From NCBI RefSeq assembly GCF_015354245.1, contig NZ_JADKYZ010000002.1, positions 434,001 through 498,000 on the forward strand: 64,000 nucleotides of DNA, read 5' to 3'. The position numbers and the translations under genes are program-made. The notes beneath the pieces were generated by a model. That model worked only from the letters and a program-made list of their open reading frames with translations, was not told where the DNA came from and ran no database searches. Source of the DNA: Diaphorobacter caeni. Lineage in GTDB: Bacteria; Pseudomonadota; Gammaproteobacteria; Burkholderiales; Burkholderiaceae_C. Shown here piece by piece: positions 1-64,000 of the stretch; within the stretch, counting starts at the first letter, position 1, and the number at the start of each line of letters is the position of its first letter.

Positions 1-329
1 TGTTCTTCGGCGCGCGCACTCCACAGGAGCTGCCGTACTTCGGTCCTCTGCAGAACCTACCCAAGGATTTCATCGACACCAACTTCGCGTTCTCGCGCGT
101 GGCGGGAAGCCCCAAACGCTACGTGCAGGACATCATCCGCGAGCGCGCCGTAGACCTCGCCGAGCTGCTGCGCGATGACAGCACGCACATCTATGTCTGC
201 GGCCTGAAGAGCATGGAAGAAGGCGTGGTGCTCGCGCTGCGCGACGTGATCGTGCAGGCCGGCCTCGACTGGGACAGCGTGGCGGCCAGGCTCAAACAGC
301 AAGGCCGCCTCCACCTCGAGACTTACTGA
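1..329 (+). CDS. boxA: BoxA-like benzoyl-CoA epoxidase reductase component, C-terminal fragment
   Basis: Partial gene, 5' end outside the window, read in the frame starting at base 3; 108 residues remain before TGA. The fragment has the end of a ferredoxin-NADP reductase fold: an FFGART segment, then the [10 protein letters not shown] stretch that lines the NADP site in FNR-type reductases, and the aromatic C-terminus LETY. That ending and the LPYFGPL segment fit BoxA, the reductase subunit of benzoyl-CoA 2,3-epoxidase in aerobic benzoate breakdown, which has ferredoxin and FNR domains. The N-terminal domains are not visible, so another FNR-family reductase is possible. The stop codon overlaps by 7 bp the 3' end of the convergent cysteine desulfurase gene. 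Confidence 0.6.
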
Positions 330-2164
330 GCGCGCCGCTGCCCGGCGAGCCTGCGCACCACCGTCACCAGCGCGTCGATTTCCTCGAACGTGTTGTAGAA
401 CGCGAGCGAAGGACGCACGGTGGTCTCCACGCCGAAGCGCCGCAGAATCGGCTGCGCGCAATGGTGGCCGGTGCGCACCGCGATGCCTTCGGCGTTGAGC
501 GCCTTCCCCACCTCATCGGTCGTGTAGCCCGCCAAGGTGAACGACAGCACGCTCGCCTTGCCCGGCACCGTGCCGATCAGGCGCAGACCGGGAATGCTGC
601 CGAGCTGCTGCATGCCGTAGTCGACCAGCGCGTGCTCGTAGCGGCTGATGTTCTCGATGCCGAGCCGCTCCACATATTCCAGCGCAGCACCCAGCCCCAC
701 GGCGTCGGCGATGTTGCCGGTGCCCGCCTCGAAGGTGTTGGGCAGTGGCTGGAACACCGTTTTCTCGAAGGTCACATCGGCGATCATGTTGCCGCCGCCC
801 TGCCAGGGCGGCATGTCTTCGAGCACCTTTCGGCGACCCCAGAGCGCGCCGATGCCGGTCGGTGCAAAAATCTTGTGGCCGGAGAACACGAAGAAGTCCG
901 CGCCGATGTCCTGCACGTCGACCGGCGTGTGCGCAATCGACTGCGCGCCATCGACCAGCGTGACAATGCCGCGCCGCCTGGCGATCTCCACCACCTGCTT
1001 GACGGGCACCACCGTGCCCAGCGTGTTCGACACATGGCCAATGGCGACGAGCTTGGTGCGGTCATTGATGAGCTTCTGGTATTCGTCGAGACGGATCTGC
1101 CCCTCGTCGTCCACCGGAATCACGCGCAGCTTCGCACCCTTGGCCTCGGCCAGTTGCTGCCACGGCACGATGTTGGCGTGGTGCTCGAGATGCGAGACGA
1201 TGATCTCGTCGCCTTCGCCCACGTGCTTGCCGCCCCAGCTTTTGGCGACGAGGTTGATCGCCTCGGTCGTGCCGCGCACGAAGATCACCTCGTTCACATC
1301 GGGAGCGTTGATGAAGCGGCGCACCACCTCGCGCGCATGCTCGTAGGCATCCGTCGCGCGCGCGGCCAGCGCATGCGCGGCGCGGTGGATGTTGGAGTTC
1401 TCATGCTCGTAGAAATGTGCGATGCGCTCGATCACCTGACGCGGCTTGTGCGTGGTGGCCGCGTTGTCGAGCCAGATGAGCGGCTTGCCGTTGATGCGCT
1501 CCGAGAGAATCGGAAAGTCGCGCCGCACGGCCTGCACGTCAAAGCCCGGATGGCGCTCATGATGCGACGCGGGCGTTGCGGCCTGCGCGCCATGCGGATG
1601 CGGCTTGGCGGGCGTGACGAAGCCGCTTGGCAACTGCACCGCATCCACAAAGTAGAACTGCGGCGCGCTGCTCACATGGCTCGTCGGGTTGGCCCACGGC
1701 ACACCCGCTGCCGGAGTGCCGACGGGCGCCGCCGCAGTCAGGCCCGAGAGGCGCGGCTCGTATCCCGGAAGCGCCGCAAAGGCCACGTCCGGCACACCAT
1801 TGCCCGCCTGCGCCTTCGGCAGATCAATCTGCGGGCGATGCCCGAGCGCGAGCGCCTGCGCAGGATTGCTCGGCAGCAGGTTGGTGCCGGGAATCTGGCC
1901 TTGGGGAATGGGCGTTCCCGGCAGGTTGGGCGAGAAGCCCGCCGGGCTCGCGAAGGGCGATCCAGGCGGCGCGATGTTGTGCGGCGGTTGCACGCCGAAG
2001 CCACTGAACGCACTGGACACACCGGGTGCACCGGGCGCGTCCGGCGCATTGCGGAAGATCGCCGACGCGAGCTGCGCAAGCAGCTGCGTATCAAGCGGGC
2101 TCTGCAGCTCGTGCCCGATGGCTGCCGGTGCGGCCGAAGGCTGGGTGGGAATGGACGACGTCAA
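323..2164 (-). CDS. Family 2A encapsulin cargo protein, cysteine desulfurase
   Basis: PLP-dependent, SufS-like cysteine desulfurase that releases sulfur from L-cysteine as an enzyme persulfide. From about residue 208 there is a full catalytic domain: LDNAATTH substrate/PLP loop, the [10 protein letters not shown] segment, PLP lysine in FSGHK (about K431) and persulfide cysteine in RTGHHCAQP (about C569). The first ~205 residues are Pro/Ala/Gly-rich and probably disordered, which is the hallmark of family 2A encapsulin cargo, where this domain directs loading into the shell. A short hydrophobic segment, [10 protein letters not shown], near residues 28-37 is a possible docking motif (inference). 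The start chosen is TTG at 2164, preceded at 6-nt spacing by GGAGGAG; an in-frame GTG at 2179 has no Shine-Dalgarno sequence and would add 5 residues. The gene directly follows the shell gene. Confidence 0.9.
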
Positions 2165-2182
2165 GGCGCTCTCCTCCACCGT

Positions 2183-3121
2183 TTACTTGTAGGTGTCCAG
2201 CACGGAATAGTCGTGATAGCGCGTGATCTCCACATCGTCGAGCACGGCAATCGCGTCGGGCGTGAGCACCGCGAGCGAGCAGTACAGCGAGATCAGATAC
2301 GACGCGATCGCGTGGTTGTTGATGCCCATGAAACGCACCGACAGCCCCGGCGCCTGTTCGCCCGGCAGCCCCGGCTGGAACAGCCCCACCACGCCCTGGC
2401 GGCGGTCGCCCACGCGCAGCAGCAGGATCTTGGATTTTCCATCGGCCACCGGCACCTTGTCCGAAGGAATCAGCGGCACGCCGCGCCACGTGATGAACTG
2501 CGATCCGAACAGGCTGACCGTCGGCGGAGGCGTGCCACGGCGCGTCGCTTCGCGGCCGAACGCTGCGATGGTGAGCGGATGCGCGAGAAAGAACGCCGGA
2601 TCCTTCCACACCTTGGTGAGCAGTTCGTCGAGGTCGTCCGGCGTGGGGGCGCCGCTCAGCGGGAAGATGCGCTGCTCGTCGCTCACCTGCGCGAGCAGGC
2701 CGTATTCCGGGTTGTTGATGAGCTCGCTCTCCTGGTTCTCCTTGATGGTCTCGATGGTCAGGCGCAGCTGTTCCTTGATCTGGTCATGCGGGCTGCTGTA
2801 GAGATCGGAGATGCGCGTGTGCACGTCGAGCACGGTGGACACGGCATTCAGAAAGAACTCGCGCGGCTTCTCGTCGTAGTCCACGTAAGTGCGCGGCAGC
2901 TGGTTCTCATGCTCCTTGGCGGTGCATGTGACCTTGATGGCCTCGGGGTTCTTGACCTGATTGACGCGGTAGATGCCCGCCTCCACCGGCACCCACTGCA
3001 GCAGGTGCGTGAGCCAGCGCGGGGTGATGGTCGAGAGCTGTGGCGCGGTCTTGGTCGCGTTGGCCAACTGGCGTGCTGCGTTGTCGCCCAGTGCGGTGGT
3101 GCCGCCTACGGTTGCTGTCAT
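2183..3121 (-). CDS. Family 2A encapsulin nanocompartment shell protein (SrpI-like)
   Basis: A 312-aa HK97-fold shell protein of the family 2A (SrpI-like) encapsulins, which self-assemble into a cytosolic protein cage around cysteine desulfurase. The match is by family recognition: an N-terminal arm, the YDEKPREFFLNA segment, the central EYGLLAQV region and a C-terminal part with RFMGINNHAIASYL. No phage genes surround it, and the next gene is the expected cargo. ATG at 3121 is chosen because AGGAG lies 9 nt upstream; an upstream ATG at 3217 would add 32 residues of unlikely hydrophobic sequence. The stop codon is within 20 bp of either possible start of the cargo gene, so shell and cargo are probably translationally coupled. 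Confidence 0.93.
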   Translation of the reverse strand: MTATVGGTTALGDNAARQLANATKTAPQLSTITPRWLTHLLQWVPVEAGIYRVNQVKNPEAIKVTCTAKEHENQLPRTYVDYDEKPREFFLNAVSTVLDVHTRISDLYSSPHDQIKEQLRLTIETIKENQESELINNPEYGLLAQVSDEQRIFPLSGAPTPDDLDELLTKVWKDPAFFLAHPLTIAAFGREATRRGTPPPTVSLFGSQFITWRGVPLIPSDKVPVADGKSKILLLRVGDRRQGVVGLFQPGLPGEQAPGLSVRFMGINNHAIASYLISLYCSLAVLTPDAIAVLDDVEITRYHDYSVLDTYK

Positions 3122-3213
3122 GGAACAAGGCTCCTGAAGAGATCGGAAGAAGAAAACAAGAAAAGGAAATAGCGAAAGAAGTAGCCGAAGTGTTGGCGAC
3201 GCGGACCACCGCC

Positions 3214-3495
3214 TCAACAGGCTATAGCCGTCAAGCGCAGGTATTGCGTGGCGCGCAGCGCGGCGATCTGATCGGTGCGCGAGAGCAGCTCCGACGCCTT
3301 GATGCCGAGTGCCGACGCGAGCTTGTGCAGCGTGATCAGCGACGGCGTGACCAGCCCGCGCTCCACCTCGCCCACATAGGTGCGATGCAGATCGGAGTGC
3401 GCCGCCAGCATTTCCTGCGACCAGCCGCGCGCCTCGCGCAACTGGCGCACTGCCAGCCCGAAGTCATGGACGAAAGTCTGTGAAGTCATCTGCAT
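3214..3495 (-). CDS. Small XRE-family helix-turn-helix regulator
   Basis: A 93-aa protein made almost entirely of one Cro/C1-type HTH domain (about residues 15-70): LREARGWSQEMLAAHSDL holds helices 1-2 and VERGLVTPSLITL the recognition and following helix. There is no visible ligand or metal domain. It starts 3 bp after the epsC stop codon, and the shell gene follows 92 bp later, so it sits inside the nanocompartment operon and probably regulates it (inference). A second in-frame ATG at 3489 is an alternative start with slightly better spacing from a weak GAAG element. Confidence 0.85.
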   Translation of the reverse strand: MQMTSQTFVHDFGLAVRQLREARGWSQEMLAAHSDLHRTYVGEVERGLVTPSLITLHKLASALGIKASELLSRTDQIAALRATQYLRLTAIAC

Positions 3496-3498
3496 GCT

Positions 3499-4440
3499 TC
3501 ACGCGGCGACGCGCGCCTCGCTGACCGTGGCAGTCCCCGCCGAATCCACATCTTTCTGCAGCCGCGCCTGCGACACGTTGGTGCCGGGCGGCACGTCGTC
3601 GGTGATCCACACGTTGCCGCCGATCACCGCGCCCCTCCCGATCGTCACCCGTCCCAGAATCGTCGCGCCCGCGTAGATCACCACGTCGTCCTGCACGATG
3701 GGATGCCGCGCCCAACCTTTCTGCAGATGGCCTTGCGCATCTTTCGGAAAACGCTTTGCGCCAAGCGTCACCGCCTGGTAGATGCGCACGTTCGCACCGA
3801 TCTGCGCGGTCTCTCCGATCACCACACCCGTGCCGTGATCGATGAAGCAGCCCGAGGCGATCTGCGCGCCTGGATGGATGTCGATGCCGGTCTGGCTGTG
3901 CGCGAGTTCGGAGACGATGCGCGCGAGCAGCGGCAGCTCCAGCCGATAGAGCGTGTGCGCGATGCGGTGGTGGATCAGCGCCAGCACGCCCGGGTAGCTC
4001 AGCACCACCTCGTCCACGCTGCGCGCCGCCGGGTCGCCCTGGAACGCGGCCAGCACATCGGTATCGAGCCATTGCCGCAACTGCGGAAGACTGTGGGCAA
4101 ACTGATGCAGCGCGTTCGTCGCCTGCGCATCGATTTCCTGATCGCTGACCGCACTGCCACGCTGACGGTAGTGCAGCTCGATGCGCGCCTGCGCGAGCAG
4201 CGCCTGCAGCGCGCTGTCGAGCGTGTGGCCGACGTAGAAATCCTCGGTCGCATGCCGCAGCTCGGGCGGCCCGAGCCGCAGCGGAAACAGCACGCCCTTG
4301 AGCGACTCCACCGCACGCGCAATCGCGTCGCGCGAAGGGAATTCGCGGTGCTCGGTATCGGTGCGGTTCTGCTTCTCGCGCCACTGGTCGCGCACCTGCC
4401 GCAGCTGCCTGACGATCTCGGGAATATCGAAGGTACTCAT
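3499..4440 (-). CDS. epsC: Serine O-acetyltransferase EpsC
   Basis: Makes O-acetylserine from serine and acetyl-CoA, the carbon acceptor for sulfide in cysteine synthesis. The 313-aa protein has an alpha-helical N-terminal half and a left-handed beta-helix of hexapeptide repeats from about residue 190 (IHPGAQIASGCFID, VVIGETAQIG, GVTIG-like turns). Catalytic-type histidines are in IDHGTGVVIG and in RHPIV. This is the longer EpsC-type serine acetyltransferase that is often found in family 2A encapsulin loci. ATG at 4440 follows GGAGGA with 7-nt spacing. It lies between the rhodanese gene (20 bp upstream) and the XRE gene (3 bp downstream), so it is likely co-transcribed with the nanocompartment genes. 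Confidence 0.93.
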   Translation of the reverse strand: MSTFDIPEIVRQLRQVRDQWREKQNRTDTEHREFPSRDAIARAVESLKGVLFPLRLGPPELRHATEDFYVGHTLDSALQALLAQARIELHYRQRGSAVSDQEIDAQATNALHQFAHSLPQLRQWLDTDVLAAFQGDPAARSVDEVVLSYPGVLALIHHRIAHTLYRLELPLLARIVSELAHSQTGIDIHPGAQIASGCFIDHGTGVVIGETAQIGANVRIYQAVTLGAKRFPKDAQGHLQKGWARHPIVQDDVVIYAGATILGRVTIGRGAVIGGNVWITDDVPPGTNVSQARLQKDVDSAGTATVSEARVAA

Positions 4441-4460
4441 GGTGCCGTCCTCCGTCTCGA

Positions 4461-4967
4461 TCAGTCCTGCACCCACGGCAGCCCGTGGAAGCGCCAACCG
4501 TTGAAGTGCCCGCGCTGCTGCGCATCGTCGATGTCGCCTTCGAAGCCCTCGCTCACGTTGAACACCCGCGCCACGCCCGCCTTCGCTACCTCCTGCGCCG
4601 CGAGCGCCGAACGCTTGCCGCTGCGGCACAGCAGCAGCACCGGAGGTGCGTGCTCATCGTTCTTGGGCAGCTTGGACACCAGCGCCGCCAGCTCACGCGC
4701 AAAGCGCGGATTGCGGTTCAATGACGTCCCCGTCGCCCAGGCCACATGCAGACTGTCCGGCACATGCCCCACGAACTTGCGCTCCTCGGCCGTGCGCACA
4801 TCGACCAGCACCGCCTGCCCCCGCCGCACCAGCTCCCAAGCCTGCACAGGCGGCACGCTGCCCGCGTAAGGAAGCCCCTCCTCCTGCGCGCTGGCCATGG
4901 CCTGCTGCAGCACAGGCGCCAAATCTGCCACGTCGATATCCGCGATATCCAGTTCCACCGTACTCAT
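4461..4967 (-). CDS. Rhodanese-like sulfurtransferase
   Basis: Single-domain rhodanese of 168 aa. After a ~45-residue N-terminal region the rhodanese fold is visible: VLVDVRTAEER, GHVPDSLHVAW, and the six-residue active-site loop CRSGKR with the persulfide-carrying cysteine (about residue 128). It is probably a sulfane-sulfur carrier or detoxifier in the cytoplasm. It is the first gene of the nanocompartment operon; ATG at 4967 is preceded by GAGGTGA at good spacing. Rhodaneses commonly accompany family 2A encapsulins, so a role in handing sulfur to or from the caged cysteine desulfurase is a fair inference, not shown by the sequence. Confidence 0.92.
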   Translation of the reverse strand: MSTVELDIADIDVADLAPVLQQAMASAQEEGLPYAGSVPPVQAWELVRRGQAVLVDVRTAEERKFVGHVPDSLHVAWATGTSLNRNPRFARELAALVSKLPKNDEHAPPVLLLCRSGKRSALAAQEVAKAGVARVFNVSEGFEGDIDDAQQRGHFNGWRFHGLPWVQD

Positions 4968-5048
4968 GATCGCTCACCTCATTGGTTGCCACATTCCGCC
5001 ATTCGCCATCGGCTGATGGCTATGGACTTCAATGTAGGTGGGCGTTCA

Positions 5049-5080
5049 AATCACAACAAAGAATAAAAAACGATGTGATT
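5049..5080. promoter_or_regulatory. Inverted repeat upstream of nanocompartment operon, candidate operator
   Basis: Perfect 7-bp arms AATCACA and TGTGATT are separated by 18 bp of A-rich sequence, about 80-110 bp upstream of the rhodanese start codon. This is the only AT-rich patch in the 253-bp intergenic region 4968-5220. I could not find a convincing sigma-70 pair here. Binding by the operon's XRE protein is speculation. Confidence 0.35.
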
Positions 5081-5220
5081 GGGTGGAAAGTGCATAAGGC
5101 TGCGCCGCCCAGGCACCCAAGTGCCTCAGCGAGGAATGTGCGCGACTGAACCCGATGCTCTGCAATGCACGAGCGGGGAAGACGCGAAGCGCCTCAAGGC
5201 GTGCTGACGATCTCGGGCGA

Positions 5221-5799
5221 TCAGCTGTTCAACAACCGCGAAGACTTCGGCACATGCGCCATCAGGAACTCCATCTGGTCGGCCAGGATCCGCCGGTTGC
5301 GCAGGATGAAGTCTTCCCAGAGGCTGGGCACGTAGGGCGCGTAGAGCAGCGGCATGTGTGCCTGCTCGGGCGTGCGGGGGCCCTTGCGGTGGTTGCAGGG
5401 GCGGCAGGCGGTGACCACGTTCATCCAGTGGTCCTGGCCGTTTCTTGCGAAAGGCACGATGTGCTCGCGGGTGAGGTCTTCCTCGTGGAAGTGACCGCCG
5501 CAGTAGGCGCAGACGTTGCGGTCGCGGATGAAGAGCTTGCTGTTGCTGAGCGTGGGCTTGAGGTGAAACGGGTCGATGGCTGGAACGCCCTTGGTGCCGA
5601 TGATGCTGCTGACCGCGATCTGGGACTGTTCGCCCGTGACGGCGTTGTGCCCGCCGCGGAACAGCGCCACCTGCGCGCCGAGTTCCCAGCGCACTTCGCC
5701 GGCCGCGTAATGGGTGACCGCCTGTTCCAGCGATACCCACGATTGCGGCAAGCCCTGAGCGGACAGCTTCAACACCTTCACCACACGCCTCCAGTTCAT
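5221..5799 (-). CDS. HNH endonuclease family protein
   Basis: A 192-aa protein with a zinc-bound HNH nuclease domain at about residues 92-145: RDRNVCAYCGGHF carries the first CxxC, LTREHIVPFARNG the HNH-type His pair, and NVVTACRPCNHRKG the second CxxC and final His. This architecture is widespread in bacteria as a housekeeping or orphan HNH protein whose substrate is often unknown; the sequence gives no restriction or intein partner. It is monocistronic by appearance, with its 3' end 253 bp from the nanocompartment operon start, and is divergent from ribF across a 148-bp intergenic region. Confidence 0.85.
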   Translation of the reverse strand: MNWRRVVKVLKLSAQGLPQSWVSLEQAVTHYAAGEVRWELGAQVALFRGGHNAVTGEQSQIAVSSIIGTKGVPAIDPFHLKPTLSNSKLFIRDRNVCAYCGGHFHEEDLTREHIVPFARNGQDHWMNVVTACRPCNHRKGPRTPEQAHMPLLYAPYVPSLWEDFILRNRRILADQMEFLMAHVPKSSRLLNS

Positions 5800-5947
5800 C
5801 CGTTGAAAAACAAGACTCGGAACGCAGATAACAGTGCCGGATCGGTTGGAAAACGACCAGCTGACTCACAATATACTCTTTTCGTGACGAAATGGCGTCT
5901 TTTGCCCTATTGGCGGCATGTGACGCTATCAAAAGAAAAGTACAGCG

Positions 5948-6994
5948 ATGAAGATCTTTAGAGGCTTGCACCACCCGGGTGTCGCAGAGGCATGTGCTCT
6001 GACCATCGGCAATTTCGATGGCGTGCACCGCGGACATCAGGCCATGCTGGCCCTGCTCAACAACGAGGCCCGCCAGCGCGGCGTGGCCAGCTGCGTGCTC
6101 ACGTTCGAGCCGCATCCGCGCGACTATTTCGCGGGCAAGCTGGGCAAGCCCGAACTCGCACCCGCCCGCGTCGGCACGCTGCGCGACAAACTGGGTGAAC
6201 TGGCGGCCTGCGGCGTGCAGCAGACCATCGTGCTGCCGTTCAACGAAAAGCTGGCCAGCCAGCCGCCCGAGGCCTTCATCAACGACGTGATTCTGGAAGG
6301 CCTGAACGCCAAATACGTGCTCGTGGGCGACGATTTCCGCTTCGGAGCCAAGCGCGCGGGCGACTACGCGATGCTGGACGCCGCCGGGCGCGCCCATGGC
6401 TTTGACGTGGCGCGCATGAACAGCTACGAGGTCCACGGCCTGCGGGTGTCCAGCTCGGCCGTGCGGGAATCGCTCGGCAAGGGCGATCTGGTCGAAACGG
6501 CGCGCCTGCTCGGGCGGCCCTATGCGATTTCCGGCCATGTGGTGCATGGGCGCAAGCTCGGCCGCCAACTGGGCCGCTCGGCCGCGACGGGTGCGGAGCA
6601 GGACGGCTTTCGCACGCTCAACCTGCGCTTCAAGCACTGGAAACCGGCGGCCAGCGGGATCTTCGCGGTCGCCGTGCACGGCCTTGCGGAGCATGCCCTG
6701 CCGGGCGTCGCCAATCTGGGCGTGCGCCCCTCGATCGACCCGAACGACGTGAACGGCGGCCGGGTGCTGCTGGAAACCCATTGCCTCGAATGGCCCACCC
6801 ATCTGGGGGCCGAAGGGGCTTACGGTAAAATCATCCGCGTGGAACTCCTGCACAAACTGCACGACGAGCTGAAATACGACAGCCTCGACGCTCTGACCGC
6901 TGGCATCGCCAAGGATTGCGATGATGCCCGCGCGTTCTTTGCCGCCTCCACGCATGCCGAAACCCGGCGTCAGACGACACGCGACCGAATTTGA
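5948..6994 (+). CDS. ribF: Bifunctional riboflavin kinase/FAD synthetase RibF
   Basis: Converts riboflavin to FMN and FMN to FAD. The N-terminal adenylyltransferase domain shows IGNFDGVHRGHQ (about residues 21-32) and the VSSSAVRESL segment that precedes the kinase domain. The C-terminal flavokinase domain begins near residue 190 (ISGHVVHGRKLGRQLG). The usual PTAN-type loop is replaced by GFRTLNLRF after a short insertion, and GIFAVAV and LGVRPSI follow. Length 348 aa is slightly above the family norm because of the insertion. It heads the ribF-ileS-lspA operon. A weak promoter may lie at TTGGAA 5846 / TATACT 5872, with a long 20-bp spacer. Confidence 0.95.
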   Translation: MKIFRGLHHPGVAEACALTIGNFDGVHRGHQAMLALLNNEARQRGVASCVLTFEPHPRDYFAGKLGKPELAPARVGTLRDKLGELAACGVQQTIVLPFNEKLASQPPEAFINDVILEGLNAKYVLVGDDFRFGAKRAGDYAMLDAAGRAHGFDVARMNSYEVHGLRVSSSAVRESLGKGDLVETARLLGRPYAISGHVVHGRKLGRQLGRSAATGAEQDGFRTLNLRFKHWKPAASGIFAVAVHGLAEHALPGVANLGVRPSIDPNDVNGGRVLLETHCLEWPTHLGAEGAYGKIIRVELLHKLHDELKYDSLDALTAGIAKDCDDARAFFAASTHAETRRQTTRDRI

Positions 6995-7084
6995 CGCTCG
7001 CTCGTCACATTGCACCCCGCATCTCTCGTATTCAGAGCTCCGCGTCATTGACGGAGCTTGTTCGCTTTCAAGAATCTTCAGCTC

Positions 7085-9946
7085 ATGTCCGATAAACAGC
7101 AAGCCACGACCACGTCCGACAAAACGGATTACCGCAAGACCCTGAACCTGCCCGACACCCCCTTTCCGATGCGTGGCGACCTGCCCAAGCGCGAGCCGGG
7201 CTGGGTCAAGGAATGGCAGGACGAAGGCATCTACAAGAAGCTGACCGACGCCCGCTGCGGTGCGCCCAAGTTCATCCTGCACGACGGCCCTCCATATGCC
7301 AACGGCCAACTGCACATCGGCCACGCGGTCAACAAGATCCTGAAGGACATGATCGTCAAGAGCCGCCAGCTCGAGGGCTTCAACGCGCTCTACGCACCGG
7401 GCTGGGACTGCCACGGTCTGCCGATCGAGAACGCCATCGAAAAGCTGCATGGCCGCAACCTGCCACGCGACGAGATGCAGGCCAAGAGCCGCGCCTTCGC
7501 GACCGAGCAGATCGCCCAGCAGATGACGGACTTCAAGCGCCTCGGTGTGCTCGGCGACTGGGAGCATCCCTACAAGACGATGAACTTCGAGAACGAAGCC
7601 GGTGAGCTGCGCGCCTTGAAGCGCGTGATGGAGCGCGGCTTCGTCTACCGCGGCCTCAAGCCCGTGTACTGGTGCTTTGACTGCGCATCGTCGCTGGCCG
7701 AATTCGAGATCGAATACCAGGACAAGAAGAGCAACACGCTCGACGTGATGTTCAAGGCGCACGAGCCCGCCAAGCTGGCTGCCGCGTTTGGCCTGCCCCA
7801 GCTCGACAAGGACGCGTTTGTCGTGATCTGGACCACCACCGCGTGGACCATCCCCGCCAACCAGGCGCTGAACCTGAACCCCGAGCTGCCCTACGCGCTG
7901 GTGGACACCTCGCGCGGCCTGCTGATCGTGGCCGAGACGCTGGTGGAAGACACCATGAAGCGCTGGAACCTCGAAGGCAAGGTGCTGGCCGTGACCAAGG
8001 GCGAGAAGCTCGCGGGTCTGGAATTCGAACATCCGCTGTACGACGTGGACGCGGGCTACAAGCGCCTGTCGCCCGTCTATCTGGCCGACTACGCCACCGC
8101 CACCGACGGTACCGGTATCGTCCACTCGGCGCCTGCCTACGGTCTGGACGACTTCCAGTCCTGCATGGCGCACGGCATGAAGCTCGACGAGATCCTGAAT
8201 CCCGTGCAGGGCAACGGTGCCTACGCGCCCGACTTTCCGCTGTTCGGCGGCCAGCACATCTGGAAGGCCGTGCCGGTCATCCTCGAAGCGCTGGACAAGG
8301 CCGGTCGCCTGCTCGGCACCACCGTCATCACCCACAGCTACCCGCACTGCTGGCGCCACAAGACGCCGGTGATCTACCGCGCCGCCGCACAGTGGTTCAT
8401 CCGCATGGACGAAGGCGAAGGCGTGTTCACCAAGGCCGGTGACAAGCCCGAAAAGACACTGCGCCAGATCGCACTCGAAGCCATCGAGCACACCAGCTTC
8501 TATCCCGAAAACGGCAAATCGCGCCTGCGCGACATGATCGCCGGTCGTCCCGACTGGTGCATCTCGCGCCAGCGCAGCTGGGGCGTGCCGATCCCGTTCT
8601 TCCTGCACAAGGATTCGGGCGAGCTGCATCCGCGCACCATGGAAATCCTCGACCAAGCTGTGGAAATCGTCGGCAAGGGCGGCATCGAGGCCTGGAGCCG
8701 CGTGACCACCGAAGAAATCCTCGGCGCTGAAGAAGCCCAAAGCTACACCAAGAGCACCGACATCCTTGAAGTGTGGTTCGACTCCGGCTCCACCTTCTGG
8801 CATGTGCTGCGCGGCACGCACAACGAGATGCACCACGACTCGGGCCCCGAGGCGGACCTGTACCTCGAAGGCCACGACCAACATCGCGGCTGGTTCCACT
8901 CGTCGCTGCTGCTCGCCTCCGCGATCTATGGCCGCGCACCGTACAAGGGCCTGCTCACGCACGGCTTCACGGTGGACGGCCAGGGCAAGAAGATGAGCAA
9001 GTCGCTTGGCAACACCGTCTCGCCGCAAGAAGTGAGCGGCAAGCTGGGCGCGGAAATCATCCGCCTGTGGTGCGCATCGACCGACTACTCGGGCGACCTC
9101 GCCATCGACGACAAGATCCTCGCCCGCGTGGTGGACGGCTACCGCCGCATCCGCAACACGCTGCGCTTCCTGCTCGCCAACGTGAGCGACTTCGACGCCG
9201 CCAAGGACAGCGTGCCGTTCGATCAGATGCTCGAGATCGACCAGTACGCCCTCTCCCGCGCTGCCGCGCTGCAGCAGGACATCCTCGCGCACTACAAGGT
9301 GTACGAATTCCACCCCGTGGTCACCAAACTGCAGCTGTACTGCTCGGAAGACCTCGGCGGTTTCTACCTCGACGTGCTCAAGGACCGCCTCTACACCACG
9401 GGCGAGAAGAGCCACGCGCGCCGCAGCGCGCAGACCGCGCTGCACCAGATCACGCACGCCATGCTGCGCTGGATGGCTCCGTTCCTCAGCTTCACGGCGG
9501 AAGAAGCGTGGAAGGTGTTCGGCTCGTCCGAATCCATCTTCCTTGAAACCTACGGCACCATCGCCTCAGGCGACGACGCGATGAGCGCCAAGTGGGAGCG
9601 CATCCGCGCGATCCGCGACGTGGTCAACAAGGAAATCGAAGCCGTGCGCGCCAGCGGCGCCGTGGGCTCCTCGCTGCAGGCCGAGATCGTCCTCACCGCC
9701 GCGCCGGAAGACCATGCACTGCTCGCGTCGCTGGGCGCCGATCTCAAGTTCGCGCTGATCGTCTCGAAGGTCGAGCTCAAGGCGGGTGATGCACTCGCCG
9801 TCGAAGTCAAGCCATCGCAAGACACCAAGTGCGACCGCTGCTGGCACTACCAGAGCGACGTGGGCGCGAACGCCGAGCACCCCACGCTCTGCGGCCGCTG
9901 CGTGAGCAATCTCTACGGCACCGGCGAAACCCGGTCGTTCGTCTGA
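7085..9946 (+). CDS. ileS: Isoleucyl-tRNA synthetase
   Basis: Charges tRNA-Ile with isoleucine; class I aminoacyl-tRNA synthetase of 953 aa. Signatures seen: the HIGH motif in [12 protein letters not shown] (near residue 70), the editing-domain [11 protein letters not shown] segment, KMSKS in [10 protein letters not shown] (about residue 637), and a C-terminal zinc finger with CDRCWHYQ and [11 protein letters not shown] at 7085 gives the usual MSDK start; an upstream in-frame TTG at 7058 would add nine residues without support. It lies 90 bp after ribF and 2 bp before lspA. Confidence 0.97.
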
Positions 9947-9948
9947 GC

Positions 9949-10446
9949 ATGGCGCGCGGCAGCAGCTCCGGCGGCGCAAGCATCTGGCCCTGGCTCGCCT
10001 GGGCCGTGGTGGTCTTCCTCGCGGACCAGTTCACCAAGGTGCTCATCCTCGGCTACTACAAGCTCGGCGACGCCACGTACATCACGAGCTTCTTCAATGT
10101 CGTGCGCGCCCACAACACCGGCGCGGCGTTCAGCTTTCTCGCCAACGCGGGCGGCTGGCAACGCTGGGTGTTCACCGGCATCGGCGTCGCGGCGGCCGTC
10201 TTCATCGTCTGGCAACTGCGTGCCCACCCGGGTCAGAAGCTGTTCGCGTTCTCGCTCTCCAGCATCCTCGGCGGCGCCATCGGCAACGTCGTGGACCGCC
10301 TGCAGCACGGCTATGTGGTCGATTTTCTCGACTTCCATCTGAACGGTCGCCACTTCCCCGCGTTCAATATTGCGGACAGTGCGATCACCGTGGGAGCGAT
10401 CTGTCTGATCCTCGATGAGCTGCTCAGGGTGAAGCGAAGCAAGTAG
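9949..10446 (+). CDS. lspA: Lipoprotein signal peptidase LspA
   Basis: Inner-membrane aspartyl protease that cleaves prolipoprotein signal peptides. The 165-aa protein has four hydrophobic segments and both catalytic aspartate motifs: GNVVDRL and FNIADSAI. The [13 protein letters not shown] segment is also typical. ATG at 9949 starts 2 bp after the ileS stop codon, giving translational coupling. A strong rho-independent terminator follows at 10477-10511, so lspA closes the operon; coaBC, which often follows in relatives, is absent here. Confidence 0.96.
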
Positions 10447-10476
10447 TTGCCAATCGACATTCAATCACGTATGAAG

Positions 10477-10511
10477 AGCTGAGTTCTATGCAAATGGATC
10501 TCAGCTTTTTT
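10477..10511 (+). terminator. Terminator of ribF-ileS-lspA
   Basis: Perfect 7-bp stem AGCTGAG / CTCAGCT with a 16-nt loop, followed by a run of six T. It lies 30 bp after the lspA stop codon. Confidence 0.85.
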
Positions 10512-10559
10512 CATTCCGTTCAAACAGGTGATTTCCCTGAAAATCCTGCACGCGGAGCA

Positions 10560-10574
10560 GTGGAGAATCTCCAC
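10560..10574. repeat. 15-bp palindrome GTGGAGAATCTCCAC
   Basis: Perfect 7-bp inverted repeat with one central base, immediately before the ATG of the IS3-like remnant. It covers the position of a ribosome binding site and could sequester it, or be an insertion scar. Confidence 0.6.
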
Positions 10575-10575
10575 C

Positions 10576-10707
10576 ATGAAGCAATCACGTTGTACCGGCA
10601 GCCAGATCATCGACGCGCTCAAGCATGTAGAGGTCAACCTGACAGACTCAGCGCTGCGCAGATACATTGGCGTTCGCCACACAGCGGTCCTATCCGTACA
10701 CCAATGA
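10576..10707 (+). pseudogene. IS3-family OrfA N-terminal remnant
   Basis: A 43-codon frame beginning MKQSRCTGSQIIDALKHVE, which closely resembles the start of IS3-group OrfA transposases (K-SRFT--QII--LK-VE). After about 20 residues the similarity ends and a stop follows, so only the beginning of the helix-turn-helix region remains. No OrfB (DDE) domain or matching terminal repeats were found nearby, so this is a decayed fragment. The rest of the 375-bp gap 10447-10821 holds the terminator above and nothing else I recognise. Confidence 0.5.
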
Positions 10708-10821
10708 GCGCCTAATAATGGCCTTATGCGCTGTCTCACGGCTGCAGGACATGGCCGCATGGTTCCACTTCTCGGATCGACGGATTTCGGAGAGATTGCC
10801 CATCCCGCAAGAGGCATGTAC

Positions 10822-11037
10822 ATGACTGACAAATACCCTGATTTTTCGCTCTCTGCAGCCGAGCTGCAGATTCTTCAAAACCATGCCTCCGAGCAAATGC
10901 AGGCTTTCGTCAATGAGGACAGCGCAATGTCATACACGTTGAACGTCACCTTCTCATATTGCGTGTTTGGCCGCACGGTCACCTGCAATGTTTCAGGTGG
11001 ACCACCAGTCGTGATATCGGACGACGTGGGTTTGTGA
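10822..11037 (+). CDS. Small hypothetical protein
   Basis: A 71-aa reading frame beginning MTDKYPDFSLSAAEL, with AAGAGG seven bases upstream of the ATG. Residues 1-30 look helical and acidic, and the C-terminal half (YTLNVTFSYCVFGRTVTCNV) looks like beta strands. There is no signal peptide and no family I recognise. It sits between an IS remnant and a convergent WG-repeat gene, so it may be accessory. The following gap to 11248 holds no supported gene. Confidence 0.45.
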   Translation: MTDKYPDFSLSAAELQILQNHASEQMQAFVNEDSAMSYTLNVTFSYCVFGRTVTCNVSGGPPVVISDDVGL

Positions 11038-11248
11038 AACGCCGTCCGACTTGCTCAGTTCGCGTCAAACAATGAAAGCTGCTCTCTGGTCCACTCCGGC
11101 AACGCGCTGCGCCAGTTGAACAGCCCGATTTAGATGGCGTGTCCCAACCGTGCCGTGCGGTTCCAAGCAACGGTCATGGGCAGCCTCCATGCAAACCGTA
11201 GCCGCGTCGCCATGGCAGAAAGTCCATGCTTTCCAGACAAGCCCGCCC

Positions 11249-14200
11249 TCACTTCGCAAACGTCTTCAAGATCCGTTTGAAATAGAAGCGCCACGCGAAG
11301 GTATAGAAAATCACCACGATGCAGCAGATGCCCAGCCCCACGCTGATCGGGGCGTTGAACAGGAATTTCCAGGCCCAGTAGACCTCGGAATACCCCATGA
11401 GGATGGCGGTGCCCAGTCCCCACCAGACGCCCTCCGCACGCCACACCGCTACCGTAACGACGGCATGCAGGACCAGCGCGAGGACGCCCAGCACGGCGTT
11501 CAGCATCAGCAGCATGCCGGGACGCTGCTCCAGCTCTCCAGCGAACCCGTTCATGGTTTTGGGCTTGTCGTTAGCCTTGCCAAAAATGAGGGCGTCGAGA
11601 ACGAACGCCCAGAACGACGCCTTGCCACGCAGCCCCTCGGGCTTGCCGCTGCTGGAGTTGGCGATGGAGTTGATGAAGTTCTCCGCCAGCGCGTTCCGGG
11701 TCCGCTCGGAAAACGAGTCGCCGGAATCACCGTCGTTCTCATCACCACCTTCCGCTGCCTTCAACCGATCCACCTCCTCCTGAACCTGCGCGCGCAGCGC
11801 CTCCGGCACGTCCTCGATCGCCGAGCTGCGGTCATGCACCGCCGCCACGCAGACCCGCAACGTGCGCAGCTGCGGCTCCAGCTCCTTGAGTCGCCAGCCT
11901 CGATCAGTCACATATTCAACGTAGATGTCTTCGCTCATCATGTCGGCAGGAATCTGCTCCAGCGACTTGGCTCCCTCCTTGTACGCGAGTGCGTAGCGCT
12001 CCGGCGTCATCAGCCTGCGCGGCACGTAGCGAATGGCATCCGCGTCTGCATCCAGCGCGGCCTCCACGATGACGTTGGTGATGCGCTCGCGCGGCATGTC
12101 GGCAAGGCTCAAAGGGCGGCTGCGAGCCTGTGCGATGAGCGTCGCTTCATCCGCATTCGCACCCACGGTGCGTGCAGCCTTGCGCAGCCAGCGCGTGTCC
12201 TCGTCGCCGTTCCATTCGGGGGTATACGACGATTGCAACGACAGCACGCTCGACGCCTCGACGCCTGCTTCCATGTCGCGCCCGATCGCCCGGTATGCGC
12301 AGGCCAGCACATAGTGCATGTTCTGGGCATAGGAGACATGCGGCAATGCCCGATAAGCATCGGCGATGGCGCCCTCGAATTCTTTCGCCCACAGCCTCGA
12401 CCAGGCGCGCAGCTCATGCCAGCGGCTGTGCTCGCGTGGCTCGCCTTCGCTGCTGGCCTCGGCCAGATCCTCGTCGACCAGTTGCGTGGTCACCTCGAGC
12501 TTCAGCGCATCGGGCACGTAGAAAAATGCATTGCGATCGCCCTTCAGCGCCAGCTTGCAGAGCTCCACCGAACGCTGATCCAAAGGGACATGCGCGAGCT
12601 CATTGCCCTCGCGCTCGATCGCCTCGGCGAACAGTTCGGGCGTGACATGCGCCTTCGGAACATGCTCAAGCGAAAGACCGCTGCGCACCGCCTTGCTTGC
12701 CAACTGGGGCGTCACCAATTGCGGCGATGCGTATTGGATGTTTTGCGCATTGGCCTTGATCGCCGTTTTCTGCACCGCATCCGTGCGCAGCCAAAGCGGC
12801 ACATCACCCAGCGGAGCATGGTTTCTCAATGCCTGCTTCACGCGCTCCTCTTCGAGCAATCCGCCCCACACGCTGCGCAGACTTTCGTAGTTCCATTTGG
12901 TCGGCAGCTTGCCATGCTCCTTGTCAGCACGGTCCCAGCTCCAGTCATCGGCATACAGCGAGCGGGCCAGCTGCAGGCCCTCGGCAGTCATGCAGATGAC
13001 GGGGATCTGCGCGGCATCCTCCGCGCTGCGGCGTATCAGGCGCTCAAGGCGTTCCGGTGTCTGAAAACGCGCCGGAGCCCACTCCAACTCGCTGACATGC
13101 GCGTTCACCGCGTGATCGACGATCTCGTCATCCAGCCATTGCTCAGGCACCGCGCCGAGATAACCACCGCCCGTGGCGACGGCCGCATACCAGCCCTCCC
13201 GCGTAGTGGGCAGGTTGTCGGGCGAGAGCTCGGACGGCTCGTCAGCGGCCGCATCGTCAATGCCCTCCGCCGACTCATCCACATCAACTTCATCTGCGAC
13301 GTGATCTCCATCCCCGCGCGCCGCCTGCGCCACGCGCAGCGCATCCATGCTGGGCGCGGTCTGCAGCCACAGTTCATGCCACATGTCACCATCGCCGGAA
13401 TCAGAATGCACGTAGAGGCTCAGCCAGACCTGACGCGACTCGGCCAGCGCACCGCTGTCGCCGGGCAATGCCGCACCCATCGGCACCGGCCAGCCCGGCC
13501 TCAGCTCACTTCCGTACAGCTGCGGCGCTGCGTCCTCGGGATCATTGTCGGGCGCGCCGAATCGGGCACCAAGCAACTGCAGCACCTGATCGCGCGTCGC
13601 GTCGAGCAGCGCGCCCTGATTGACGCTCAGAAAGTCATACGTTCCGTTGTGCTCTTCGTCCACATAGCAGCGCATGATGCGGCGGCGAACGGTGGTGGCG
13701 CGGCGGTCCTCGGCTTCGGAATCTGCGGCATCGTCATCATCGTCGTCTTCCTCCCCTTCTTCATCCTCCGCATCCCGAGCGGCACCGCTGGCAGCCAGCG
13801 CACGCAGCTTTTCCTCCGTCTCCTGCAACATGGATTGCGCGAGCGGCACCACCTCCTGCAGGCTGTCGATGCGCTGGAAATACTCTTCGGCTGGTTTCTC
13901 GAAAAAGCGCGCCGGGGCTGTGCATTCGCCATCCTCCGGCGTGCTCTGCCACAGGGGGTGATCACTGCCTTCGGCGCGCAGCGTGACGCGTCCGTCGCCA
14001 TAGTCCGCGCGATAGACGACCGTGGCGTCGCGGTCGATCCAGGCGAGCTGCGCTCCATCGCGCGCGATGAAGGGCACAAGCGGCGTCTTCGGCTGCGCGG
14101 GCACGATCCAGTCCTCTTCATTGGTGAGCGGTTCCACCAGATCCTCCGGCGGCGCAACGAAACTTCCGTCCGTGTGCAGCAGGCCCCAACGGCCAGACGG

Positions 14201-15187
14201 ATCGACTCGTTCCGAAGTGCGCGCCACGGCGAATTCGCCGGTGGTCCGGAAATCCTCGCCATAGGCAAGAGACGGTGTGGGAAGCTCGGTACCATCGATT
14301 CGGATGTAGCGGTCACCGTTGTAGTTGTTGACCGCGATGCCGCAGGCCAAGCGCTTACCAAGATGCTTCGATCCCTGGAACAGCTCGCGCCCCGAGGTGT
14401 CCATGTATCCTGACGAAGACGACGACGAGTAGGAATAACTGTCGCGCTCCTTCATGAACCAGACATAGCCGTTGTCGTCGAAGTCATCCAGACGGTAATA
14501 AGTCGGCTCCACCACCCATTCGCCGCGCGAGTTGATGACGCCGTAGGTCTTGTCGTCACCTCCTGCCCCGACAACGGCGACATCGTGCACACCGAAATGC
14601 CCTTGGTATTCAAACTGCGGCTCGATCGCCCATTGCCCACTGCGGTTCACAAAGCCAAAGCGGCGCTTGCGGTTCTTGTCGTGCCCCACGGCACACGCCA
14701 GCCCGTTGTCACCGAAGTAAGCGACATGCATGAACGCGGTGTCGCTCACAAAATGCCCGCTGGCGTCGATCACGCGCCATTGCATCTTGTCGACCTTGAC
14801 CGCCGCCACGCCGCCATTCATGGCATGCGCCTCCGCGAACTGCGGTGCAATCACCACCTCGCCCGCCAGATTCATGTAGCCCCAAAGATCATCACGCTTG
14901 AATCGCGACAGCCCCTCTGCCGAAAACGCACGCGCGTCCTGCAGCTGCGGCTCAACCACCCAGTGGCCCTTGCCATCGACATAGCCCCACAGACCATTGC
15001 GCGCCTTGGCCGCACCGATCCAGCCGCCCCGCCCATCCGCCGTGAAACCCTGGGTCTTCTGCACCCCGTGCAGTGGAAGGTGAATGCGATCGCCATCGAC
15101 GATCAGAATCTGCTGGACTGACTTGTCCGCACGCAGCGGAATACACAGCAGACGCGGCGGCTGCGCGGGTTTCGACGAATCGTTCAT
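11249..15187 (-). CDS. WG-repeat protein with DUF4116-like repeats and C-terminal membrane segments
   Basis: Very large (1312 aa) multidomain protein of unknown function. Residues ~55-360 hold five or so WG (KWG) repeats, e.g. LWGYVDGKGHWVVEPQ, LWGYMNLAGEVVIAPQF and RFGFVNRSGQWAIEPQF, a beta-propeller-like array. A very acidic linker (EDEEGEEDDDDDDAADSE) follows near residue 500. A long helical middle resembles DUF4116 repeats (AFFYVPDALKLEV, ELAHVPLDQRSVELC). The last ~100 residues contain three hydrophobic helices and end in a basic tail, so the C-terminus is probably in the inner membrane. ATG at 15187 is chosen over ATG 15205 because GGAGGG lies between them. Long single-gene unit, divergent from the protease gene at 15449. 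Confidence 0.8.
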   Translation of the reverse strand: MNDSSKPAQPPRLLCIPLRADKSVQQILIVDGDRIHLPLHGVQKTQGFTADGRGGWIGAAKARNGLWGYVDGKGHWVVEPQLQDARAFSAEGLSRFKRDDLWGYMNLAGEVVIAPQFAEAHAMNGGVAAVKVDKMQWRVIDASGHFVSDTAFMHVAYFGDNGLACAVGHDKNRKRRFGFVNRSGQWAIEPQFEYQGHFGVHDVAVVGAGGDDKTYGVINSRGEWVVEPTYYRLDDFDDNGYVWFMKERDSYSYSSSSSSGYMDTSGRELFQGSKHLGKRLACGIAVNNYNGDRYIRIDGTELPTPSLAYGEDFRTTGEFAVARTSERVDPSGRWGLLHTDGSFVAPPEDLVEPLTNEEDWIVPAQPKTPLVPFIARDGAQLAWIDRDATVVYRADYGDGRVTLRAEGSDHPLWQSTPEDGECTAPARFFEKPAEEYFQRIDSLQEVVPLAQSMLQETEEKLRALAASGAARDAEDEEGEEDDDDDDAADSEAEDRRATTVRRRIMRCYVDEEHNGTYDFLSVNQGALLDATRDQVLQLLGARFGAPDNDPEDAAPQLYGSELRPGWPVPMGAALPGDSGALAESRQVWLSLYVHSDSGDGDMWHELWLQTAPSMDALRVAQAARGDGDHVADEVDVDESAEGIDDAAADEPSELSPDNLPTTREGWYAAVATGGGYLGAVPEQWLDDEIVDHAVNAHVSELEWAPARFQTPERLERLIRRSAEDAAQIPVICMTAEGLQLARSLYADDWSWDRADKEHGKLPTKWNYESLRSVWGGLLEEERVKQALRNHAPLGDVPLWLRTDAVQKTAIKANAQNIQYASPQLVTPQLASKAVRSGLSLEHVPKAHVTPELFAEAIEREGNELAHVPLDQRSVELCKLALKGDRNAFFYVPDALKLEVTTQLVDEDLAEASSEGEPREHSRWHELRAWSRLWAKEFEGAIADAYRALPHVSYAQNMHYVLACAYRAIGRDMEAGVEASSVLSLQSSYTPEWNGDEDTRWLRKAARTVGANADEATLIAQARSRPLSLADMPRERITNVIVEAALDADADAIRYVPRRLMTPERYALAYKEGAKSLEQIPADMMSEDIYVEYVTDRGWRLKELEPQLRTLRVCVAAVHDRSSAIEDVPEALRAQVQEEVDRLKAAEGGDENDGDSGDSFSERTRNALAENFINSIANSSSGKPEGLRGKASFWAFVLDALIFGKANDKPKTMNGFAGELEQRPGMLLMLNAVLGVLALVLHAVVTVAVWRAEGVWWGLGTAILMGYSEVYWAWKFLFNAPISVGLGICCIVVIFYTFAWRFYFKRILKTFAK

Positions 15188-15255
15188 CGTGAAAGGTCCC
15201 TCCATGAAGACGGGGTGCGAACAACGCACCTATTGATCCAAATTTGCTATCAAGC

Positions 15256-15284
15256 AATAGATTACCATTGATGTAATTATTCAA
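15256..15284 (-). promoter_or_regulatory. Candidate sigma-70 promoter of WG-repeat gene
   Basis: On the minus strand TTGAAT (15284-15279) and TCTATT (15261-15256) are 17 bp apart in an AT-rich patch 70-100 bp upstream of the WG-repeat start codon. A small dyad TTGCT-N4-AGCAA (15244-15257) overlaps the -10 end. Confidence 0.4.
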
Positions 15285-15448
15285 CGAACGACATCCGGCA
15301 CAGAAGAGCAAACGGATGCCGTTTATCGCCAAAAATCAAAAGCGTGACCGTATCCGTTGCAATGGCGGTGCATTTCGGGAGAATTCGGAGCGTGTTTACG
15401 CGCTCAAGGGCATCACGCAGAATCGACAAAACCAAGAAAGGGACGCTC

Positions 15449-16471
15449 ATGGACGGCGATCAGGAAAGCAAGAAGCAGGACATCAAGATCAAGCAGCCGC
15501 CCGTGCTGTTCAAGCAGACGCAGGCGGTGATCAACCAGGTCTCCGCATTGCTGGGGGCCCCGGTGGTCGCCTACTGGAACAATCCGCGCGGCTCGGTCTG
15601 CCACTCCGACGTGGTCGCGCTCTACGAAGTGCTCAAGAAGGTCGGCCATCACGACACGCTGTACCTGTTTCTCAAGTCGGATGGCGGCAGCGGCCAGGTG
15701 TCGACCCGGCTCGTGAACCTGCTGCGCCAGCACTGCAAGAATCTCGTCGCGCTGGTGCCGCTCGAATGCGCCTCGGCCGCCACCATGATCGCTCTGGGCG
15801 CGGACCGCATCCTGATGGGTCCCACGGCCTACCTGACGGCAGTGGACACCTCGCTCAACCATTCGCTCTCGCCGCTGGACCGCGACAACGACCGCGTGAG
15901 CGTGAGCCTCGACGAGCTGCAGCGCGTCATCCGCCTGTGGCGCGAGCAGCAGGGCGACACCATCGACAACGCCTACAAGGCGCTGTTCCAGTATGTCCAC
16001 CCGCTGGTGATCGGCGCACTGGACCGCGCGGAATCACTGTCCATCATGCTGTGCAAGGAACTGCTGAGCTACCACATCAAAGATGCGGCGGTGGCCGAGC
16101 GCATCGCCACCACGCTCAACTCCAAGTACCCATCACACAGCTACCCCATCCTCATGGACGAGGCCGCCAGAATCGGGCTCAAGGCCGAACGTCTTGCCGA
16201 CGACGTGAACCATCTGCTGCTCAAGCTCAGCGGCCTCTACAGCGAGATGGGGCAGAAGGCCACGACGGACTACGACGAAAGCCGCGCTCACGGCAACGAG
16301 ATCGTCAACATCTGGGAAAGCTCGGACATGCAGGTCTATTTCCAGCAGGATCGCGACTGGTTCTACCGCGCCGAGGAGCGCCGCTGGATCACCCTCAACG
16401 ACCACAGCAGTTGGCGTTACATCGACAAGCAAGGCGCACGCATCAAAAAGGGTCTGCTGCACGTGGCCTGA
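15449..16471 (+). CDS. Clp-fold serine protease homologue (SDH proteinase family)
   Basis: A 340-aa protein related to the serine dehydrogenase proteinase family, which has the ClpP/crotonase fold and resembles SppA-like proteases. Seen: an SDGGSGQVSTRLV loop like the glycine-rich oxyanion region, and the nucleophile-elbow-like ECASAATMIALGADRILMG (serine near residue 112). The C-terminal ~100 residues end with an aromatic-rich WFYRAEERRWITLND module. There is no signal peptide, so it is probably cytosolic. ATG at 15449 follows AAAGGGA. The gene is divergent from the WG-repeat gene with 261 bp between start codons. Confidence 0.8.
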   Translation: MDGDQESKKQDIKIKQPPVLFKQTQAVINQVSALLGAPVVAYWNNPRGSVCHSDVVALYEVLKKVGHHDTLYLFLKSDGGSGQVSTRLVNLLRQHCKNLVALVPLECASAATMIALGADRILMGPTAYLTAVDTSLNHSLSPLDRDNDRVSVSLDELQRVIRLWREQQGDTIDNAYKALFQYVHPLVIGALDRAESLSIMLCKELLSYHIKDAAVAERIATTLNSKYPSHSYPILMDEAARIGLKAERLADDVNHLLLKLSGLYSEMGQKATTDYDESRAHGNEIVNIWESSDMQVYFQQDRDWFYRAEERRWITLNDHSSWRYIDKQGARIKKGLLHVA

Positions 16472-16541
16472 ACGAACAGACCGGGAAAGGCGTGACGCAA
16501 AGGCATACCATTGGAGGCTTACGTACAGTCAGTTCCACACC

Positions 16542-16865
16542 ATGAGCATCGTCGTCTTCTACATGCGCAACCACGGCCAGAGCGAGGCCACGCCTGATTG
16601 GCGGCCCGAGTGCCTGCATTTCAGTGACAGGGAAATGAGCGAGGCGCTCAAGCAATGCCAGGTGCTGCGCTCCGACGCGCACAACGCGCATGTGGTGATG
16701 TCCTCGGAACTGCGCGACATGGTGGGCCCCGTGGGCGTGAGCGCCGTGGAAGACGGCAAGACGCCCGACGGCCATGACTACGAATGGAGCAAGGCGGGGC
16801 GCGCAGGCAAGAGCCGCAGAAACGCCAGCGAACCACCGAAGACGCGCCAGGACATGGACCGCTGA
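16542..16865 (+). CDS. Hypothetical protein
   Basis: A 107-aa hydrophilic protein, MSIVVFYMRNHGQSEA..., with two basic Arg/Lys-rich stretches near the C-terminus. No domain is recognised. It begins with a beta strand like many small regulatory domains. There is no clear ribosome binding site, but codon use and spacing (70 bp after the protease gene, 22 bp before the GNAT gene) support a real gene in a short operon. Confidence 0.6.
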   Translation: MSIVVFYMRNHGQSEATPDWRPECLHFSDREMSEALKQCQVLRSDAHNAHVVMSSELRDMVGPVGVSAVEDGKTPDGHDYEWSKAGRAGKSRRNASEPPKTRQDMDR

Positions 16866-16887
16866 CGCCACACTCCCTCTTCCCAAA

Positions 16888-17439
16888 ATGACAGACTCCA
16901 CCACTTCACTGAAATTCGTTTCCTGCAGTTTCGAGCGGCACGCCGAAGCCATCCTGGCCATCTTCAACGACGCCATCGAAAACTCCACCGCGCTCTACGA
17001 CTACAAGGCGCGCACCATGGACAACATGGTCGCGTGGTTCGACGCCAAGCAAAAGAACGCGCAGCCCGTCATCGGCATCGAAGATCCGCAGACCGGCGAG
17101 CTGCTGGGCTTTGCGAGCTGGGGGGCGTTTCGCGCCTATCCCGCCTACAAGTACACGGTGGAGCATTCCGTCTACGTGCACTCGGACCATCGCGGCAAGG
17201 GTCTCGGCATGCGGCTGATGAACGCGCTGATCGAGACGGCCCGCCAAAGCGACAAGGTGCATGCGCTCATCGGTGCCATCGACGCGGCAAACGGCGGCAG
17301 CATCGCGCTGCATGAACGCCTTGGCTTCCGCCATGTGGGCACCCTGCCGCAAGTCGGCTTCAAGTTCGGCCGCTGGCTCGATCTGGCCTTCTATCAGCTC
17401 ATGCTGGAAGCCACGCCCGCTCAACCCGTGGACGGCTGA
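16888..17439 (+). CDS. GNAT family N-acetyltransferase, phosphinothricin-acetyltransferase type
   Basis: Transfers an acetyl group from acetyl-CoA to an amine. The 183-aa protein fits the PAT/MnaT subgroup: IFNDAIENSTALYDYKART at the start, LLGFASWGAFRAYPAYKYTVEHSVYV in the middle, the acetyl-CoA loop HRGKGLGMRLMNALI (about residues 101-115) and NGGSIALHERLGFRHVGTL. Members acetylate phosphinothricin-like or methionine-derivative substrates, but the natural substrate cannot be read from sequence. ATG at 16888 is chosen because family similarity starts there. Confidence 0.9.
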   Translation: MTDSTTSLKFVSCSFERHAEAILAIFNDAIENSTALYDYKARTMDNMVAWFDAKQKNAQPVIGIEDPQTGELLGFASWGAFRAYPAYKYTVEHSVYVHSDHRGKGLGMRLMNALIETARQSDKVHALIGAIDAANGGSIALHERLGFRHVGTLPQVGFKFGRWLDLAFYQLMLEATPAQPVDG

Positions 17440-17504
17440 AAGGCACGGGCGGTCTCGGCTATTCTTCTCCCTTTGAATTGGAGAAGAGCCTCCAGGAGCG
17501 CAGC

Positions 17505-18509
17505 ATGAAGAACACCATTTACCCCATCAACTCACCACGCCGCCAGATCGCCATCGCCGCGCTCGCGCTGCTTGCAGGCGCCACCGCCATGCCGCAGGCA
17601 TTCGCGCAGACAGCAACCGGCAACTGGCCCGCCAAGCCCATCACCTTCGTCGTTCCGCAGGCCCCCGGCGGTGCCAACGACGTGATCGCGCGTGCGGTGG
17701 CACAGGGTCTTGAGAGCACGCTGGGCCAGCCCGTCATCGTCGACAACCGCCCCGGTGCCAACGGCAACCTCGGCACCAGCCAGGTCGCCCGCAGCACGCC
17801 CGACGGCCACACCTGGCTGGTCACCGCGCAGAGCGCCTACACCATCAACCCGGCGCTCTACAGCAGCATTCCGTTCGATCCGATCAAGGACTTCACGCCG
17901 GTCATGCAGCTCGCGGTCGCGCCCTATCTGCTGGTGGTGAACCCCAAGTTCCCCGCCAAGAATCTCGACGAACTCGTCGCCTACGCCAAGGCCCATCCAG
18001 GCAAGGTCGAATTCGCGTCGGCGGGCAACGGCACGCTGAACCACCTGCTCGGCGAAATGCTCAAGACGCAAAAGCGCGTCGACCTGCTGCACGTGCCCTA
18101 CAAGGGCGCATCCGCCGCCGCGACCGACGTGGTGGCAGGCCAGTTGCCAATGACCTTCGGCAGCTTCCCCGGCGTGATGCCCTTCGTCGCGAGCGGCAAG
18201 CTGCGCGTGCTCGGCGTGGCCGCAGACAAGCCCACCTCGCTCGCGCCCGAGATTCCGCCACTGGGCAAGGACCTCGCCGTGACCTCGTGGTACGGCCTCT
18301 TTGCACCCGCGGGCACGCCAGCGCCCATCGTCAACAAGGTCCACGACGCGGTCGCCAAGGTGCTCGCGACACCCGCGATGCAGGAGCGCCTCAAGGCACT
18401 GGGCGCGGAACCCGTAGCGTCCGATCCGGCAAGCTTCAAGGCCTCACTGCCCGCCGAGCTGGCCTACTGGAAAAAGGTCGTCAAGGATTCCGGCGCGCAT
18501 ATCGACTGA
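17505..18509 (+). CDS. Tripartite tricarboxylate transporter (Bug) substrate-binding protein
   Basis: Periplasmic receptor of the Bug/TctC family, 334 aa. A cleavable signal peptide occupies about residues 1-34 (ending QAFAQ). The mature part starts with the family pattern WPAKPITFVVPQAPGGANDVIAR and includes PVIVDNRPGANG, VPYKGASAAATDVVAGQ and the C-terminal AYWKKVVKDSG. Family members bind carboxylates or aromatic acids; the ligand here is unknown. No TctA/TctB permease gene is in the window, so it is an orphan receptor. CCAGGAG precedes ATG 17505. Confidence 0.93.
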   Translation: MKNTIYPINSPRRQIAIAALALLAGATAMPQAFAQTATGNWPAKPITFVVPQAPGGANDVIARAVAQGLESTLGQPVIVDNRPGANGNLGTSQVARSTPDGHTWLVTAQSAYTINPALYSSIPFDPIKDFTPVMQLAVAPYLLVVNPKFPAKNLDELVAYAKAHPGKVEFASAGNGTLNHLLGEMLKTQKRVDLLHVPYKGASAAATDVVAGQLPMTFGSFPGVMPFVASGKLRVLGVAADKPTSLAPEIPPLGKDLAVTSWYGLFAPAGTPAPIVNKVHDAVAKVLATPAMQERLKALGAEPVASDPASFKASLPAELAYWKKVVKDSGAHID

Positions 18510-18522
18510 CGCGCGCAACGCC

Positions 18523-19002
18523 TCAACCGCGCCGCGCCTTCTCCAGCACCGCGATATCGAGTTTCTTCATCGTCATCATCGCGTCGAACATCCGCTTGGC
18601 GGCGGCGCGGTCGGGGTCGGTGAAGGCTTCGAGCAGGATGCGCGGGGTGATCTGCCACGAGATGCCCCAGCGGTCGCGGCACCAGCCGCATTCGCTTTCC
18701 TCTCCCCCATTGCCGACGATGGCGTTCCACAGCCGGTCCGTCTCTTCCTGATTCTCGGTCGCGATCTGGAACGAGAACGACTCGTTGTGTTTGAAGTGCG
18801 GCCCGCCGTTCAGGCCCACGCAGGGAATGCCCGCGACGGTGAATTCAACGAGCAGCTCCTCGCCCTGCTCGCCGTCCGGATAGTCGCCGGGCGCCTGATG
18901 CACTCGGCCCACACTGCTGTCCGGGAAAGTCTGCGCATAGAACTTCGCGGCGTCGAGCGCGCTCTTCTCGTACCAGAGGCAGACCGTGTTCTTGCTGATC
19001 AT
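18523..19002 (-). CDS. VOC superfamily (PhnB-like) protein
   Basis: A 159-aa protein of the PhnB/3-demethylubiquinone-9 methyltransferase-like group of the vicinal-oxygen-chelate fold. Typical segments: CLWYEKSALDAAKFYAQTFPDSSVG, FTVAGIPCVGLNGGPHFKHNESFSF, and CGWCRDRWGISWQITPRIL with the paired beta-alpha-beta modules. The enzymatic activity of this group is generally unproven. ATG at 19002 has AGGAGA upstream. It is convergent with the preceding Bug receptor gene, only 13 bp away. Confidence 0.88.
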   Translation of the reverse strand: MISKNTVCLWYEKSALDAAKFYAQTFPDSSVGRVHQAPGDYPDGEQGEELLVEFTVAGIPCVGLNGGPHFKHNESFSFQIATENQEETDRLWNAIVGNGGEESECGWCRDRWGISWQITPRILLEAFTDPDRAAAKRMFDAMMTMKKLDIAVLEKARRG

Positions 19003-19223
19003 GTCCGAGTCTCCTGAACGTGTGAGGAAGCGGTCCATTCTCCCGAGATGAGCGAATCCTTCAAGCCGTAGACCGCGCATGCCCCATGGGCTCTTGCCGT
19101 GCGCCGGGGCCACATCGGCTTCATCTTGTCCAACCCATTGCATGCCGACACATCTTTGGCCGACATTCAACGGGTAATCCCTTGATCGCGAATGTCACGC
19201 CCTCGTCATACTGCGCGGGTCCA

Positions 19224-19239
19224 ATGTAATCGTTTACAT
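19224..19239. promoter_or_regulatory. LacI-family operator
   Basis: The near-palindrome ATGTAATCGTTTACAT is centred on CG and has 7 of 8 base pairs symmetric, which is the normal form of a LacI/PurR-type operator. It lies 35 bp upstream of the LacI-family gene. A weak promoter (TTGATC 19182, TCATAC 19206) lies just upstream, so the site could block transcription of the whole operon. Confidence 0.7.
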
Positions 19240-19274
19240 GATTTCAATGATGGATCGGAAGGCGAAGAAGCTCC

Positions 19275-20294
19275 ATGCGCATTCAGGACGTTGCTCAGGC
19301 TGCAGGCGTATCCGTCGCCACCGTGTCGCGCGCGCTCAACGAGCCCGGCAAGGTCGCGGCCGAAACGCGCACCCGCGTGGAGCAGGCTGCTTCCCGGCTC
19401 GGCTACACGCCCAACGCGAGCGCCCGCACGCTGCGCACCCAGCGCAGCAAGGTGATCGGCGTGGTGCTGCCCACGCTGCTCAATCCCGTGTTCGCCGAAT
19501 GCTTCGAGGGCATCGCATCGACCGCCGCCGCTGCGGGCTATGCGGTGCAGCCATTCACCACCGAATACCAGATCGGGCGTGAAAGCCGCGCAGTGAACTC
19601 ACTGCTCGCGGGCAATGCGGACGGGGTGATTCTGGTGGTCTCCAACCCTGCACGTTCAAGCGCGCTGCAGCGGCTGGTCGAGGCTCGCCTGCCCTACGTG
19701 CTGGCCTACAACCGGCACGCCAAACATCCCTGCGTCTCGGTCCACAACGAGGCTGCCGTGGCCGAGTTGATCGCGCATCTCGGCACGCTCGGCCATCAGC
19801 GCATCGCGATGGTCAGTGGCCAGCTGCAGGCCTCCGACCGTGCACGCCAGCGCCATCGCGGCTACCGACAAGGCATGCAACGCGCGGGGCTGCAGGAGAT
19901 GCCGCTGATCGAGGTGCCGTTCGTCGAAACCGCCGTGCAGGAGCTCGCATCGCTGCTGCGCCGGCAAAGCGCAGCCGAGCGCCCCACGGCGCTGGTCAGC
20001 TCCAACGACCTGCTCGCGATCCGCTGCATCCGTGCGGCGCATCTCGCCGGTCTGCGCGTGCCCCAGGAGCTCAGCGTGACCGGTTTTGACGGCATCGCGC
20101 TTGGCGAAGACCTGACGCCGATGCTCAGCACCATCGTGCAGCCGAACGCCGAAATCGGCCAGCGCAGCGTGGAGCTTCTAGTGCGCTCCATGGCGGCCGA
20201 TGCGCCGTTGTCGGCCGCATCCAGCATCACGCTCGCGCACCGCTTTCGAGCGGGTGAATCGTGTGCGGCGGCGCGCCGGACACCATCCGTTTGA
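19275..20294 (+). CDS. LacI family transcriptional regulator
   Basis: A 339-aa repressor. Residues 1-22 form the HTH (IQDVAQAAGVSVATVSRALN) followed by the hinge helix TPNASARTLRT. From about residue 60 there is a periplasmic-binding-protein-like effector domain (VIGVVLPTLLNPVFAECFEGI) with VTGFDGIALGEDLTPMLSTI near the end. The effector ligand is unknown. It is the first gene of an apparent six-gene transport operon: the SBP gene starts 52 bp after it, and no second operator is seen there, so one operator may control regulator and transporter together. Confidence 0.93.
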   Translation: MRIQDVAQAAGVSVATVSRALNEPGKVAAETRTRVEQAASRLGYTPNASARTLRTQRSKVIGVVLPTLLNPVFAECFEGIASTAAAAGYAVQPFTTEYQIGRESRAVNSLLAGNADGVILVVSNPARSSALQRLVEARLPYVLAYNRHAKHPCVSVHNEAAVAELIAHLGTLGHQRIAMVSGQLQASDRARQRHRGYRQGMQRAGLQEMPLIEVPFVETAVQELASLLRRQSAAERPTALVSSNDLLAIRCIRAAHLAGLRVPQELSVTGFDGIALGEDLTPMLSTIVQPNAEIGQRSVELLVRSMAADAPLSAASSITLAHRFRAGESCAAARRTPSV

Positions 20295-20346
20295 TCCGTT
20301 CTTTCATCCACACACTTTCCCAAACCACACCAGAGGGCACCACTCC

Positions 20347-21357
20347 ATGAAACACCGCATCCAGCAACTCACGCGCGTCACCGCGCTGGCACTCGGTCTC
20401 GTCGCTAGCAGCGCGTTCGCGCAGACCGCCATCTGCTACAACTGCCCGACTGAATGGGCCGACTGGGGCACGCAGATCAAGGCCATCAAAGCCAAGACCG
20501 GCGTGACCGTTCCGCCCGACAACAAGAATTCCGGTCAGTCGCTGGCCCAGCTCGTCGCCGAAAAGGCCAGCCCCGTGGCGGACATGACCTACGTGGGCGT
20601 GACCTTCGCCTACCAGGCGATGAAGGACGGCGTGGTCCAGCCTTACAAGCCCGCGCAGTTCGCCGACATTCCCGATGGCCTCAAGGACCCGGCGGGCCAC
20701 TGGTTCGCGATCCACTCCGGCACGATGGGGTTCATGGTCAACGTCGATGCGCTCGGCGGCAAGCCCGTGCCCAAGTCGTGGGCCGATCTGCTCAAGCCCG
20801 ACTACAAGGGCCTCATCGGTTACCTCGATCCGGCATCGGCCTTCGTCGGCTACGTGGGAGCGGTCGCCGTCAACCAGGCGCGCGGCGGCACGCTCGAGAA
20901 CTTCGGTCCCGGCATCGACTACTTCAAGCAGCTCAAGAAGAACGACCCGATCGTTCCGAAACAGACCGCCTACGCGCGCGTGCTCTCGGGCGAAATCGCC
21001 ATCCTGCTCGACTACGACTTCAACGCCTACCGTGCCAAGTACAAGGACAAGGCCAACGTCGAATTCGTGATCCCCGCGGAAGGCTCGGTGGTCGTCCCCT
21101 ACGTGATGAGTCTGGTGAACAAGGCGCCGCACGCGGCGGACGCGAAAAAGGTGCTGGACTTCGTGCTCTCCGACGAAGGCCAGACCATCTGGGCGAACGC
21201 CTATCTGCGCCCGGTGCGCAACATCGCGATGCCCAAGGACATTCAGGCCCGCTTCCTGCCCGCGAGCGAATACGCGCGCGCCAAGACCGTGGACTACGGC
21301 AAGATGGCCACCGCTCAGAAAGCGTTTTCCGATCGCTATCTGAAAGACGTCCAGTAA
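20347..21357 (+). CDS. ABC transporter periplasmic substrate-binding protein
   Basis: A 336-aa extracellular solute-binding protein with a Sec signal peptide (about residues 1-25, ending SSAFA). The mature protein belongs to the iron/polyamine/phosphonate-type cluster (class II binding fold): VADMTYVGVTFAYQAMKDGVV, GHWFAIHSGTMGFMVNVDAL and a DLLKPDYKGLIGYLDP segment typical of that group. The mature N-terminus contains a close cysteine pair, ICYNCP. The substrate is not readable, but the terminal phosphodiesterase gene suggests an organophosphate such as a phosphodiester or phosphonate. Confidence 0.88.
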   Translation: MKHRIQQLTRVTALALGLVASSAFAQTAICYNCPTEWADWGTQIKAIKAKTGVTVPPDNKNSGQSLAQLVAEKASPVADMTYVGVTFAYQAMKDGVVQPYKPAQFADIPDGLKDPAGHWFAIHSGTMGFMVNVDALGGKPVPKSWADLLKPDYKGLIGYLDPASAFVGYVGAVAVNQARGGTLENFGPGIDYFKQLKKNDPIVPKQTAYARVLSGEIAILLDYDFNAYRAKYKDKANVEFVIPAEGSVVVPYVMSLVNKAPHAADAKKVLDFVLSDEGQTIWANAYLRPVRNIAMPKDIQARFLPASEYARAKTVDYGKMATAQKAFSDRYLKDVQ

Positions 21358-21375
21358 GGACGGCACTGCAGTTTC

Positions 21376-22191
21376 ATGCCATCCGGATTCCGTCCCTCAC
21401 GCACGCTGCTGGCCGCCTGCGCGGCCCCGGCTGCGGCGTTCTTCGCGGCGTTCTGGCTGCTGCCGGTGGTGCGACTGCTCGCACTGCCTGCAGAAAAAGG
21501 CCTCGCCAGTTATTTCGTCGTTCTCACCAACGGCCGTTACCTGCAGAGTCTGCTGCAGACGCTCGGCCTGTCGCTCGCCGTCACCCTCGCCACGCTGGTG
21601 ATCGGCGCGCTCGTGGGCATCACGCTCGCGCGCCAGCGCTTTCGCGGCAGGCAGCTGCTGCTGTCGCTGCTCACGCTGCCACTGTCGTTTCCCGGCGTGA
21701 TCATCGGCTTCTTCATGATATTGCTGGGCGGCAGGCAAGGCGTGCTCGCCGACATCACCCACTCGCTGGGCTGGGGCCGCGTCACCTTCGCTTATGGACT
21801 GCTCGGGCTGTTCCTCGCGTATTTGTACTTTTCGCTTCCGCGCGCCATCGCCACCTATACCGCAGCGGCCGAGGCCATGGACGCCCAGCTTGAAGAGGCC
21901 GCGCGCTCCATGGGCGCATCGCGCTGGAACGTGGCGCGCGACGTGTGGATTCCCGAACTCGCGCCCACCACGCTCGCCTGCGGCGCCATCGTGTTCGCCA
22001 CCGCCATGGGCGCGTTCGGCACGGCGTTCACGCTGTCCGCCAAGTTCGAGGTGCTGCCGATCACCATCTACAACGAGTTCACCAACTACGCCAACTTCGC
22101 GCTCGCGGCCAGCCTGTCGATCGCGCTCGGCGTGATCACCTGGGCCGTGCTGTGGATCTCGCGTCGCGTCTCCGGCAGCGCCGCCATCTGA
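21376..22191 (+). CDS. ABC transporter permease
   Basis: A 271-aa inner-membrane permease with about six transmembrane helices. The cytoplasmic EAA loop is visible as LEEAARSMGASRWNVARDVWIPELAPTT (near residues 170-200), which contacts the ATPase. It starts 18 bp after the SBP gene and precedes a second permease, so the two probably form the heterodimeric channel. Confidence 0.92.
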   Translation: MPSGFRPSRTLLAACAAPAAAFFAAFWLLPVVRLLALPAEKGLASYFVVLTNGRYLQSLLQTLGLSLAVTLATLVIGALVGITLARQRFRGRQLLLSLLTLPLSFPGVIIGFFMILLGGRQGVLADITHSLGWGRVTFAYGLLGLFLAYLYFSLPRAIATYTAAAEAMDAQLEEAARSMGASRWNVARDVWIPELAPTTLACGAIVFATAMGAFGTAFTLSAKFEVLPITIYNEFTNYANFALAASLSIALGVITWAVLWISRRVSGSAAI

Positions 22192-22207
22192 AGGGGCCAC
22201 GTCCATC

Positions 22208-23005
22208 ATGAGAAATGCAAGACAAGCCCCGCTTTCACTGATGCTGCTGACCGCGCTGGTCGCAGTGTTCATGCTCGCCCCCATCGCCCTGTCGGTGATG
22301 GCCGGCCTCGTCAACAACTACAGCGCCGGTCTCAAGAGCGGTCTCACCATGCGCTGGCTGTTCGAGGTCTGGGACACCTACGGCAACACCGTCGCCTGGT
22401 CGCTCGCGATTGCGGCGATGTGCGTCGTCGGCAACCTGCTGATCGGCGTGCCCTGCGCCTACATGCTGGCGCGCACCCAGTCGCGCTGGGCGCGGCTGTT
22501 CGAGGAGCTGCTCACGCTGCCGGTGGCCGTACCGGGTCTGGCGAGCGCGCTCGCGCTGATTCTCGCCTACGGCACGCTGCAGGGCTTTCGCCAGAGCTTC
22601 GCGTTCATCCTCGTCGGGCACATGGTGTTCACGCTGCCTTTCATGGTGCGCACCGTGTCGTCGGCGCTGCAAAAGCACGAACTGCTCGCGCTCGAAGAAG
22701 CTGCACGTTCGCTCGGCGCGAGTTTTTCCCAGCGCTTTCTCGGCGTGCTCGTGCCCGCAGTGCTTCCCGCCATCATCGCCGGCAGCCTGATGGTGTTCAC
22801 GCTCTCCGTCGGCGAATTCAACCTCACATGGATGCTTCACACGCCGCTCACGCGCACCCTGCCCGTGGGTCTGGCGGACAGCTACGCATCCATGCGCATC
22901 GAGATCGGATCGGCCTACACGCTGGTCTTTCTGGTGGTGATCCTGCCGGTGCTCTGGGCACTGCAGACCATCGGCACCCTGATCGGAAAACATCATGGAA
23001 ATTGA
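22208..23005 (+). CDS. ABC transporter permease
   Basis: A 265-aa partner permease with six predicted transmembrane helices. The EAA loop is ALEEAARSLGASFSQRFLGVLVPAVLP (about residues 160-186). The gene follows the first permease by 16 bp and overlaps the start of the ATPase gene by 11 bp, indicating coupled translation. Confidence 0.92.
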   Translation: MRNARQAPLSLMLLTALVAVFMLAPIALSVMAGLVNNYSAGLKSGLTMRWLFEVWDTYGNTVAWSLAIAAMCVVGNLLIGVPCAYMLARTQSRWARLFEELLTLPVAVPGLASALALILAYGTLQGFRQSFAFILVGHMVFTLPFMVRTVSSALQKHELLALEEAARSLGASFSQRFLGVLVPAVLPAIIAGSLMVFTLSVGEFNLTWMLHTPLTRTLPVGLADSYASMRIEIGSAYTLVFLVVILPVLWALQTIGTLIGKHHGN

Positions 23006-24056
23006 ACGCACGCGCATCGACATCATCGACTGCGCCAAAACCTACGCCGACGGAACACGCGGCCTGCAACCCACCACGCTGACCGTGGAGCCCGGCGAAG
23101 TGCTCGCGCTGCTTGGCCCCTCGGGCTGCGGCAAGACCACGCTCCTGCGTCTGATCGCCGGACTCGAATCGCCCGATGCGGGGAGCGTCATCCGCTTCGG
23201 CGCGACCGACGTGACGCACACGCCGATCGAGCACCGCAACGTCGGCATGGTGTTCCAGCACTACGCGCTGTTCCCGCAGATGACGGTGCAGGCCAACATC
23301 GGCTACGGCCTCAAGATCCGGGGAACGCCGGAAGCAGAACGCCAGCGCATCGTCGGTGAACTCGTCGACCTCGTGCGCCTGAACGGCCTTGAAAAGAAGC
23401 GCCCCGCCGAGCTCTCGGGCGGCCAGCGCCAGCGCGTGGCTCTCGCGCGCGCCGTGGCCGCCAAGCCGCGCGTGCTGCTGCTGGACGAGCCACTCACCGC
23501 GCTGGACGCCAAGCTCAAGGAATCGCTGCGCGACGAGCTCGCCGAGCTGCTGCGCCGCCTGCACATCACGGCCGTGCATGTCACCCACGATCAACAGGAA
23601 GCGCTCGCGATCGCCGACCGACTCGCTGTGATGCGCGCGGGCCGCATCGTGCAGATCGGCGATGGCGAATCGCTGTACCGCACGCCGACGCACCCCTTCG
23701 TCGCCTCTTTCCTCGGCCGGGTCAACAAGCTCGCCAGCAACGACGGCGGCCTGCTGGAGCTCGGCGGCATCACGCTCGCCGGCCCTGCAGCCCACACGAC
23801 ACATGCGGCACGGGCATCGGTTCTCGTGCGCCCCGAGGACATCCAGATCGGCCAGGCCGAATCCGGCTGGGGTCGCGCCGAGGTGCTGCGCAGAAATTTT
23901 CTCGGCGACCGCATACAGCTCACGCTGAACGTCGCCGGACAGGGCACACTGCTGGCTGACGTGAGTCGCGATCACGCGGCGCGCGAAGGCGAGATGGTCG
24001 GCATCCGCATCGCGCCCCAACACCTGATGCACATGATGGAGGACGAAGCGCCATGA
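22995..24056 (+). CDS. ABC transporter ATP-binding protein
   Basis: The 353-aa ATPase of the importer. Walker A GPSGCGKTTLL (residues ~36-46), Q-loop in VFQHYALFPQMTV, signature LSGGQRQRVALARAV, Walker B VLLLDEPLTALD and switch HVTHDQQEALAIAD are all intact. Residues ~270-350 form a TOBE-type regulatory domain (SVLVRPEDIQIG). This is the PotA/UgpC/FbpC-like class with a C-terminal domain. The stop codon overlaps the next gene's ATG (ATGA). Confidence 0.94.
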   Translation: MEIERTRIDIIDCAKTYADGTRGLQPTTLTVEPGEVLALLGPSGCGKTTLLRLIAGLESPDAGSVIRFGATDVTHTPIEHRNVGMVFQHYALFPQMTVQANIGYGLKIRGTPEAERQRIVGELVDLVRLNGLEKKRPAELSGGQRQRVALARAVAAKPRVLLLDEPLTALDAKLKESLRDELAELLRRLHITAVHVTHDQQEALAIADRLAVMRAGRIVQIGDGESLYRTPTHPFVASFLGRVNKLASNDGGLLELGGITLAGPAAHTTHAARASVLVRPEDIQIGQAESGWGRAEVLRRNFLGDRIQLTLNVAGQGTLLADVSRDHAAREGEMVGIRIAPQHLMHMMEDEAP

Positions 24057-24901
24057 ACACCAGAAGCAATGACGGGATGACCCTGCTGCTGCAGCTCTCC
24101 GACCCGCACATCCGCGAGCCGGGCAAGCTCGCCTACGGCCGCATCAACACCGCGCCCTACCTCGCGCAGGCCGTGCAGACCATCCTGCACCAGCCCCAGC
24201 GCCCCGATGCCATCGTCATCACCGGCGACCTCACGGACTTCGGCCGCGCCGCCGAATACGAGCACCTGCAATCACTGCTCGCGCCGCTCGGCGATGTGCC
24301 GCTCTATCTGCTGCCCGGCAACCACGACGACCGCCAGCAACTGCGCGCGAGCTTTCCGACGCATGCGTACCTCGGCACCGACGGATTCGTGCAATACAGC
24401 GTGCCCGTCGGGGCGCTGCAGCTCATCACGCTCGACACCGTCACCCCCGGCGAGAGCCACGGCACGCTGTGCAGCCAACGCCTCGCATGGCTCGAAGCGG
24501 AACTGGAAAAGCAACGCCACAGGCCCGTGGTGATCGCCATGCACCACCCGCCCTTCCAGACCCTGATCGGCCACATGGACAAGATCGGCCTGCTCACCGG
24601 AGCCGCCGAACTCGAGGCCATCGTCGCCCGTTTCCCTAACGTGGAGCGCGTGATCTGCGGGCATCTGCACCGCAGCATCCAGGTGCGCTTCGGCGGCACC
24701 ATCGCATCCACTGTGCCGTCACCGGCGCATCAGGTGTGCCTCGATCTGGCCCCCAACGCCGCCTCGGCCTGGACGCTGGAACCACCGTCCTACGCCCTGC
24801 ATGCACTGCCCCAAGGCGGCCGTCTGGTATCGCATCTCGCGGCCAGCGGCGCGTTCGAGGGGCCGTTTCCGTTTCATGAAGGGGGCAAGCTGATCGACTG
24901 A
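24053..24901 (+). CDS. Metallophosphoesterase, GpdQ/CpdA-like phosphodiesterase
   Basis: A 282-aa cytoplasmic binuclear metallophosphoesterase. All five metal-ligand blocks are present: LSDPHI, ITGDLTDFG, PGNHDD, AMHHPPF and CGHLHR. The order and spacing fit class III cyclic nucleotide/glycerophosphodiesterases such as GpdQ. Its start overlaps the ATPase stop by 4 bp, so it belongs to the importer operon and probably hydrolyses the imported phosphodiester inside the cell (inference). It is convergent with the next gene, with stop codons 2 bp apart. Confidence 0.88.
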   Translation: MNTRSNDGMTLLLQLSDPHIREPGKLAYGRINTAPYLAQAVQTILHQPQRPDAIVITGDLTDFGRAAEYEHLQSLLAPLGDVPLYLLPGNHDDRQQLRASFPTHAYLGTDGFVQYSVPVGALQLITLDTVTPGESHGTLCSQRLAWLEAELEKQRHRPVVIAMHHPPFQTLIGHMDKIGLLTGAAELEAIVARFPNVERVICGHLHRSIQVRFGGTIASTVPSPAHQVCLDLAPNAASAWTLEPPSYALHALPQGGRLVSHLAASGAFEGPFPFHEGGKLID

Positions 24902-24903
24902 GG

Positions 24904-25962
24904 TCAGCTTGTCAGCATCGCCAACGCCCGCTGCCTGAAACTGTCGTCCTTGAGTGCCGCCAGATCCGGCTGGGCCCGGATGTTGCCCATGCGCAGATGC
25001 CAGTCGATCAGCTCATCGAGGCCGACATAGGAAGGCGCGGCATCGGCGGGAAAGTCCAGCATGGGGGTCTCGGACACCACCTCCATGTTGTACTTCTTGA
25101 GGATCGTGAGAAGCTCGGCCTTGCCGCTGCCGCCGTCGATGAACGCGTTGCGATAGTCGCGCAGCGCGCGCAGGTAAGCCACCATGTAACGGGTGCCCGC
25201 TTCGGGATTGCGGCGCGTGAGGCTGGCCGCATAGACCAGATAGCCGTTTGGAAAATTGGGTTTGAACTGATCCATCGACATCACGCGCACGCCGTTGATG
25301 CGCTTGAGCACCTGCGTGGCGTGCGGCTCGTTGATGCAGCCACCGTCGATGGATTTGTTGCCCATGCCCGCAACGACATTGGGCAAACCCAATTGCACGA
25401 TCTCGAAAGATTTCTCGCTCACTCCATGCTTGCGCGCCAGCTCCGACACGAACCAGCTGCTGGGTGCGGCAAGGCCGGAGGCGATCTTCATGCCTTTGAT
25501 GTCAGCGGGCGTCTTGTAGCGCCCCGACTCCACCAGATCCCGGCGCAGCACCAGGCTGATCGAGCCATGGCCCGGCGAGTGCTGCCCCGCGCTGGCGACG
25601 ATCGTGAGGTCGATGTTGCGCTGGCGCGAGTTGAAGATCATGGGGTTCGGCCCGCTGGCCAACACGTCGAGCGCTCCGATGGCAAGCGCCTGCGCGGCGT
25701 CTCCCGAACCCGGGAAGGCCCGCACTTCGACGTCCAGCCCCTCGGCACGGAAGTAGCCTTTCTCGACGGCGATCAGCGAGACGGCATCAAACATCGCGGC
25801 AATGATGCCCACGCGCAGTTTGACGGGTGGATTCATCGGCGTGCGCGCCGGTGCCTTCTGTGCAAAGACCGATTGTGGAATGCCCGATGCGATGGGAACG
25901 AGCACGGCGCCAGCCGAGGCCGCAAGAAGGCTTCGGCGAGAGAGGTGAATCTGTTGAGACAT
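24904..25962 (-). CDS. NitT/TauT-type ABC transporter substrate-binding protein
   Basis: A 352-aa periplasmic protein with an N-terminal LSRRSLLAASAGAVL segment, a likely Tat-type or Tat-like signal with cleavage near residue 34 (VFAQK). The mature part has the NMT1/SsuA-like fold: VGIIAAMFDAVSLIAVEKGYFRAEGLDVEVR, GALDVLASGPNPMIFN and INEPHATQVLKRI. Family members bind nitrate, taurine, alkanesulfonates, thiamine precursors or aromatic acids. The ligand here cannot be assigned. It is the last gene of the ATPase-permease-SBP operon. Confidence 0.9.
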   Translation of the reverse strand: MSQQIHLSRRSLLAASAGAVLVPIASGIPQSVFAQKAPARTPMNPPVKLRVGIIAAMFDAVSLIAVEKGYFRAEGLDVEVRAFPGSGDAAQALAIGALDVLASGPNPMIFNSRQRNIDLTIVASAGQHSPGHGSISLVLRRDLVESGRYKTPADIKGMKIASGLAAPSSWFVSELARKHGVSEKSFEIVQLGLPNVVAGMGNKSIDGGCINEPHATQVLKRINGVRVMSMDQFKPNFPNGYLVYAASLTRRNPEAGTRYMVAYLRALRDYRNAFIDGGSGKAELLTILKKYNMEVVSETPMLDFPADAAPSYVGLDELIDWHLRMGNIRAQPDLAALKDDSFRQRALAMLTS

Positions 25963-25997
25963 GGTGAATGGCTTTCTGAAGTGCAATGCGGATCCGC

Positions 25998-26864
25998 TCA
26001 GCTGCGGGACTTCCATGGCAACAGACGACGCTCGATGGCATCCAGCAGCGCGAAGGAGCACATCCCCACGATCGATATGACGATGAGGCCGACATACATG
26101 TCCTCCACCGTCAGCAGCTGCCATGCACGCCAGATCACGAAGCCGATGCCCGATTGGCTCGACACCATCTCGGCCGTCACCAGCAGCAGAAGCGCCGAAC
26201 CCCATCCCAGCCGCAGACCGGCGAAGATCACCGGCAGCGCACCCGGCAATGCGATGGTCAGATAGCGGTTCAGACGACCGGCGCGAAAGTTCTGGCCCAC
26301 ATCCAGATAGATCTTGTCGATGTTGGCCACGCCGGCCGACGTGGCGATCAGGACCTGGAAGAACACGCCGACGGCGATGATGGCCCACTTCGATTCCTCA
26401 CCGATGCCGAAGATCAGCATCAGCAGCGGCAGGATCGCCACTTTGGGAATGGGAAACAGCGCGCCCACCACGGGCTGCAAGGCAGCACGCACGATGGGAA
26501 CCAGCCCCATGACCGCGCCGAGCATCACCGCAGGAATGGCCCCGAACAGAAATCCGATCAGCGCACGCGAGAGACTGACCAGCAGGTGATGACCGAGCGA
26601 CTGATCCCATTGCGCGGAAAACGTCATCGCGTAGAAGGTCTGAACGATCTGCGAAGGCGCCGGGAAGAAGCGCACGTCAAGTGCGCCGCTGCGTACGGCC
26701 AGCTCCCACAGCGCCAACAGCGCAAGCGGCGCGACGATGGCGGCGATGCGCTCCTTGGCACGCGGAGAAACAAGGCCCACATCGCGCAGCGGGGTCGGCG
26801 CACGGTATTCAATGGACGGAGCCGAACCCTGTTGTTCGACATTCGAAATGGCGGTAGCAGTCAT
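25998..26864 (-). CDS. NitT/TauT-type ABC transporter permease
   Basis: A 288-aa permease with six hydrophobic helices and the subfamily segment FPIPKVAILPLLMLIFGIGEESKW, plus RAGRLNRYLTIALPGALPVIFAGLR as the EAA loop. ATG at 26864 is preceded by AAGGAGA at 7-nt spacing and overlaps the stop codon of the ATPase gene (ATGA). Confidence 0.93.
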   Translation of the reverse strand: MTATAISNVEQQGSAPSIEYRAPTPLRDVGLVSPRAKERIAAIVAPLALLALWELAVRSGALDVRFFPAPSQIVQTFYAMTFSAQWDQSLGHHLLVSLSRALIGFLFGAIPAVMLGAVMGLVPIVRAALQPVVGALFPIPKVAILPLLMLIFGIGEESKWAIIAVGVFFQVLIATSAGVANIDKIYLDVGQNFRAGRLNRYLTIALPGALPVIFAGLRLGWGSALLLLVTAEMVSSQSGIGFVIWRAWQLLTVEDMYVGLIVISIVGMCSFALLDAIERRLLPWKSRS

Positions 26865-27796
26865 GCAATTGTCTCCTTGGTCTGGCGGCTGCCGAGCACC
26901 TCCTCGCGCAGCTCGGCCCACAGGCGGGCGCTGAGCGCGCCGTAGCCTTCGCTGGCACGCACTTCGTAGGCTCCACGCGGGCGAGCCAATGTCACCTCGA
27001 TGTCTGCCTTGAGCGTGCCGGGGCGTGATGTCATCACGAGCGCGCGATCGCTGAGGACCAATGCCTCATCAATCGAATGCGTGATGAACAGCACGGTCTT
27101 TCTGGACTCCTCCCAGATGCGCAGGAGTTCCTCCTGCAGGATGGCCTTGTTCTGCTCGTCCAACGCGGCAAAGGGCTCATCCATCAACAGAATTTCGGGG
27201 TCGTTGGCAAACGCTCTCGCGATGGACACGCGCTGCTTCATGCCGCCCGAGAGCTGGTGCGGATAGGCCTGTCTGAACGCCGTGAGGCCCACCTTGTCGA
27301 TGTAGTGCGAGACCACCTCGTTGCGCTCGGCACGCGGCACGCCGCGCATGCGCAGCCCGTACTCGACGTTCTTTTCCACCGTCATCCAGGGAAAGACGGA
27401 CTGCTCCTGGAACACCATGGAGTGCAGCGGCTTGCTGCGGTCAAAGTGCGCCAGTTCGAGCTCGCCGCTGGTGTGGGTTTCGAGCCCCGCGATGATGCGC
27501 AACAGTGTGGATTTGCCGCAGCCCGATGGTCCGACAATGCAGCAGAACTGGCCTTGGTAGATGTCGAGCGTCACGTCGGACAGCGCTGTGACGCGGCTGC
27601 CCCGGCTGATGAACTCCTTGCCGAGTTGGCGCGCACTGATCTGCGGAACCACGGCTGAAGGATCACGAGGTATCGGCTTGATCGCATCGATCCGCGCCGT
27701 GTTCGGCGGCGACCTCTCGGCGATGTGGGGCTGCTGTGGCGCGAACGTCGGCGTGACTCGACCAGGCAACGGGCGATCGACTTGCAATACGGACAT
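26861..27796 (-). CDS. NitT/TauT-type ABC transporter ATP-binding protein
   Basis: A 311-aa ATPase. Walker A GPSGCGKSTLL (about residue 98), Q-loop MVFQEQSVFPW, signature LSGGMKQRVSIARAF, Walker B ILLMDEPFAALD and FITHSIDEALVLSD are intact. It carries an unusual proline-rich N-terminal extension of roughly 55 residues before the nucleotide-binding domain (SARQLGKEF). ATG at 27796 has GGAGACA upstream. It is the first gene of its three-gene operon. The 272-bp region to 28068 holds the amidohydrolase terminator and otherwise nothing I can assign. Confidence 0.93.
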   Translation of the reverse strand: MSVLQVDRPLPGRVTPTFAPQQPHIAERSPPNTARIDAIKPIPRDPSAVVPQISARQLGKEFISRGSRVTALSDVTLDIYQGQFCCIVGPSGCGKSTLLRIIAGLETHTSGELELAHFDRSKPLHSMVFQEQSVFPWMTVEKNVEYGLRMRGVPRAERNEVVSHYIDKVGLTAFRQAYPHQLSGGMKQRVSIARAFANDPEILLMDEPFAALDEQNKAILQEELLRIWEESRKTVLFITHSIDEALVLSDRALVMTSRPGTLKADIEVTLARPRGAYEVRASEGYGALSARLWAELREEVLGSRQTKETIA

Positions 27797-28000
27797 GGTG
27801 GTGTGTCTCCGTTGAGTTGAGGTAGGTTTCTCCGCGCTTGAGACACGAAAAATCCATGCAATGAAGACTAAGACGCGATGCCGAAAAGCGCGTAACCTCA
27901 CTTTCCTGACACTTACCCATTCGTCCGAAATTGCGGGTCAACGCTTGCGTTCGAGACGATCCGACAAGTGCTGAGGAACAGTCGCGCGGCGCAGTCCTAC

Positions 28001-28032
28001 AAAAAAGGCCCTCTGCTTGCGCAAAGGGCCTT
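28001..28032 (-). terminator. Terminator of amidohydrolase gene
   Basis: On the minus strand an 8-bp perfect stem AAGGCCCT / AGGGCCTT with a 12-nt loop is followed by a T run. It lies 36 bp after the amidohydrolase stop codon. Confidence 0.8.
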
Positions 28033-28068
28033 GTCGATTCCGCTTCAACGATCGCCGAAGCGGCCGGA

Positions 28069-29478
28069 TCAGTTCTTCTGCGCCGCCAGCATGTAGTCCA
28101 CCGCCATGTTCGACAGCGCACGCACGCCGTAGATCATCGACGACTCGTCCGCGAAGAACAGCGGGGAGTGGTTGTTGGGCGCGGTGTTGGGGTCCTTGTC
28201 CTTGGGCGTGACGCCGAGGTAGAAGAACATGCCCGGCGCTTCCTGCTGGTAGAACGAGAAGTCTTCCGAGGCCGCGGACTTGGGCTGCACGCCGTAGTTG
28301 CCCTTGCCGGCGACGCGCTCCAGCGTGGGGCCCATCTGCGCGACGAGGTCGGCGGGGTTGACCACCGCGTTGTAGAGTTCGACGACCCGCACCTTGGCCT
28401 TGGCGCCCGAGCTTTCAGCGATGTGCTCGGCCGTGGTGGCCAGGCGCTTGTGGATGTCCTTCTTCATGCCCTCGTCATACGTGCGGATGGTGCCGATCAT
28501 CGACACCTTGTCGGGAATGATGTTCATGCGGTTGCCGCCGTTGATCGCACCCACGGTGACCACGGCGGGCTCCATGCCGATGTTGGCCTGGCGGCTGATG
28601 ATGGTCTGGATGCCGGTGATGATCTGCGCGCTCGCGACGATCGGATCGACGCCTGACCACGGACGTGCGCCGTGCGTCTGCTTGCCGGTCACGTCGATCC
28701 AGAACTGGTCCGCCGACGACATGGCCGGGCCCGGACGCCACGCGATGTAGCCGGCGGGATAGGCGCTCGAGACATGCAGGCCGAAAACCGCGTCGACCTT
28801 GGGGTTCTGCATCACGCCTTCCTTGACCATCTGCTTGGCGCCCCAGATCTTCTCGCCGTCGGGCTCGAAGGTCGCGGGAGATTCCTCGGCGGGCTGGAAG
28901 ATGAACTTCACGCTGCCGGGCAACTGCGCCTTCATGCCGGCCAGCACTTCGGCGGTCGCCATCAGCATGGCGACGTGGGTGTCGTGGCCGCAGGCGTGCA
29001 TCACGTCCACTTCCTTGCCGAGGTACTGGCTCTTGGCCTTCGATGCGAACGGCAGTTCGTTCTGCTCCTTCACCGGCAGCGCATCCATGTCGGCACGCAG
29101 CGCCACCACCGGGCCGGGCTTGCCGCCCTTGAGCAGGCCGACCACGCCGGTCACGGCCACGCCGGTCTTCACCTCCATGCCGAGCTTGCGCAGGTGCTCC
29201 GCGACCAGCGCCGCCGTGCGCGTTTCAAGATTGCCGAGTTCGGGGTGCTGATGAATGTCGCGGCGCCATGCGATGAGCTGCTGCTCGATGGCCTTGGCAC
29301 GCTGGTCGATCTGCGCGTGCAGCGTCTGTGCCTGCGCGCTCTGGATGGCGGCCAACGCGGCCTGCGGCGCTTGCTGCGCCTGTGCGCCAGCCGCCAGAGC
29401 CAGGGTGGTGAACGCCGCCAGCGCCGCGCGCTGGATGGCCTTGTGCTTGCGAGAGGACTTGCGGTCGCTCTGGGTCAT
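28069..29478 (-). CDS. M20 family amidohydrolase, exported
   Basis: A 469-aa metallo-amidohydrolase of the hippurate hydrolase/N-acyl-amino-acid deacylase group. It has a basic start and a signal peptide (about residues 1-34, ending AGAQA), so it probably acts in the periplasm, unlike most cytosolic relatives. Metal ligands: ALRADMDALPV, HACGHDTHVAML and FQPAEES; the dimerisation domain includes THGARPW; SEDFSFYQ carries the last ligand region. Substrate unknown. It stands alone with its own terminator. ATG at 29478 has GGAGA upstream. Confidence 0.9.
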   Translation of the reverse strand: MTQSDRKSSRKHKAIQRAALAAFTTLALAAGAQAQQAPQAALAAIQSAQAQTLHAQIDQRAKAIEQQLIAWRRDIHQHPELGNLETRTAALVAEHLRKLGMEVKTGVAVTGVVGLLKGGKPGPVVALRADMDALPVKEQNELPFASKAKSQYLGKEVDVMHACGHDTHVAMLMATAEVLAGMKAQLPGSVKFIFQPAEESPATFEPDGEKIWGAKQMVKEGVMQNPKVDAVFGLHVSSAYPAGYIAWRPGPAMSSADQFWIDVTGKQTHGARPWSGVDPIVASAQIITGIQTIISRQANIGMEPAVVTVGAINGGNRMNIIPDKVSMIGTIRTYDEGMKKDIHKRLATTAEHIAESSGAKAKVRVVELYNAVVNPADLVAQMGPTLERVAGKGNYGVQPKSAASEDFSFYQQEAPGMFFYLGVTPKDKDPNTAPNNHSPLFFADESSMIYGVRALSNMAVDYMLAAQKN

Positions 29479-29753
29479 GAAGTGTCTCCAAAAATGCTGA
29501 ATTTGCGCTGCCACAGCCCCGGTGTCCACCGCTGGTCGCGGCAGCGTCAACGGGCTCCGTGACGACGTTTGATTGTAGGTGTGCTCTCACTTCCCAAAAG
29601 CATCCTTGCGTGCTTTGAACGAGGATTCCACGGAGGCCTGAGCAAGCTCCCACTTCGGCCTCCATACGCTTAACCACGCAAAAATCAACTGCGGACAGCC
29701 CTAAATCCACGCAGCGACACACAACTGTCACATACATGTAGACTTGAGCGACA

Positions 29754-31472
29754 GTGAAGCATTTGTTGAATCTCTTAGCCGCCATCGCGTTACTCGTGTG
29801 GGGAAGCCACCTGGTACGAACCGGCGTGCTGCGCGTCTTCGGGGCCAATCTCCGATCCCTTCTTGCCCGCAGCATGGGCAACCGGTTCACGGCTGCGCTC
29901 TCCGGCATGGGCGTCACCGCGCTGGTGCAGTCGAGCACCGCCACGTCGCTGATGACCTCGTCCTTCGTCGGACAGGGCCTCATCGCCCTGCCGGCCGCGC
30001 TCGCCGTGATGCGGGGCGCGGATGTCGGCACCGCGCTCATGTCGGTGCTGTTTTCCGTCGATCTGTCCTGGCTCTCGCCCGTGTTCATTCTGGTCGGCGT
30101 GATCCTGTTCGTCACCCGCCAGGCCAGCACCGCCGGCCGCGTCGGCCGGGTGCTCATCGGCCTCGGCCTGATGCTGCTCGCGCTCGAGATGGTGGTGCAG
30201 GCCAGCGAGCCGATGCTCGCGTCTCCCATCATCAAGGCCATGCTGAACTCCATCAGCAGCGACATCTTCATGGAACTGGTGATGGGCTGCGTGCTGGCCG
30301 TGGTGGCCTATTCCAGCCTGGCCATCGTGCTGCTGATCTCGGCCATGGCGGCATCGAACGTGGTGCCGCTCGACGTGGCCCTCGGACTCGTGCTCGGCGC
30401 CAACCTCGGCAGTGGCCTGCTGGCCGTGATGACCACCGCCAAATCCGCCGTCGAAGTGCGCCAGGTCACCGTCGGCAACATGGTCTTCAAGGTGCTCGGC
30501 GTGATCATCATGACGCCCTTCATCGGCGCATGGATGAAGTACGTGCAGCCGCTGCTCCCCAATGCCGCGCAGAGCGTCGTGCTGTTCCATCTGGCCTACA
30601 ACATCATCATCAGCGTCGGCTTCATCGGCTTCACCCAGTGGGTCGCCGAGCTCATGACCAAGTTGATGCCCAAGCCCGTGGAAGACAAGCCGCGCCGCCC
30701 GCATCACCTCGACCCGTCCGCGCTCTCCACCCCATCTCTGGCCATCTCCTGCGCCGCCCGCGAGGCCCTCTATCAGGCCGACGTGGTGGAGACCATGCTC
30801 ACCGGCATGCTCGACGTGATCCAAAAGAACGACGAACAGCAGGCCGAGCGCATCCGCAAGATGGACGATGAAGTTGACCAGCTCTACTCCGCCATCAAGT
30901 ACTACCTCACCAAGATCTCGCGCGAGGCCCTCGGCGAAGAGGAAAGCAAGCGCTGGGCCGACATCATCAGCTTCACCATCAACATGGAGCAGATCGGCGA
31001 CATCATCGAGCGCGTGATCATCGACATCGAAGACAAGAAGATCAAGAAGGGCCGCAAGTTCTCCGAAGCCGGCATGGCCGAAATCACCGAACTGCACGGC
31101 CGCCTGGTCAGCAACCTGCGGCTCGGCATGAGCGTGTTCCTGAACGGCAACGTGCGCGACGCCAAGCGGCTGCTCGAAGAGAAGGTGCGCTTCCGGGATC
31201 TGGAGCGCACGTACTCCACGACCCATCTGGCCAGGTTGTCCGAAAACACCATGCAGAGCATCGAGACGAGCTCGCTGCACATCGATCTGATCAGCGATCT
31301 CAAGCGGATCAATTCGCTGATCTGCTCGATTGCCTATCCGATTCTGGAGTCGGCCGGGGAATTGGTTCCCAGCCGGGTGAAGGCGATCAACGAGGCGGCT
31401 GCCAATGCTGCACCGAGTGGCGCGTCGCATGCGGCGGGTGGGGGGGCTGGCGTTGAGCACAGCAATGCTTGA
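29754..31472 (+). CDS. Na/Pi cotransporter family protein with PhoU-like domain
   Basis: A 572-aa membrane transporter for sodium-coupled phosphate movement. The N-terminal ~330 residues form a PNaS-type domain with about eight hydrophobic helices and two QSS-type repeats (ALVQSSTATSLMTSSF and the matching AYSSLAIVLLISAMAAS). Residues ~340-530 form a helical PhoU-like domain (IRKMDDEVDQLYSAIKYYLTKIS). Start is GTG at 29754, which gives the usual MKHLLNLLAAIALLVWG opening. The 275-bp upstream region shows nothing certain. Confidence 0.92.
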   Translation: MKHLLNLLAAIALLVWGSHLVRTGVLRVFGANLRSLLARSMGNRFTAALSGMGVTALVQSSTATSLMTSSFVGQGLIALPAALAVMRGADVGTALMSVLFSVDLSWLSPVFILVGVILFVTRQASTAGRVGRVLIGLGLMLLALEMVVQASEPMLASPIIKAMLNSISSDIFMELVMGCVLAVVAYSSLAIVLLISAMAASNVVPLDVALGLVLGANLGSGLLAVMTTAKSAVEVRQVTVGNMVFKVLGVIIMTPFIGAWMKYVQPLLPNAAQSVVLFHLAYNIIISVGFIGFTQWVAELMTKLMPKPVEDKPRRPHHLDPSALSTPSLAISCAAREALYQADVVETMLTGMLDVIQKNDEQQAERIRKMDDEVDQLYSAIKYYLTKISREALGEEESKRWADIISFTINMEQIGDIIERVIIDIEDKKIKKGRKFSEAGMAEITELHGRLVSNLRLGMSVFLNGNVRDAKRLLEEKVRFRDLERTYSTTHLARLSENTMQSIETSSLHIDLISDLKRINSLICSIAYPILESAGELVPSRVKAINEAAANAAPSGASHAAGGGAGVEHSNA

Positions 31473-31492
31473 GGGGGCTGTTCCTCTATTGC

Positions 31493-31516
31493 TTGTGTTT
31501 GTGTTTGTGTTTGTGC
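31493..31516. repeat. (TTTGTG)n simple repeat
   Basis: Four tandem units of TTGTGT/TTTGTG directly precede the left arm of the inverted-repeat element. A similar AAAC/GAAC-rich stretch (32027-32052) follows the right arm, so the simple repeats are also in mirror position. Confidence 0.7.
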
Positions 31517-31531
31517 TTCTGCTGTGGCGTT

Positions 31532-32026
31532 GAGGGCGAAGGCCGGGTCTCGCCCCGGCGGGCGAGTAACTTGTCGCTTGCGCGCGAAAAGTCACCAAAA
31601 GCGCGCTTTGAAGTCCTCCGGCGGAACTCGCTTTGCGCTGCGCGCGCCGCTCGGACAACCGCCGGAAATCAGTCTAGAAGAGGTGTTTGCGGCACGTTGC
31701 TTCGCTCGTGCCGGGGTGCTTGCAAAGTTGGGTTGAGGGGCAGACGCCCACTGCTCTTTTGAGTGACGCTGATCCCGCAAGCAAATCAACAATCCCGCAG
31801 CGCTGATGCCCCAGCATCTCGCGAAGTCGCGAGATGTTCGGCACGAGCGCAGCGATGTGCCGAACACACCTCTTGGTTAAGCACTAGCTCGCGGCGGTTG
31901 CCCGAGCGGCGCGCGCAGCGCAAAGCGAGTTCTGCCGCGGGTATTGAAAAGCGCGTTTTGGGTTACTTTTTGCGCGCAAGCAAAAAGTGACTCCGCCGCC
32001 GGGCGGAACTCCCGGCCTCCGCCCTC
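31532..32026. repeat. ~500-bp imperfect inverted-repeat element
   Basis: Arms of about 190 bp (31532-31714 and 31839-32026) are inverted copies of each other. The best block is 31624-31664 against 31892-31932, nearly identical over 41 bp. The outer parts match around a self-palindromic core of the type ACTTTTTGCTTGCGCGC. The inner arms match at 31680-31713 and 31839-31872. The centre contains a perfect 9-bp hairpin, CATCTCGCG/CGCGAGATG (31815-31836). No gene is supported in the 587-bp gap 31473-32059. It resembles paired REP-like elements common between genes in Comamonadaceae. Confidence 0.8.
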
Positions 32027-32059
32027 AAAAAAACAAACAAACGAACGAACAAACCAAAG

Positions 32060-33079
32060 TCACCCCTTGGCAACAGGCGCCACTCCAGCAGCCTGCGCAG
32101 AGGACTCAGCCTCCTCAGGCCGCCGCGCATACCGCTGCGCCAACACCGCACACACCATCAACTGGAGTTGATGAAAGATCATCAACGGCAACACGATCAG
32201 GCCCGCATCCGCAGAAGGAAAGATCACCTTCGCCATCGGAACGCCGCTGATCAGGCTCTTCTTGGAGCCGCAGAAGACGATCGTGATTTCGTCTTCCTTG
32301 TCAAAACCGAGCTTGCGCGAGATGAACGTGGTGAACAGCAGCACGATGGCCAGAATGATCGCGCTCACCAGGAGCAGTCCGAGCAGTGCGGTCAAGGGGA
32401 GCTGGCGCCAGATGCCCGCGACCACGGCCGCGCTGAATGCGGTGAAGACCACGAGCAGGATGGAGCCTTGGTCGACGACCTTCAGCACCTTGGCGTGCTT
32501 CTTCACGAAGTCTCCGATCCAGGGGCGCAGCAGGTGGCCGGCGATGAAGGGCAGCAACAGTTGCAGCATGATCTTGCCGATGCTGTCGAGCGCATCGTGG
32601 TGCGCCTCGCCGGCCTGCGGCAGGACGATCTTCACGAGCAGCGGGGTGACGACGATGCCGAGCAGCGTCGAGGCCGACGCGCTGCAGATCGCGGCGGGCA
32701 TGTTGCCGCGGGCCATGGCGGTGAAGGCGATCGCCGATTGCACGGTGGCGGGCAGCACGCAGAGGTACAGCACGCCAGTGTAGAGCTGTGGCGTGACCAG
32801 CGGTTCGAGGACCGGGCGCAGCCCCACGCCGACGATGGGAAACAGGATGAAGGTGGTGGCGAACACCAGCAGGTGCAGCCGCCAGTGGCCGATGCCCGCA
32901 AGAATCGCCTCGCGCGAGAGTTTGGCTCCGTGCAGGAAGAACAGCAGCGCGACGGCTGCCGTGGTGACGCCCTCAAAGAAATGGGCCACCTGTCCGGAGA
33001 CGGGCGCGAAGCTCGCCAATGCCACCGTGGTGATGAGCATCAGCGTGAAGTTGTCGGGAAGGAAGCGGGAGCGAGCCAT
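32060..33079 (-). CDS. Bile acid:sodium symporter family protein (YfeH-like)
   Basis: A 339-aa inner-membrane protein with about ten hydrophobic helices, of the SBF-like group of the BASS superfamily. Seen: FFLHGAKLSREAILAGIGHWR, LYLCVLPATVQSAIAFTAMARGN, and FCGSKKSLISGVPMAKVIF, which are conserved in the YfeH-type branch. The substrate of this branch is unknown; true bile-acid transport is unlikely. ATG at 33079 is the first start with family similarity. It is divergent from a LysR gene 117 bp away, which is its likely regulator. Confidence 0.92.
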   Translation of the reverse strand: MARSRFLPDNFTLMLITTVALASFAPVSGQVAHFFEGVTTAAVALLFFLHGAKLSREAILAGIGHWRLHLLVFATTFILFPIVGVGLRPVLEPLVTPQLYTGVLYLCVLPATVQSAIAFTAMARGNMPAAICSASASTLLGIVVTPLLVKIVLPQAGEAHHDALDSIGKIMLQLLLPFIAGHLLRPWIGDFVKKHAKVLKVVDQGSILLVVFTAFSAAVVAGIWRQLPLTALLGLLLVSAIILAIVLLFTTFISRKLGFDKEDEITIVFCGSKKSLISGVPMAKVIFPSADAGLIVLPLMIFHQLQLMVCAVLAQRYARRPEEAESSAQAAGVAPVAKG

Positions 33080-33177
33080 GACGGGAACCTGACCACGAGG
33101 GGTCTGTGTGGGTTGGATGAGTACTGCTGCGGATTGGACCGCAGTGCGGGCACAAAGTAAAATCGATTTATCTGATA

Positions 33178-33194
33178 ATTTCATGAGTTGAAAT
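33178..33194. promoter_or_regulatory. LysR-type binding site
   Basis: Perfect 6-bp inverted repeat ATTTCA-N5-TGAAAT, matching the T-N11-A form of LysR-type operators. It ends one base before the LysR start codon and overlaps its ribosome binding region, as expected for autorepression. Confidence 0.6.
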
Positions 33195-33195
33195 C

Positions 33196-34182
33196 ATGAA
33201 TGTGACCTTGCGACAGCTGCAGGTGTTTCTCTCGGTGGCCGAGACGCGCAATTTCAGCCGCACCGGCGATCTCATCGGGCTCACTCAACCGGCCGTAAGC
33301 CGCAGCATCACCGAGCTGGAGGCGCAGCTGGGTCTGCAGCTGGTGAACCGCACGACGCGCGAGGTCGAGCTGACCGATGCGGGCCACAGCCTGGCCACGC
33401 GGCTGCCGCGCGTGCTCGACGATCTGGACTCCACTCTGCTCGACGTCGCCGGCATGGCGACCGGACGCCGGGGCCGGGTGCGCGTGGCGAGCAGCCCGAC
33501 GCTTTCGGCCAATCTCATGCCCGAATGCATCGCGCTGTGCCACGAACTGCATCCGGGCATGGAGCTGATGCTGCTCGACCGGGTGCAGAACGCGACGCTG
33601 GCGAGCGTGCTGTCGGGCGAGGTGGATTTCGGCGTGGTGATCGATCCCGAGGAGCGCGAGGCGCTGACCTGCGAGACGATCCTCAGCGAGCCGTTTCTGC
33701 TGGCATGCCCCAGGGATCATCGGCTCGCGGACCGACAGCAGGTGCGCTGGACGGACCTGAATGGTGAATCACTGGTGCTGCTGGATCACGCGTCGGGCAG
33801 CCGCCGCCTGATCGACGAGGTGCTTGCCAGACTCGGCGTGCATTGCACGATCGCGCAAGAGGTGGGCCACAGCACGACGATCTTTCGCATGCTTGAAGCG
33901 GGTCTCGGCGTCGCGGTGATTCCCAGAATGGCGCTGCCGCCACAGGGTTTTGCAGACGATTCCGCCCTCTGCATGCGCCCGCTCACCCCGCGCATGGACC
34001 GTCAGGTGATGCTGGTGCAGCGCCGCAATCGCGCGCTCTCGCCACTCGCGCAGACGGCCTGGCAACTGGTGCGCGAGCAGGCCTCCAAGCTGGCGGCGTC
34101 CAGCCCCTCGCCATCCGCCAAGCCGGTGCACGGCGGCACCGTCAAGAAGCACAAAAGGCAGCCCGGTCACCAGCCGAAATAG
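33196..34182 (+). CDS. LysR family transcriptional regulator
   Basis: A 328-aa regulator. N-terminal winged HTH: LRQLQVFLSVAETRNFSRTGDLIGLTQPAVSRSITELEAQLG (residues ~5-46). The effector domain runs from about 90 to 295 (RVRVASSPTLSANLMP, VVIDPEEREALTCE). The last ~35 residues are a Ser/Pro/Lys-rich tail. Divergent gene order points to control of the symporter at 32060-33079. Its 3' end overlaps the convergent NUDIX gene by 16 bp. Confidence 0.92.
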   Translation: MNVTLRQLQVFLSVAETRNFSRTGDLIGLTQPAVSRSITELEAQLGLQLVNRTTREVELTDAGHSLATRLPRVLDDLDSTLLDVAGMATGRRGRVRVASSPTLSANLMPECIALCHELHPGMELMLLDRVQNATLASVLSGEVDFGVVIDPEEREALTCETILSEPFLLACPRDHRLADRQQVRWTDLNGESLVLLDHASGSRRLIDEVLARLGVHCTIAQEVGHSTTIFRMLEAGLGVAVIPRMALPPQGFADDSALCMRPLTPRMDRQVMLVQRRNRALSPLAQTAWQLVREQASKLAASSPSPSAKPVHGGTVKKHKRQPGHQPK

Positions 34183-35003
34183 TCGGCCAGCAGCAGCGCC
34201 GCCTCGGGCGTGAATGCGCCGCGCGCGAGATGCTCGTGCACCACGTCCGTGGTCCACAGCTCGAAGCGCTCGACCTCGCCGTCCTGGTTCGCGGGCTCGA
34301 TCCCGGTGGGCACGGTGGCGGCAAACCAGTCGATGCGCTCGCGCATGTAGCCCGCGTTGTTTTCCTCTTCCGCCGGCTGCGCGAAATCGACATGGCCGCC
34401 ATGCCGCAGATCGCGCAGATCGGCCATGCGCAGGCCCGCCTCCTCCCAGGTCTCGCGCTCGAGCGCTTGCCTGAGCGAGTCGGCGGCCGAAACCATGCCG
34501 CCCATCAGCGTGTCCCACATGCCGGGGTTGTTGGCCTTGTTGAACGCGCGCTGCTGCACCCACATGCGGCCATCGGGCGCTGTGCCGATCAGGTGCACGG
34601 CGCAGGTCGCGATGCCCAACGGACGCACCGCGCCGCGCTCCACCGTGCCGACACGCTCGCCGCTCGGATCGAGCACGAGCAGCTGCTCGTTGCGCCACGG
34701 GCCGCACATGCCGGTTCGCCGCAGCGCTGCGGCCAGCAGGTTCATGGCCTCGGTGGGGTCGCCCTGAATCGAGCGCAGATGCCAGCCGTCATCGGCCCGC
34801 TGCAGCGCCCCGAACACCGGATCGATGAGGCCGCGCTGCACGATCTGCTCGAGCACGACGGACTCCACCGAGCCCACCACATGACCTTGCACCATCAGCG
34901 CATCGCGCGCTGCCAGCGGTGCGCGCTGCGCATGGGCGCGCGCCGTCGCCAGCCACGCGGGCGCGGGCGCGGGCGTTCCGATGCTTGCCTCGCTTGCCAG
35001 CAT
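34167..35003 (-). CDS. NUDIX hydrolase with N-terminal DUF4743 domain
   Basis: A 278-aa protein. Residues ~1-110 resemble the DUF4743 domain that precedes NUDIX in thiamine-pyrophosphate-related and fungal-like hydrolases. The C-terminal NUDIX box is GMVSAADSLRQALERETWEEAGL (split here as GMVSAAD, then RETWEEAGL), with D replacing the first E of the consensus. It probably cleaves a nucleoside-diphosphate-linked substrate. ATG at 35003 is used; an in-frame GTG at 35012 would add three residues. It lies 15 bp downstream of the quinone oxidoreductase gene and is probably co-transcribed with it. Confidence 0.87.
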   Translation of the reverse strand: MLASEASIGTPAPAPAWLATARAHAQRAPLAARDALMVQGHVVGSVESVVLEQIVQRGLIDPVFGALQRADDGWHLRSIQGDPTEAMNLLAAALRRTGMCGPWRNEQLLVLDPSGERVGTVERGAVRPLGIATCAVHLIGTAPDGRMWVQQRAFNKANNPGMWDTLMGGMVSAADSLRQALERETWEEAGLRMADLRDLRHGGHVDFAQPAEEENNAGYMRERIDWFAATVPTGIEPANQDGEVERFELWTTDVVHEHLARGAFTPEAALLLADYFGW

Positions 35004-35018
35004 GACCGCCACCCGCCC

Positions 35019-36005
35019 TCAATCCAGCGTGAGAATGGTCGACCCGGTCGTCTTGCGCGCTTCCAGATCGCGATGCGCCTGCTGCACGTCCTTGAGCGGG
35101 TAGCGCTGCTCGATGTGGATCTTCACCTCGCCGCTCGCCACCACGGCGAACAGATCATCAGCCATGGCCTGGGTGGCAGCGCGGTTGCTGATGTGGGTGA
35201 ACAGCGTCTGACGGGTCACGTAGATCGATCCGTACTTGCCCAGAATCGCCGGAGCGAACGGCGGCACCGGACCGGAGGCGTTGCCAAAGCTCGCCATCAG
35301 GCCGAACGGACGCAGACATTCAAGCGACTTGTCCCAGGTGTCCTTGCCCACCGAGTCGTACACCACCTTCACGCCCTTGCCGCCGGTGATCTCCTTCACG
35401 CGCGCAGCGAAATCCTCGGTGTTGTAGTTGATGGCATGCGCCGCGCCATTGGCGAGCGCGAGCTGGGTTTTGGCGTCCGAGCCCGCCGTGCCGATGAGCT
35501 GCAGGCCAAGCGCCTTCGCCCACTGGCAGGCGATCAGGCCCACGCCCCCGGCAGCCGCGTGGAACAGCACGAAGTCGCCCTTGTCGAGACCTTCTACCGG
35601 ACGCGCCTTCTTGAGCAGATACTGCGCGGTCAGGCCCTTGAGCATCATCGCCGCGCCGGTCTCGAAGCTGATCGCGTCGGGCAGCTTGCAGACGTTCATG
35701 GCGGGCATCACGCGTGCCTCGCAGTAACTGCCGGGCGGCTGACCCGCGTAGGCCGCGCGGTCGCCCACCTGCAGGTGCGTGACGCCCTCGCCCACCGCCT
35801 CGATCACGCCGGAGGCTTCCATGCCGATGCCCGCCGGCATCTTGAGCGGATACAGCCCCGTGCGGTGGTACACGTCGATGAAGTTCAGGCCAATGGCCTT
35901 GTGGCGGATGCGGATCTCTCCGGGTCCCGGATCGCCCACTTGCACGTCAACGAGTTGCAGCTCTTCGGGGCCGCCATGCTGGCGGATCTGTACGGCGAGG
36001 CTCAT
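35019..36005 (-). CDS. NADPH:quinone oxidoreductase, zeta-crystallin type
   Basis: A 328-aa zinc-independent medium-chain reductase that uses NADPH to reduce quinones. Family segments: GPGEIRIRHKAIGLNFIDVYHRTGLYP, the AAAGGVGLIACQWAKALG dinucleotide-binding loop (about residues 150-168), and VVYDSVGKDTWDKSLECL. The zinc-binding cysteines of alcohol dehydrogenases are missing, as expected. ATG at 36005 has AGGAGA upstream. Confidence 0.93.
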   Translation of the reverse strand: MSLAVQIRQHGGPEELQLVDVQVGDPGPGEIRIRHKAIGLNFIDVYHRTGLYPLKMPAGIGMEASGVIEAVGEGVTHLQVGDRAAYAGQPPGSYCEARVMPAMNVCKLPDAISFETGAAMMLKGLTAQYLLKKARPVEGLDKGDFVLFHAAAGGVGLIACQWAKALGLQLIGTAGSDAKTQLALANGAAHAINYNTEDFAARVKEITGGKGVKVVYDSVGKDTWDKSLECLRPFGLMASFGNASGPVPPFAPAILGKYGSIYVTRQTLFTHISNRAATQAMADDLFAVVASGEVKIHIEQRYPLKDVQQAHRDLEARKTTGSTILTLD

Positions 36006-36150
36006 GGCTTTGGATCTCCTGTGTCGTTGTGTGGTCGGATGAAAAAATCCCGAGTCAGCATCCTGCCACGATTCAAACACCCGCGCGCGCGTCGGCCCTC
36101 CCACGGTCCGGAATGCACGCCTCCCGGCCGCTACCTACAATCGCCCTCTC

Positions 36151-37050
36151 ATGTCTCAAAAAATAGCACCCGGCACCATCGCCATGCTGACGATCGCGCC
36201 GCTCCTGTGGGCTGGCAACGCGGTCACAGGCAAACTGGTCCATGACCTCATTCCACCCGCCACACTGAACTTCCTGCGCTGGGCGCTGGCCTTCGTGATC
36301 CTGCTGCCCTTCGCGTGGCAGGCGCTGCGCCCCTCGAGTACGATGTGGCCGCACTGGAAGCGCTACTGCCTGCTCGGCCTCCTGGGCGTGGGCTGCTACA
36401 ACGCGTTGCAGTATCTGGCGCTCGGCACGTCGACGCCGCTCAACGTCACGCTCGTCGGAGCGAGCACGCCGGTGTTCATGCTGTTCATCGGCGCGGTGTT
36501 CTTCGGTGTGCCCGCGCGGCGCGCGCAGATCGTGGGCGCGGTGCTGTCCATCGTCGGCGTGGTGCTCGTGCTCTGCCGAGGCGACATCCACCAGCTGCTC
36601 TCGCTGAAGCTGGTGATCGGCGACGTCTACATGCTGCTCGCCGTGATCTCGTGGTCGCTCTACAGCTGGCTGCTGGTGCGCACCAGCGAGCCCGCGAGCA
36701 TCCGCAGCGACTGGGCCATGTTCCTCATCGCGCAGATGCTGTTCGGCCTCGGCTGGTCGGGCGCCTTTGCGGGCGTTGAATGGTCCCTGGGCACGCACGA
36801 GATTCTCTGGAGCTGGAAGCTCGCCGCTGCCATGGCCTTCATCTGCATCGGCCCGGCCATCATGGCGTATCGCTGCTGGGGCCTCGGCGTACAGCGCGCG
36901 GGACCGGTGGTCGCGGGCTTCTTCATCAATCTCACGCCCCTGTTCGCTGCCGTGCTGTCGCTCGCGCTGCTCGGCGAGGCTCCGCATCTCTATCACGCCA
37001 TCGCCTTCGCACTGATCGTCGCGGGCATCGTGATCTCGTCGCGACGCTGA
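36151..37050 (+). CDS. EamA/DMT family transporter
   Basis: A 299-aa inner-membrane protein with ten hydrophobic helices arranged as two EamA repeats (TIAPLLWAGNAVTGKLVHD opens the first; MLLAVISWSLYSWLLV opens the second). Likely an exporter of metabolites such as amino acids; the substrate is unknown. It is divergent from the quinone oxidoreductase gene. Confidence 0.93.
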   Translation: MSQKIAPGTIAMLTIAPLLWAGNAVTGKLVHDLIPPATLNFLRWALAFVILLPFAWQALRPSSTMWPHWKRYCLLGLLGVGCYNALQYLALGTSTPLNVTLVGASTPVFMLFIGAVFFGVPARRAQIVGAVLSIVGVVLVLCRGDIHQLLSLKLVIGDVYMLLAVISWSLYSWLLVRTSEPASIRSDWAMFLIAQMLFGLGWSGAFAGVEWSLGTHEILWSWKLAAAMAFICIGPAIMAYRCWGLGVQRAGPVVAGFFINLTPLFAAVLSLALLGEAPHLYHAIAFALIVAGIVISSRR

Positions 37051-37153
37051 AAGCGATCCCCCCCGAGCCACTTCGCGCCTTCCCCCTCTCTTGCTTCGCG
37101 GGAGGGGGACCCGCCCATTTCATGCCCTGCGCCACAGGCTGTTGACACGAAAA

Positions 37154-37182
37154 CGTCACACAAGCGTCAAACCGCTGTCACT
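37154..37182 (+). promoter_or_regulatory. Pho box (PhoB binding site) of phoX
   Basis: Three direct repeats with core GTCA at 37155, 37166 and 37177, exactly 11 bp apart (CGTCACA-N4-CGTCAAA-N4-TGTCACT), as in tandem PhoB half-sites. A -10-like TAGGAT follows at 37192, so the box would take the place of the -35 element. The phoX start is about 120 bp downstream. Confidence 0.7.
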
Positions 37183-37326
37183 CTCGCTTTCTAGGATCCG
37201 TGCCAGAGAGAGCGAGGGAGTCGTCGCGCTGCCCAGCCATCCACCCCTTGCTTCTCGTTTGCGTTTGCGCGGCGTTCAACTCCTTGAACGCGGCACAGCG
37301 GTTTCACCCATCCAACGAAAAGCACG

Positions 37327-39276
37327 ATGTCTCAATCCCCACTGCTCTCCCGTCGCAAAACCCTGAAAATGCTCGCTGGCATCCCCATGCTGCCGCTGGG
37401 CGCAGGCGCGTCCGCAGCCCTTCTCACCGCATGCGGCGGTGGCGGTGGCGGCAATGCGAGCTTCAAATCGGTGAGCTTCACCGGCATGGCCGCGCCCACG
37501 CTGGCCACGCCCGCAGCCATGGCCACGACGACCGTCGGCTCGGCCATGAAGGTGCTGTTCGACGACGACAGCAGCCAGAGCTACAACCTCGCCTACCAGC
37601 CGTTCTTCATCACCGGCGACATGGTCAGCGACGGCAAGGGCGGCAAGATCCTCGCCGGCGGCTATGTGGACATCAACAACAAGCCAATCACCGACGCCAC
37701 CGTCGCCGGCAGCGAACGTCAATACTTCTCCGACTCGCCGGACGGCACGTCGCTGCTGACCGTGGCCGACGCCAAGGTCGACGGCGTGAAGGGCAAGCCC
37801 GTGTTCGCCGTGGTGCAGTTCGAATACACCACCTGGGCGCAGGACGGCAAGACCGACATGTACGGCAAGCTGCCATCGCCCATCGCCGTGCTGACGCTCG
37901 ACCAGGACCAGAACACCGGCAAGCTGAGCCTCGTGAAGTACCACAACGTCGACACATCGAAGGTGCACGGTCTGTGGATCACCTGCGGCGCCAGCCTCTC
38001 GCCCTGGGGCACCCACCTGTCGAGCGAAGAGTACGAGCCCGACGCGTTCAGCGTCGCGTCGAACTCGATGTTCAAGGCCTACTCCAAGAACCTGTACGGC
38101 AGCGAGACAGCGGCCAACCCCTACAACTACGGCCACATGCCCGAAGTCATCGTCCAGAAGGATGGCACGGCCACGATCAAGAAGCACTTCTGCATGGGCC
38201 GCATCTCGCACGAACTGGTGCAAGTGATGCCCGATTCGCGCACCGCGCTGATGGGTGACGACGCGACCAACAGTGGCTACTTCGTGTTCGTGGCCGACAA
38301 GGAAAAGGACCTGTCCTCGGGTTCGCTGTACGTCGCCAAGGTCGGTGCGGGCTTCTCCATCGACCCATCTGCAGCCGGTGCCGCCGCGCTCACATGGATC
38401 AAGCTCGGCTCGGCCACCAGCGCCGAAATCGAGCAGCTGGCCAACACGCTCAAGCCGACCGACATCATGACGGTGGTGAGCAAGGACCCGGAAGACACGA
38501 GCTTCACCAAGATCGTCGCCAACGGCAAGACCGAGTGGGTGAAGGTCAACACGGGCATGGACAAGGCCGCCGCCTTCCTCGAAACCCATCGCTATGCTGC
38601 GCTCAAGGGCGCCAGCCTGGGCTTCACCAAGATGGAAGGCACGACGGTCAACGCCAAGGACAAGATCGCCTACTCCGCGCTGCAGAACTGCCAGTCGTCG
38701 ATGGTGGCCGGCAATGCCGCCAACGTGCCTGACAACGGCGTGTCCATCCCCAAGGCGCTGAATGCCGGCGTCGTGATGGCGCTGAACCTGCGCGGCGGCC
38801 AGAAGGACACTTCCGGTGCGGCCATCAACAGCGAGTGGATGCCCGTGGACACCAAGGCGCTGCTGGCCGGTGAGGACATCACCGCCGACGCGCTCGGCAA
38901 CACCGGCAACCCGAACAAGATCTGCAACCCCGACAACCTCAAGTTCTCGGAGAAGATGCGCACGCTGTTCATCGGCGAAGACTCCAGCCAGCACGTGAAC
39001 AACTTCCTGTGGGCCTACAACGTCGACACCAAGCAGCTCACGCGCCTGATGTCGATCCCCGCAGGCGGCGAATCCACCGGCCTGCACGCCGTGGACGAGA
39101 TCAACGGCTGGACCTACATCATGAGCAACTTCCAGCACGCAGGTGACTGGGGCAGCATCCACAGCGTGGTGAAGGAAACCCTGGATCCGCTGGTGCGCGC
39201 CAACTACAAGAACAAGTCGGGTGCGGCTGTTGGCTATCTGACGGGCACGCCGAACCAGCCTTCGCTGAAGGCCTGA
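37327..39276 (+). CDS. phoX: PhoX family phosphatase (DUF839), Tat-exported lipoprotein
   Basis: A 649-aa PhoX-type, calcium/iron-dependent alkaline phosphatase family protein, which releases phosphate from organic esters. The N-terminus has both a Tat motif (SRRKTLKML) and a lipobox (LLTAC, Cys about 37), followed by a glycine run, so it is probably a Tat-exported lipoprotein. Family segments include CGASLSPWGTHLSSEEYEPD (about residues 220-240), SGYFVFVADKEKDLSSGSLYVAK and the late FIGEDSSQHVNNFLWAYN. The Pho box upstream predicts induction by phosphate starvation. A strong terminator follows. Confidence 0.87.
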   Translation: MSQSPLLSRRKTLKMLAGIPMLPLGAGASAALLTACGGGGGGNASFKSVSFTGMAAPTLATPAAMATTTVGSAMKVLFDDDSSQSYNLAYQPFFITGDMVSDGKGGKILAGGYVDINNKPITDATVAGSERQYFSDSPDGTSLLTVADAKVDGVKGKPVFAVVQFEYTTWAQDGKTDMYGKLPSPIAVLTLDQDQNTGKLSLVKYHNVDTSKVHGLWITCGASLSPWGTHLSSEEYEPDAFSVASNSMFKAYSKNLYGSETAANPYNYGHMPEVIVQKDGTATIKKHFCMGRISHELVQVMPDSRTALMGDDATNSGYFVFVADKEKDLSSGSLYVAKVGAGFSIDPSAAGAAALTWIKLGSATSAEIEQLANTLKPTDIMTVVSKDPEDTSFTKIVANGKTEWVKVNTGMDKAAAFLETHRYAALKGASLGFTKMEGTTVNAKDKIAYSALQNCQSSMVAGNAANVPDNGVSIPKALNAGVVMALNLRGGQKDTSGAAINSEWMPVDTKALLAGEDITADALGNTGNPNKICNPDNLKFSEKMRTLFIGEDSSQHVNNFLWAYNVDTKQLTRLMSIPAGGESTGLHAVDEINGWTYIMSNFQHAGDWGSIHSVVKETLDPLVRANYKNKSGAAVGYLTGTPNQPSLKA

Positions 39277-39282
39277 TGCCCC

Positions 39283-39308
39283 GTTGACCGGCACCTTCGC
39301 CGGTCAAC
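39283..39308. other. Hairpin after phoX
   Basis: Perfect 10-bp stem GTTGACCGGC / GCCGGTCAAC with a 6-nt loop, just after the phoX stop codon and 12 bp before the terminator. No T run follows, so it may be an mRNA 3'-end stabiliser. Confidence 0.6.
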
Positions 39309-39320
39309 GCCTCCAACCCA

Positions 39321-39349
39321 AAAGCGATGCCTTGTGCATCGCTTTTTTT
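39321..39349 (+). terminator. Terminator of phoX
   Basis: Perfect 10-bp stem AAAGCGATGC / GCATCGCTTT with a 5-nt loop, running into seven consecutive T. Confidence 0.9.
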
Positions 39350-39440
39350 GTTTCCTCTTCACCGTCCGTGCTGACGACGATGCAGTCAGCAGGCTCGACT
39401 TATCCATCGTTTGCCAACGTACCTTGCGCGATCAACCCCA

Positions 39441-39469
39441 TTGACAGGCATTTAGAGCCTCCCTACTAT
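39441..39469 (+). promoter_or_regulatory. Sigma-70 promoter of IclR/sau operon
   Basis: Consensus -35 TTGACA (39441) and -10 TACTAT (39464) with the ideal 17-bp spacer, about 50 bp upstream of the IclR start codon. It is the best promoter match in the window. Confidence 0.8.
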
Positions 39470-39473
39470 TGTC

Positions 39474-39504
39474 CTAAATGTTTGAACCATGTTCTATTAT
39501 TTAG
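39474..39504. promoter_or_regulatory. Candidate IclR operator over the transcription start
   Basis: Two concentric inverted repeats share the centre 39489: outer CTAAAT...ATTTAG and inner GAAC-CAT-GTTC. The 31-bp dyad starts 4 bp after the -10 element, so a bound regulator would cover the transcription start and repress the operon. Confidence 0.6.
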
Positions 39505-39522
39505 AATTCAAGGTAAAAGCCA

Positions 39523-40341
39523 ATGGACTCAACGCTTGCAAAAGGTCTTGCCACCATCGAATGGATGGTGCGTCAGCAGCGTGACTGCCGCGTCATCGAT
39601 GTGGCGGAAGCCTTTGGAATTGGACGCAGCAACGCCCACCGCACCTTGCAGACGCTCGTGGCCTGCGGTTGGGCCGTGCAGGACCCCGTCAGCAGTGCGT
39701 ATCGCCCCACGCTGCGTCTTTTCGAACTGGGGTCCCTGGTCGCAGACGCCTCGGACATGACGACGCTGCTGCGGCCGCATCTGTCTCAACTTGCCGAAGC
39801 GACCGGAGAAACCATCCACCTGGCCGCGCTCGACGGAGCGGAAATCATCTATCTGGACAAGTTCGACAGTCCGTTGCCGGTAGCCGCCTATTCGCGCATC
39901 GGCGGTCGCGCGCCAGCGTATTGCGTCGCGTCCGGCAAAGCGCTGCTCGCGGCGATGCGGCCGGATGAAGCGGCACTGCGCGAGCGTCTCGGCACATTGT
40001 TGGCCCACACGCCCAACAGCATTCTGGACTTCGACGTTTTGTGCTCCGAACTCGCGCGCACACATGCCCGCGGGTATGCAATGAACCGCGAGGAATGGCG
40101 CTTGGGCGTATGCGGCCTGGGCGTTCCCGTCTTCAACGCGCGAGGGGAAGCGGTGGCCGCTCTGGGAATGAGCGTGCCCTCGATCCGCTTTACGCGCACT
40201 CAGGCACGCGAGCTCGCCGAACAGGTCATGGCCTGCGCGCGTGACGCGAGCAGCACGCTTGGCTATCGGCATGCGCCAGCGTCTGCAATGCGACTTCAAT
40301 CGGTGACGCCTACTCTTTCCAAAAGGAGACAAGACCCATGA
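39523..40341 (+). CDS. IclR family transcriptional regulator of the putative sulfoacetate operon
   Basis: A 272-aa regulator with an N-terminal winged HTH (VIDVAEAFGIGRSNAHRTLQTLVACGWAV, about residues 24-52) and a C-terminal IclR effector domain with GRAPAYCVASGKALLAAM and LGVCGLGVPVFNARGEAVAALGMSV. It is first in a four-gene operon and overlaps the Bug receptor gene by 4 bp (ATGA). The effector is probably the operon's substrate or its CoA ester. It may correspond to the regulator SauR of sulfoacetate clusters, but the name is not certain. Confidence 0.9.
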   Translation: MDSTLAKGLATIEWMVRQQRDCRVIDVAEAFGIGRSNAHRTLQTLVACGWAVQDPVSSAYRPTLRLFELGSLVADASDMTTLLRPHLSQLAEATGETIHLAALDGAEIIYLDKFDSPLPVAAYSRIGGRAPAYCVASGKALLAAMRPDEAALRERLGTLLAHTPNSILDFDVLCSELARTHARGYAMNREEWRLGVCGLGVPVFNARGEAVAALGMSVPSIRFTRTQARELAEQVMACARDASSTLGYRHAPASAMRLQSVTPTLSKRRQDP

Positions 40342-41327
40342 GCAAGTCCATCCCCCTGTTGCCAGCGGCCCTGATCGCCGCAGCGTTGACGACCATTGCA
40401 CCCGCGCAGGCTCAAAGCGGAGATGCCGCGACGTATCCCAACAAGCCCATCCGCATGATCGTTCCTTATCCACCGGGGGGTGGAACCGATGTCATTGCGC
40501 GCATCGTGCAGGAGCGCTTTTCCTCTCTGCTCGGCCAACAGGTGCTGATCGACAACCGGGGCGGCGCTGCTGGATCGATCGGCACCGATGTCGCCGCCAA
40601 AGCGCAGCCCGATGGCTACACACTGCTGTTCACGCTGTCCTCGCACACCATCAATCCGAGCATCTACTCCAAGCTGCCGTTTGACACCGCCAAGGATTTT
40701 GTTCCCGTCGGCATGGTCGCTTCACTGCCGCAGATTCTGGTGGCCAATCCGCAGTTCACGGCCAACAGCGTGTCCGAGCTGGTGGCGCAGGCGAAAGCCA
40801 AGCCCGGCAGCATCTCCTTTGCCAGCGTGGGCAATGGTTCACCGGGCCACCTGGCAGGAGAATTGCTGAAACTGCGCACAGGCACCGAGATGACGCACGT
40901 CCCCTATCGCGGCGGCGGCCCTGCCGTGACCGACGTGATGGGCGGTCAGGTGCCTCTGCTGTGGGTCTCCATTCCCGCAGCCGCGCAGTTCGTCAAATCC
41001 GGCAAGCTCAAGGCACTTGCCGTCTCGACACAGAAACGCAGTGCGTCCTTTCCAAACGTACCGACGATGCAGGAGGCAGGCATTGCCGACTTCGAAGTGG
41101 ACTCGTGGTACGCGATCTTCGCGCCTGCAAAAACACCCAAACCCATCATCGAAAAAATCAACAAGGTGATCAACACCGTGGTGCATGAACCCGAGATTCG
41201 CGACAAGCTGCTCGCACAAGGCAGCGAAGGCGTCGGCGGTACACCGGCAGCACTGGGTCAGGTGGTTGATGGTGAACTGGTGCGCTGGGCCAAGCTGGCC
41301 AAAGAGGCACACATTCGCGCGGATTGA
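40338..41327 (+). CDS. Bug family substrate-binding protein of the putative sulfoacetate operon
   Basis: A 329-aa periplasmic TctC/Bug receptor with a signal peptide (residues 1-25, ending AQAQ). Typical mature start YPNKPIRMIVPYPPGGGTDVIAR, then LIDNRGGAAGSIGTDVAA, HVPYRGGGPAVTDVMGGQ and DGELVRWAKLAKEA. It lies within the regulator/enzyme operon, so its ligand is probably the acid used by the CoA-ligase (sulfoacetate by inference). There is no TctA/TctB permease in the window; known sau clusters use an MFS transporter instead. AAAGGAG precedes the ATG. Confidence 0.92.
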   Translation: MSKSIPLLPAALIAAALTTIAPAQAQSGDAATYPNKPIRMIVPYPPGGGTDVIARIVQERFSSLLGQQVLIDNRGGAAGSIGTDVAAKAQPDGYTLLFTLSSHTINPSIYSKLPFDTAKDFVPVGMVASLPQILVANPQFTANSVSELVAQAKAKPGSISFASVGNGSPGHLAGELLKLRTGTEMTHVPYRGGGPAVTDVMGGQVPLLWVSIPAAAQFVKSGKLKALAVSTQKRSASFPNVPTMQEAGIADFEVDSWYAIFAPAKTPKPIIEKINKVINTVVHEPEIRDKLLAQGSEGVGGTPAALGQVVDGELVRWAKLAKEAHIRAD

Positions 41328-41383
41328 CATCCTTCGCCACGAACTTTTCCTTCCTTCATTTCTCACGCACAGCACGCACAGCC

Positions 41384-42835
41384 ATGGCAAACAATTCCTC
41401 TACCCTTCCGCACGACAACAACGTGGTGGCCGAACTCGTGGCGCGTGCGCGCGCTGCGCAGCGCCGATTCGAGACCAGCTCGCAGGAACAGGTCGACATG
41501 ACGGTGGCCGCCGCCGGTTGGGCCATCATGGAGCCAAAGCGCAACCGCGAACTGGCTGAACTCGCCGTGGCCGACACGGGTGTCGGCAATGTCGAGGACA
41601 AGGTGCGCAAAAATCACCGCAAGACACAGGGACTGCTGCGCGATCTGCAAGGTGTTCGCTCGGTCGGCCAGATATCGGAAGATCCCGAAAAAGGAATCAT
41701 CGAGATCGCACGCCCCGTGGGCGTCGTGTGTGCCGTGACGCCATCCACCAACCCCGGCGCGACGCCCGCCAACAAGATCATCAATGCGTTGAAGGGCCGC
41801 AACGCGGTGATCGTTGCGCCATCGCCCAAAGGCTGGGGCACCGCAGCGCGTCTGATCGAATTCATCCACCAGCAATTCGACAAGGTAGGCGCGCCGCATG
41901 ACCTGGTCCAACTGCTGCCGGCACCGGTCAACAAGCAATCCACAGGCGATCTGATGCGCATGTGCGATCTGGTGGTCGCAACAGGATCGCAGGCCAACGT
42001 CCGCGCGGCCTATGCCAGTGGCACGCCAGCTTTTGGCGTAGGTGCAGGCAATGTGGCGAGCATCGTCGATGAGACGGCTGATGCTGAAGCGGCATCGGAC
42101 CGCATCCTGCGCTCCAAGACCTTTGACAACGCCACCAGTTGCTCTGCGGAGAACAGCATGGTGGTTGTCAATGCGGCCGCCGACGCCATGATCGCCGCAC
42201 TGCAGGCACGCGGCGCGGTGCTGCTCTCCCCCACGCAGAAGGCGACGTTGCAGCGACTGATGTGGAACGAAGGCCGGCTGTCATCCGCAGTGATCGGCAA
42301 GTCAGCGACTGAAATCGCCCTGCGCGCCGCCGAGCTGGATGCATCGGATCGCGACGCCTGGCTCGCCATTGCCGAGCAGAAGCCGCGCATTCTGATGGTG
42401 TACGAAGACGGCGTGGGCGAAGCGCATCCGTTCTCCGGTGAAAAGCTCAGCCCGGTACTGACGGTGTACCGCGTGCCGGATTTTGCAGCCGCAGCGGCCA
42501 TGGTCGAGCGCATCTACCGCTTCGAAGGCGCCGGTCATTCCGTCAGCCTGCACAGCAGCGATGCCGCGCGCGCGATGCAACTGGGTCTGAACTTGCCCGT
42601 GTCTCGCGTGATCGTCAATCAGCCGCATGCGCTGGCGACCGGTGGGAATTTCGACAACGGCCTGCCGTTCTCCTTGTCCATGGGCTGCGGCACCTGGGGA
42701 AAGAACAACTTCTCCGACAACATGAATTGGCGCCACTACGTCAACATCACCCGCATCGCCAGCCCCATCGCGGAGCGCGTACCGACAGAGAACGACATCT
42801 TCGGCGCCTTCTTCGCCGCGCATGGCGCCCACTGA
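41384..42835 (+). CDS. sauS: CoA-acylating aldehyde dehydrogenase, probable sulfoacetaldehyde dehydrogenase
   Basis: A 483-aa CoA-acylating aldehyde dehydrogenase (EutE/AdhE-N-like). The cofactor region PVGVVCAVTPSTNPGATPANK is near residue 105, GVGAGNVASIVDETAD follows, and the catalytic cysteine is in FDNATSCSAENSMVV (about C250). It lacks the Glu general base of hydrolytic aldehyde dehydrogenases, as acylating ones do. With the CoA-ligase next door it would reduce an acyl-CoA to the aldehyde. Gene company and overall match favour SauS (sulfoacetyl-CoA to sulfoacetaldehyde), but acetaldehyde- or another acyl-specific enzyme is not excluded. ATG at 41384 has no clear Shine-Dalgarno sequence. 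Confidence 0.65.
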   Translation: MANNSSTLPHDNNVVAELVARARAAQRRFETSSQEQVDMTVAAAGWAIMEPKRNRELAELAVADTGVGNVEDKVRKNHRKTQGLLRDLQGVRSVGQISEDPEKGIIEIARPVGVVCAVTPSTNPGATPANKIINALKGRNAVIVAPSPKGWGTAARLIEFIHQQFDKVGAPHDLVQLLPAPVNKQSTGDLMRMCDLVVATGSQANVRAAYASGTPAFGVGAGNVASIVDETADAEAASDRILRSKTFDNATSCSAENSMVVVNAAADAMIAALQARGAVLLSPTQKATLQRLMWNEGRLSSAVIGKSATEIALRAAELDASDRDAWLAIAEQKPRILMVYEDGVGEAHPFSGEKLSPVLTVYRVPDFAAAAAMVERIYRFEGAGHSVSLHSSDAARAMQLGLNLPVSRVIVNQPHALATGGNFDNGLPFSLSMGCGTWGKNNFSDNMNWRHYVNITRIASPIAERVPTENDIFGAFFAAHGAH

Positions 42836-42855
42836 CACTCAATGACCTGCACTCC

Positions 42856-44403
42856 ATGAACATCAACGCCCCCACACACACCGTGCATGCGCTGATCGAA
42901 GCGCAGGCTGCCCTCCAGCCCCAGGCCACCTACGCAGTGAGCACAGAGGAGCCGACGCGAAGCATCACCTACGGTGCACTCGCGCACGGTTGCCGACAAG
43001 TCGCCGCACTGCTGCAGGAACTGGGTGCCGCGCCCGGCGACACCGTGTCCTTGGTCATGCCGAATGGCCTGCAAACATTGCGTCTGCTGCTTGGATCCAT
43101 GCATGCGGGCCTGGCGGTGAACCCCGTCAACCTGGTCGCTCAGCCAGAGCAAATGCGCTACGTGCTGGACCACTCGGACTGTCGGATCGTCTTTGTCGCG
43201 CCCGAATGGGAGCACAAAGTACGCAGCATGCTGGGCGATATCCAGCGGGAAATCGCCATGGTGGTGATCGACCCCGACGCCAGCGAGCTGCCCGGTGAAT
43301 CGCAACGACACCCTGTGTCCTGGCCTGCCCCACAACCCAATGCGATGGCGCTGCTCATGTACACATCCGGTACAACAGGGCAGCCCAAGGGAGTGATACT
43401 CAGCCAGTCGAATCTGGCTGCGAACGCATTGTCGATCAGCCGCGAACATGCGTTGACCGCCCAAGACCGCGTGCTGGCGGTTCTGCCGCTGTACCACATC
43501 AATGCCTTCGTGGTGACCATGCTGACTCCTCTCGTTGAAGGCGGAAGTCTGGCCCTGCCTCCGCGATTCTCGGCCGGAAGCTTTTGGGCCCAGGCCCATC
43601 GCACGCAATGCACGTGGATCAACGTGGTGCCAACGATGGTCTCCTACCTGATCGAAGGTGGCGAACCGGCCCCCGAACATCGACCGCAGGGAATCCGCTT
43701 TGCACGCTCGGCGTCCGCCGCACTGGCACCGGATCACCACCGCGCATTCGAATCGATTTTTGGCATAGGCATCATCGAAACCATGGGCCTGACCGAAACT
43801 GCCGCACCGGCGTTTTCCAATCCGCTCAATGCACAGATGCGAAAGCTGGGTTCAGTGGGCCGCGCTTCGGGCGGCGAAGCATGTGTGCTCAATGCCGATC
43901 TGCAACCGGCGCCTGACGGTCAAACCGGCGAAATCGCGATTCGCGGCCCGCATGTCATGCAGGGCTACTACAAGAACGAGGACGCCACGCGCGCCAGCTT
44001 TGCCGCCGACGGCTGGCTTCGCACCGGCGACCTGGGGCAGCGCGATGCGGACGGCTTCTTTTTCGTCACGGGACGCATCAAGGAGTTGATCATCAAAGGC
44101 GGTGAGAACATCGCCCCCCGAGAGATCGACGAGGCATTGCTGCAGCACCCCGCCGTGCACGAAGCCGCCGCCGTCGGCATCCCTGATCGCCATTACGGTC
44201 AGGACATCGGCGTCGCCATCCTGCTTCGAGAGGGCGAGCAATGCAGCGAAGAAGAGCTGCGAGCTTTCAGCGCCGAGGTGCTGGGGCGTTTCAAGACACC
44301 CGCGCACATTCTCTTCGTCGACGAACTGCCGCGCGGTCCTTCAGGAAAGGTGCAGCGCTTGAAACTGCTGCCTTTGTTCGAGCAGCGCGCCGCAAGCCGT
44401 TGA
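42856..44403 (+). CDS. sauT: AMP-forming acyl-CoA ligase, probable sulfoacetate-CoA ligase
   Basis: A 515-aa adenylate-forming ligase. ATP-binding motif MYTSGTTGQPKGV (about residues 170-182), the adenylate motif ETMGLTETAAP, DGWLRTGDLGQ, the hinge GRIKELIIKGGENI and the acyl-adenylation lysine in GPSGKVQR are intact. It starts 20 bp after the dehydrogenase gene. Ligase plus acylating dehydrogenase activates and reduces a carboxylic acid; the pair fits SauT/SauS, which turn sulfoacetate into sulfoacetaldehyde. Xsc, the next enzyme of that route, is not in this window. Confidence 0.65.
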   Translation: MNINAPTHTVHALIEAQAALQPQATYAVSTEEPTRSITYGALAHGCRQVAALLQELGAAPGDTVSLVMPNGLQTLRLLLGSMHAGLAVNPVNLVAQPEQMRYVLDHSDCRIVFVAPEWEHKVRSMLGDIQREIAMVVIDPDASELPGESQRHPVSWPAPQPNAMALLMYTSGTTGQPKGVILSQSNLAANALSISREHALTAQDRVLAVLPLYHINAFVVTMLTPLVEGGSLALPPRFSAGSFWAQAHRTQCTWINVVPTMVSYLIEGGEPAPEHRPQGIRFARSASAALAPDHHRAFESIFGIGIIETMGLTETAAPAFSNPLNAQMRKLGSVGRASGGEACVLNADLQPAPDGQTGEIAIRGPHVMQGYYKNEDATRASFAADGWLRTGDLGQRDADGFFFVTGRIKELIIKGGENIAPREIDEALLQHPAVHEAAAVGIPDRHYGQDIGVAILLREGEQCSEEELRAFSAEVLGRFKTPAHILFVDELPRGPSGKVQRLKLLPLFEQRAASR

Positions 44404-44461
44404 CGCACGCGGATGCCACCCATGCCATGCTGACGGCTGCCAGCGTGGCATGTGGTTCCTC

Positions 44462-46927
44462 TTACTCCACGATCGTCAGTTTCGCCACCGACAGCGCCAG
44501 CCATTTCGTGCCATGGCGCGGGAAGTTCACCTGCGCGCGCGCATCGTCGCCCGTGCCTTCGATGGCGAGCACCTTGCCTTCGCCGAACTTGTTGTGAAAC
44601 ACCGCCGTTCCTGCGCTCAGGCCGTGTGATGGCTTGGCCTTCTGCACGGGTACGGGCGGGCTGGCAAAGGTTTCTGATTTGCCTGCGCCGTAGCCACCAC
44701 CATAGCCTCCGCGACCCGCGACCCGGTTGCCGTAGGCGGCATCAGGGTTGTAGGTTCCAAAGCCCTGCTGCTTGGGCGTGAGCCACTTGAGCGCGCCCTC
44801 GGGCAATTCGTCGAAGAAGCGGCTCTTGATGTGATAGCGCGTCTGTCCATGCAGCATCCGCGTCTGCGAATGGCTCAGGTAGAGGCGCTTGCGGGCGCGC
44901 GTGATGGCCACGTACATGAGGCGGCGTTCTTCCTCGAGACCATCGCGGTCGCTCATCGAATTCTCGTGGGGGAACAGGCCTTCCTCCATGCCGCCGATGA
45001 ACACGCAGTCGAACTCCAGCCCCTTGCTGGCGTGCACGGTCATGAGCTGCACGGCGTCCTGGCCGGCCTGCGCCTGGTTGTCGCCCGCCTCGAGCGCCGC
45101 GTGGGTGAGGAAAGCGGCCAACGGAGACAGCGTTTCGCCGGTATCCGCATCCACCACACCCGGCGTGCTGCCAGCAAGCGGCTCGTCGATGCGCGGCAGA
45201 TCGGGATCGATGCCCTGGCTTGCCGGACTTTGCGTGAGCGGCTGCCCCAACTCGTCGAGCGGCAGCGCGACCGCATCGCGGCCAAAGCCCTCCTGCGTGA
45301 CGAAGCTCTCCGCCGCGTTGATCAGTTCCTCCAGATTCTCGATGCGATCCGCGCCTTCCTTTTCGTTGCGGTAGTGCTCGACCAGGCCGCTGGACTCGAG
45401 CATCTGCGTGATGATGCCGCGCAGATTCATGCCGTGCGTCTGCTCGCGCAGCACATCCAGCATCGCCACGAAAGCGCCGAGATTCGCGCCCGCCTTGCCA
45501 GACACGGCGCTCACCGCATCATGCAGCGAACAGCCAGTCGCGCGTGCGGCATCCTGCAGCGATTCGATCGAGCGCGCGCCGATGCCGCGCGGCGGGAAAT
45601 TCACCACGCGCAGAAAGCTGTTGTCGTCGTTCGGGTTTTCGAGCAGGCGCAAATAGGCCAGCGCATGCTTGATTTCCGCGCGCTCGAAAAAGCGCAGGCC
45701 GCCATACACGCGGTACGGCACCGAGGCGTTGAAGAGCGCCGATTCGATCACCCGGCTCTGCGCGTTGCTGCGGTAGAGAATCGCGATCTCGCGGCGCTCG
45801 TGGCCATCGTTCTTCACGAGCTGCTTGATCTCGTCGACCATCCATTGCGCTTCGGCCAGATCGCTGTTGGCCTCGAACACCCGCACGGGTTCGCCCGGTC
45901 CCTGCGTGGTGCGCAGGTTCTTGCCCAGACGTCGGCTGTTGTGCGAAATGAGCTCGTTGGCCGAGTCGAGAATGTTGCTGTAGGAGCGGTAGTTCTGCTC
46001 CAGCTTGATCTGGTGCTTGACGTCGAACTCGCGCACGAAATCGGCCATGTTGCCGACGCGCGCGCCGCGAAACGCGTAGATGCTCTGGTCGTCGTCCCCC
46101 ACGGCGATCACGCTGCCGCTGGCGCGCATCGCGCCGCCCACCATGTCGCCGGCGATCTGCTTGAGCCAGGCGTACTGCAGACGGTTCGTGTCCTGGAACT
46201 CATCCACCAGAATGTGCTGGAAGCGGCGCTGGTAATGCTCGCGCACGGGATCGTTGTCGCGCAGCAGCTCGAACGAGCGCAGCATCAGCTCGCCGAAATC
46301 CACCACGCCCTCGCGCTGGCACTGGTCTTCGTAGAGCTGGTAGAGCTCGACCTTCTTGCGGCTGTCCGCGTCATGCGTGGGCACGTCGCCGGGGCGCATG
46401 CCCTCTTCCTTGCAGTTGGCGATGTAGTAGGCCAGCTGCTTGGGCGGAAAACGCTCCTCGTCCACATTGAACTGCTTGCACAGCCGCTTGATGGCCGAGA
46501 GCTGGTCCTGCGTGTCAAGAATCTGGAAGCTCTGCGGCAGACCCGCGAGCTTGTGGTGCGCGCGCAGCAGCCGGTTGCACAGGCCGTGGAAGGTGCCGAT
46601 CCACATGCCGCGCACTTTCACCGGAAGCATCGCGGTGAGGCGCGCGATCATTTCCTTGGCGGCCTTGTTGGTGAAAGTCACGGCCAGAATGCCGCCCGGC
46701 GTCGCGTAGCCGTTCTGCAGCAGCCAGGCGATGCGCGTGGTGAGCACGCGCGTCTTGCCGGAGCCCGCACCCGCCAGAATCAGTGCGTGGCCCGCAGGCA
46801 AGGTGACGGCGGCGAGCTGCTCGTCGTTGAGCCCCTGCAACAGCGGAGATGTTGCACTCGCTGCAGGGCTTTGCGCATCGCCGAAAAGACCCGCCGGACG
46901 CGCGGAAAACATGTCTTGTGAAACCAT
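44462..46927 (-). CDS. uvrD: UvrD/PcrA-type ATP-dependent DNA helicase
   Basis: An 821-aa superfamily 1A 3'-5' helicase for DNA repair. Motifs in order: Q-motif LNDEQLAAV, Walker A AGAGSGKTRVL (about residue 53), Ia FTNKAAKEM, Walker B DEFQD, III VGDDDQSIYAFRGA, IV EQNYRS, V VHASKGLEFDCVF and VI YVAITRARKRLYL. A low-complexity insertion with two predicted acidic loops lies near residues 590-650. The C-terminus has a Gly/Tyr-rich linker and an SH3-like tail (GEGKVLAIEG). Start uncertain: ATG 46927 directly follows GGAGGG, and ATG 46912 is five codons later. Confidence 0.92.
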   Translation of the reverse strand: MVSQDMFSARPAGLFGDAQSPAASATSPLLQGLNDEQLAAVTLPAGHALILAGAGSGKTRVLTTRIAWLLQNGYATPGGILAVTFTNKAAKEMIARLTAMLPVKVRGMWIGTFHGLCNRLLRAHHKLAGLPQSFQILDTQDQLSAIKRLCKQFNVDEERFPPKQLAYYIANCKEEGMRPGDVPTHDADSRKKVELYQLYEDQCQREGVVDFGELMLRSFELLRDNDPVREHYQRRFQHILVDEFQDTNRLQYAWLKQIAGDMVGGAMRASGSVIAVGDDDQSIYAFRGARVGNMADFVREFDVKHQIKLEQNYRSYSNILDSANELISHNSRRLGKNLRTTQGPGEPVRVFEANSDLAEAQWMVDEIKQLVKNDGHERREIAILYRSNAQSRVIESALFNASVPYRVYGGLRFFERAEIKHALAYLRLLENPNDDNSFLRVVNFPPRGIGARSIESLQDAARATGCSLHDAVSAVSGKAGANLGAFVAMLDVLREQTHGMNLRGIITQMLESSGLVEHYRNEKEGADRIENLEELINAAESFVTQEGFGRDAVALPLDELGQPLTQSPASQGIDPDLPRIDEPLAGSTPGVVDADTGETLSPLAAFLTHAALEAGDNQAQAGQDAVQLMTVHASKGLEFDCVFIGGMEEGLFPHENSMSDRDGLEEERRLMYVAITRARKRLYLSHSQTRMLHGQTRYHIKSRFFDELPEGALKWLTPKQQGFGTYNPDAAYGNRVAGRGGYGGGYGAGKSETFASPPVPVQKAKPSHGLSAGTAVFHNKFGEGKVLAIEGTGDDARAQVNFPRHGTKWLALSVAKLTIVE

Positions 46928-47045
46928 CCCTCCATTGTAGAAAGCCCGATGGGAGTCACGTCTTTGGCGGGCTTTATCGGCAGGCAATAGCCACACGAGC
47001 TTGTGCGACATTTCAAAGTCGCGGGAATCCATCTAGAATCAATCA

Positions 47046-47076
47046 CCGGGCCCAAGATTTCTTGGCCCGGTTTTTT
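47046..47076 (+). terminator. Terminator-like hairpin in guaC leader
   Basis: A GC-rich stem CCGGGCC(C)AAG / CTTGGCCCGG, with one bulged C and a short ATTT loop, followed by six T. It points toward guaC and lies between the divergent uvrD and guaC genes, so no upstream plus-strand gene needs it. It is 90 bp before the guaC start. A -10-like TAGAAT sits just upstream (47034). Confidence 0.75.
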
Positions 47077-47165
47077 GTGCCCGAAACATTGTTTTCGCGC
47101 GGCATGAAAACCGGTTGCCGGACCAAGCGCCCTTTCTGCAATGAACTGTTAGGAGCTTGGAACTC

Positions 47166-48143
47166 ATGGAAATCTTCGACTACGACAACATCCTGCTGTT
47201 GCCCCGCAAGTGCCGCGTGGAAAGCCGCTCGGAGTGCGACACCAGCGTGCAGCTCGGCGAGCGCACCTTCCGCCTGCCCGCCGTCCCCGCCAACATGAAA
47301 ACCGTGGTGGATGAAAACATCTGCACATGGCTGGCACAGAACGGTTATTTCTACGTGATGCACCGCTTCGATCTGGACAACGTCCAGTTCGTGAAGGACA
47401 TGCACGCCAAGGGCACGTTCGCGTCGATCTCGCTCGGTGTGAAAAAGCCTGACTACGACACGGTCGACGAATTCGTCGCCCAGGGTCTCTGCCCCGAATA
47501 CATCACCATCGACATCGCGCACGGCCACGCCGACAGCGTGAAGAACATGATCAGCTACCTCAAGGCCAAGCTGCCCAAGGCCTTCGTGATCGCCGGCAAC
47601 GTCGGCACGCCCGAAGCCGTGATCGATCTGGAGAACTGGGGCGCTGACGCCACCAAGGTCGGCATCGGCCCCGGCAAGGTCTGCATCACCAAGCTCAAGA
47701 CCGGCTTCGGCACGGGCGGCTGGCAGCTGTCGGCGCTCAAGTGGTGCGCGCGCGTGGCCACCAAGCCCATCATCGCCGACGGCGGCATCCGCAGCCACGG
47801 CGACATCGCCAAGAGCATCCGCTTCGGCGCGAGCATGGTGATGATCGGTTCGCTGTTCGCGGGCCACGAAGAGTCGCCCGGCAACACGGTGGAAGTGGAC
47901 GGCCAGCTGTTCAAGGAATACTACGGCTCGGCCAGCGACTTCAACAAGGGCGAATACAAGCACGTCGAAGGCAAGCGCATTCTGGAGCCCGTCAAGGGCA
48001 AGCTCGCCAACACGCTCATCGAAATGGAGCAGGACGTGCAGTCGTCCATCAGCTACTCCGGCGGCAAGAAGCTCATGGACATCCGCAAGGTGAACTACGT
48101 GATCCTCGGCGGCGACAACGCCGGTGAACATCTGCTGATGTAA
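47166..48143 (+). CDS. guaC: GMP reductase
   Basis: Reduces GMP to IMP with NADPH in purine salvage. The 325-aa protein is a TIM-barrel of the IMPDH/GMPR family without a CBS domain. Seen: [34 protein letters not shown], the [11 protein letters not shown] active-site loop with its cysteine (about C177), [21 protein letters not shown] and [15 protein letters not shown] at 47166 is preceded by TAGGAG. The leader contains a terminator-like hairpin (47046-47076). Confidence 0.95.
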
Positions 48144-48157
48144 TGAACGTGAGCGAC

Positions 48158-48191
48158 GCATCGGCGGACAGGAAACCTGTGATGCCGATGC
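48158..48191 (+). terminator. Hairpin after guaC, probable terminator
   Basis: Nested dyad GCATCGGC-gg-ACAGG-aaa-CCTGT-gat-GCCGATGC, 14 bp after guaC. The T-rich stretch follows only ~20 bp later, so termination may be imperfect. Confidence 0.5.
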
Positions 48192-48277
48192 GAAATTTCC
48201 CGGAAAATTTTCATTTTTTCCAAGACCGCTCACAATTTGGTGCATAATAGCGGCTTCGGCAAATTGCTGAACGCTAA

Positions 48278-48353
48278 GGGCTCTTAGCTCAGTTGGTAGA
48301 GCAGCGGACTCTTAATCCGTTGGTCGAGTGTTCGAATCACTCAGGGCCCACCA
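48278..48353 (+). tRNA. tRNA-Lys (anticodon CTT)
   Basis: A 76-nt cloverleaf beginning GGGCTCTTAGCTCAGTTGG. The anticodon loop CTCTTAA reads AAG codons; the T arm is GTTCGAATC, and the 3' CCA is encoded. A CATAAT-like -10 (48243) lies upstream. It is identical in sequence to the copy at 48541. Confidence 0.97.
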
Positions 48354-48362
48354 AGATAAGCA

Positions 48363-48396
48363 AACCCGCTGCAACTTCACGGTTGCAGCGGGTTTT
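48363..48396 (+). terminator. Terminator of first tRNA-Lys
   Basis: Perfect stem AACCCGCTGCAAC / GTTGCAGCGGGTT ending in TTTT, 10 bp after the tRNA. Confidence 0.88.
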
Positions 48397-48484
48397 GTCT
48401 TCAGGACACGCGTTCCCGCATCACCGAAAAACCCTTGATGGTCGGTTGAATTTCTGCTTTTTCTGCAGACCTTCAGTTTCGATG

Positions 48485-48490
48485 TATAAT
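48485..48490 (+). promoter_or_regulatory. -10 element of second tRNA-Lys
   Basis: A perfect TATAAT, about 50 bp upstream of the second tRNA; the -35 region is poor. It shows that the second tRNA has its own promoter after the first copy's terminator. Confidence 0.5.
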
Positions 48491-48540
48491 TCAAGGCTTC
48501 GGTTTTCAGACATTGTCCTTGCGACAGACTGATCACCCAA

Positions 48541-48616
48541 GGGCTCTTAGCTCAGTTGGTAGAGCAGCGGACTCTTAATCCGTTGGTCGAGTGTTCGAAT
48601 CACTCAGGGCCCACCA
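48541..48616 (+). tRNA. tRNA-Lys (anticodon CTT), second copy
   Basis: A 76-nt tRNA identical to the one at 48278-48353, with anticodon CTT and an encoded CCA. The two copies are separate transcription units, because a terminator and a promoter lie between them. Confidence 0.97.
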
Positions 48617-48624
48617 AAACAGCG

Positions 48625-48657
48625 ACGCGCTGCAATCTCACGGTTGCAGCGCGTTTT
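48625..48657 (+). terminator. Terminator of second tRNA-Lys
   Basis: Stem ACGCGCTGCAA / TTGCAGCGCGT followed by TTT. Same loop core as the first copy's terminator but with paired base changes that keep the stem. Confidence 0.85.
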
Positions 48658-48786
48658 CGTTTGCGTGCTCATTACACGATCCAGACCACGGTATTGTTCA
48701 ACAATCCCTATGGATTTCCCCATTGGCACGGGGCGCGCGTCATGCGTCAATCGAGGCTTTGTCTTTTTGTTCAAAGCTCCTGCGAC

Positions 48787-49755
48787 ATGCGCACTCACCA
48801 CTCGATCTTCTCCTCCCTCACCGTTGCAGCCACGCTGGCACTTTGCTCCCTGTCCGCACAGGCGGCCGACTACCCGACCAAGCCCGTCGAACTGATCGCA
48901 TCCGCAGCTGCAGGCGGTGGCACCGACAACATGGCACGCGCGTTCACCGAAGCCGCGCGCAAGCATTTCCCGCAACCCATCGTCGTGGTGAACCGCCCCG
49001 GCGCGGCCAGCTCGATCGGCTTCACCGAAGTCGCCAACGCCAAACCTGATGGCTACAAGCTCGGCATCATCACCGTGAATCTGGCGATTCTTCCCGCGCT
49101 CAACCTGACCAAGGTGACCGTCGAGGACTACATCTACATCGCGCGCCTGAACAATGATCCGTCCGCCATCACCGTGCGTGCGGACTCGCCCTGGAAAACC
49201 ATCGAGGACTTCCTCGCCGAAGCCCGCAAGAACCCCGGCAAGCTGCAGGTGGGCAACGCCGGCATCGGCGATGCATGGCACGTGGCCGCACTCGCGCTGG
49301 AAGAAAAGACCAAGACCAGCTTCAACCACGTGCCCTACCAGGGCGGCAACCCCGCAGTGCTGAGCCTGCTCGGTGGACACGTGGATGCCGTCACCGTGAG
49401 CCCCGGTGAAGTTGCGCAGCACGTGGCGGCAGGCAAGCTGCGCATGCTGGCGGTGATGGCCGATCAGCGCATGCCCGGCGTGTTCGCGCAGACCCCGACC
49501 TTCAAGGAACGCGGCATCGATCTGACGGTGGGCGCGTGGCGAGGTCTGGTCGCCCCCAAGGGCACGCCGGACGCCGTCGTGAAGACGCTCAAGGACATGG
49601 CGCGCAAGGCGGGCAACGAAGCGAGCTTCCGTGAAACGCTGGAGAAGACCAACCTCGGTTACTCGTATGGCGAAGGCGACGTGTTCCTCAAGCAGATCCT
49701 CGGCGACCGCGAAATGTTCAAGGGCATTCTCGCCAAGCTCGACGTGAACAAGTGA
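48787..49755 (+). CDS. Bug family tripartite tricarboxylate transporter receptor
   Basis: A 322-aa periplasmic receptor with a signal peptide (about residues 1-24, ending SAQA). Mature start ADYPTKPVELIASAAAGGGTDNMAR, then PIVVVNRPGAASSIGFTEVA, HVPYQGGNPAVLSLLGGHVDAV and APKGTPDAVVKTLKD. ATG at 48787 gives a normal signal peptide; ATG 48742 would add 15 residues. It is followed by the PEP-mutase-family gene 4 bp later, so its ligand may be a dicarboxylate or malate-like acid used by that enzyme. No TctA/TctB permease is present. Confidence 0.92.
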   Translation: MRTHHSIFSSLTVAATLALCSLSAQAADYPTKPVELIASAAAGGGTDNMARAFTEAARKHFPQPIVVVNRPGAASSIGFTEVANAKPDGYKLGIITVNLAILPALNLTKVTVEDYIYIARLNNDPSAITVRADSPWKTIEDFLAEARKNPGKLQVGNAGIGDAWHVAALALEEKTKTSFNHVPYQGGNPAVLSLLGGHVDAVTVSPGEVAQHVAAGKLRMLAVMADQRMPGVFAQTPTFKERGIDLTVGAWRGLVAPKGTPDAVVKTLKDMARKAGNEASFRETLEKTNLGYSYGEGDVFLKQILGDREMFKGILAKLDVNK

Positions 49756-49759
49756 AGGC

Positions 49760-50641
49760 ATGACCGTGGACATGACATCCCAGGCGCAGCGCATGCAGGA
49801 CATGCTGACGCGCGGCGAGATGCTGCAGGCGCCCGGCGCGCCTGACGTGCTGACCGCCCGCCTCGTCGAGCACGCGGGCTTCAACGCCATCTACATGACC
49901 GGCTTCGGCGCGACGGCCAGCACACTGGGCGTGCCCGACATCGGCCTGATGACGCAGACCGAAATGCTCACGCAGGCCCGCAACATGGTGCGCGTGACGG
50001 GCATCCCGATCATTGCCGACGCCGATGCGGGCTACGGAGGCATCAGCAACATCGAGCGCACGGTGGTGGAATACGCCCACTCGGGCGTCGCCGCGATCCA
50101 CCTCGAAGACCAGGTCGCTCCCAAGCGCTGCGGTCAGATGGCGGGCATCCGTCTGCTGAGCGTCGGTGAAAGCGTCAAGCGCCTGAAATGCGCGGTTCAG
50201 GTGCGCGGCAAGCACCCGCTGCAGATCATCGGCCGCACCGACGCGCTTGGCGTGGACGGCATCGATGCCGCCATCGACCGCGCCAAGGCGTATCAGGATG
50301 CGGGCGTGGACCTCGCGTTCGTTGATGGCGTGAAGACCATCGCGCAGGTCGAGCAGATCGCCAGGCGCCTCGACGGTCGCAAGGTGATCTCCATCGTTGA
50401 AGGCAATGAGACCACGGCGCTGTCCGCCCCGCAATTGCGTGAGATGGGCTTTTCCGTGGTGCTGTATGCGGTGACCACGCTGTTTGCAGCCGCGAAGACC
50501 TCGCTGGATGTGCTGCAGCAGCTCAAGCAGTCGGGCTCCACCCAGGCCGATGCATCGAAGATGATGAACTACACGGACTTCGTGAAGATCGTCGGCATCG
50601 ACAAGCATCAGAAGCTCGACGAAATGTTTGGCGGCGAATAA
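49760..50641 (+). CDS. Isocitrate lyase/PEP mutase family enzyme
   Basis: A 293-aa TIM-barrel C-C or P-C bond enzyme of the ICL/PEPM superfamily. Active-site segments: APDVLTARLVEHAGFNAIYMTGFGATAS, IIADADAGYGG (metal-binding DAD), AAIHLEDQVAPKRCG and IIGRTDALGV. The CG after the KR loop matches the lyase/decarboxylase-type catalytic cysteine loop rather than PEP mutase. Candidates are methylisocitrate-lyase-like, 2,3-dimethylmalate lyase or oxaloacetate decarboxylase. It is coupled with the Bug receptor upstream. ATG 49760 is used; ATG 49772 is possible. Confidence 0.88.
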   Translation: MTVDMTSQAQRMQDMLTRGEMLQAPGAPDVLTARLVEHAGFNAIYMTGFGATASTLGVPDIGLMTQTEMLTQARNMVRVTGIPIIADADAGYGGISNIERTVVEYAHSGVAAIHLEDQVAPKRCGQMAGIRLLSVGESVKRLKCAVQVRGKHPLQIIGRTDALGVDGIDAAIDRAKAYQDAGVDLAFVDGVKTIAQVEQIARRLDGRKVISIVEGNETTALSAPQLREMGFSVVLYAVTTLFAAAKTSLDVLQQLKQSGSTQADASKMMNYTDFVKIVGIDKHQKLDEMFGGE

Positions 50642-50661
50642 CGCCTCCCGGACGGCCGCAA

Positions 50662-50705
50662 GCAAAAAAGGATGGAGCGCCCTCTCGGCACTCCATCCTT
50701 TTTGC
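50662..50705. terminator. Bidirectional terminator
   Basis: Stem GCAAAAAAGGATGGAG / CTCCATCCTTTTTGC flanked by A and T runs, so it can work on both strands. It lies 20 bp after the PEP-mutase-family gene. Confidence 0.85.
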
Positions 50706-50727
50706 TTTTCAGCCGAATCGGATTAGA

Positions 50728-50884
50728 GCGTGTTGACGATCTCATCGCGAGGTTTGCAGGATGCGGATCGGGATGGGCTGCAAGGCGCAAACCGCAGCAA
50801 TAGCTCAGGCTATTGCGAGGATTTGCAACGCAGCAGACCGCCCGAGGCCGCGCCTGCAAGACCGCGTGGAGATCGTCAACACGC
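50728..50884. repeat. ~157-bp palindromic dispersed repeat, copy 1
   Basis: Bounded by the inverted ends GCGTGTTGACGATCTC and GAGATCGTCAACACGC, with an inner perfect hairpin GCAATAGC-TCAG-GCTATTGC. It fills the gap between the PEP-mutase-family gene and gltD. A second, inverted copy is at 62365-62512. Confidence 0.85.
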
Positions 50885-50892
50885 TTTTAGGC

Positions 50893-52371
<1,479 letters not shown>

Positions 52372-52427
52372 GATCGTGGTGTCCTTGAATTTATGAATTT
52401 CAAATGCCTGAAGTGACTGCCCGTGCC

Positions 52428-57161
<4,734 letters not shown>

Positions 57162-57224
57162 GGCGCTCTTCCTCAATTTATCGCGGGGAAGGCAAGATTA
57201 GTGCATTGCAACAAACTCACGCAA

Positions 57225-57300
57225 GCACTTTAATTGGGGTCAGAACACTAATTGAAAAAGCACTTTTTTGGTGCGTATTAATTAGGGACATATCAAATTC
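57225..57300. repeat. REP-like sequences flanking the RAYT gene
   Basis: AATTGGGGTCAGAACAC and, in the opposite sense, a second AATTAGGGACAT block are arranged around a dyad CTAATT-GCAC...GTGC-AATTAG (57248-57285). The TTGGGGTCAG type of motif commonly flanks REP-associated tyrosine transposases. This fills most of the gap between gltB and the transposase gene. Confidence 0.55.
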
Positions 57301-57344
57301 AAGAGCAACAATCCATTCAGGACAAAAGCATGAATTGGATTTTT

Positions 57345-58043
57345 TCAGTCCGCTTCTTTGGTGATCACCGGTCTTCCGGCGCGCGCCTTCACCACGCGGC
57401 GTGGAGTGGACTGTTGCAAAGAAGCCAGAAAATCTGCATCGCCCAGCGCCCAACCATTGAGCGCACTGTCGGTAATCGCCATCTGCTCGGCCCGGCCAAT
57501 GCCCTCGCGCACCAGTTCCGCATAGGCCTCATCACGCGCAAACGGCGTGTTGCCGAGCGCCCAGTAAAGCGGGTGCGGCGTGATCAGCCGATCCGAGCGC
57601 AGGCCGATGTAGTGCCCGTGGCTGGACCAGCGAAAGTCGGCCGGATCGTTGCACAGACCATCGCGCACCGGGTTCAGATCGAGATACACCATGCACGGCA
57701 GCAGATGCCGCTCGGCCTGCACCAGCGTGTTGCGGTAGCGCCCTTCCCAGAGCGTGCCCGAGCGCCCATGCCGCTGGTTGAAATAGCGCACGTAGCGCCG
57801 CCCCACCGCCTGCATCAGCAGCGTGAGCCCGCGCTCGGTCTGCGGCGTGGCGAGCAGGTGGAAATGGTTGTCCATGAGCACGTAGGCGTGCACCGCAACC
57901 TGATGCTCCTTCGCGTATTCGCACAGCAGCCCCCACATCATCTCGCGGTCCGCCGCATCGAAGAAGATCGGCTGACGGTTGTTCCCCCGCTGGATCACAT
58001 GGTGCGGATAACCGGGAAGCGTGAGACGGGGAAGACGGGCCAT
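57345..58043 (-). mobile_element. REP-associated tyrosine transposase (RAYT, Y1_Tnp)
   Basis: A 232-aa single-strand transposase related to IS200/IS605 TnpA. It opens with MARLPRLTLPGYPHHVIQRGNN, the typical RAYT start. HUH motif in MDNHFHLLATP (about residues 57-67) and the catalytic tyrosine in VYLDLNPVRDG (about 120). The C-terminal part (RAGRPVITKEAD) matches the KxGRPxxxKK-like tail of RAYTs. The open frame is intact. Such genes are usually single-copy and domesticated and mobilise REP sequences; REP-like motifs lie just downstream at 57225-57300. Confidence 0.9.
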
Positions 58044-58285
58044 GAAGAAGCGCGAAACGCAGAAACAAAAAGAACGACGCCGACCATGATAGTCCTACGC
58101 CACGCCTGCCACTGCCACGTCGGCCCCATCGAAAATGGCTGATTCGGTCCGATGTTCGTGAGCGTCACTAGAGGCTGGAGCAGACCGTCACCGCACGCTG
58201 GTACGAAGAAGGCAGTCGCGCGGAAGGCGTGAACACCACCATCACGATGAAGTGACGACGGCGGACTGCCACCTTCTTCGCATCG

Positions 58286-59203
58286 TCAATCGGCGGCCGC
58301 TTCGCTTGCGAGTCCGAAGCGGTGCGCGAGCGACTGTTCAAGGCCAAACTCCTTGAGGATGGCCTGCAGCCGCTCCTGCGCGCTGCGCTTCTTCTGGCCG
58401 GTGTAGCGCGCCAGAATCAGCTCGTTCTTCATGCTGTGCTCCCAGCCGACCAGCTCGGTCACGGTGACCTGATAGCCGCTCGCCTCGAGGTAGAGACAGC
58501 GTAGCACATTGGTGATCTGGCTGCCCAGCTCGCGCGTGTGAATGGGATGGCGCCACAGCTCGGCGAGCGGCGTGCGCGAAAGCTGCAAGGCCTTGCCTTG
58601 GCGAAGACAAGAAGCCACCTCGGCCTGGCAGCAGGGCACGAGCACCATCGCGCGCGCCTTCTTTTCGAGACCGAATGCGATCGCGTCGTCAGTCGCCGTG
58701 TCGCAGGCATGCAGCGCGGTGATCACGTCGATCTGCTCGGGAAGCTCCTGGGACTGCGTGGACTCCGCAACCGACAGGTTGAAGAACTTCATCCGCTCGA
58801 AGCCCAGCTGCTTGGCCAGTGCGCGCGAGCGCTCCACTAGCTCCGCGCGCCATTCGATGCCGTGAATTTCTCCCCGCCCCAGCTGCTTGAAAAACAGGTC
58901 GTAGAGGATGAAGCCAAGGTACGACTTGCCCGCGCCATGGTCAGCCAGGGTCGGTGCGTGCTCGTTCGCGGCGAGCTCGGTCAGCACCGGCTCGATGAAC
59001 TGATAGAGGTGATAGACCTGCTTGAGCTTGCGGCGCGAGTCCTGATTGAGCTGGCCTTCGCGCGTGAGGATGTGCAGCTCCTTGAGCAGCTCGATCGACT
59101 GGCCGGGACGCAGCTCCGCCAGCACCGCCGCCTTCGCTGCTTCGGCCTTGGATGCGTGCTTTTGAACGTCTTGCTGGCGTTGTGGCTTCTGCTTGGTCGA
59201 CAT
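58286..59203 (-). CDS. Class I SAM-dependent methyltransferase
   Basis: A 305-aa protein with a Rossmann-type methyltransferase core. Motif I is LADHGAGKSYLGFILYDLF (about residues 86-104), and the later VITALHACDTATDDAI and VLVPCCQAEVA match the methyltransferase domain 32 (METTL25-like) group. The charged N-terminal ~40 residues (KQKPQRQQDVQKHASK) suggest RNA or ribosome contact (inference). Substrate unknown. It starts 5 bp after the DUF1415 gene. The 242-bp gap 58044-58285 holds only a short peptide-like remnant near 58196-58262. Confidence 0.85.
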   Translation of the reverse strand: MSTKQKPQRQQDVQKHASKAEAAKAAVLAELRPGQSIELLKELHILTREGQLNQDSRRKLKQVYHLYQFIEPVLTELAANEHAPTLADHGAGKSYLGFILYDLFFKQLGRGEIHGIEWRAELVERSRALAKQLGFERMKFFNLSVAESTQSQELPEQIDVITALHACDTATDDAIAFGLEKKARAMVLVPCCQAEVASCLRQGKALQLSRTPLAELWRHPIHTRELGSQITNVLRCLYLEASGYQVTVTELVGWEHSMKNELILARYTGQKKRSAQERLQAILKEFGLEQSLAHRFGLASEAAAD

Positions 59204-59208
59204 GCCGG

Positions 59209-59835
59209 TCACGCCTTCGTTTGCTGCTGCATGTGCGGGCAGGCGTGGGCACCGACGTCGAGCGCATCCCATCCCTGCTTGCCCAGTTTCTCAAGCACCT
59301 CGATGTTGCGCTCGAAGATTTCCTCGGCTTCTGGGAATGCTTCCACCGCCTTGTCGATGCTGTCCTCGCGCAGCAGATGCAGCGTGGGGTATGGTGCGCG
59401 ATTCGTGCAGTTGCTCACGTCATCCGCGTCCGTGCCCTCGAACTGGAACTGCGGATGGAACGAGGCCACCTGCAGGATGCCGCCGAGGTCGAGCGCCTCG
59501 ACCATGTCGTCGGCCAGCTCCAGAAAATCGTTGAAATCCAGAAAATCCTCGAGGCAGTCCGGTGCCATCAGCAGCGTGGTGTCGCGCCTTTCCGCAGAGA
59601 TTTCAGCAAGCGCCTCAAGCTCGCGGTGCAGATCGTCCGCCAGCTCGCGAGCATCGGTTGCGTGGCTCACCACGTAGTGAATCTGTCCCTTCACGTGCAC
59701 ACCCTTCGCGAACGGGCACAGATTCAAACCGATGACGGCCTTCTCGAGCCATTGGACAGTGTCTGCCACGACCTGGCCATCGCGCGCTGCAAGCGTGGAA
59801 TCTGTGGGGGACGCGGACGTGTTCTCTTCGGACAT
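59209..59835 (-). CDS. DUF1415 family protein
   Basis: A 208-aa conserved protein of unknown function, common in beta- and gammaproteobacteria. Family blocks: WLEKAVIGLNLCPFAKGV, TTLLMAPDCLEDFLDFNDFL, VASFHPQFQFEGT and NRAPYPTLHLLRE. Cysteine and histidine conservation hints at metal or redox chemistry, but this is unproven. It forms a run with dgt upstream and the methyltransferase downstream. Confidence 0.92.
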   Translation of the reverse strand: MSEENTSASPTDSTLAARDGQVVADTVQWLEKAVIGLNLCPFAKGVHVKGQIHYVVSHATDARELADDLHRELEALAEISAERRDTTLLMAPDCLEDFLDFNDFLELADDMVEALDLGGILQVASFHPQFQFEGTDADDVSNCTNRAPYPTLHLLREDSIDKAVEAFPEAEEIFERNIEVLEKLGKQGWDALDVGAHACPHMQQQTKA

Positions 59836-59920
59836 GGATGCATTTCGTGGGATCTGAGGGGCGTTATTCTAGGCCCCCGCTCTTTTTGCATCCGCTGACG
59901 GGTCTTGCGGCTCGGCCAGC

Positions 59921-61126
59921 TCAGGCATTGAGCAGCCGCGATCCCGTCAGCCGTTCATGCTCGCGTCCGGCATAGCGGTCCGTCATGCCGGCGATGAAGT
60001 CCGCCACCACGCGCGCACGCTTGAAGGCGTCACCCGCCAGCGCCTGCGCGGCCTGAGCGGGCGGCATCTCGGATGGGTTCTGCAGATAGATGGCGAACAG
60101 TTCACGGATCACCCGCTGCGCAAGCGCCATGGTCTCCATCACCTGCGCATGGCGATACAGCTCGCGGAACAGGAACTGCTTGAGCGCCAGCGACTCGGCA
60201 CGCATCTCCGCCGAAAACTGCACCAGCGCGGGCGCGTGGCGCACGTCGTCCACGTTTCCCGGCGCAAGTCTGGATATCGCGCGCGAGGTCGCGTTGATCA
60301 CGTCATAGACCTGATCGCTGAGCATGCGGCGAATGGTTTCGTTGAGCAATCGGCGCTGGCCGAACTCCTCCTGCAGCTGGGGATGGGCTGCGAGCGCCTG
60401 CAGCCTGTAGCGCTCGAACAAAGGCACGGAGCACAGCTGCTCCATGCTGATGAGCCCCGAGCGCACGCCGTCATCCACATCGTGCGCGTTGTAGGCGATT
60501 TCGTCGGCGAGATTGCAAAGCTGCGCCTCCAGACTGGGCTGCCAGCCACGCAGAAAACGTTCGCCGACGCCGTGCGGCTCGCGCTGCTCGATGAGTTCGG
60601 CATTGCGCCGCGAGCAGTGCTTGAGGATGCCCTCGCGCGTCTCGAAGGTAAGGTTGATGCCGTCGTATTCAGGATAGCGCTCCTCGAGCGTGTCCACCAC
60701 CCGCAGGCTCTGCAGGTTGTGCTCGAAGCCGCCGCAGTCCTTCATGCATTCATTGAGCGCATCCTGGCCGGCGTGGCCGAATGGCGTATGCCCCAGATCG
60801 TGGGCGAGACAGATGGCCTCCACCAGATCTTCGTTGAGCGCGAGCGAACGGGCGATCGAGCGCCCGAGCTGCGCAACTTCCAGCGAATGCGTGAGCCGCG
60901 TGCGAAAAAGATCGCCCTCGTGATTGAGGAACACCTGCGTCTTGTAGACCAGCCGACGGAACGCGGTGGAATGCACGATGCGGTCGCGGTCACGCTGGAA
61001 CTCGGAGCGCGTGGGCGCGGGCGGCTGCGGAAAGCGCCGTCCACGGTTTTGATCGGAATGGCAGGCGTAGGAAGCGAGAGGCCGGTGGTTCATCATCACG
61101 TGCTGCAAGTCTTCGCTCCTTCGCAT
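59921..61126 (-). CDS. dgt: Deoxyguanosinetriphosphate triphosphohydrolase-like protein
   Basis: A 401-aa HD-domain phosphohydrolase that releases triphosphate from dNTPs. Key motifs: FQRDRDRIVHSTAFRRLVYKTQVF, the metal-binding HD core in RLTHSLEVAQLGR and AHDLGHTPFGHAG, and the later LADEIAYNAHDVDDG. ATG at 61126 is used; in-frame ATGs at 61096 and 61093 are possible and match the usual start of relatives (RPLASYA). It lies 40 bp after aroB. Confidence 0.9.
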   Translation of the reverse strand: MRRSEDLQHVMMNHRPLASYACHSDQNRGRRFPQPPAPTRSEFQRDRDRIVHSTAFRRLVYKTQVFLNHEGDLFRTRLTHSLEVAQLGRSIARSLALNEDLVEAICLAHDLGHTPFGHAGQDALNECMKDCGGFEHNLQSLRVVDTLEERYPEYDGINLTFETREGILKHCSRRNAELIEQREPHGVGERFLRGWQPSLEAQLCNLADEIAYNAHDVDDGVRSGLISMEQLCSVPLFERYRLQALAAHPQLQEEFGQRRLLNETIRRMLSDQVYDVINATSRAISRLAPGNVDDVRHAPALVQFSAEMRAESLALKQFLFRELYRHAQVMETMALAQRVIRELFAIYLQNPSEMPPAQAAQALAGDAFKRARVVADFIAGMTDRYAGREHERLTGSRLLNA

Positions 61127-61166
61127 CTCGTCGCGTCTCGTCTCGCCGGTTCACCCGTTCATCGGA

Positions 61167-62264
61167 TCAGTCGCAACAGGCGTCAATCACATCACGTACC
61201 AGCGCATCCGGCGCGGGCCGCATCACGGCCTTGCCCGGCCCGTCGATCAGCACGAAGCGGATTTCGCCCGCTTCCGATTTCTTGTCGATGCGCATGAGCT
61301 GGAGATAGCGACCAGCGTTGTCATCGGCATCGATGCGCGGACCACGCACCGGTAATCCCGCGCGCTCGATCACGGTGCGCAGACGCAGCACAAACGCTTC
61401 GTCCACCATGCCGAGCCGCTTGGACAACTCGGCCGCCATCACCATGCCGGCCGCAACGCCCTCCCCGTGCAGCCAAGCCCCGTAACCCATGCCCGCCTCA
61501 ATCGCGTGACCGAAGGTGTGGCCGAAATTCAGAATCGCACGCAGACCGGACTCGCGCTCATCCTGCCCCACCACCCATGCCTTGATCTCGCAGCTGCGCT
61601 TGACGGCATGCGCGAGCGCGGCGCGATCACGCTGAAGCAGCGCATCCATGTTCGCTTCGAGCCAGGAGAAAAACTCCATGTCGTAGATAGGCCCGTACTT
61701 GATGATCTCCCCGATCCCCGCAGCCAGCTCACGCCCAGGCAACGTATCCAGCGTGTCGAGATCGCACACCACCAGCTGCGGCTGGTAGAACGCACCGATC
61801 ATGTTCTTGCCCAGCGGATGGTTGATGGCCGTCTTGCCGCCCACCGATGAATCCACCTGCGCCAGCAACGTGGTCGGCACCTGCACGAACGGCACGCCAC
61901 GCATGTAGCTCGCGGCCGCAAAGCCGGTCATGTCACCAATGACACCGCCACCCAGCGCGAACAGCACGGCCTTGCGGTCAGCTCCGTTCTCGAGGAGCGC
62001 ATCGAAGATCTTCTGCAGCGTCTGCCAGGTCTTGTATTCCTCTCCGTCGGGGAGGATGACGGTGTGGACGGCGCGATATTGCCCCTTCAACGCGTCCTGC
62101 AGCTTGCCGACATAGAGCGGCGCCACGGTTTCATTGGTGACGATCAGAGCCGACGTGCCCTTGGGCAAGGCACGGTTTGCATTCAGATCATTCAGCAGCC
62201 CTTCGCCGATATCGATGAAGTAACTGCGCTCATCCAGAGGAATTTCGACGGAAACAAGGGACAT
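61167..62264 (-). CDS. aroB: 3-dehydroquinate synthase
   Basis: Second step of the shikimate pathway; NAD- and metal-dependent cyclisation of DAHP. The 365-aa protein has [17 protein letters not shown] at the start, the NAD loop [21 protein letters not shown] (about residues 100-119, one over a motif), [21 protein letters not shown], and metal ligands in [13 protein letters not shown] and [13 protein letters not shown] 62264 is chosen because similarity begins there. It is upstream of dgt in the usual betaproteobacterial order. Confidence 0.96.
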
Positions 62265-62364
62265 ATGCGAAATGAGGTGTGTGAAAAAGGAAAAGTCAGG
62301 GCAGCCTTCAACCTTCAAGTGTAGGCCACCTCACGCTCGCTCCTATGCATCAAGGTTCCTATGA

Positions 62365-62512
62365 GCGTGTTGACGATCTCCACACGGTCTTGCAGGCGTA
62401 TCCTCGGGCGCTCGTAAATCCTCGCAATAGCCTGAGCTATTGCTGCGGTTTGCGCCTCGCAGTCCATCCCGATCCGCATCCTGCATACCTCGCGGTGAGA
62501 TCGTAAACACGC
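62365..62512. repeat. ~148-bp palindromic dispersed repeat, copy 2 (inverted)
   Basis: The same element as 50728-50884 in the opposite orientation: ends GCGTGTTGACGATCTC and GAGATCGTAAACACGC, with the inner GCAATAGC-CTGA-GCTATTGC hairpin. The two copies match along most of their length. It fills much of the 336-bp gap 62265-62600. Confidence 0.85.
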
Positions 62513-62516
62513 CCTA

Positions 62517-62549
62517 AAAGAAAAGCCCCGAAGATGACTTCGGGGCTTT
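62517..62549 (-). terminator. Terminator of Ig-like protein gene
   Basis: Stem AAAGCCCCGAAG / CTTCGGGGCTTT with a 4-nt loop; on the minus strand it runs into a T-rich tract. It lies 52 bp after the stop codon of the secreted protein gene. Confidence 0.85.
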
Positions 62550-62600
62550 GGGTCAGAGAGTCAAGGCAGCCGCTCATTCAGAGCGGTGCCTTCAAGGCCG

Positions 62601-64000
62601 TCAAGGGCATGCCTGACTTGTACTGCCGTTCAGGCGGAATGTCACACGCTTGGTGGCCGTTGCGCTGCCACGGGTTGCCGTCACAAGGAAACCTTGCACA
62701 CCGCATGCAGGACCCGTGGTCGTCACCACGCCCGTCGTCGCGTCCGTTGTAGTGACAGAGATTGGCGTACCGCTCACGAAACCAAATCCACCAGAAGTCG
62801 ATCCCTCCAGCCAATCTGGCAGGCCATTGAAATTCCACTTCACTTCGGTAGACGGATCACCGCCGGTTGCAGAGAACGCATACTGGTAGACCGAGCCCAT
62901 GGTGGCATTAGGGATCGTGCATGCATTGTTGATATCACCCGTGCAGCCGCCCAGATTGATCGCCAGTGCATCGGCTGTAGCCATGCCAGTCACGTTCAGT
63001 GTCATGTTCTTCTGAACGGTCTTGCCTGCAAAGTCAGTCACCTTGACCACGAGTGGGTAGCTGCCCACTGTCTTCACGGTAGGTGTGCCCGAGATCAATC
63101 CGACACTGTTCATTGTCAGGCCTGTGGGCATTCCGCTGGCGACGGACCATGTGTACGGTGCATCGCCGCCAGTTGCTTCCAGCGCAAAACTGTAGGGCAT
63201 ACCATTGACGGCATCAGGCAAGGCCTCGGTCACGAAGGCAAGGGCTTCGCTGGACGCCAGTCGGTCATACGCAGTCACGACCAGATAGGAAGTAATCGCG
63301 TCTTGAATGCCGTTCGCCACATTGTTGTCAGCACGATCCGTCACGAACTGCAGCAGGATCGGGCCTGGATTGACACCGCTTTGCAGCGAGAACAGCGCGG
63401 TACCGCCCACGCTCTGCACGCGGATGGACGAGCTCTTCTGCGACCCCGATGTCAACAGGGCTCCAATGCTGGCGTCCGTGGTGGCCGTCGTCAAAGGCAG
63501 AACGCTGACTTGCAGGTTGGCCGCCGTTGGATTGGGAATGGCCTGATTGGCATCGTCATACAGCGATGCCTGAACCGCGACGCTGTTGGCGAGGTTGGAC
63601 AGGTTGGTGCTGGTGCCCAGAGGACTTGTAGCCTGAGCCTGACCAATCACCCAAGCTGCCTTGCCCGTGGAGGCGCCAACCGTGATGTCCACGCTGGTAG
63701 CGATCTGCTTTCCATCACGCGGGTCCGTGACGGAACAGGTGATACGCGCCGTTCCGGCTTTTGTTCCAGAGTGGAAATGGAAGGAGTTCCCGCCCGAGTT
63801 GGATCCCAGCGTAATCGAGCGATAGGCATTGGGCACCTTGACGCCATCCACATCCGTCTCGTGCGAAGTGTCACCATCTAGATAATACAACGCGCCGGAA
63901 TCCAGACCGGCTGCGGTGTTGCAGCTGAAAATATCGGTCCCACCAGGGATTGGCTTTCCATCCGTCTCCGCACTCACATACAACGTGGTAGTGAACTGCG
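62601..64000 (-). CDS. Secreted protein with putative Ig-like (He_PIG) domains, 5' end missing
   Basis: The 3' part (at least 466 residues) of a large Ser/Thr/Gly-rich extracytoplasmic protein; the frame stays open to the window edge, so the start lies outside. The region around PDAVNGMPYSFALEATGGD...LISGTPT is a typical He_PIG immunoglobulin-like domain, and a second weaker one (MGSVYQYAFSATGGDP ... FVSGTP) follows. Several cysteines (CSVTDPR, CTGDINNAC, ACGVQG) suggest disulfides. Likely a surface-exposed or secreted protein of unknown role. Its base composition is less GC-rich than its neighbours, consistent with an accessory gene. Confidence 0.75.
   Translation of the reverse strand, partial: QFTTTLYVSAETDGKPIPGGTDIFSCNTAAGLDSGALYYLDGDTSHETDVDGVKVPNAYRSITLGSNSGGNSFHFHSGTKAGTARITCSVTDPRDGKQIATSVDITVGASTGKAAWVIGQAQATSPLGTSTNLSNLANSVAVQASLYDDANQAIPNPTAANLQVSVLPLTTATTDASIGALLTSGSQKSSSIRVQSVGGTALFSLQSGVNPGPILLQFVTDRADNNVANGIQDAITSYLVVTAYDRLASSEALAFVTEALPDAVNGMPYSFALEATGGDAPYTWSVASGMPTGLTMNSVGLISGTPTVKTVGSYPLVVKVTDFAGKTVQKNMTLNVTGMATADALAINLGGCTGDINNACTIPNATMGSVYQYAFSATGGDPSTEVKWNFNGLPDWLEGSTSGGFGFVSGTPISVTTTDATTGVVTTTGPACGVQGFLVTATRGSATATKRVTFRLNGSTSQACP

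Follow-up and report, generated by a model that had tools for sequence, protein, structure and literature searches.

A standard family 2A desulfurase encapsulin operon in Diaphorobacter caeni

The operon at positions 323-4967 of a 64,000-nucleotide stretch of the Diaphorobacter caeni genome (the window, by which the whole stretch is meant) is a standard, known family 2A desulfurase encapsulin operon and is ordinary for its lineage. A preliminary description had presented it as a candidate for an unusual system, which was not sustained: of the 80 nearest relatives, these being the best 80 of 561 confirmed shell stretches in genome contigs, 74 carry all five genes with order and strand unchanged. 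We take the genera of these 80 to belong to the Burkholderiales. The operon is of interest as a published sulfur-cage operon that is common in Burkholderiales relatives and whose helper genes vary between loci. It is quite probable that the shell-caged desulfurase serves to store sulfur, with the rhodanese, EpsC and XRE proteins as helpers. The survey of Giessen and Andreas catalogues 1281 family 2A desulfurase operons (Giessen and Andreas, 2021).

The five open reading frames fill window positions 323-4967 on the minus strand, with gaps of 20, 3, 92 and 3 bp, in agreement with the five-gene operon first proposed. In order of transcription they encode a rhodanese-like protein of 168 amino acids (4461-4967; PF00581, 52.8 bits, cut-off 22.2) with the active-site loop CRSGKR, a serine O-acetyltransferase of the EpsC type of 313 amino acids (3499-4440; NF041874, 164.5 bits, cut-off 150), a short XRE/HTH_3 DNA-binding protein of 93 amino acids (3214-3495; PF01381 (HTH_3), 55.9 bits, cut-off 23), the encapsulin shell of 312 amino acids (2183-3121) and the cargo cysteine desulfurase (323-2179). 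For the acetyltransferase and the shell the start was placed at the ATG with a ribosome-binding-like stretch in front of it; the open reading frame list begins both further upstream. Pfam matches across the five genes were to SrpI-like, Aminotran_5, Rhodanese, HTH_3 and Hexapep. A consensus scan of positions 1-5400 on both strands returned no terminator-like and no sigma-70-like sites (shuffled sequences expect 3.0 and 0.5, respectively), so that no consensus promoter was found for the operon. Its layout suggests that the five genes are co-transcribed.

The operon is met tail to tail by an aerobic benzoyl-CoA cluster consisting of a BoxR-like regulator, BoxC, BoxB and BoxA, each scoring over its NCBIfam cut-off. 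This cluster, at positions 8630-14329 of locus L002, converges on the encapsulin operon and ends at window position 329, where the BoxA and desulfurase genes overlap by 7 bases (323-329). No link to sulfur metabolism was found among the NCBIfam matches of the Box cluster genes. On the other side, upstream of the operon, lies an open reading frame of 192 amino acids (5221-5799) that matches only the middle parts of the IscB/Cas9d models of NCBIfam, far below cut-off, and is probably a plain HNH endonuclease.

Both proteins that define the system were correctly named from the outset. The shell scores 524.4 bits with the family 2A (SrpI-type) model NF041162, for which the curated cut-off is 380, and 340.5 bits with PF19307 (cut-off 22.8). 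It also exceeds the cut-off of the 2B model, NF041163, at 417.2 bits (cut-off 400), which is lower than its 2A score; the best 2B-model stretch begins at profile position 211 of 450, and the cNMP-binding domain that marks 2B shells is absent, the Pfam search of the shell having matched SrpI-like only. Among solved encapsulin shells the best match is 8t6r_A (E = 3e-164), which we take to be the shell of the sulfur-storing encapsulin of Acinetobacter baumannii, and SrpI itself, 6x8m_A, is matched at E = 4.9e-145. The match to these shells spans residues 9-307 of 312, and an HK97 fold is predicted.

The desulfurase scores 877.9 bits with the cargo model NF041166 (curated cut-off 800), and its catalytic domain is SufS-like (sufS TIGR01979, 558.6 bits, cut-off 475.1). 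This domain is preceded by a long Pro/Ala-rich N-terminal part that carries two motifs resembling those of the SrpI cargo: LAQLASAIF and APQFYFVDA in the window, compared with LARLANEFFS and AASPYYFLDG as published (PMC8049743). All 78 cargo frames that reach 1500 bases matched a pattern for the first motif and 60 of them one for the second, counts that leave out two shorter frames (L066 and L072) and rest on our own regular expressions, used without a chance control and loosened after a first run, on misplaced starts, had matched a minority only. Translation may not begin at GTG 2179, because an RBS-like GGAGGAG, seen by eye, directly precedes an in-frame TTG downstream at 2164, which may be the actual start. 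The sole cysteine of the protein sits in RTGHHC, presumably the SufS catalytic loop; RTGHHC occurs in 78 of 80 cargo frames, as does SGHK. At the level of sequence, then, the gene identities, the motifs of the targeting region, the catalytic motifs and the conserved order are in place, and the cargo is likely to be loaded through its N-terminal part.

The shells of the best 80 of 561 relatives are 89-96% identical to that of the window. In this set the XRE gene alone is missing from three loci (L008, L041 and L045), and in three others (L013, L025 and L033) genes are missing where the contig ends. A wider set was assembled by adding a family draw, in which 28 of 150 genomes had a match (own genome counted), and an order draw (40 of 399). 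A phylum draw (17 of 398) overlapped the others, and its matches outside the order, which are short loci, were kept out of the table. Also omitted were G003, whose shell is split and below cut-off, and G757, likewise below cut-off. The resulting 146 loci, including the window, have 142 distinct shells. All five genes occur in order in 99 of these distinct loci, 21 lack only XRE and 22 have fewer; for the 62 from G-numbered genomes the corresponding numbers are 25 with all five and 18 without XRE only. These absences are upper bounds, since contig ends truncate some of the loci and the searches used the window's own proteins as queries.

A few loci depart from the usual gene structure. In a Variovorax MAG (L071:2216-5092) shell and cargo share one open frame of 958 codons, from which the usual shell stop is absent; this reflects either a fusion of the two proteins or a fault in the assembly. 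The family 2A shell gene of G003 (C1:1338662-1339545) is divided between two frames, in pieces that overlap; the gene may be broken, or the sequencing may have introduced an error. Loci L102-L109, from genomes G176, G290, G298 and G414 of another family of the phylum, have shell frames of 471-520 amino acids whose match to the 2A model is split in two by an insert.

Cysteine made outside the cage by a complete module had been part of the original proposal. This part fails, since none of the five genes encodes a cysteine synthase and both CysK/CysM genes that exceed the TIGR01136 cut-off lie elsewhere (C32:23893 and C12:794949). The operon would therefore add to the supply of O-acetylserine and leave the final step towards cysteine to the rest of the cell. 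The operon acetyltransferase itself falls under the cysE cut-off of TIGR01172 (210.65) with 169.9 bits, or 172.1 in the genome search; a second acetyltransferase, CysE, encoded on contig C32, exceeds it with 239.5 bits. Among the accessory genes of family 2A desulfurase operons, those for serine O-acetyltransferases and rhodaneses show the strongest enrichment (Giessen and Andreas, 2021).

If these parts act together, cage assembly, cargo loading, storage, sulfur flow and regulation could proceed as follows. The shell protein would assemble into a small cage, which for SrpI is T=1 and about 25 nm across, and the desulfurase would be brought into it by its N-terminal tail. The caged enzyme would convert cysteine to alanine and sulfur in the form of persulfide, and the cage would retain this sulfur, probably in the zero-valent state. 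Outside, the co-made rhodanese would take up or pass on sulfane sulfur; O-acetylserine from EpsC, together with a cysteine synthase encoded elsewhere, would yield the cysteine that feeds the cage; and the XRE protein would tune the operon.

Nichols et al. (2021; PMC8049743) describe the cage together with its desulfurase cargo, which is loaded by means of an N-terminal domain and is more active when caged. A paper from 2025 cites desulfurase encapsulins as sulfur storage (PMC12407261). Against storage we count the finding that Synechococcus knockouts of SrpI and the desulfurase grew normally in replete and in sulfur-starved medium (PMC8049743). According to the same source the Synechococcus system is up-regulated on starvation (PMC8049743), which fits awkwardly with a simple role of storing sulfur when it is abundant. 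Giessen and Andreas (2021) proposed gated transfer, in which the cage is not a store; only the co-encoded rhodanese would take the sulfur, for chosen acceptors. All 79 rhodanese frames recovered (from the window and 78 relatives) contain the CRSGKR loop, in keeping with such a transfer station. The rhodanese was, however, detected by tblastn with window proteins as query in 122 of 142 distinct loci and not in the other 20, absences that are due partly to contig ends and partly to sequences too divergent for the query, as on pANL; from these 20 the rhodanese may not be obligatory. As the later paper gives storage as the role (PMC12407261), we regard gated transfer as a possibility to be taken seriously, though a doubtful one.

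Nichols et al. also raise the possibility that the cage curbs wasteful breakdown of cysteine by controlling access to the desulfurase (Nichols et al., 2021; PMC8049743), with EpsC making up the losses. As this would lead one to expect, 137 of the 142 distinct loci have the acetyltransferase gene ahead of the shell, but caging raised the activity of the enzyme in Synechococcus (PMC8049743), and we think a cysteine-sparing role improbable. As for a chance array of unrelated neighbours, or a mis-annotated phage capsid gene, the HK97 fold is common to encapsulin shells and phage capsids, and capsids turn up as false positives in encapsulin searches. With both shell and cargo over their curated cut-offs and the gene order kept in 74 of the 80 relatives noted above, this explanation was discarded, its likelihood being negligible. 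Sulfur storage in a desulfurase-loaded cage is the reading that we retain.

Regulation is the least documented part of the operon, and XRE is patchy across loci: it was found in 103 of the 137 distinct loci that have the acetyltransferase (window counted), or 103 of all 142. A candidate promoter element, TTTTTATTCTTTG, lies on the minus strand at 5057-5069, beginning 102 bp upstream of the rhodanese ATG, and is followed by TACATT at 5031-5036. The upstream pattern has the consensus TTTTTATTCGTTTG, then 17 weakly conserved bases and a CcTAnAtTG-like block. With a 50-column model for which the window served as seed, 66 of 79 rhodanese-upstream regions (the window and 78 relatives) score above 10, and the 13-column core scores 22.9 in the window versus 11.9 in the best of 79 shuffled regions. 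The exact 14-mer TTTTTATTCGTTTK gave five matches in four of six relatives' genomes and none in the other two; four of the five, judged by position, are at the encapsulin operon.

A sulfur regulon was considered as the meaning of this element and rejected. The 12-mer TTTTTATTCNTT has four matches in the own genome, one of them at the operon, compared with one for a reversed-pattern control. The other three lie in the end part of a hairpin-like stretch past a minus-strand open reading frame, just before a porin-like frame and inside a frame of the opposite strand, and no recognised sulfur gene was seen at these sites in the frames read by eye. Upstream of sbp- and cysI-type genes the element is weak or missing, with scores of at most 12.9 in the 13-column model versus 22.9 for the window operon, a weak negative because the gene starts were guessed and the genes are perhaps not first in their operons. 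Upstream regions were scored for 9 sbp-type loci out of 16 that were fetched and for 8 NIR_SIR loci out of 24, the latter being one per genome and taken as cysI. CysB-type control of the operon may exist. Elsewhere in the window, positions 20716-21321 match the sulfate-binding protein family TIGR00971 weakly (27.6 bits, cut-off 155.5).

It is conceivable, though we think it unlikely, that XRE is a dedicated local regulator acting on the TTTTTATTCGTTTG-like element and that these operons follow a signal of their own, such as cage sulfur or persulfide level, rather than the general cysteine regulon. The sequence ahead of the rhodanese is readable in 122 distinct loci; among these the element (score at least 14) accompanies XRE in 75 of 101 loci versus 3 of 21 without XRE (Fisher p = 4e-7), which is not a fair test because 79 of these regions served to train the model. 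Outside the training set, leaving out two loci that copy training loci, the element occurs in 9 of 25 with XRE versus 2 of 18 without, a difference that is not significant (p = 0.086). A tree-based test of independent pairs had just two pairs on supported branches and hence no power. At the same threshold 26 of the 101 XRE-bearing operons lack the element, and of the close relatives without XRE, L045 has a perfect element, L041 a weak one and L008 none. Given the non-significant split, the powerless tree test, the 26 exceptions and L045, the pairing is a lead and not a result. A literature search that covered few subscription papers found, among the papers listed, no published XRE-type regulator of encapsulin operons. 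If XRE and the element do form a regulatory pair, they would offer an easy handle on which signal switches the cages on.

The known system to which the operon can be compared gene by gene is that on plasmid pANL of Synechococcus elongatus PCC 7942. Its SrpI is 73.3% identical to the window shell over 95% of the query, and it likewise has a desulfurase cargo, an EpsC gene beside srpI, whose product is 53% identical to the window acetyltransferase over the matched part, and a rhodanese-like gene nearby. The order on pANL is cysK-epsC-srpI-cyd-rhodanese, whereas in the window the rhodanese comes first, cysK is absent and there is an additional XRE gene. Benisch and co-workers reportedly described a sulfur-storing encapsulin of Acinetobacter baumannii in 2024. 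The A. baumannii shell is 80.5% identical to the window shell over 96% of the query; for the window system sulfur storage is a prediction. Nothing was found, among the best 80 of 561 relatives, that distinguishes the window from other family 2A operons of the Burkholderiales. These other operons, from Comamonas, Variovorax, Acidovorax, Delftia, Duganella, Herbaspirillum and further genera, share the five-gene layout in 74 of the 80 cases.
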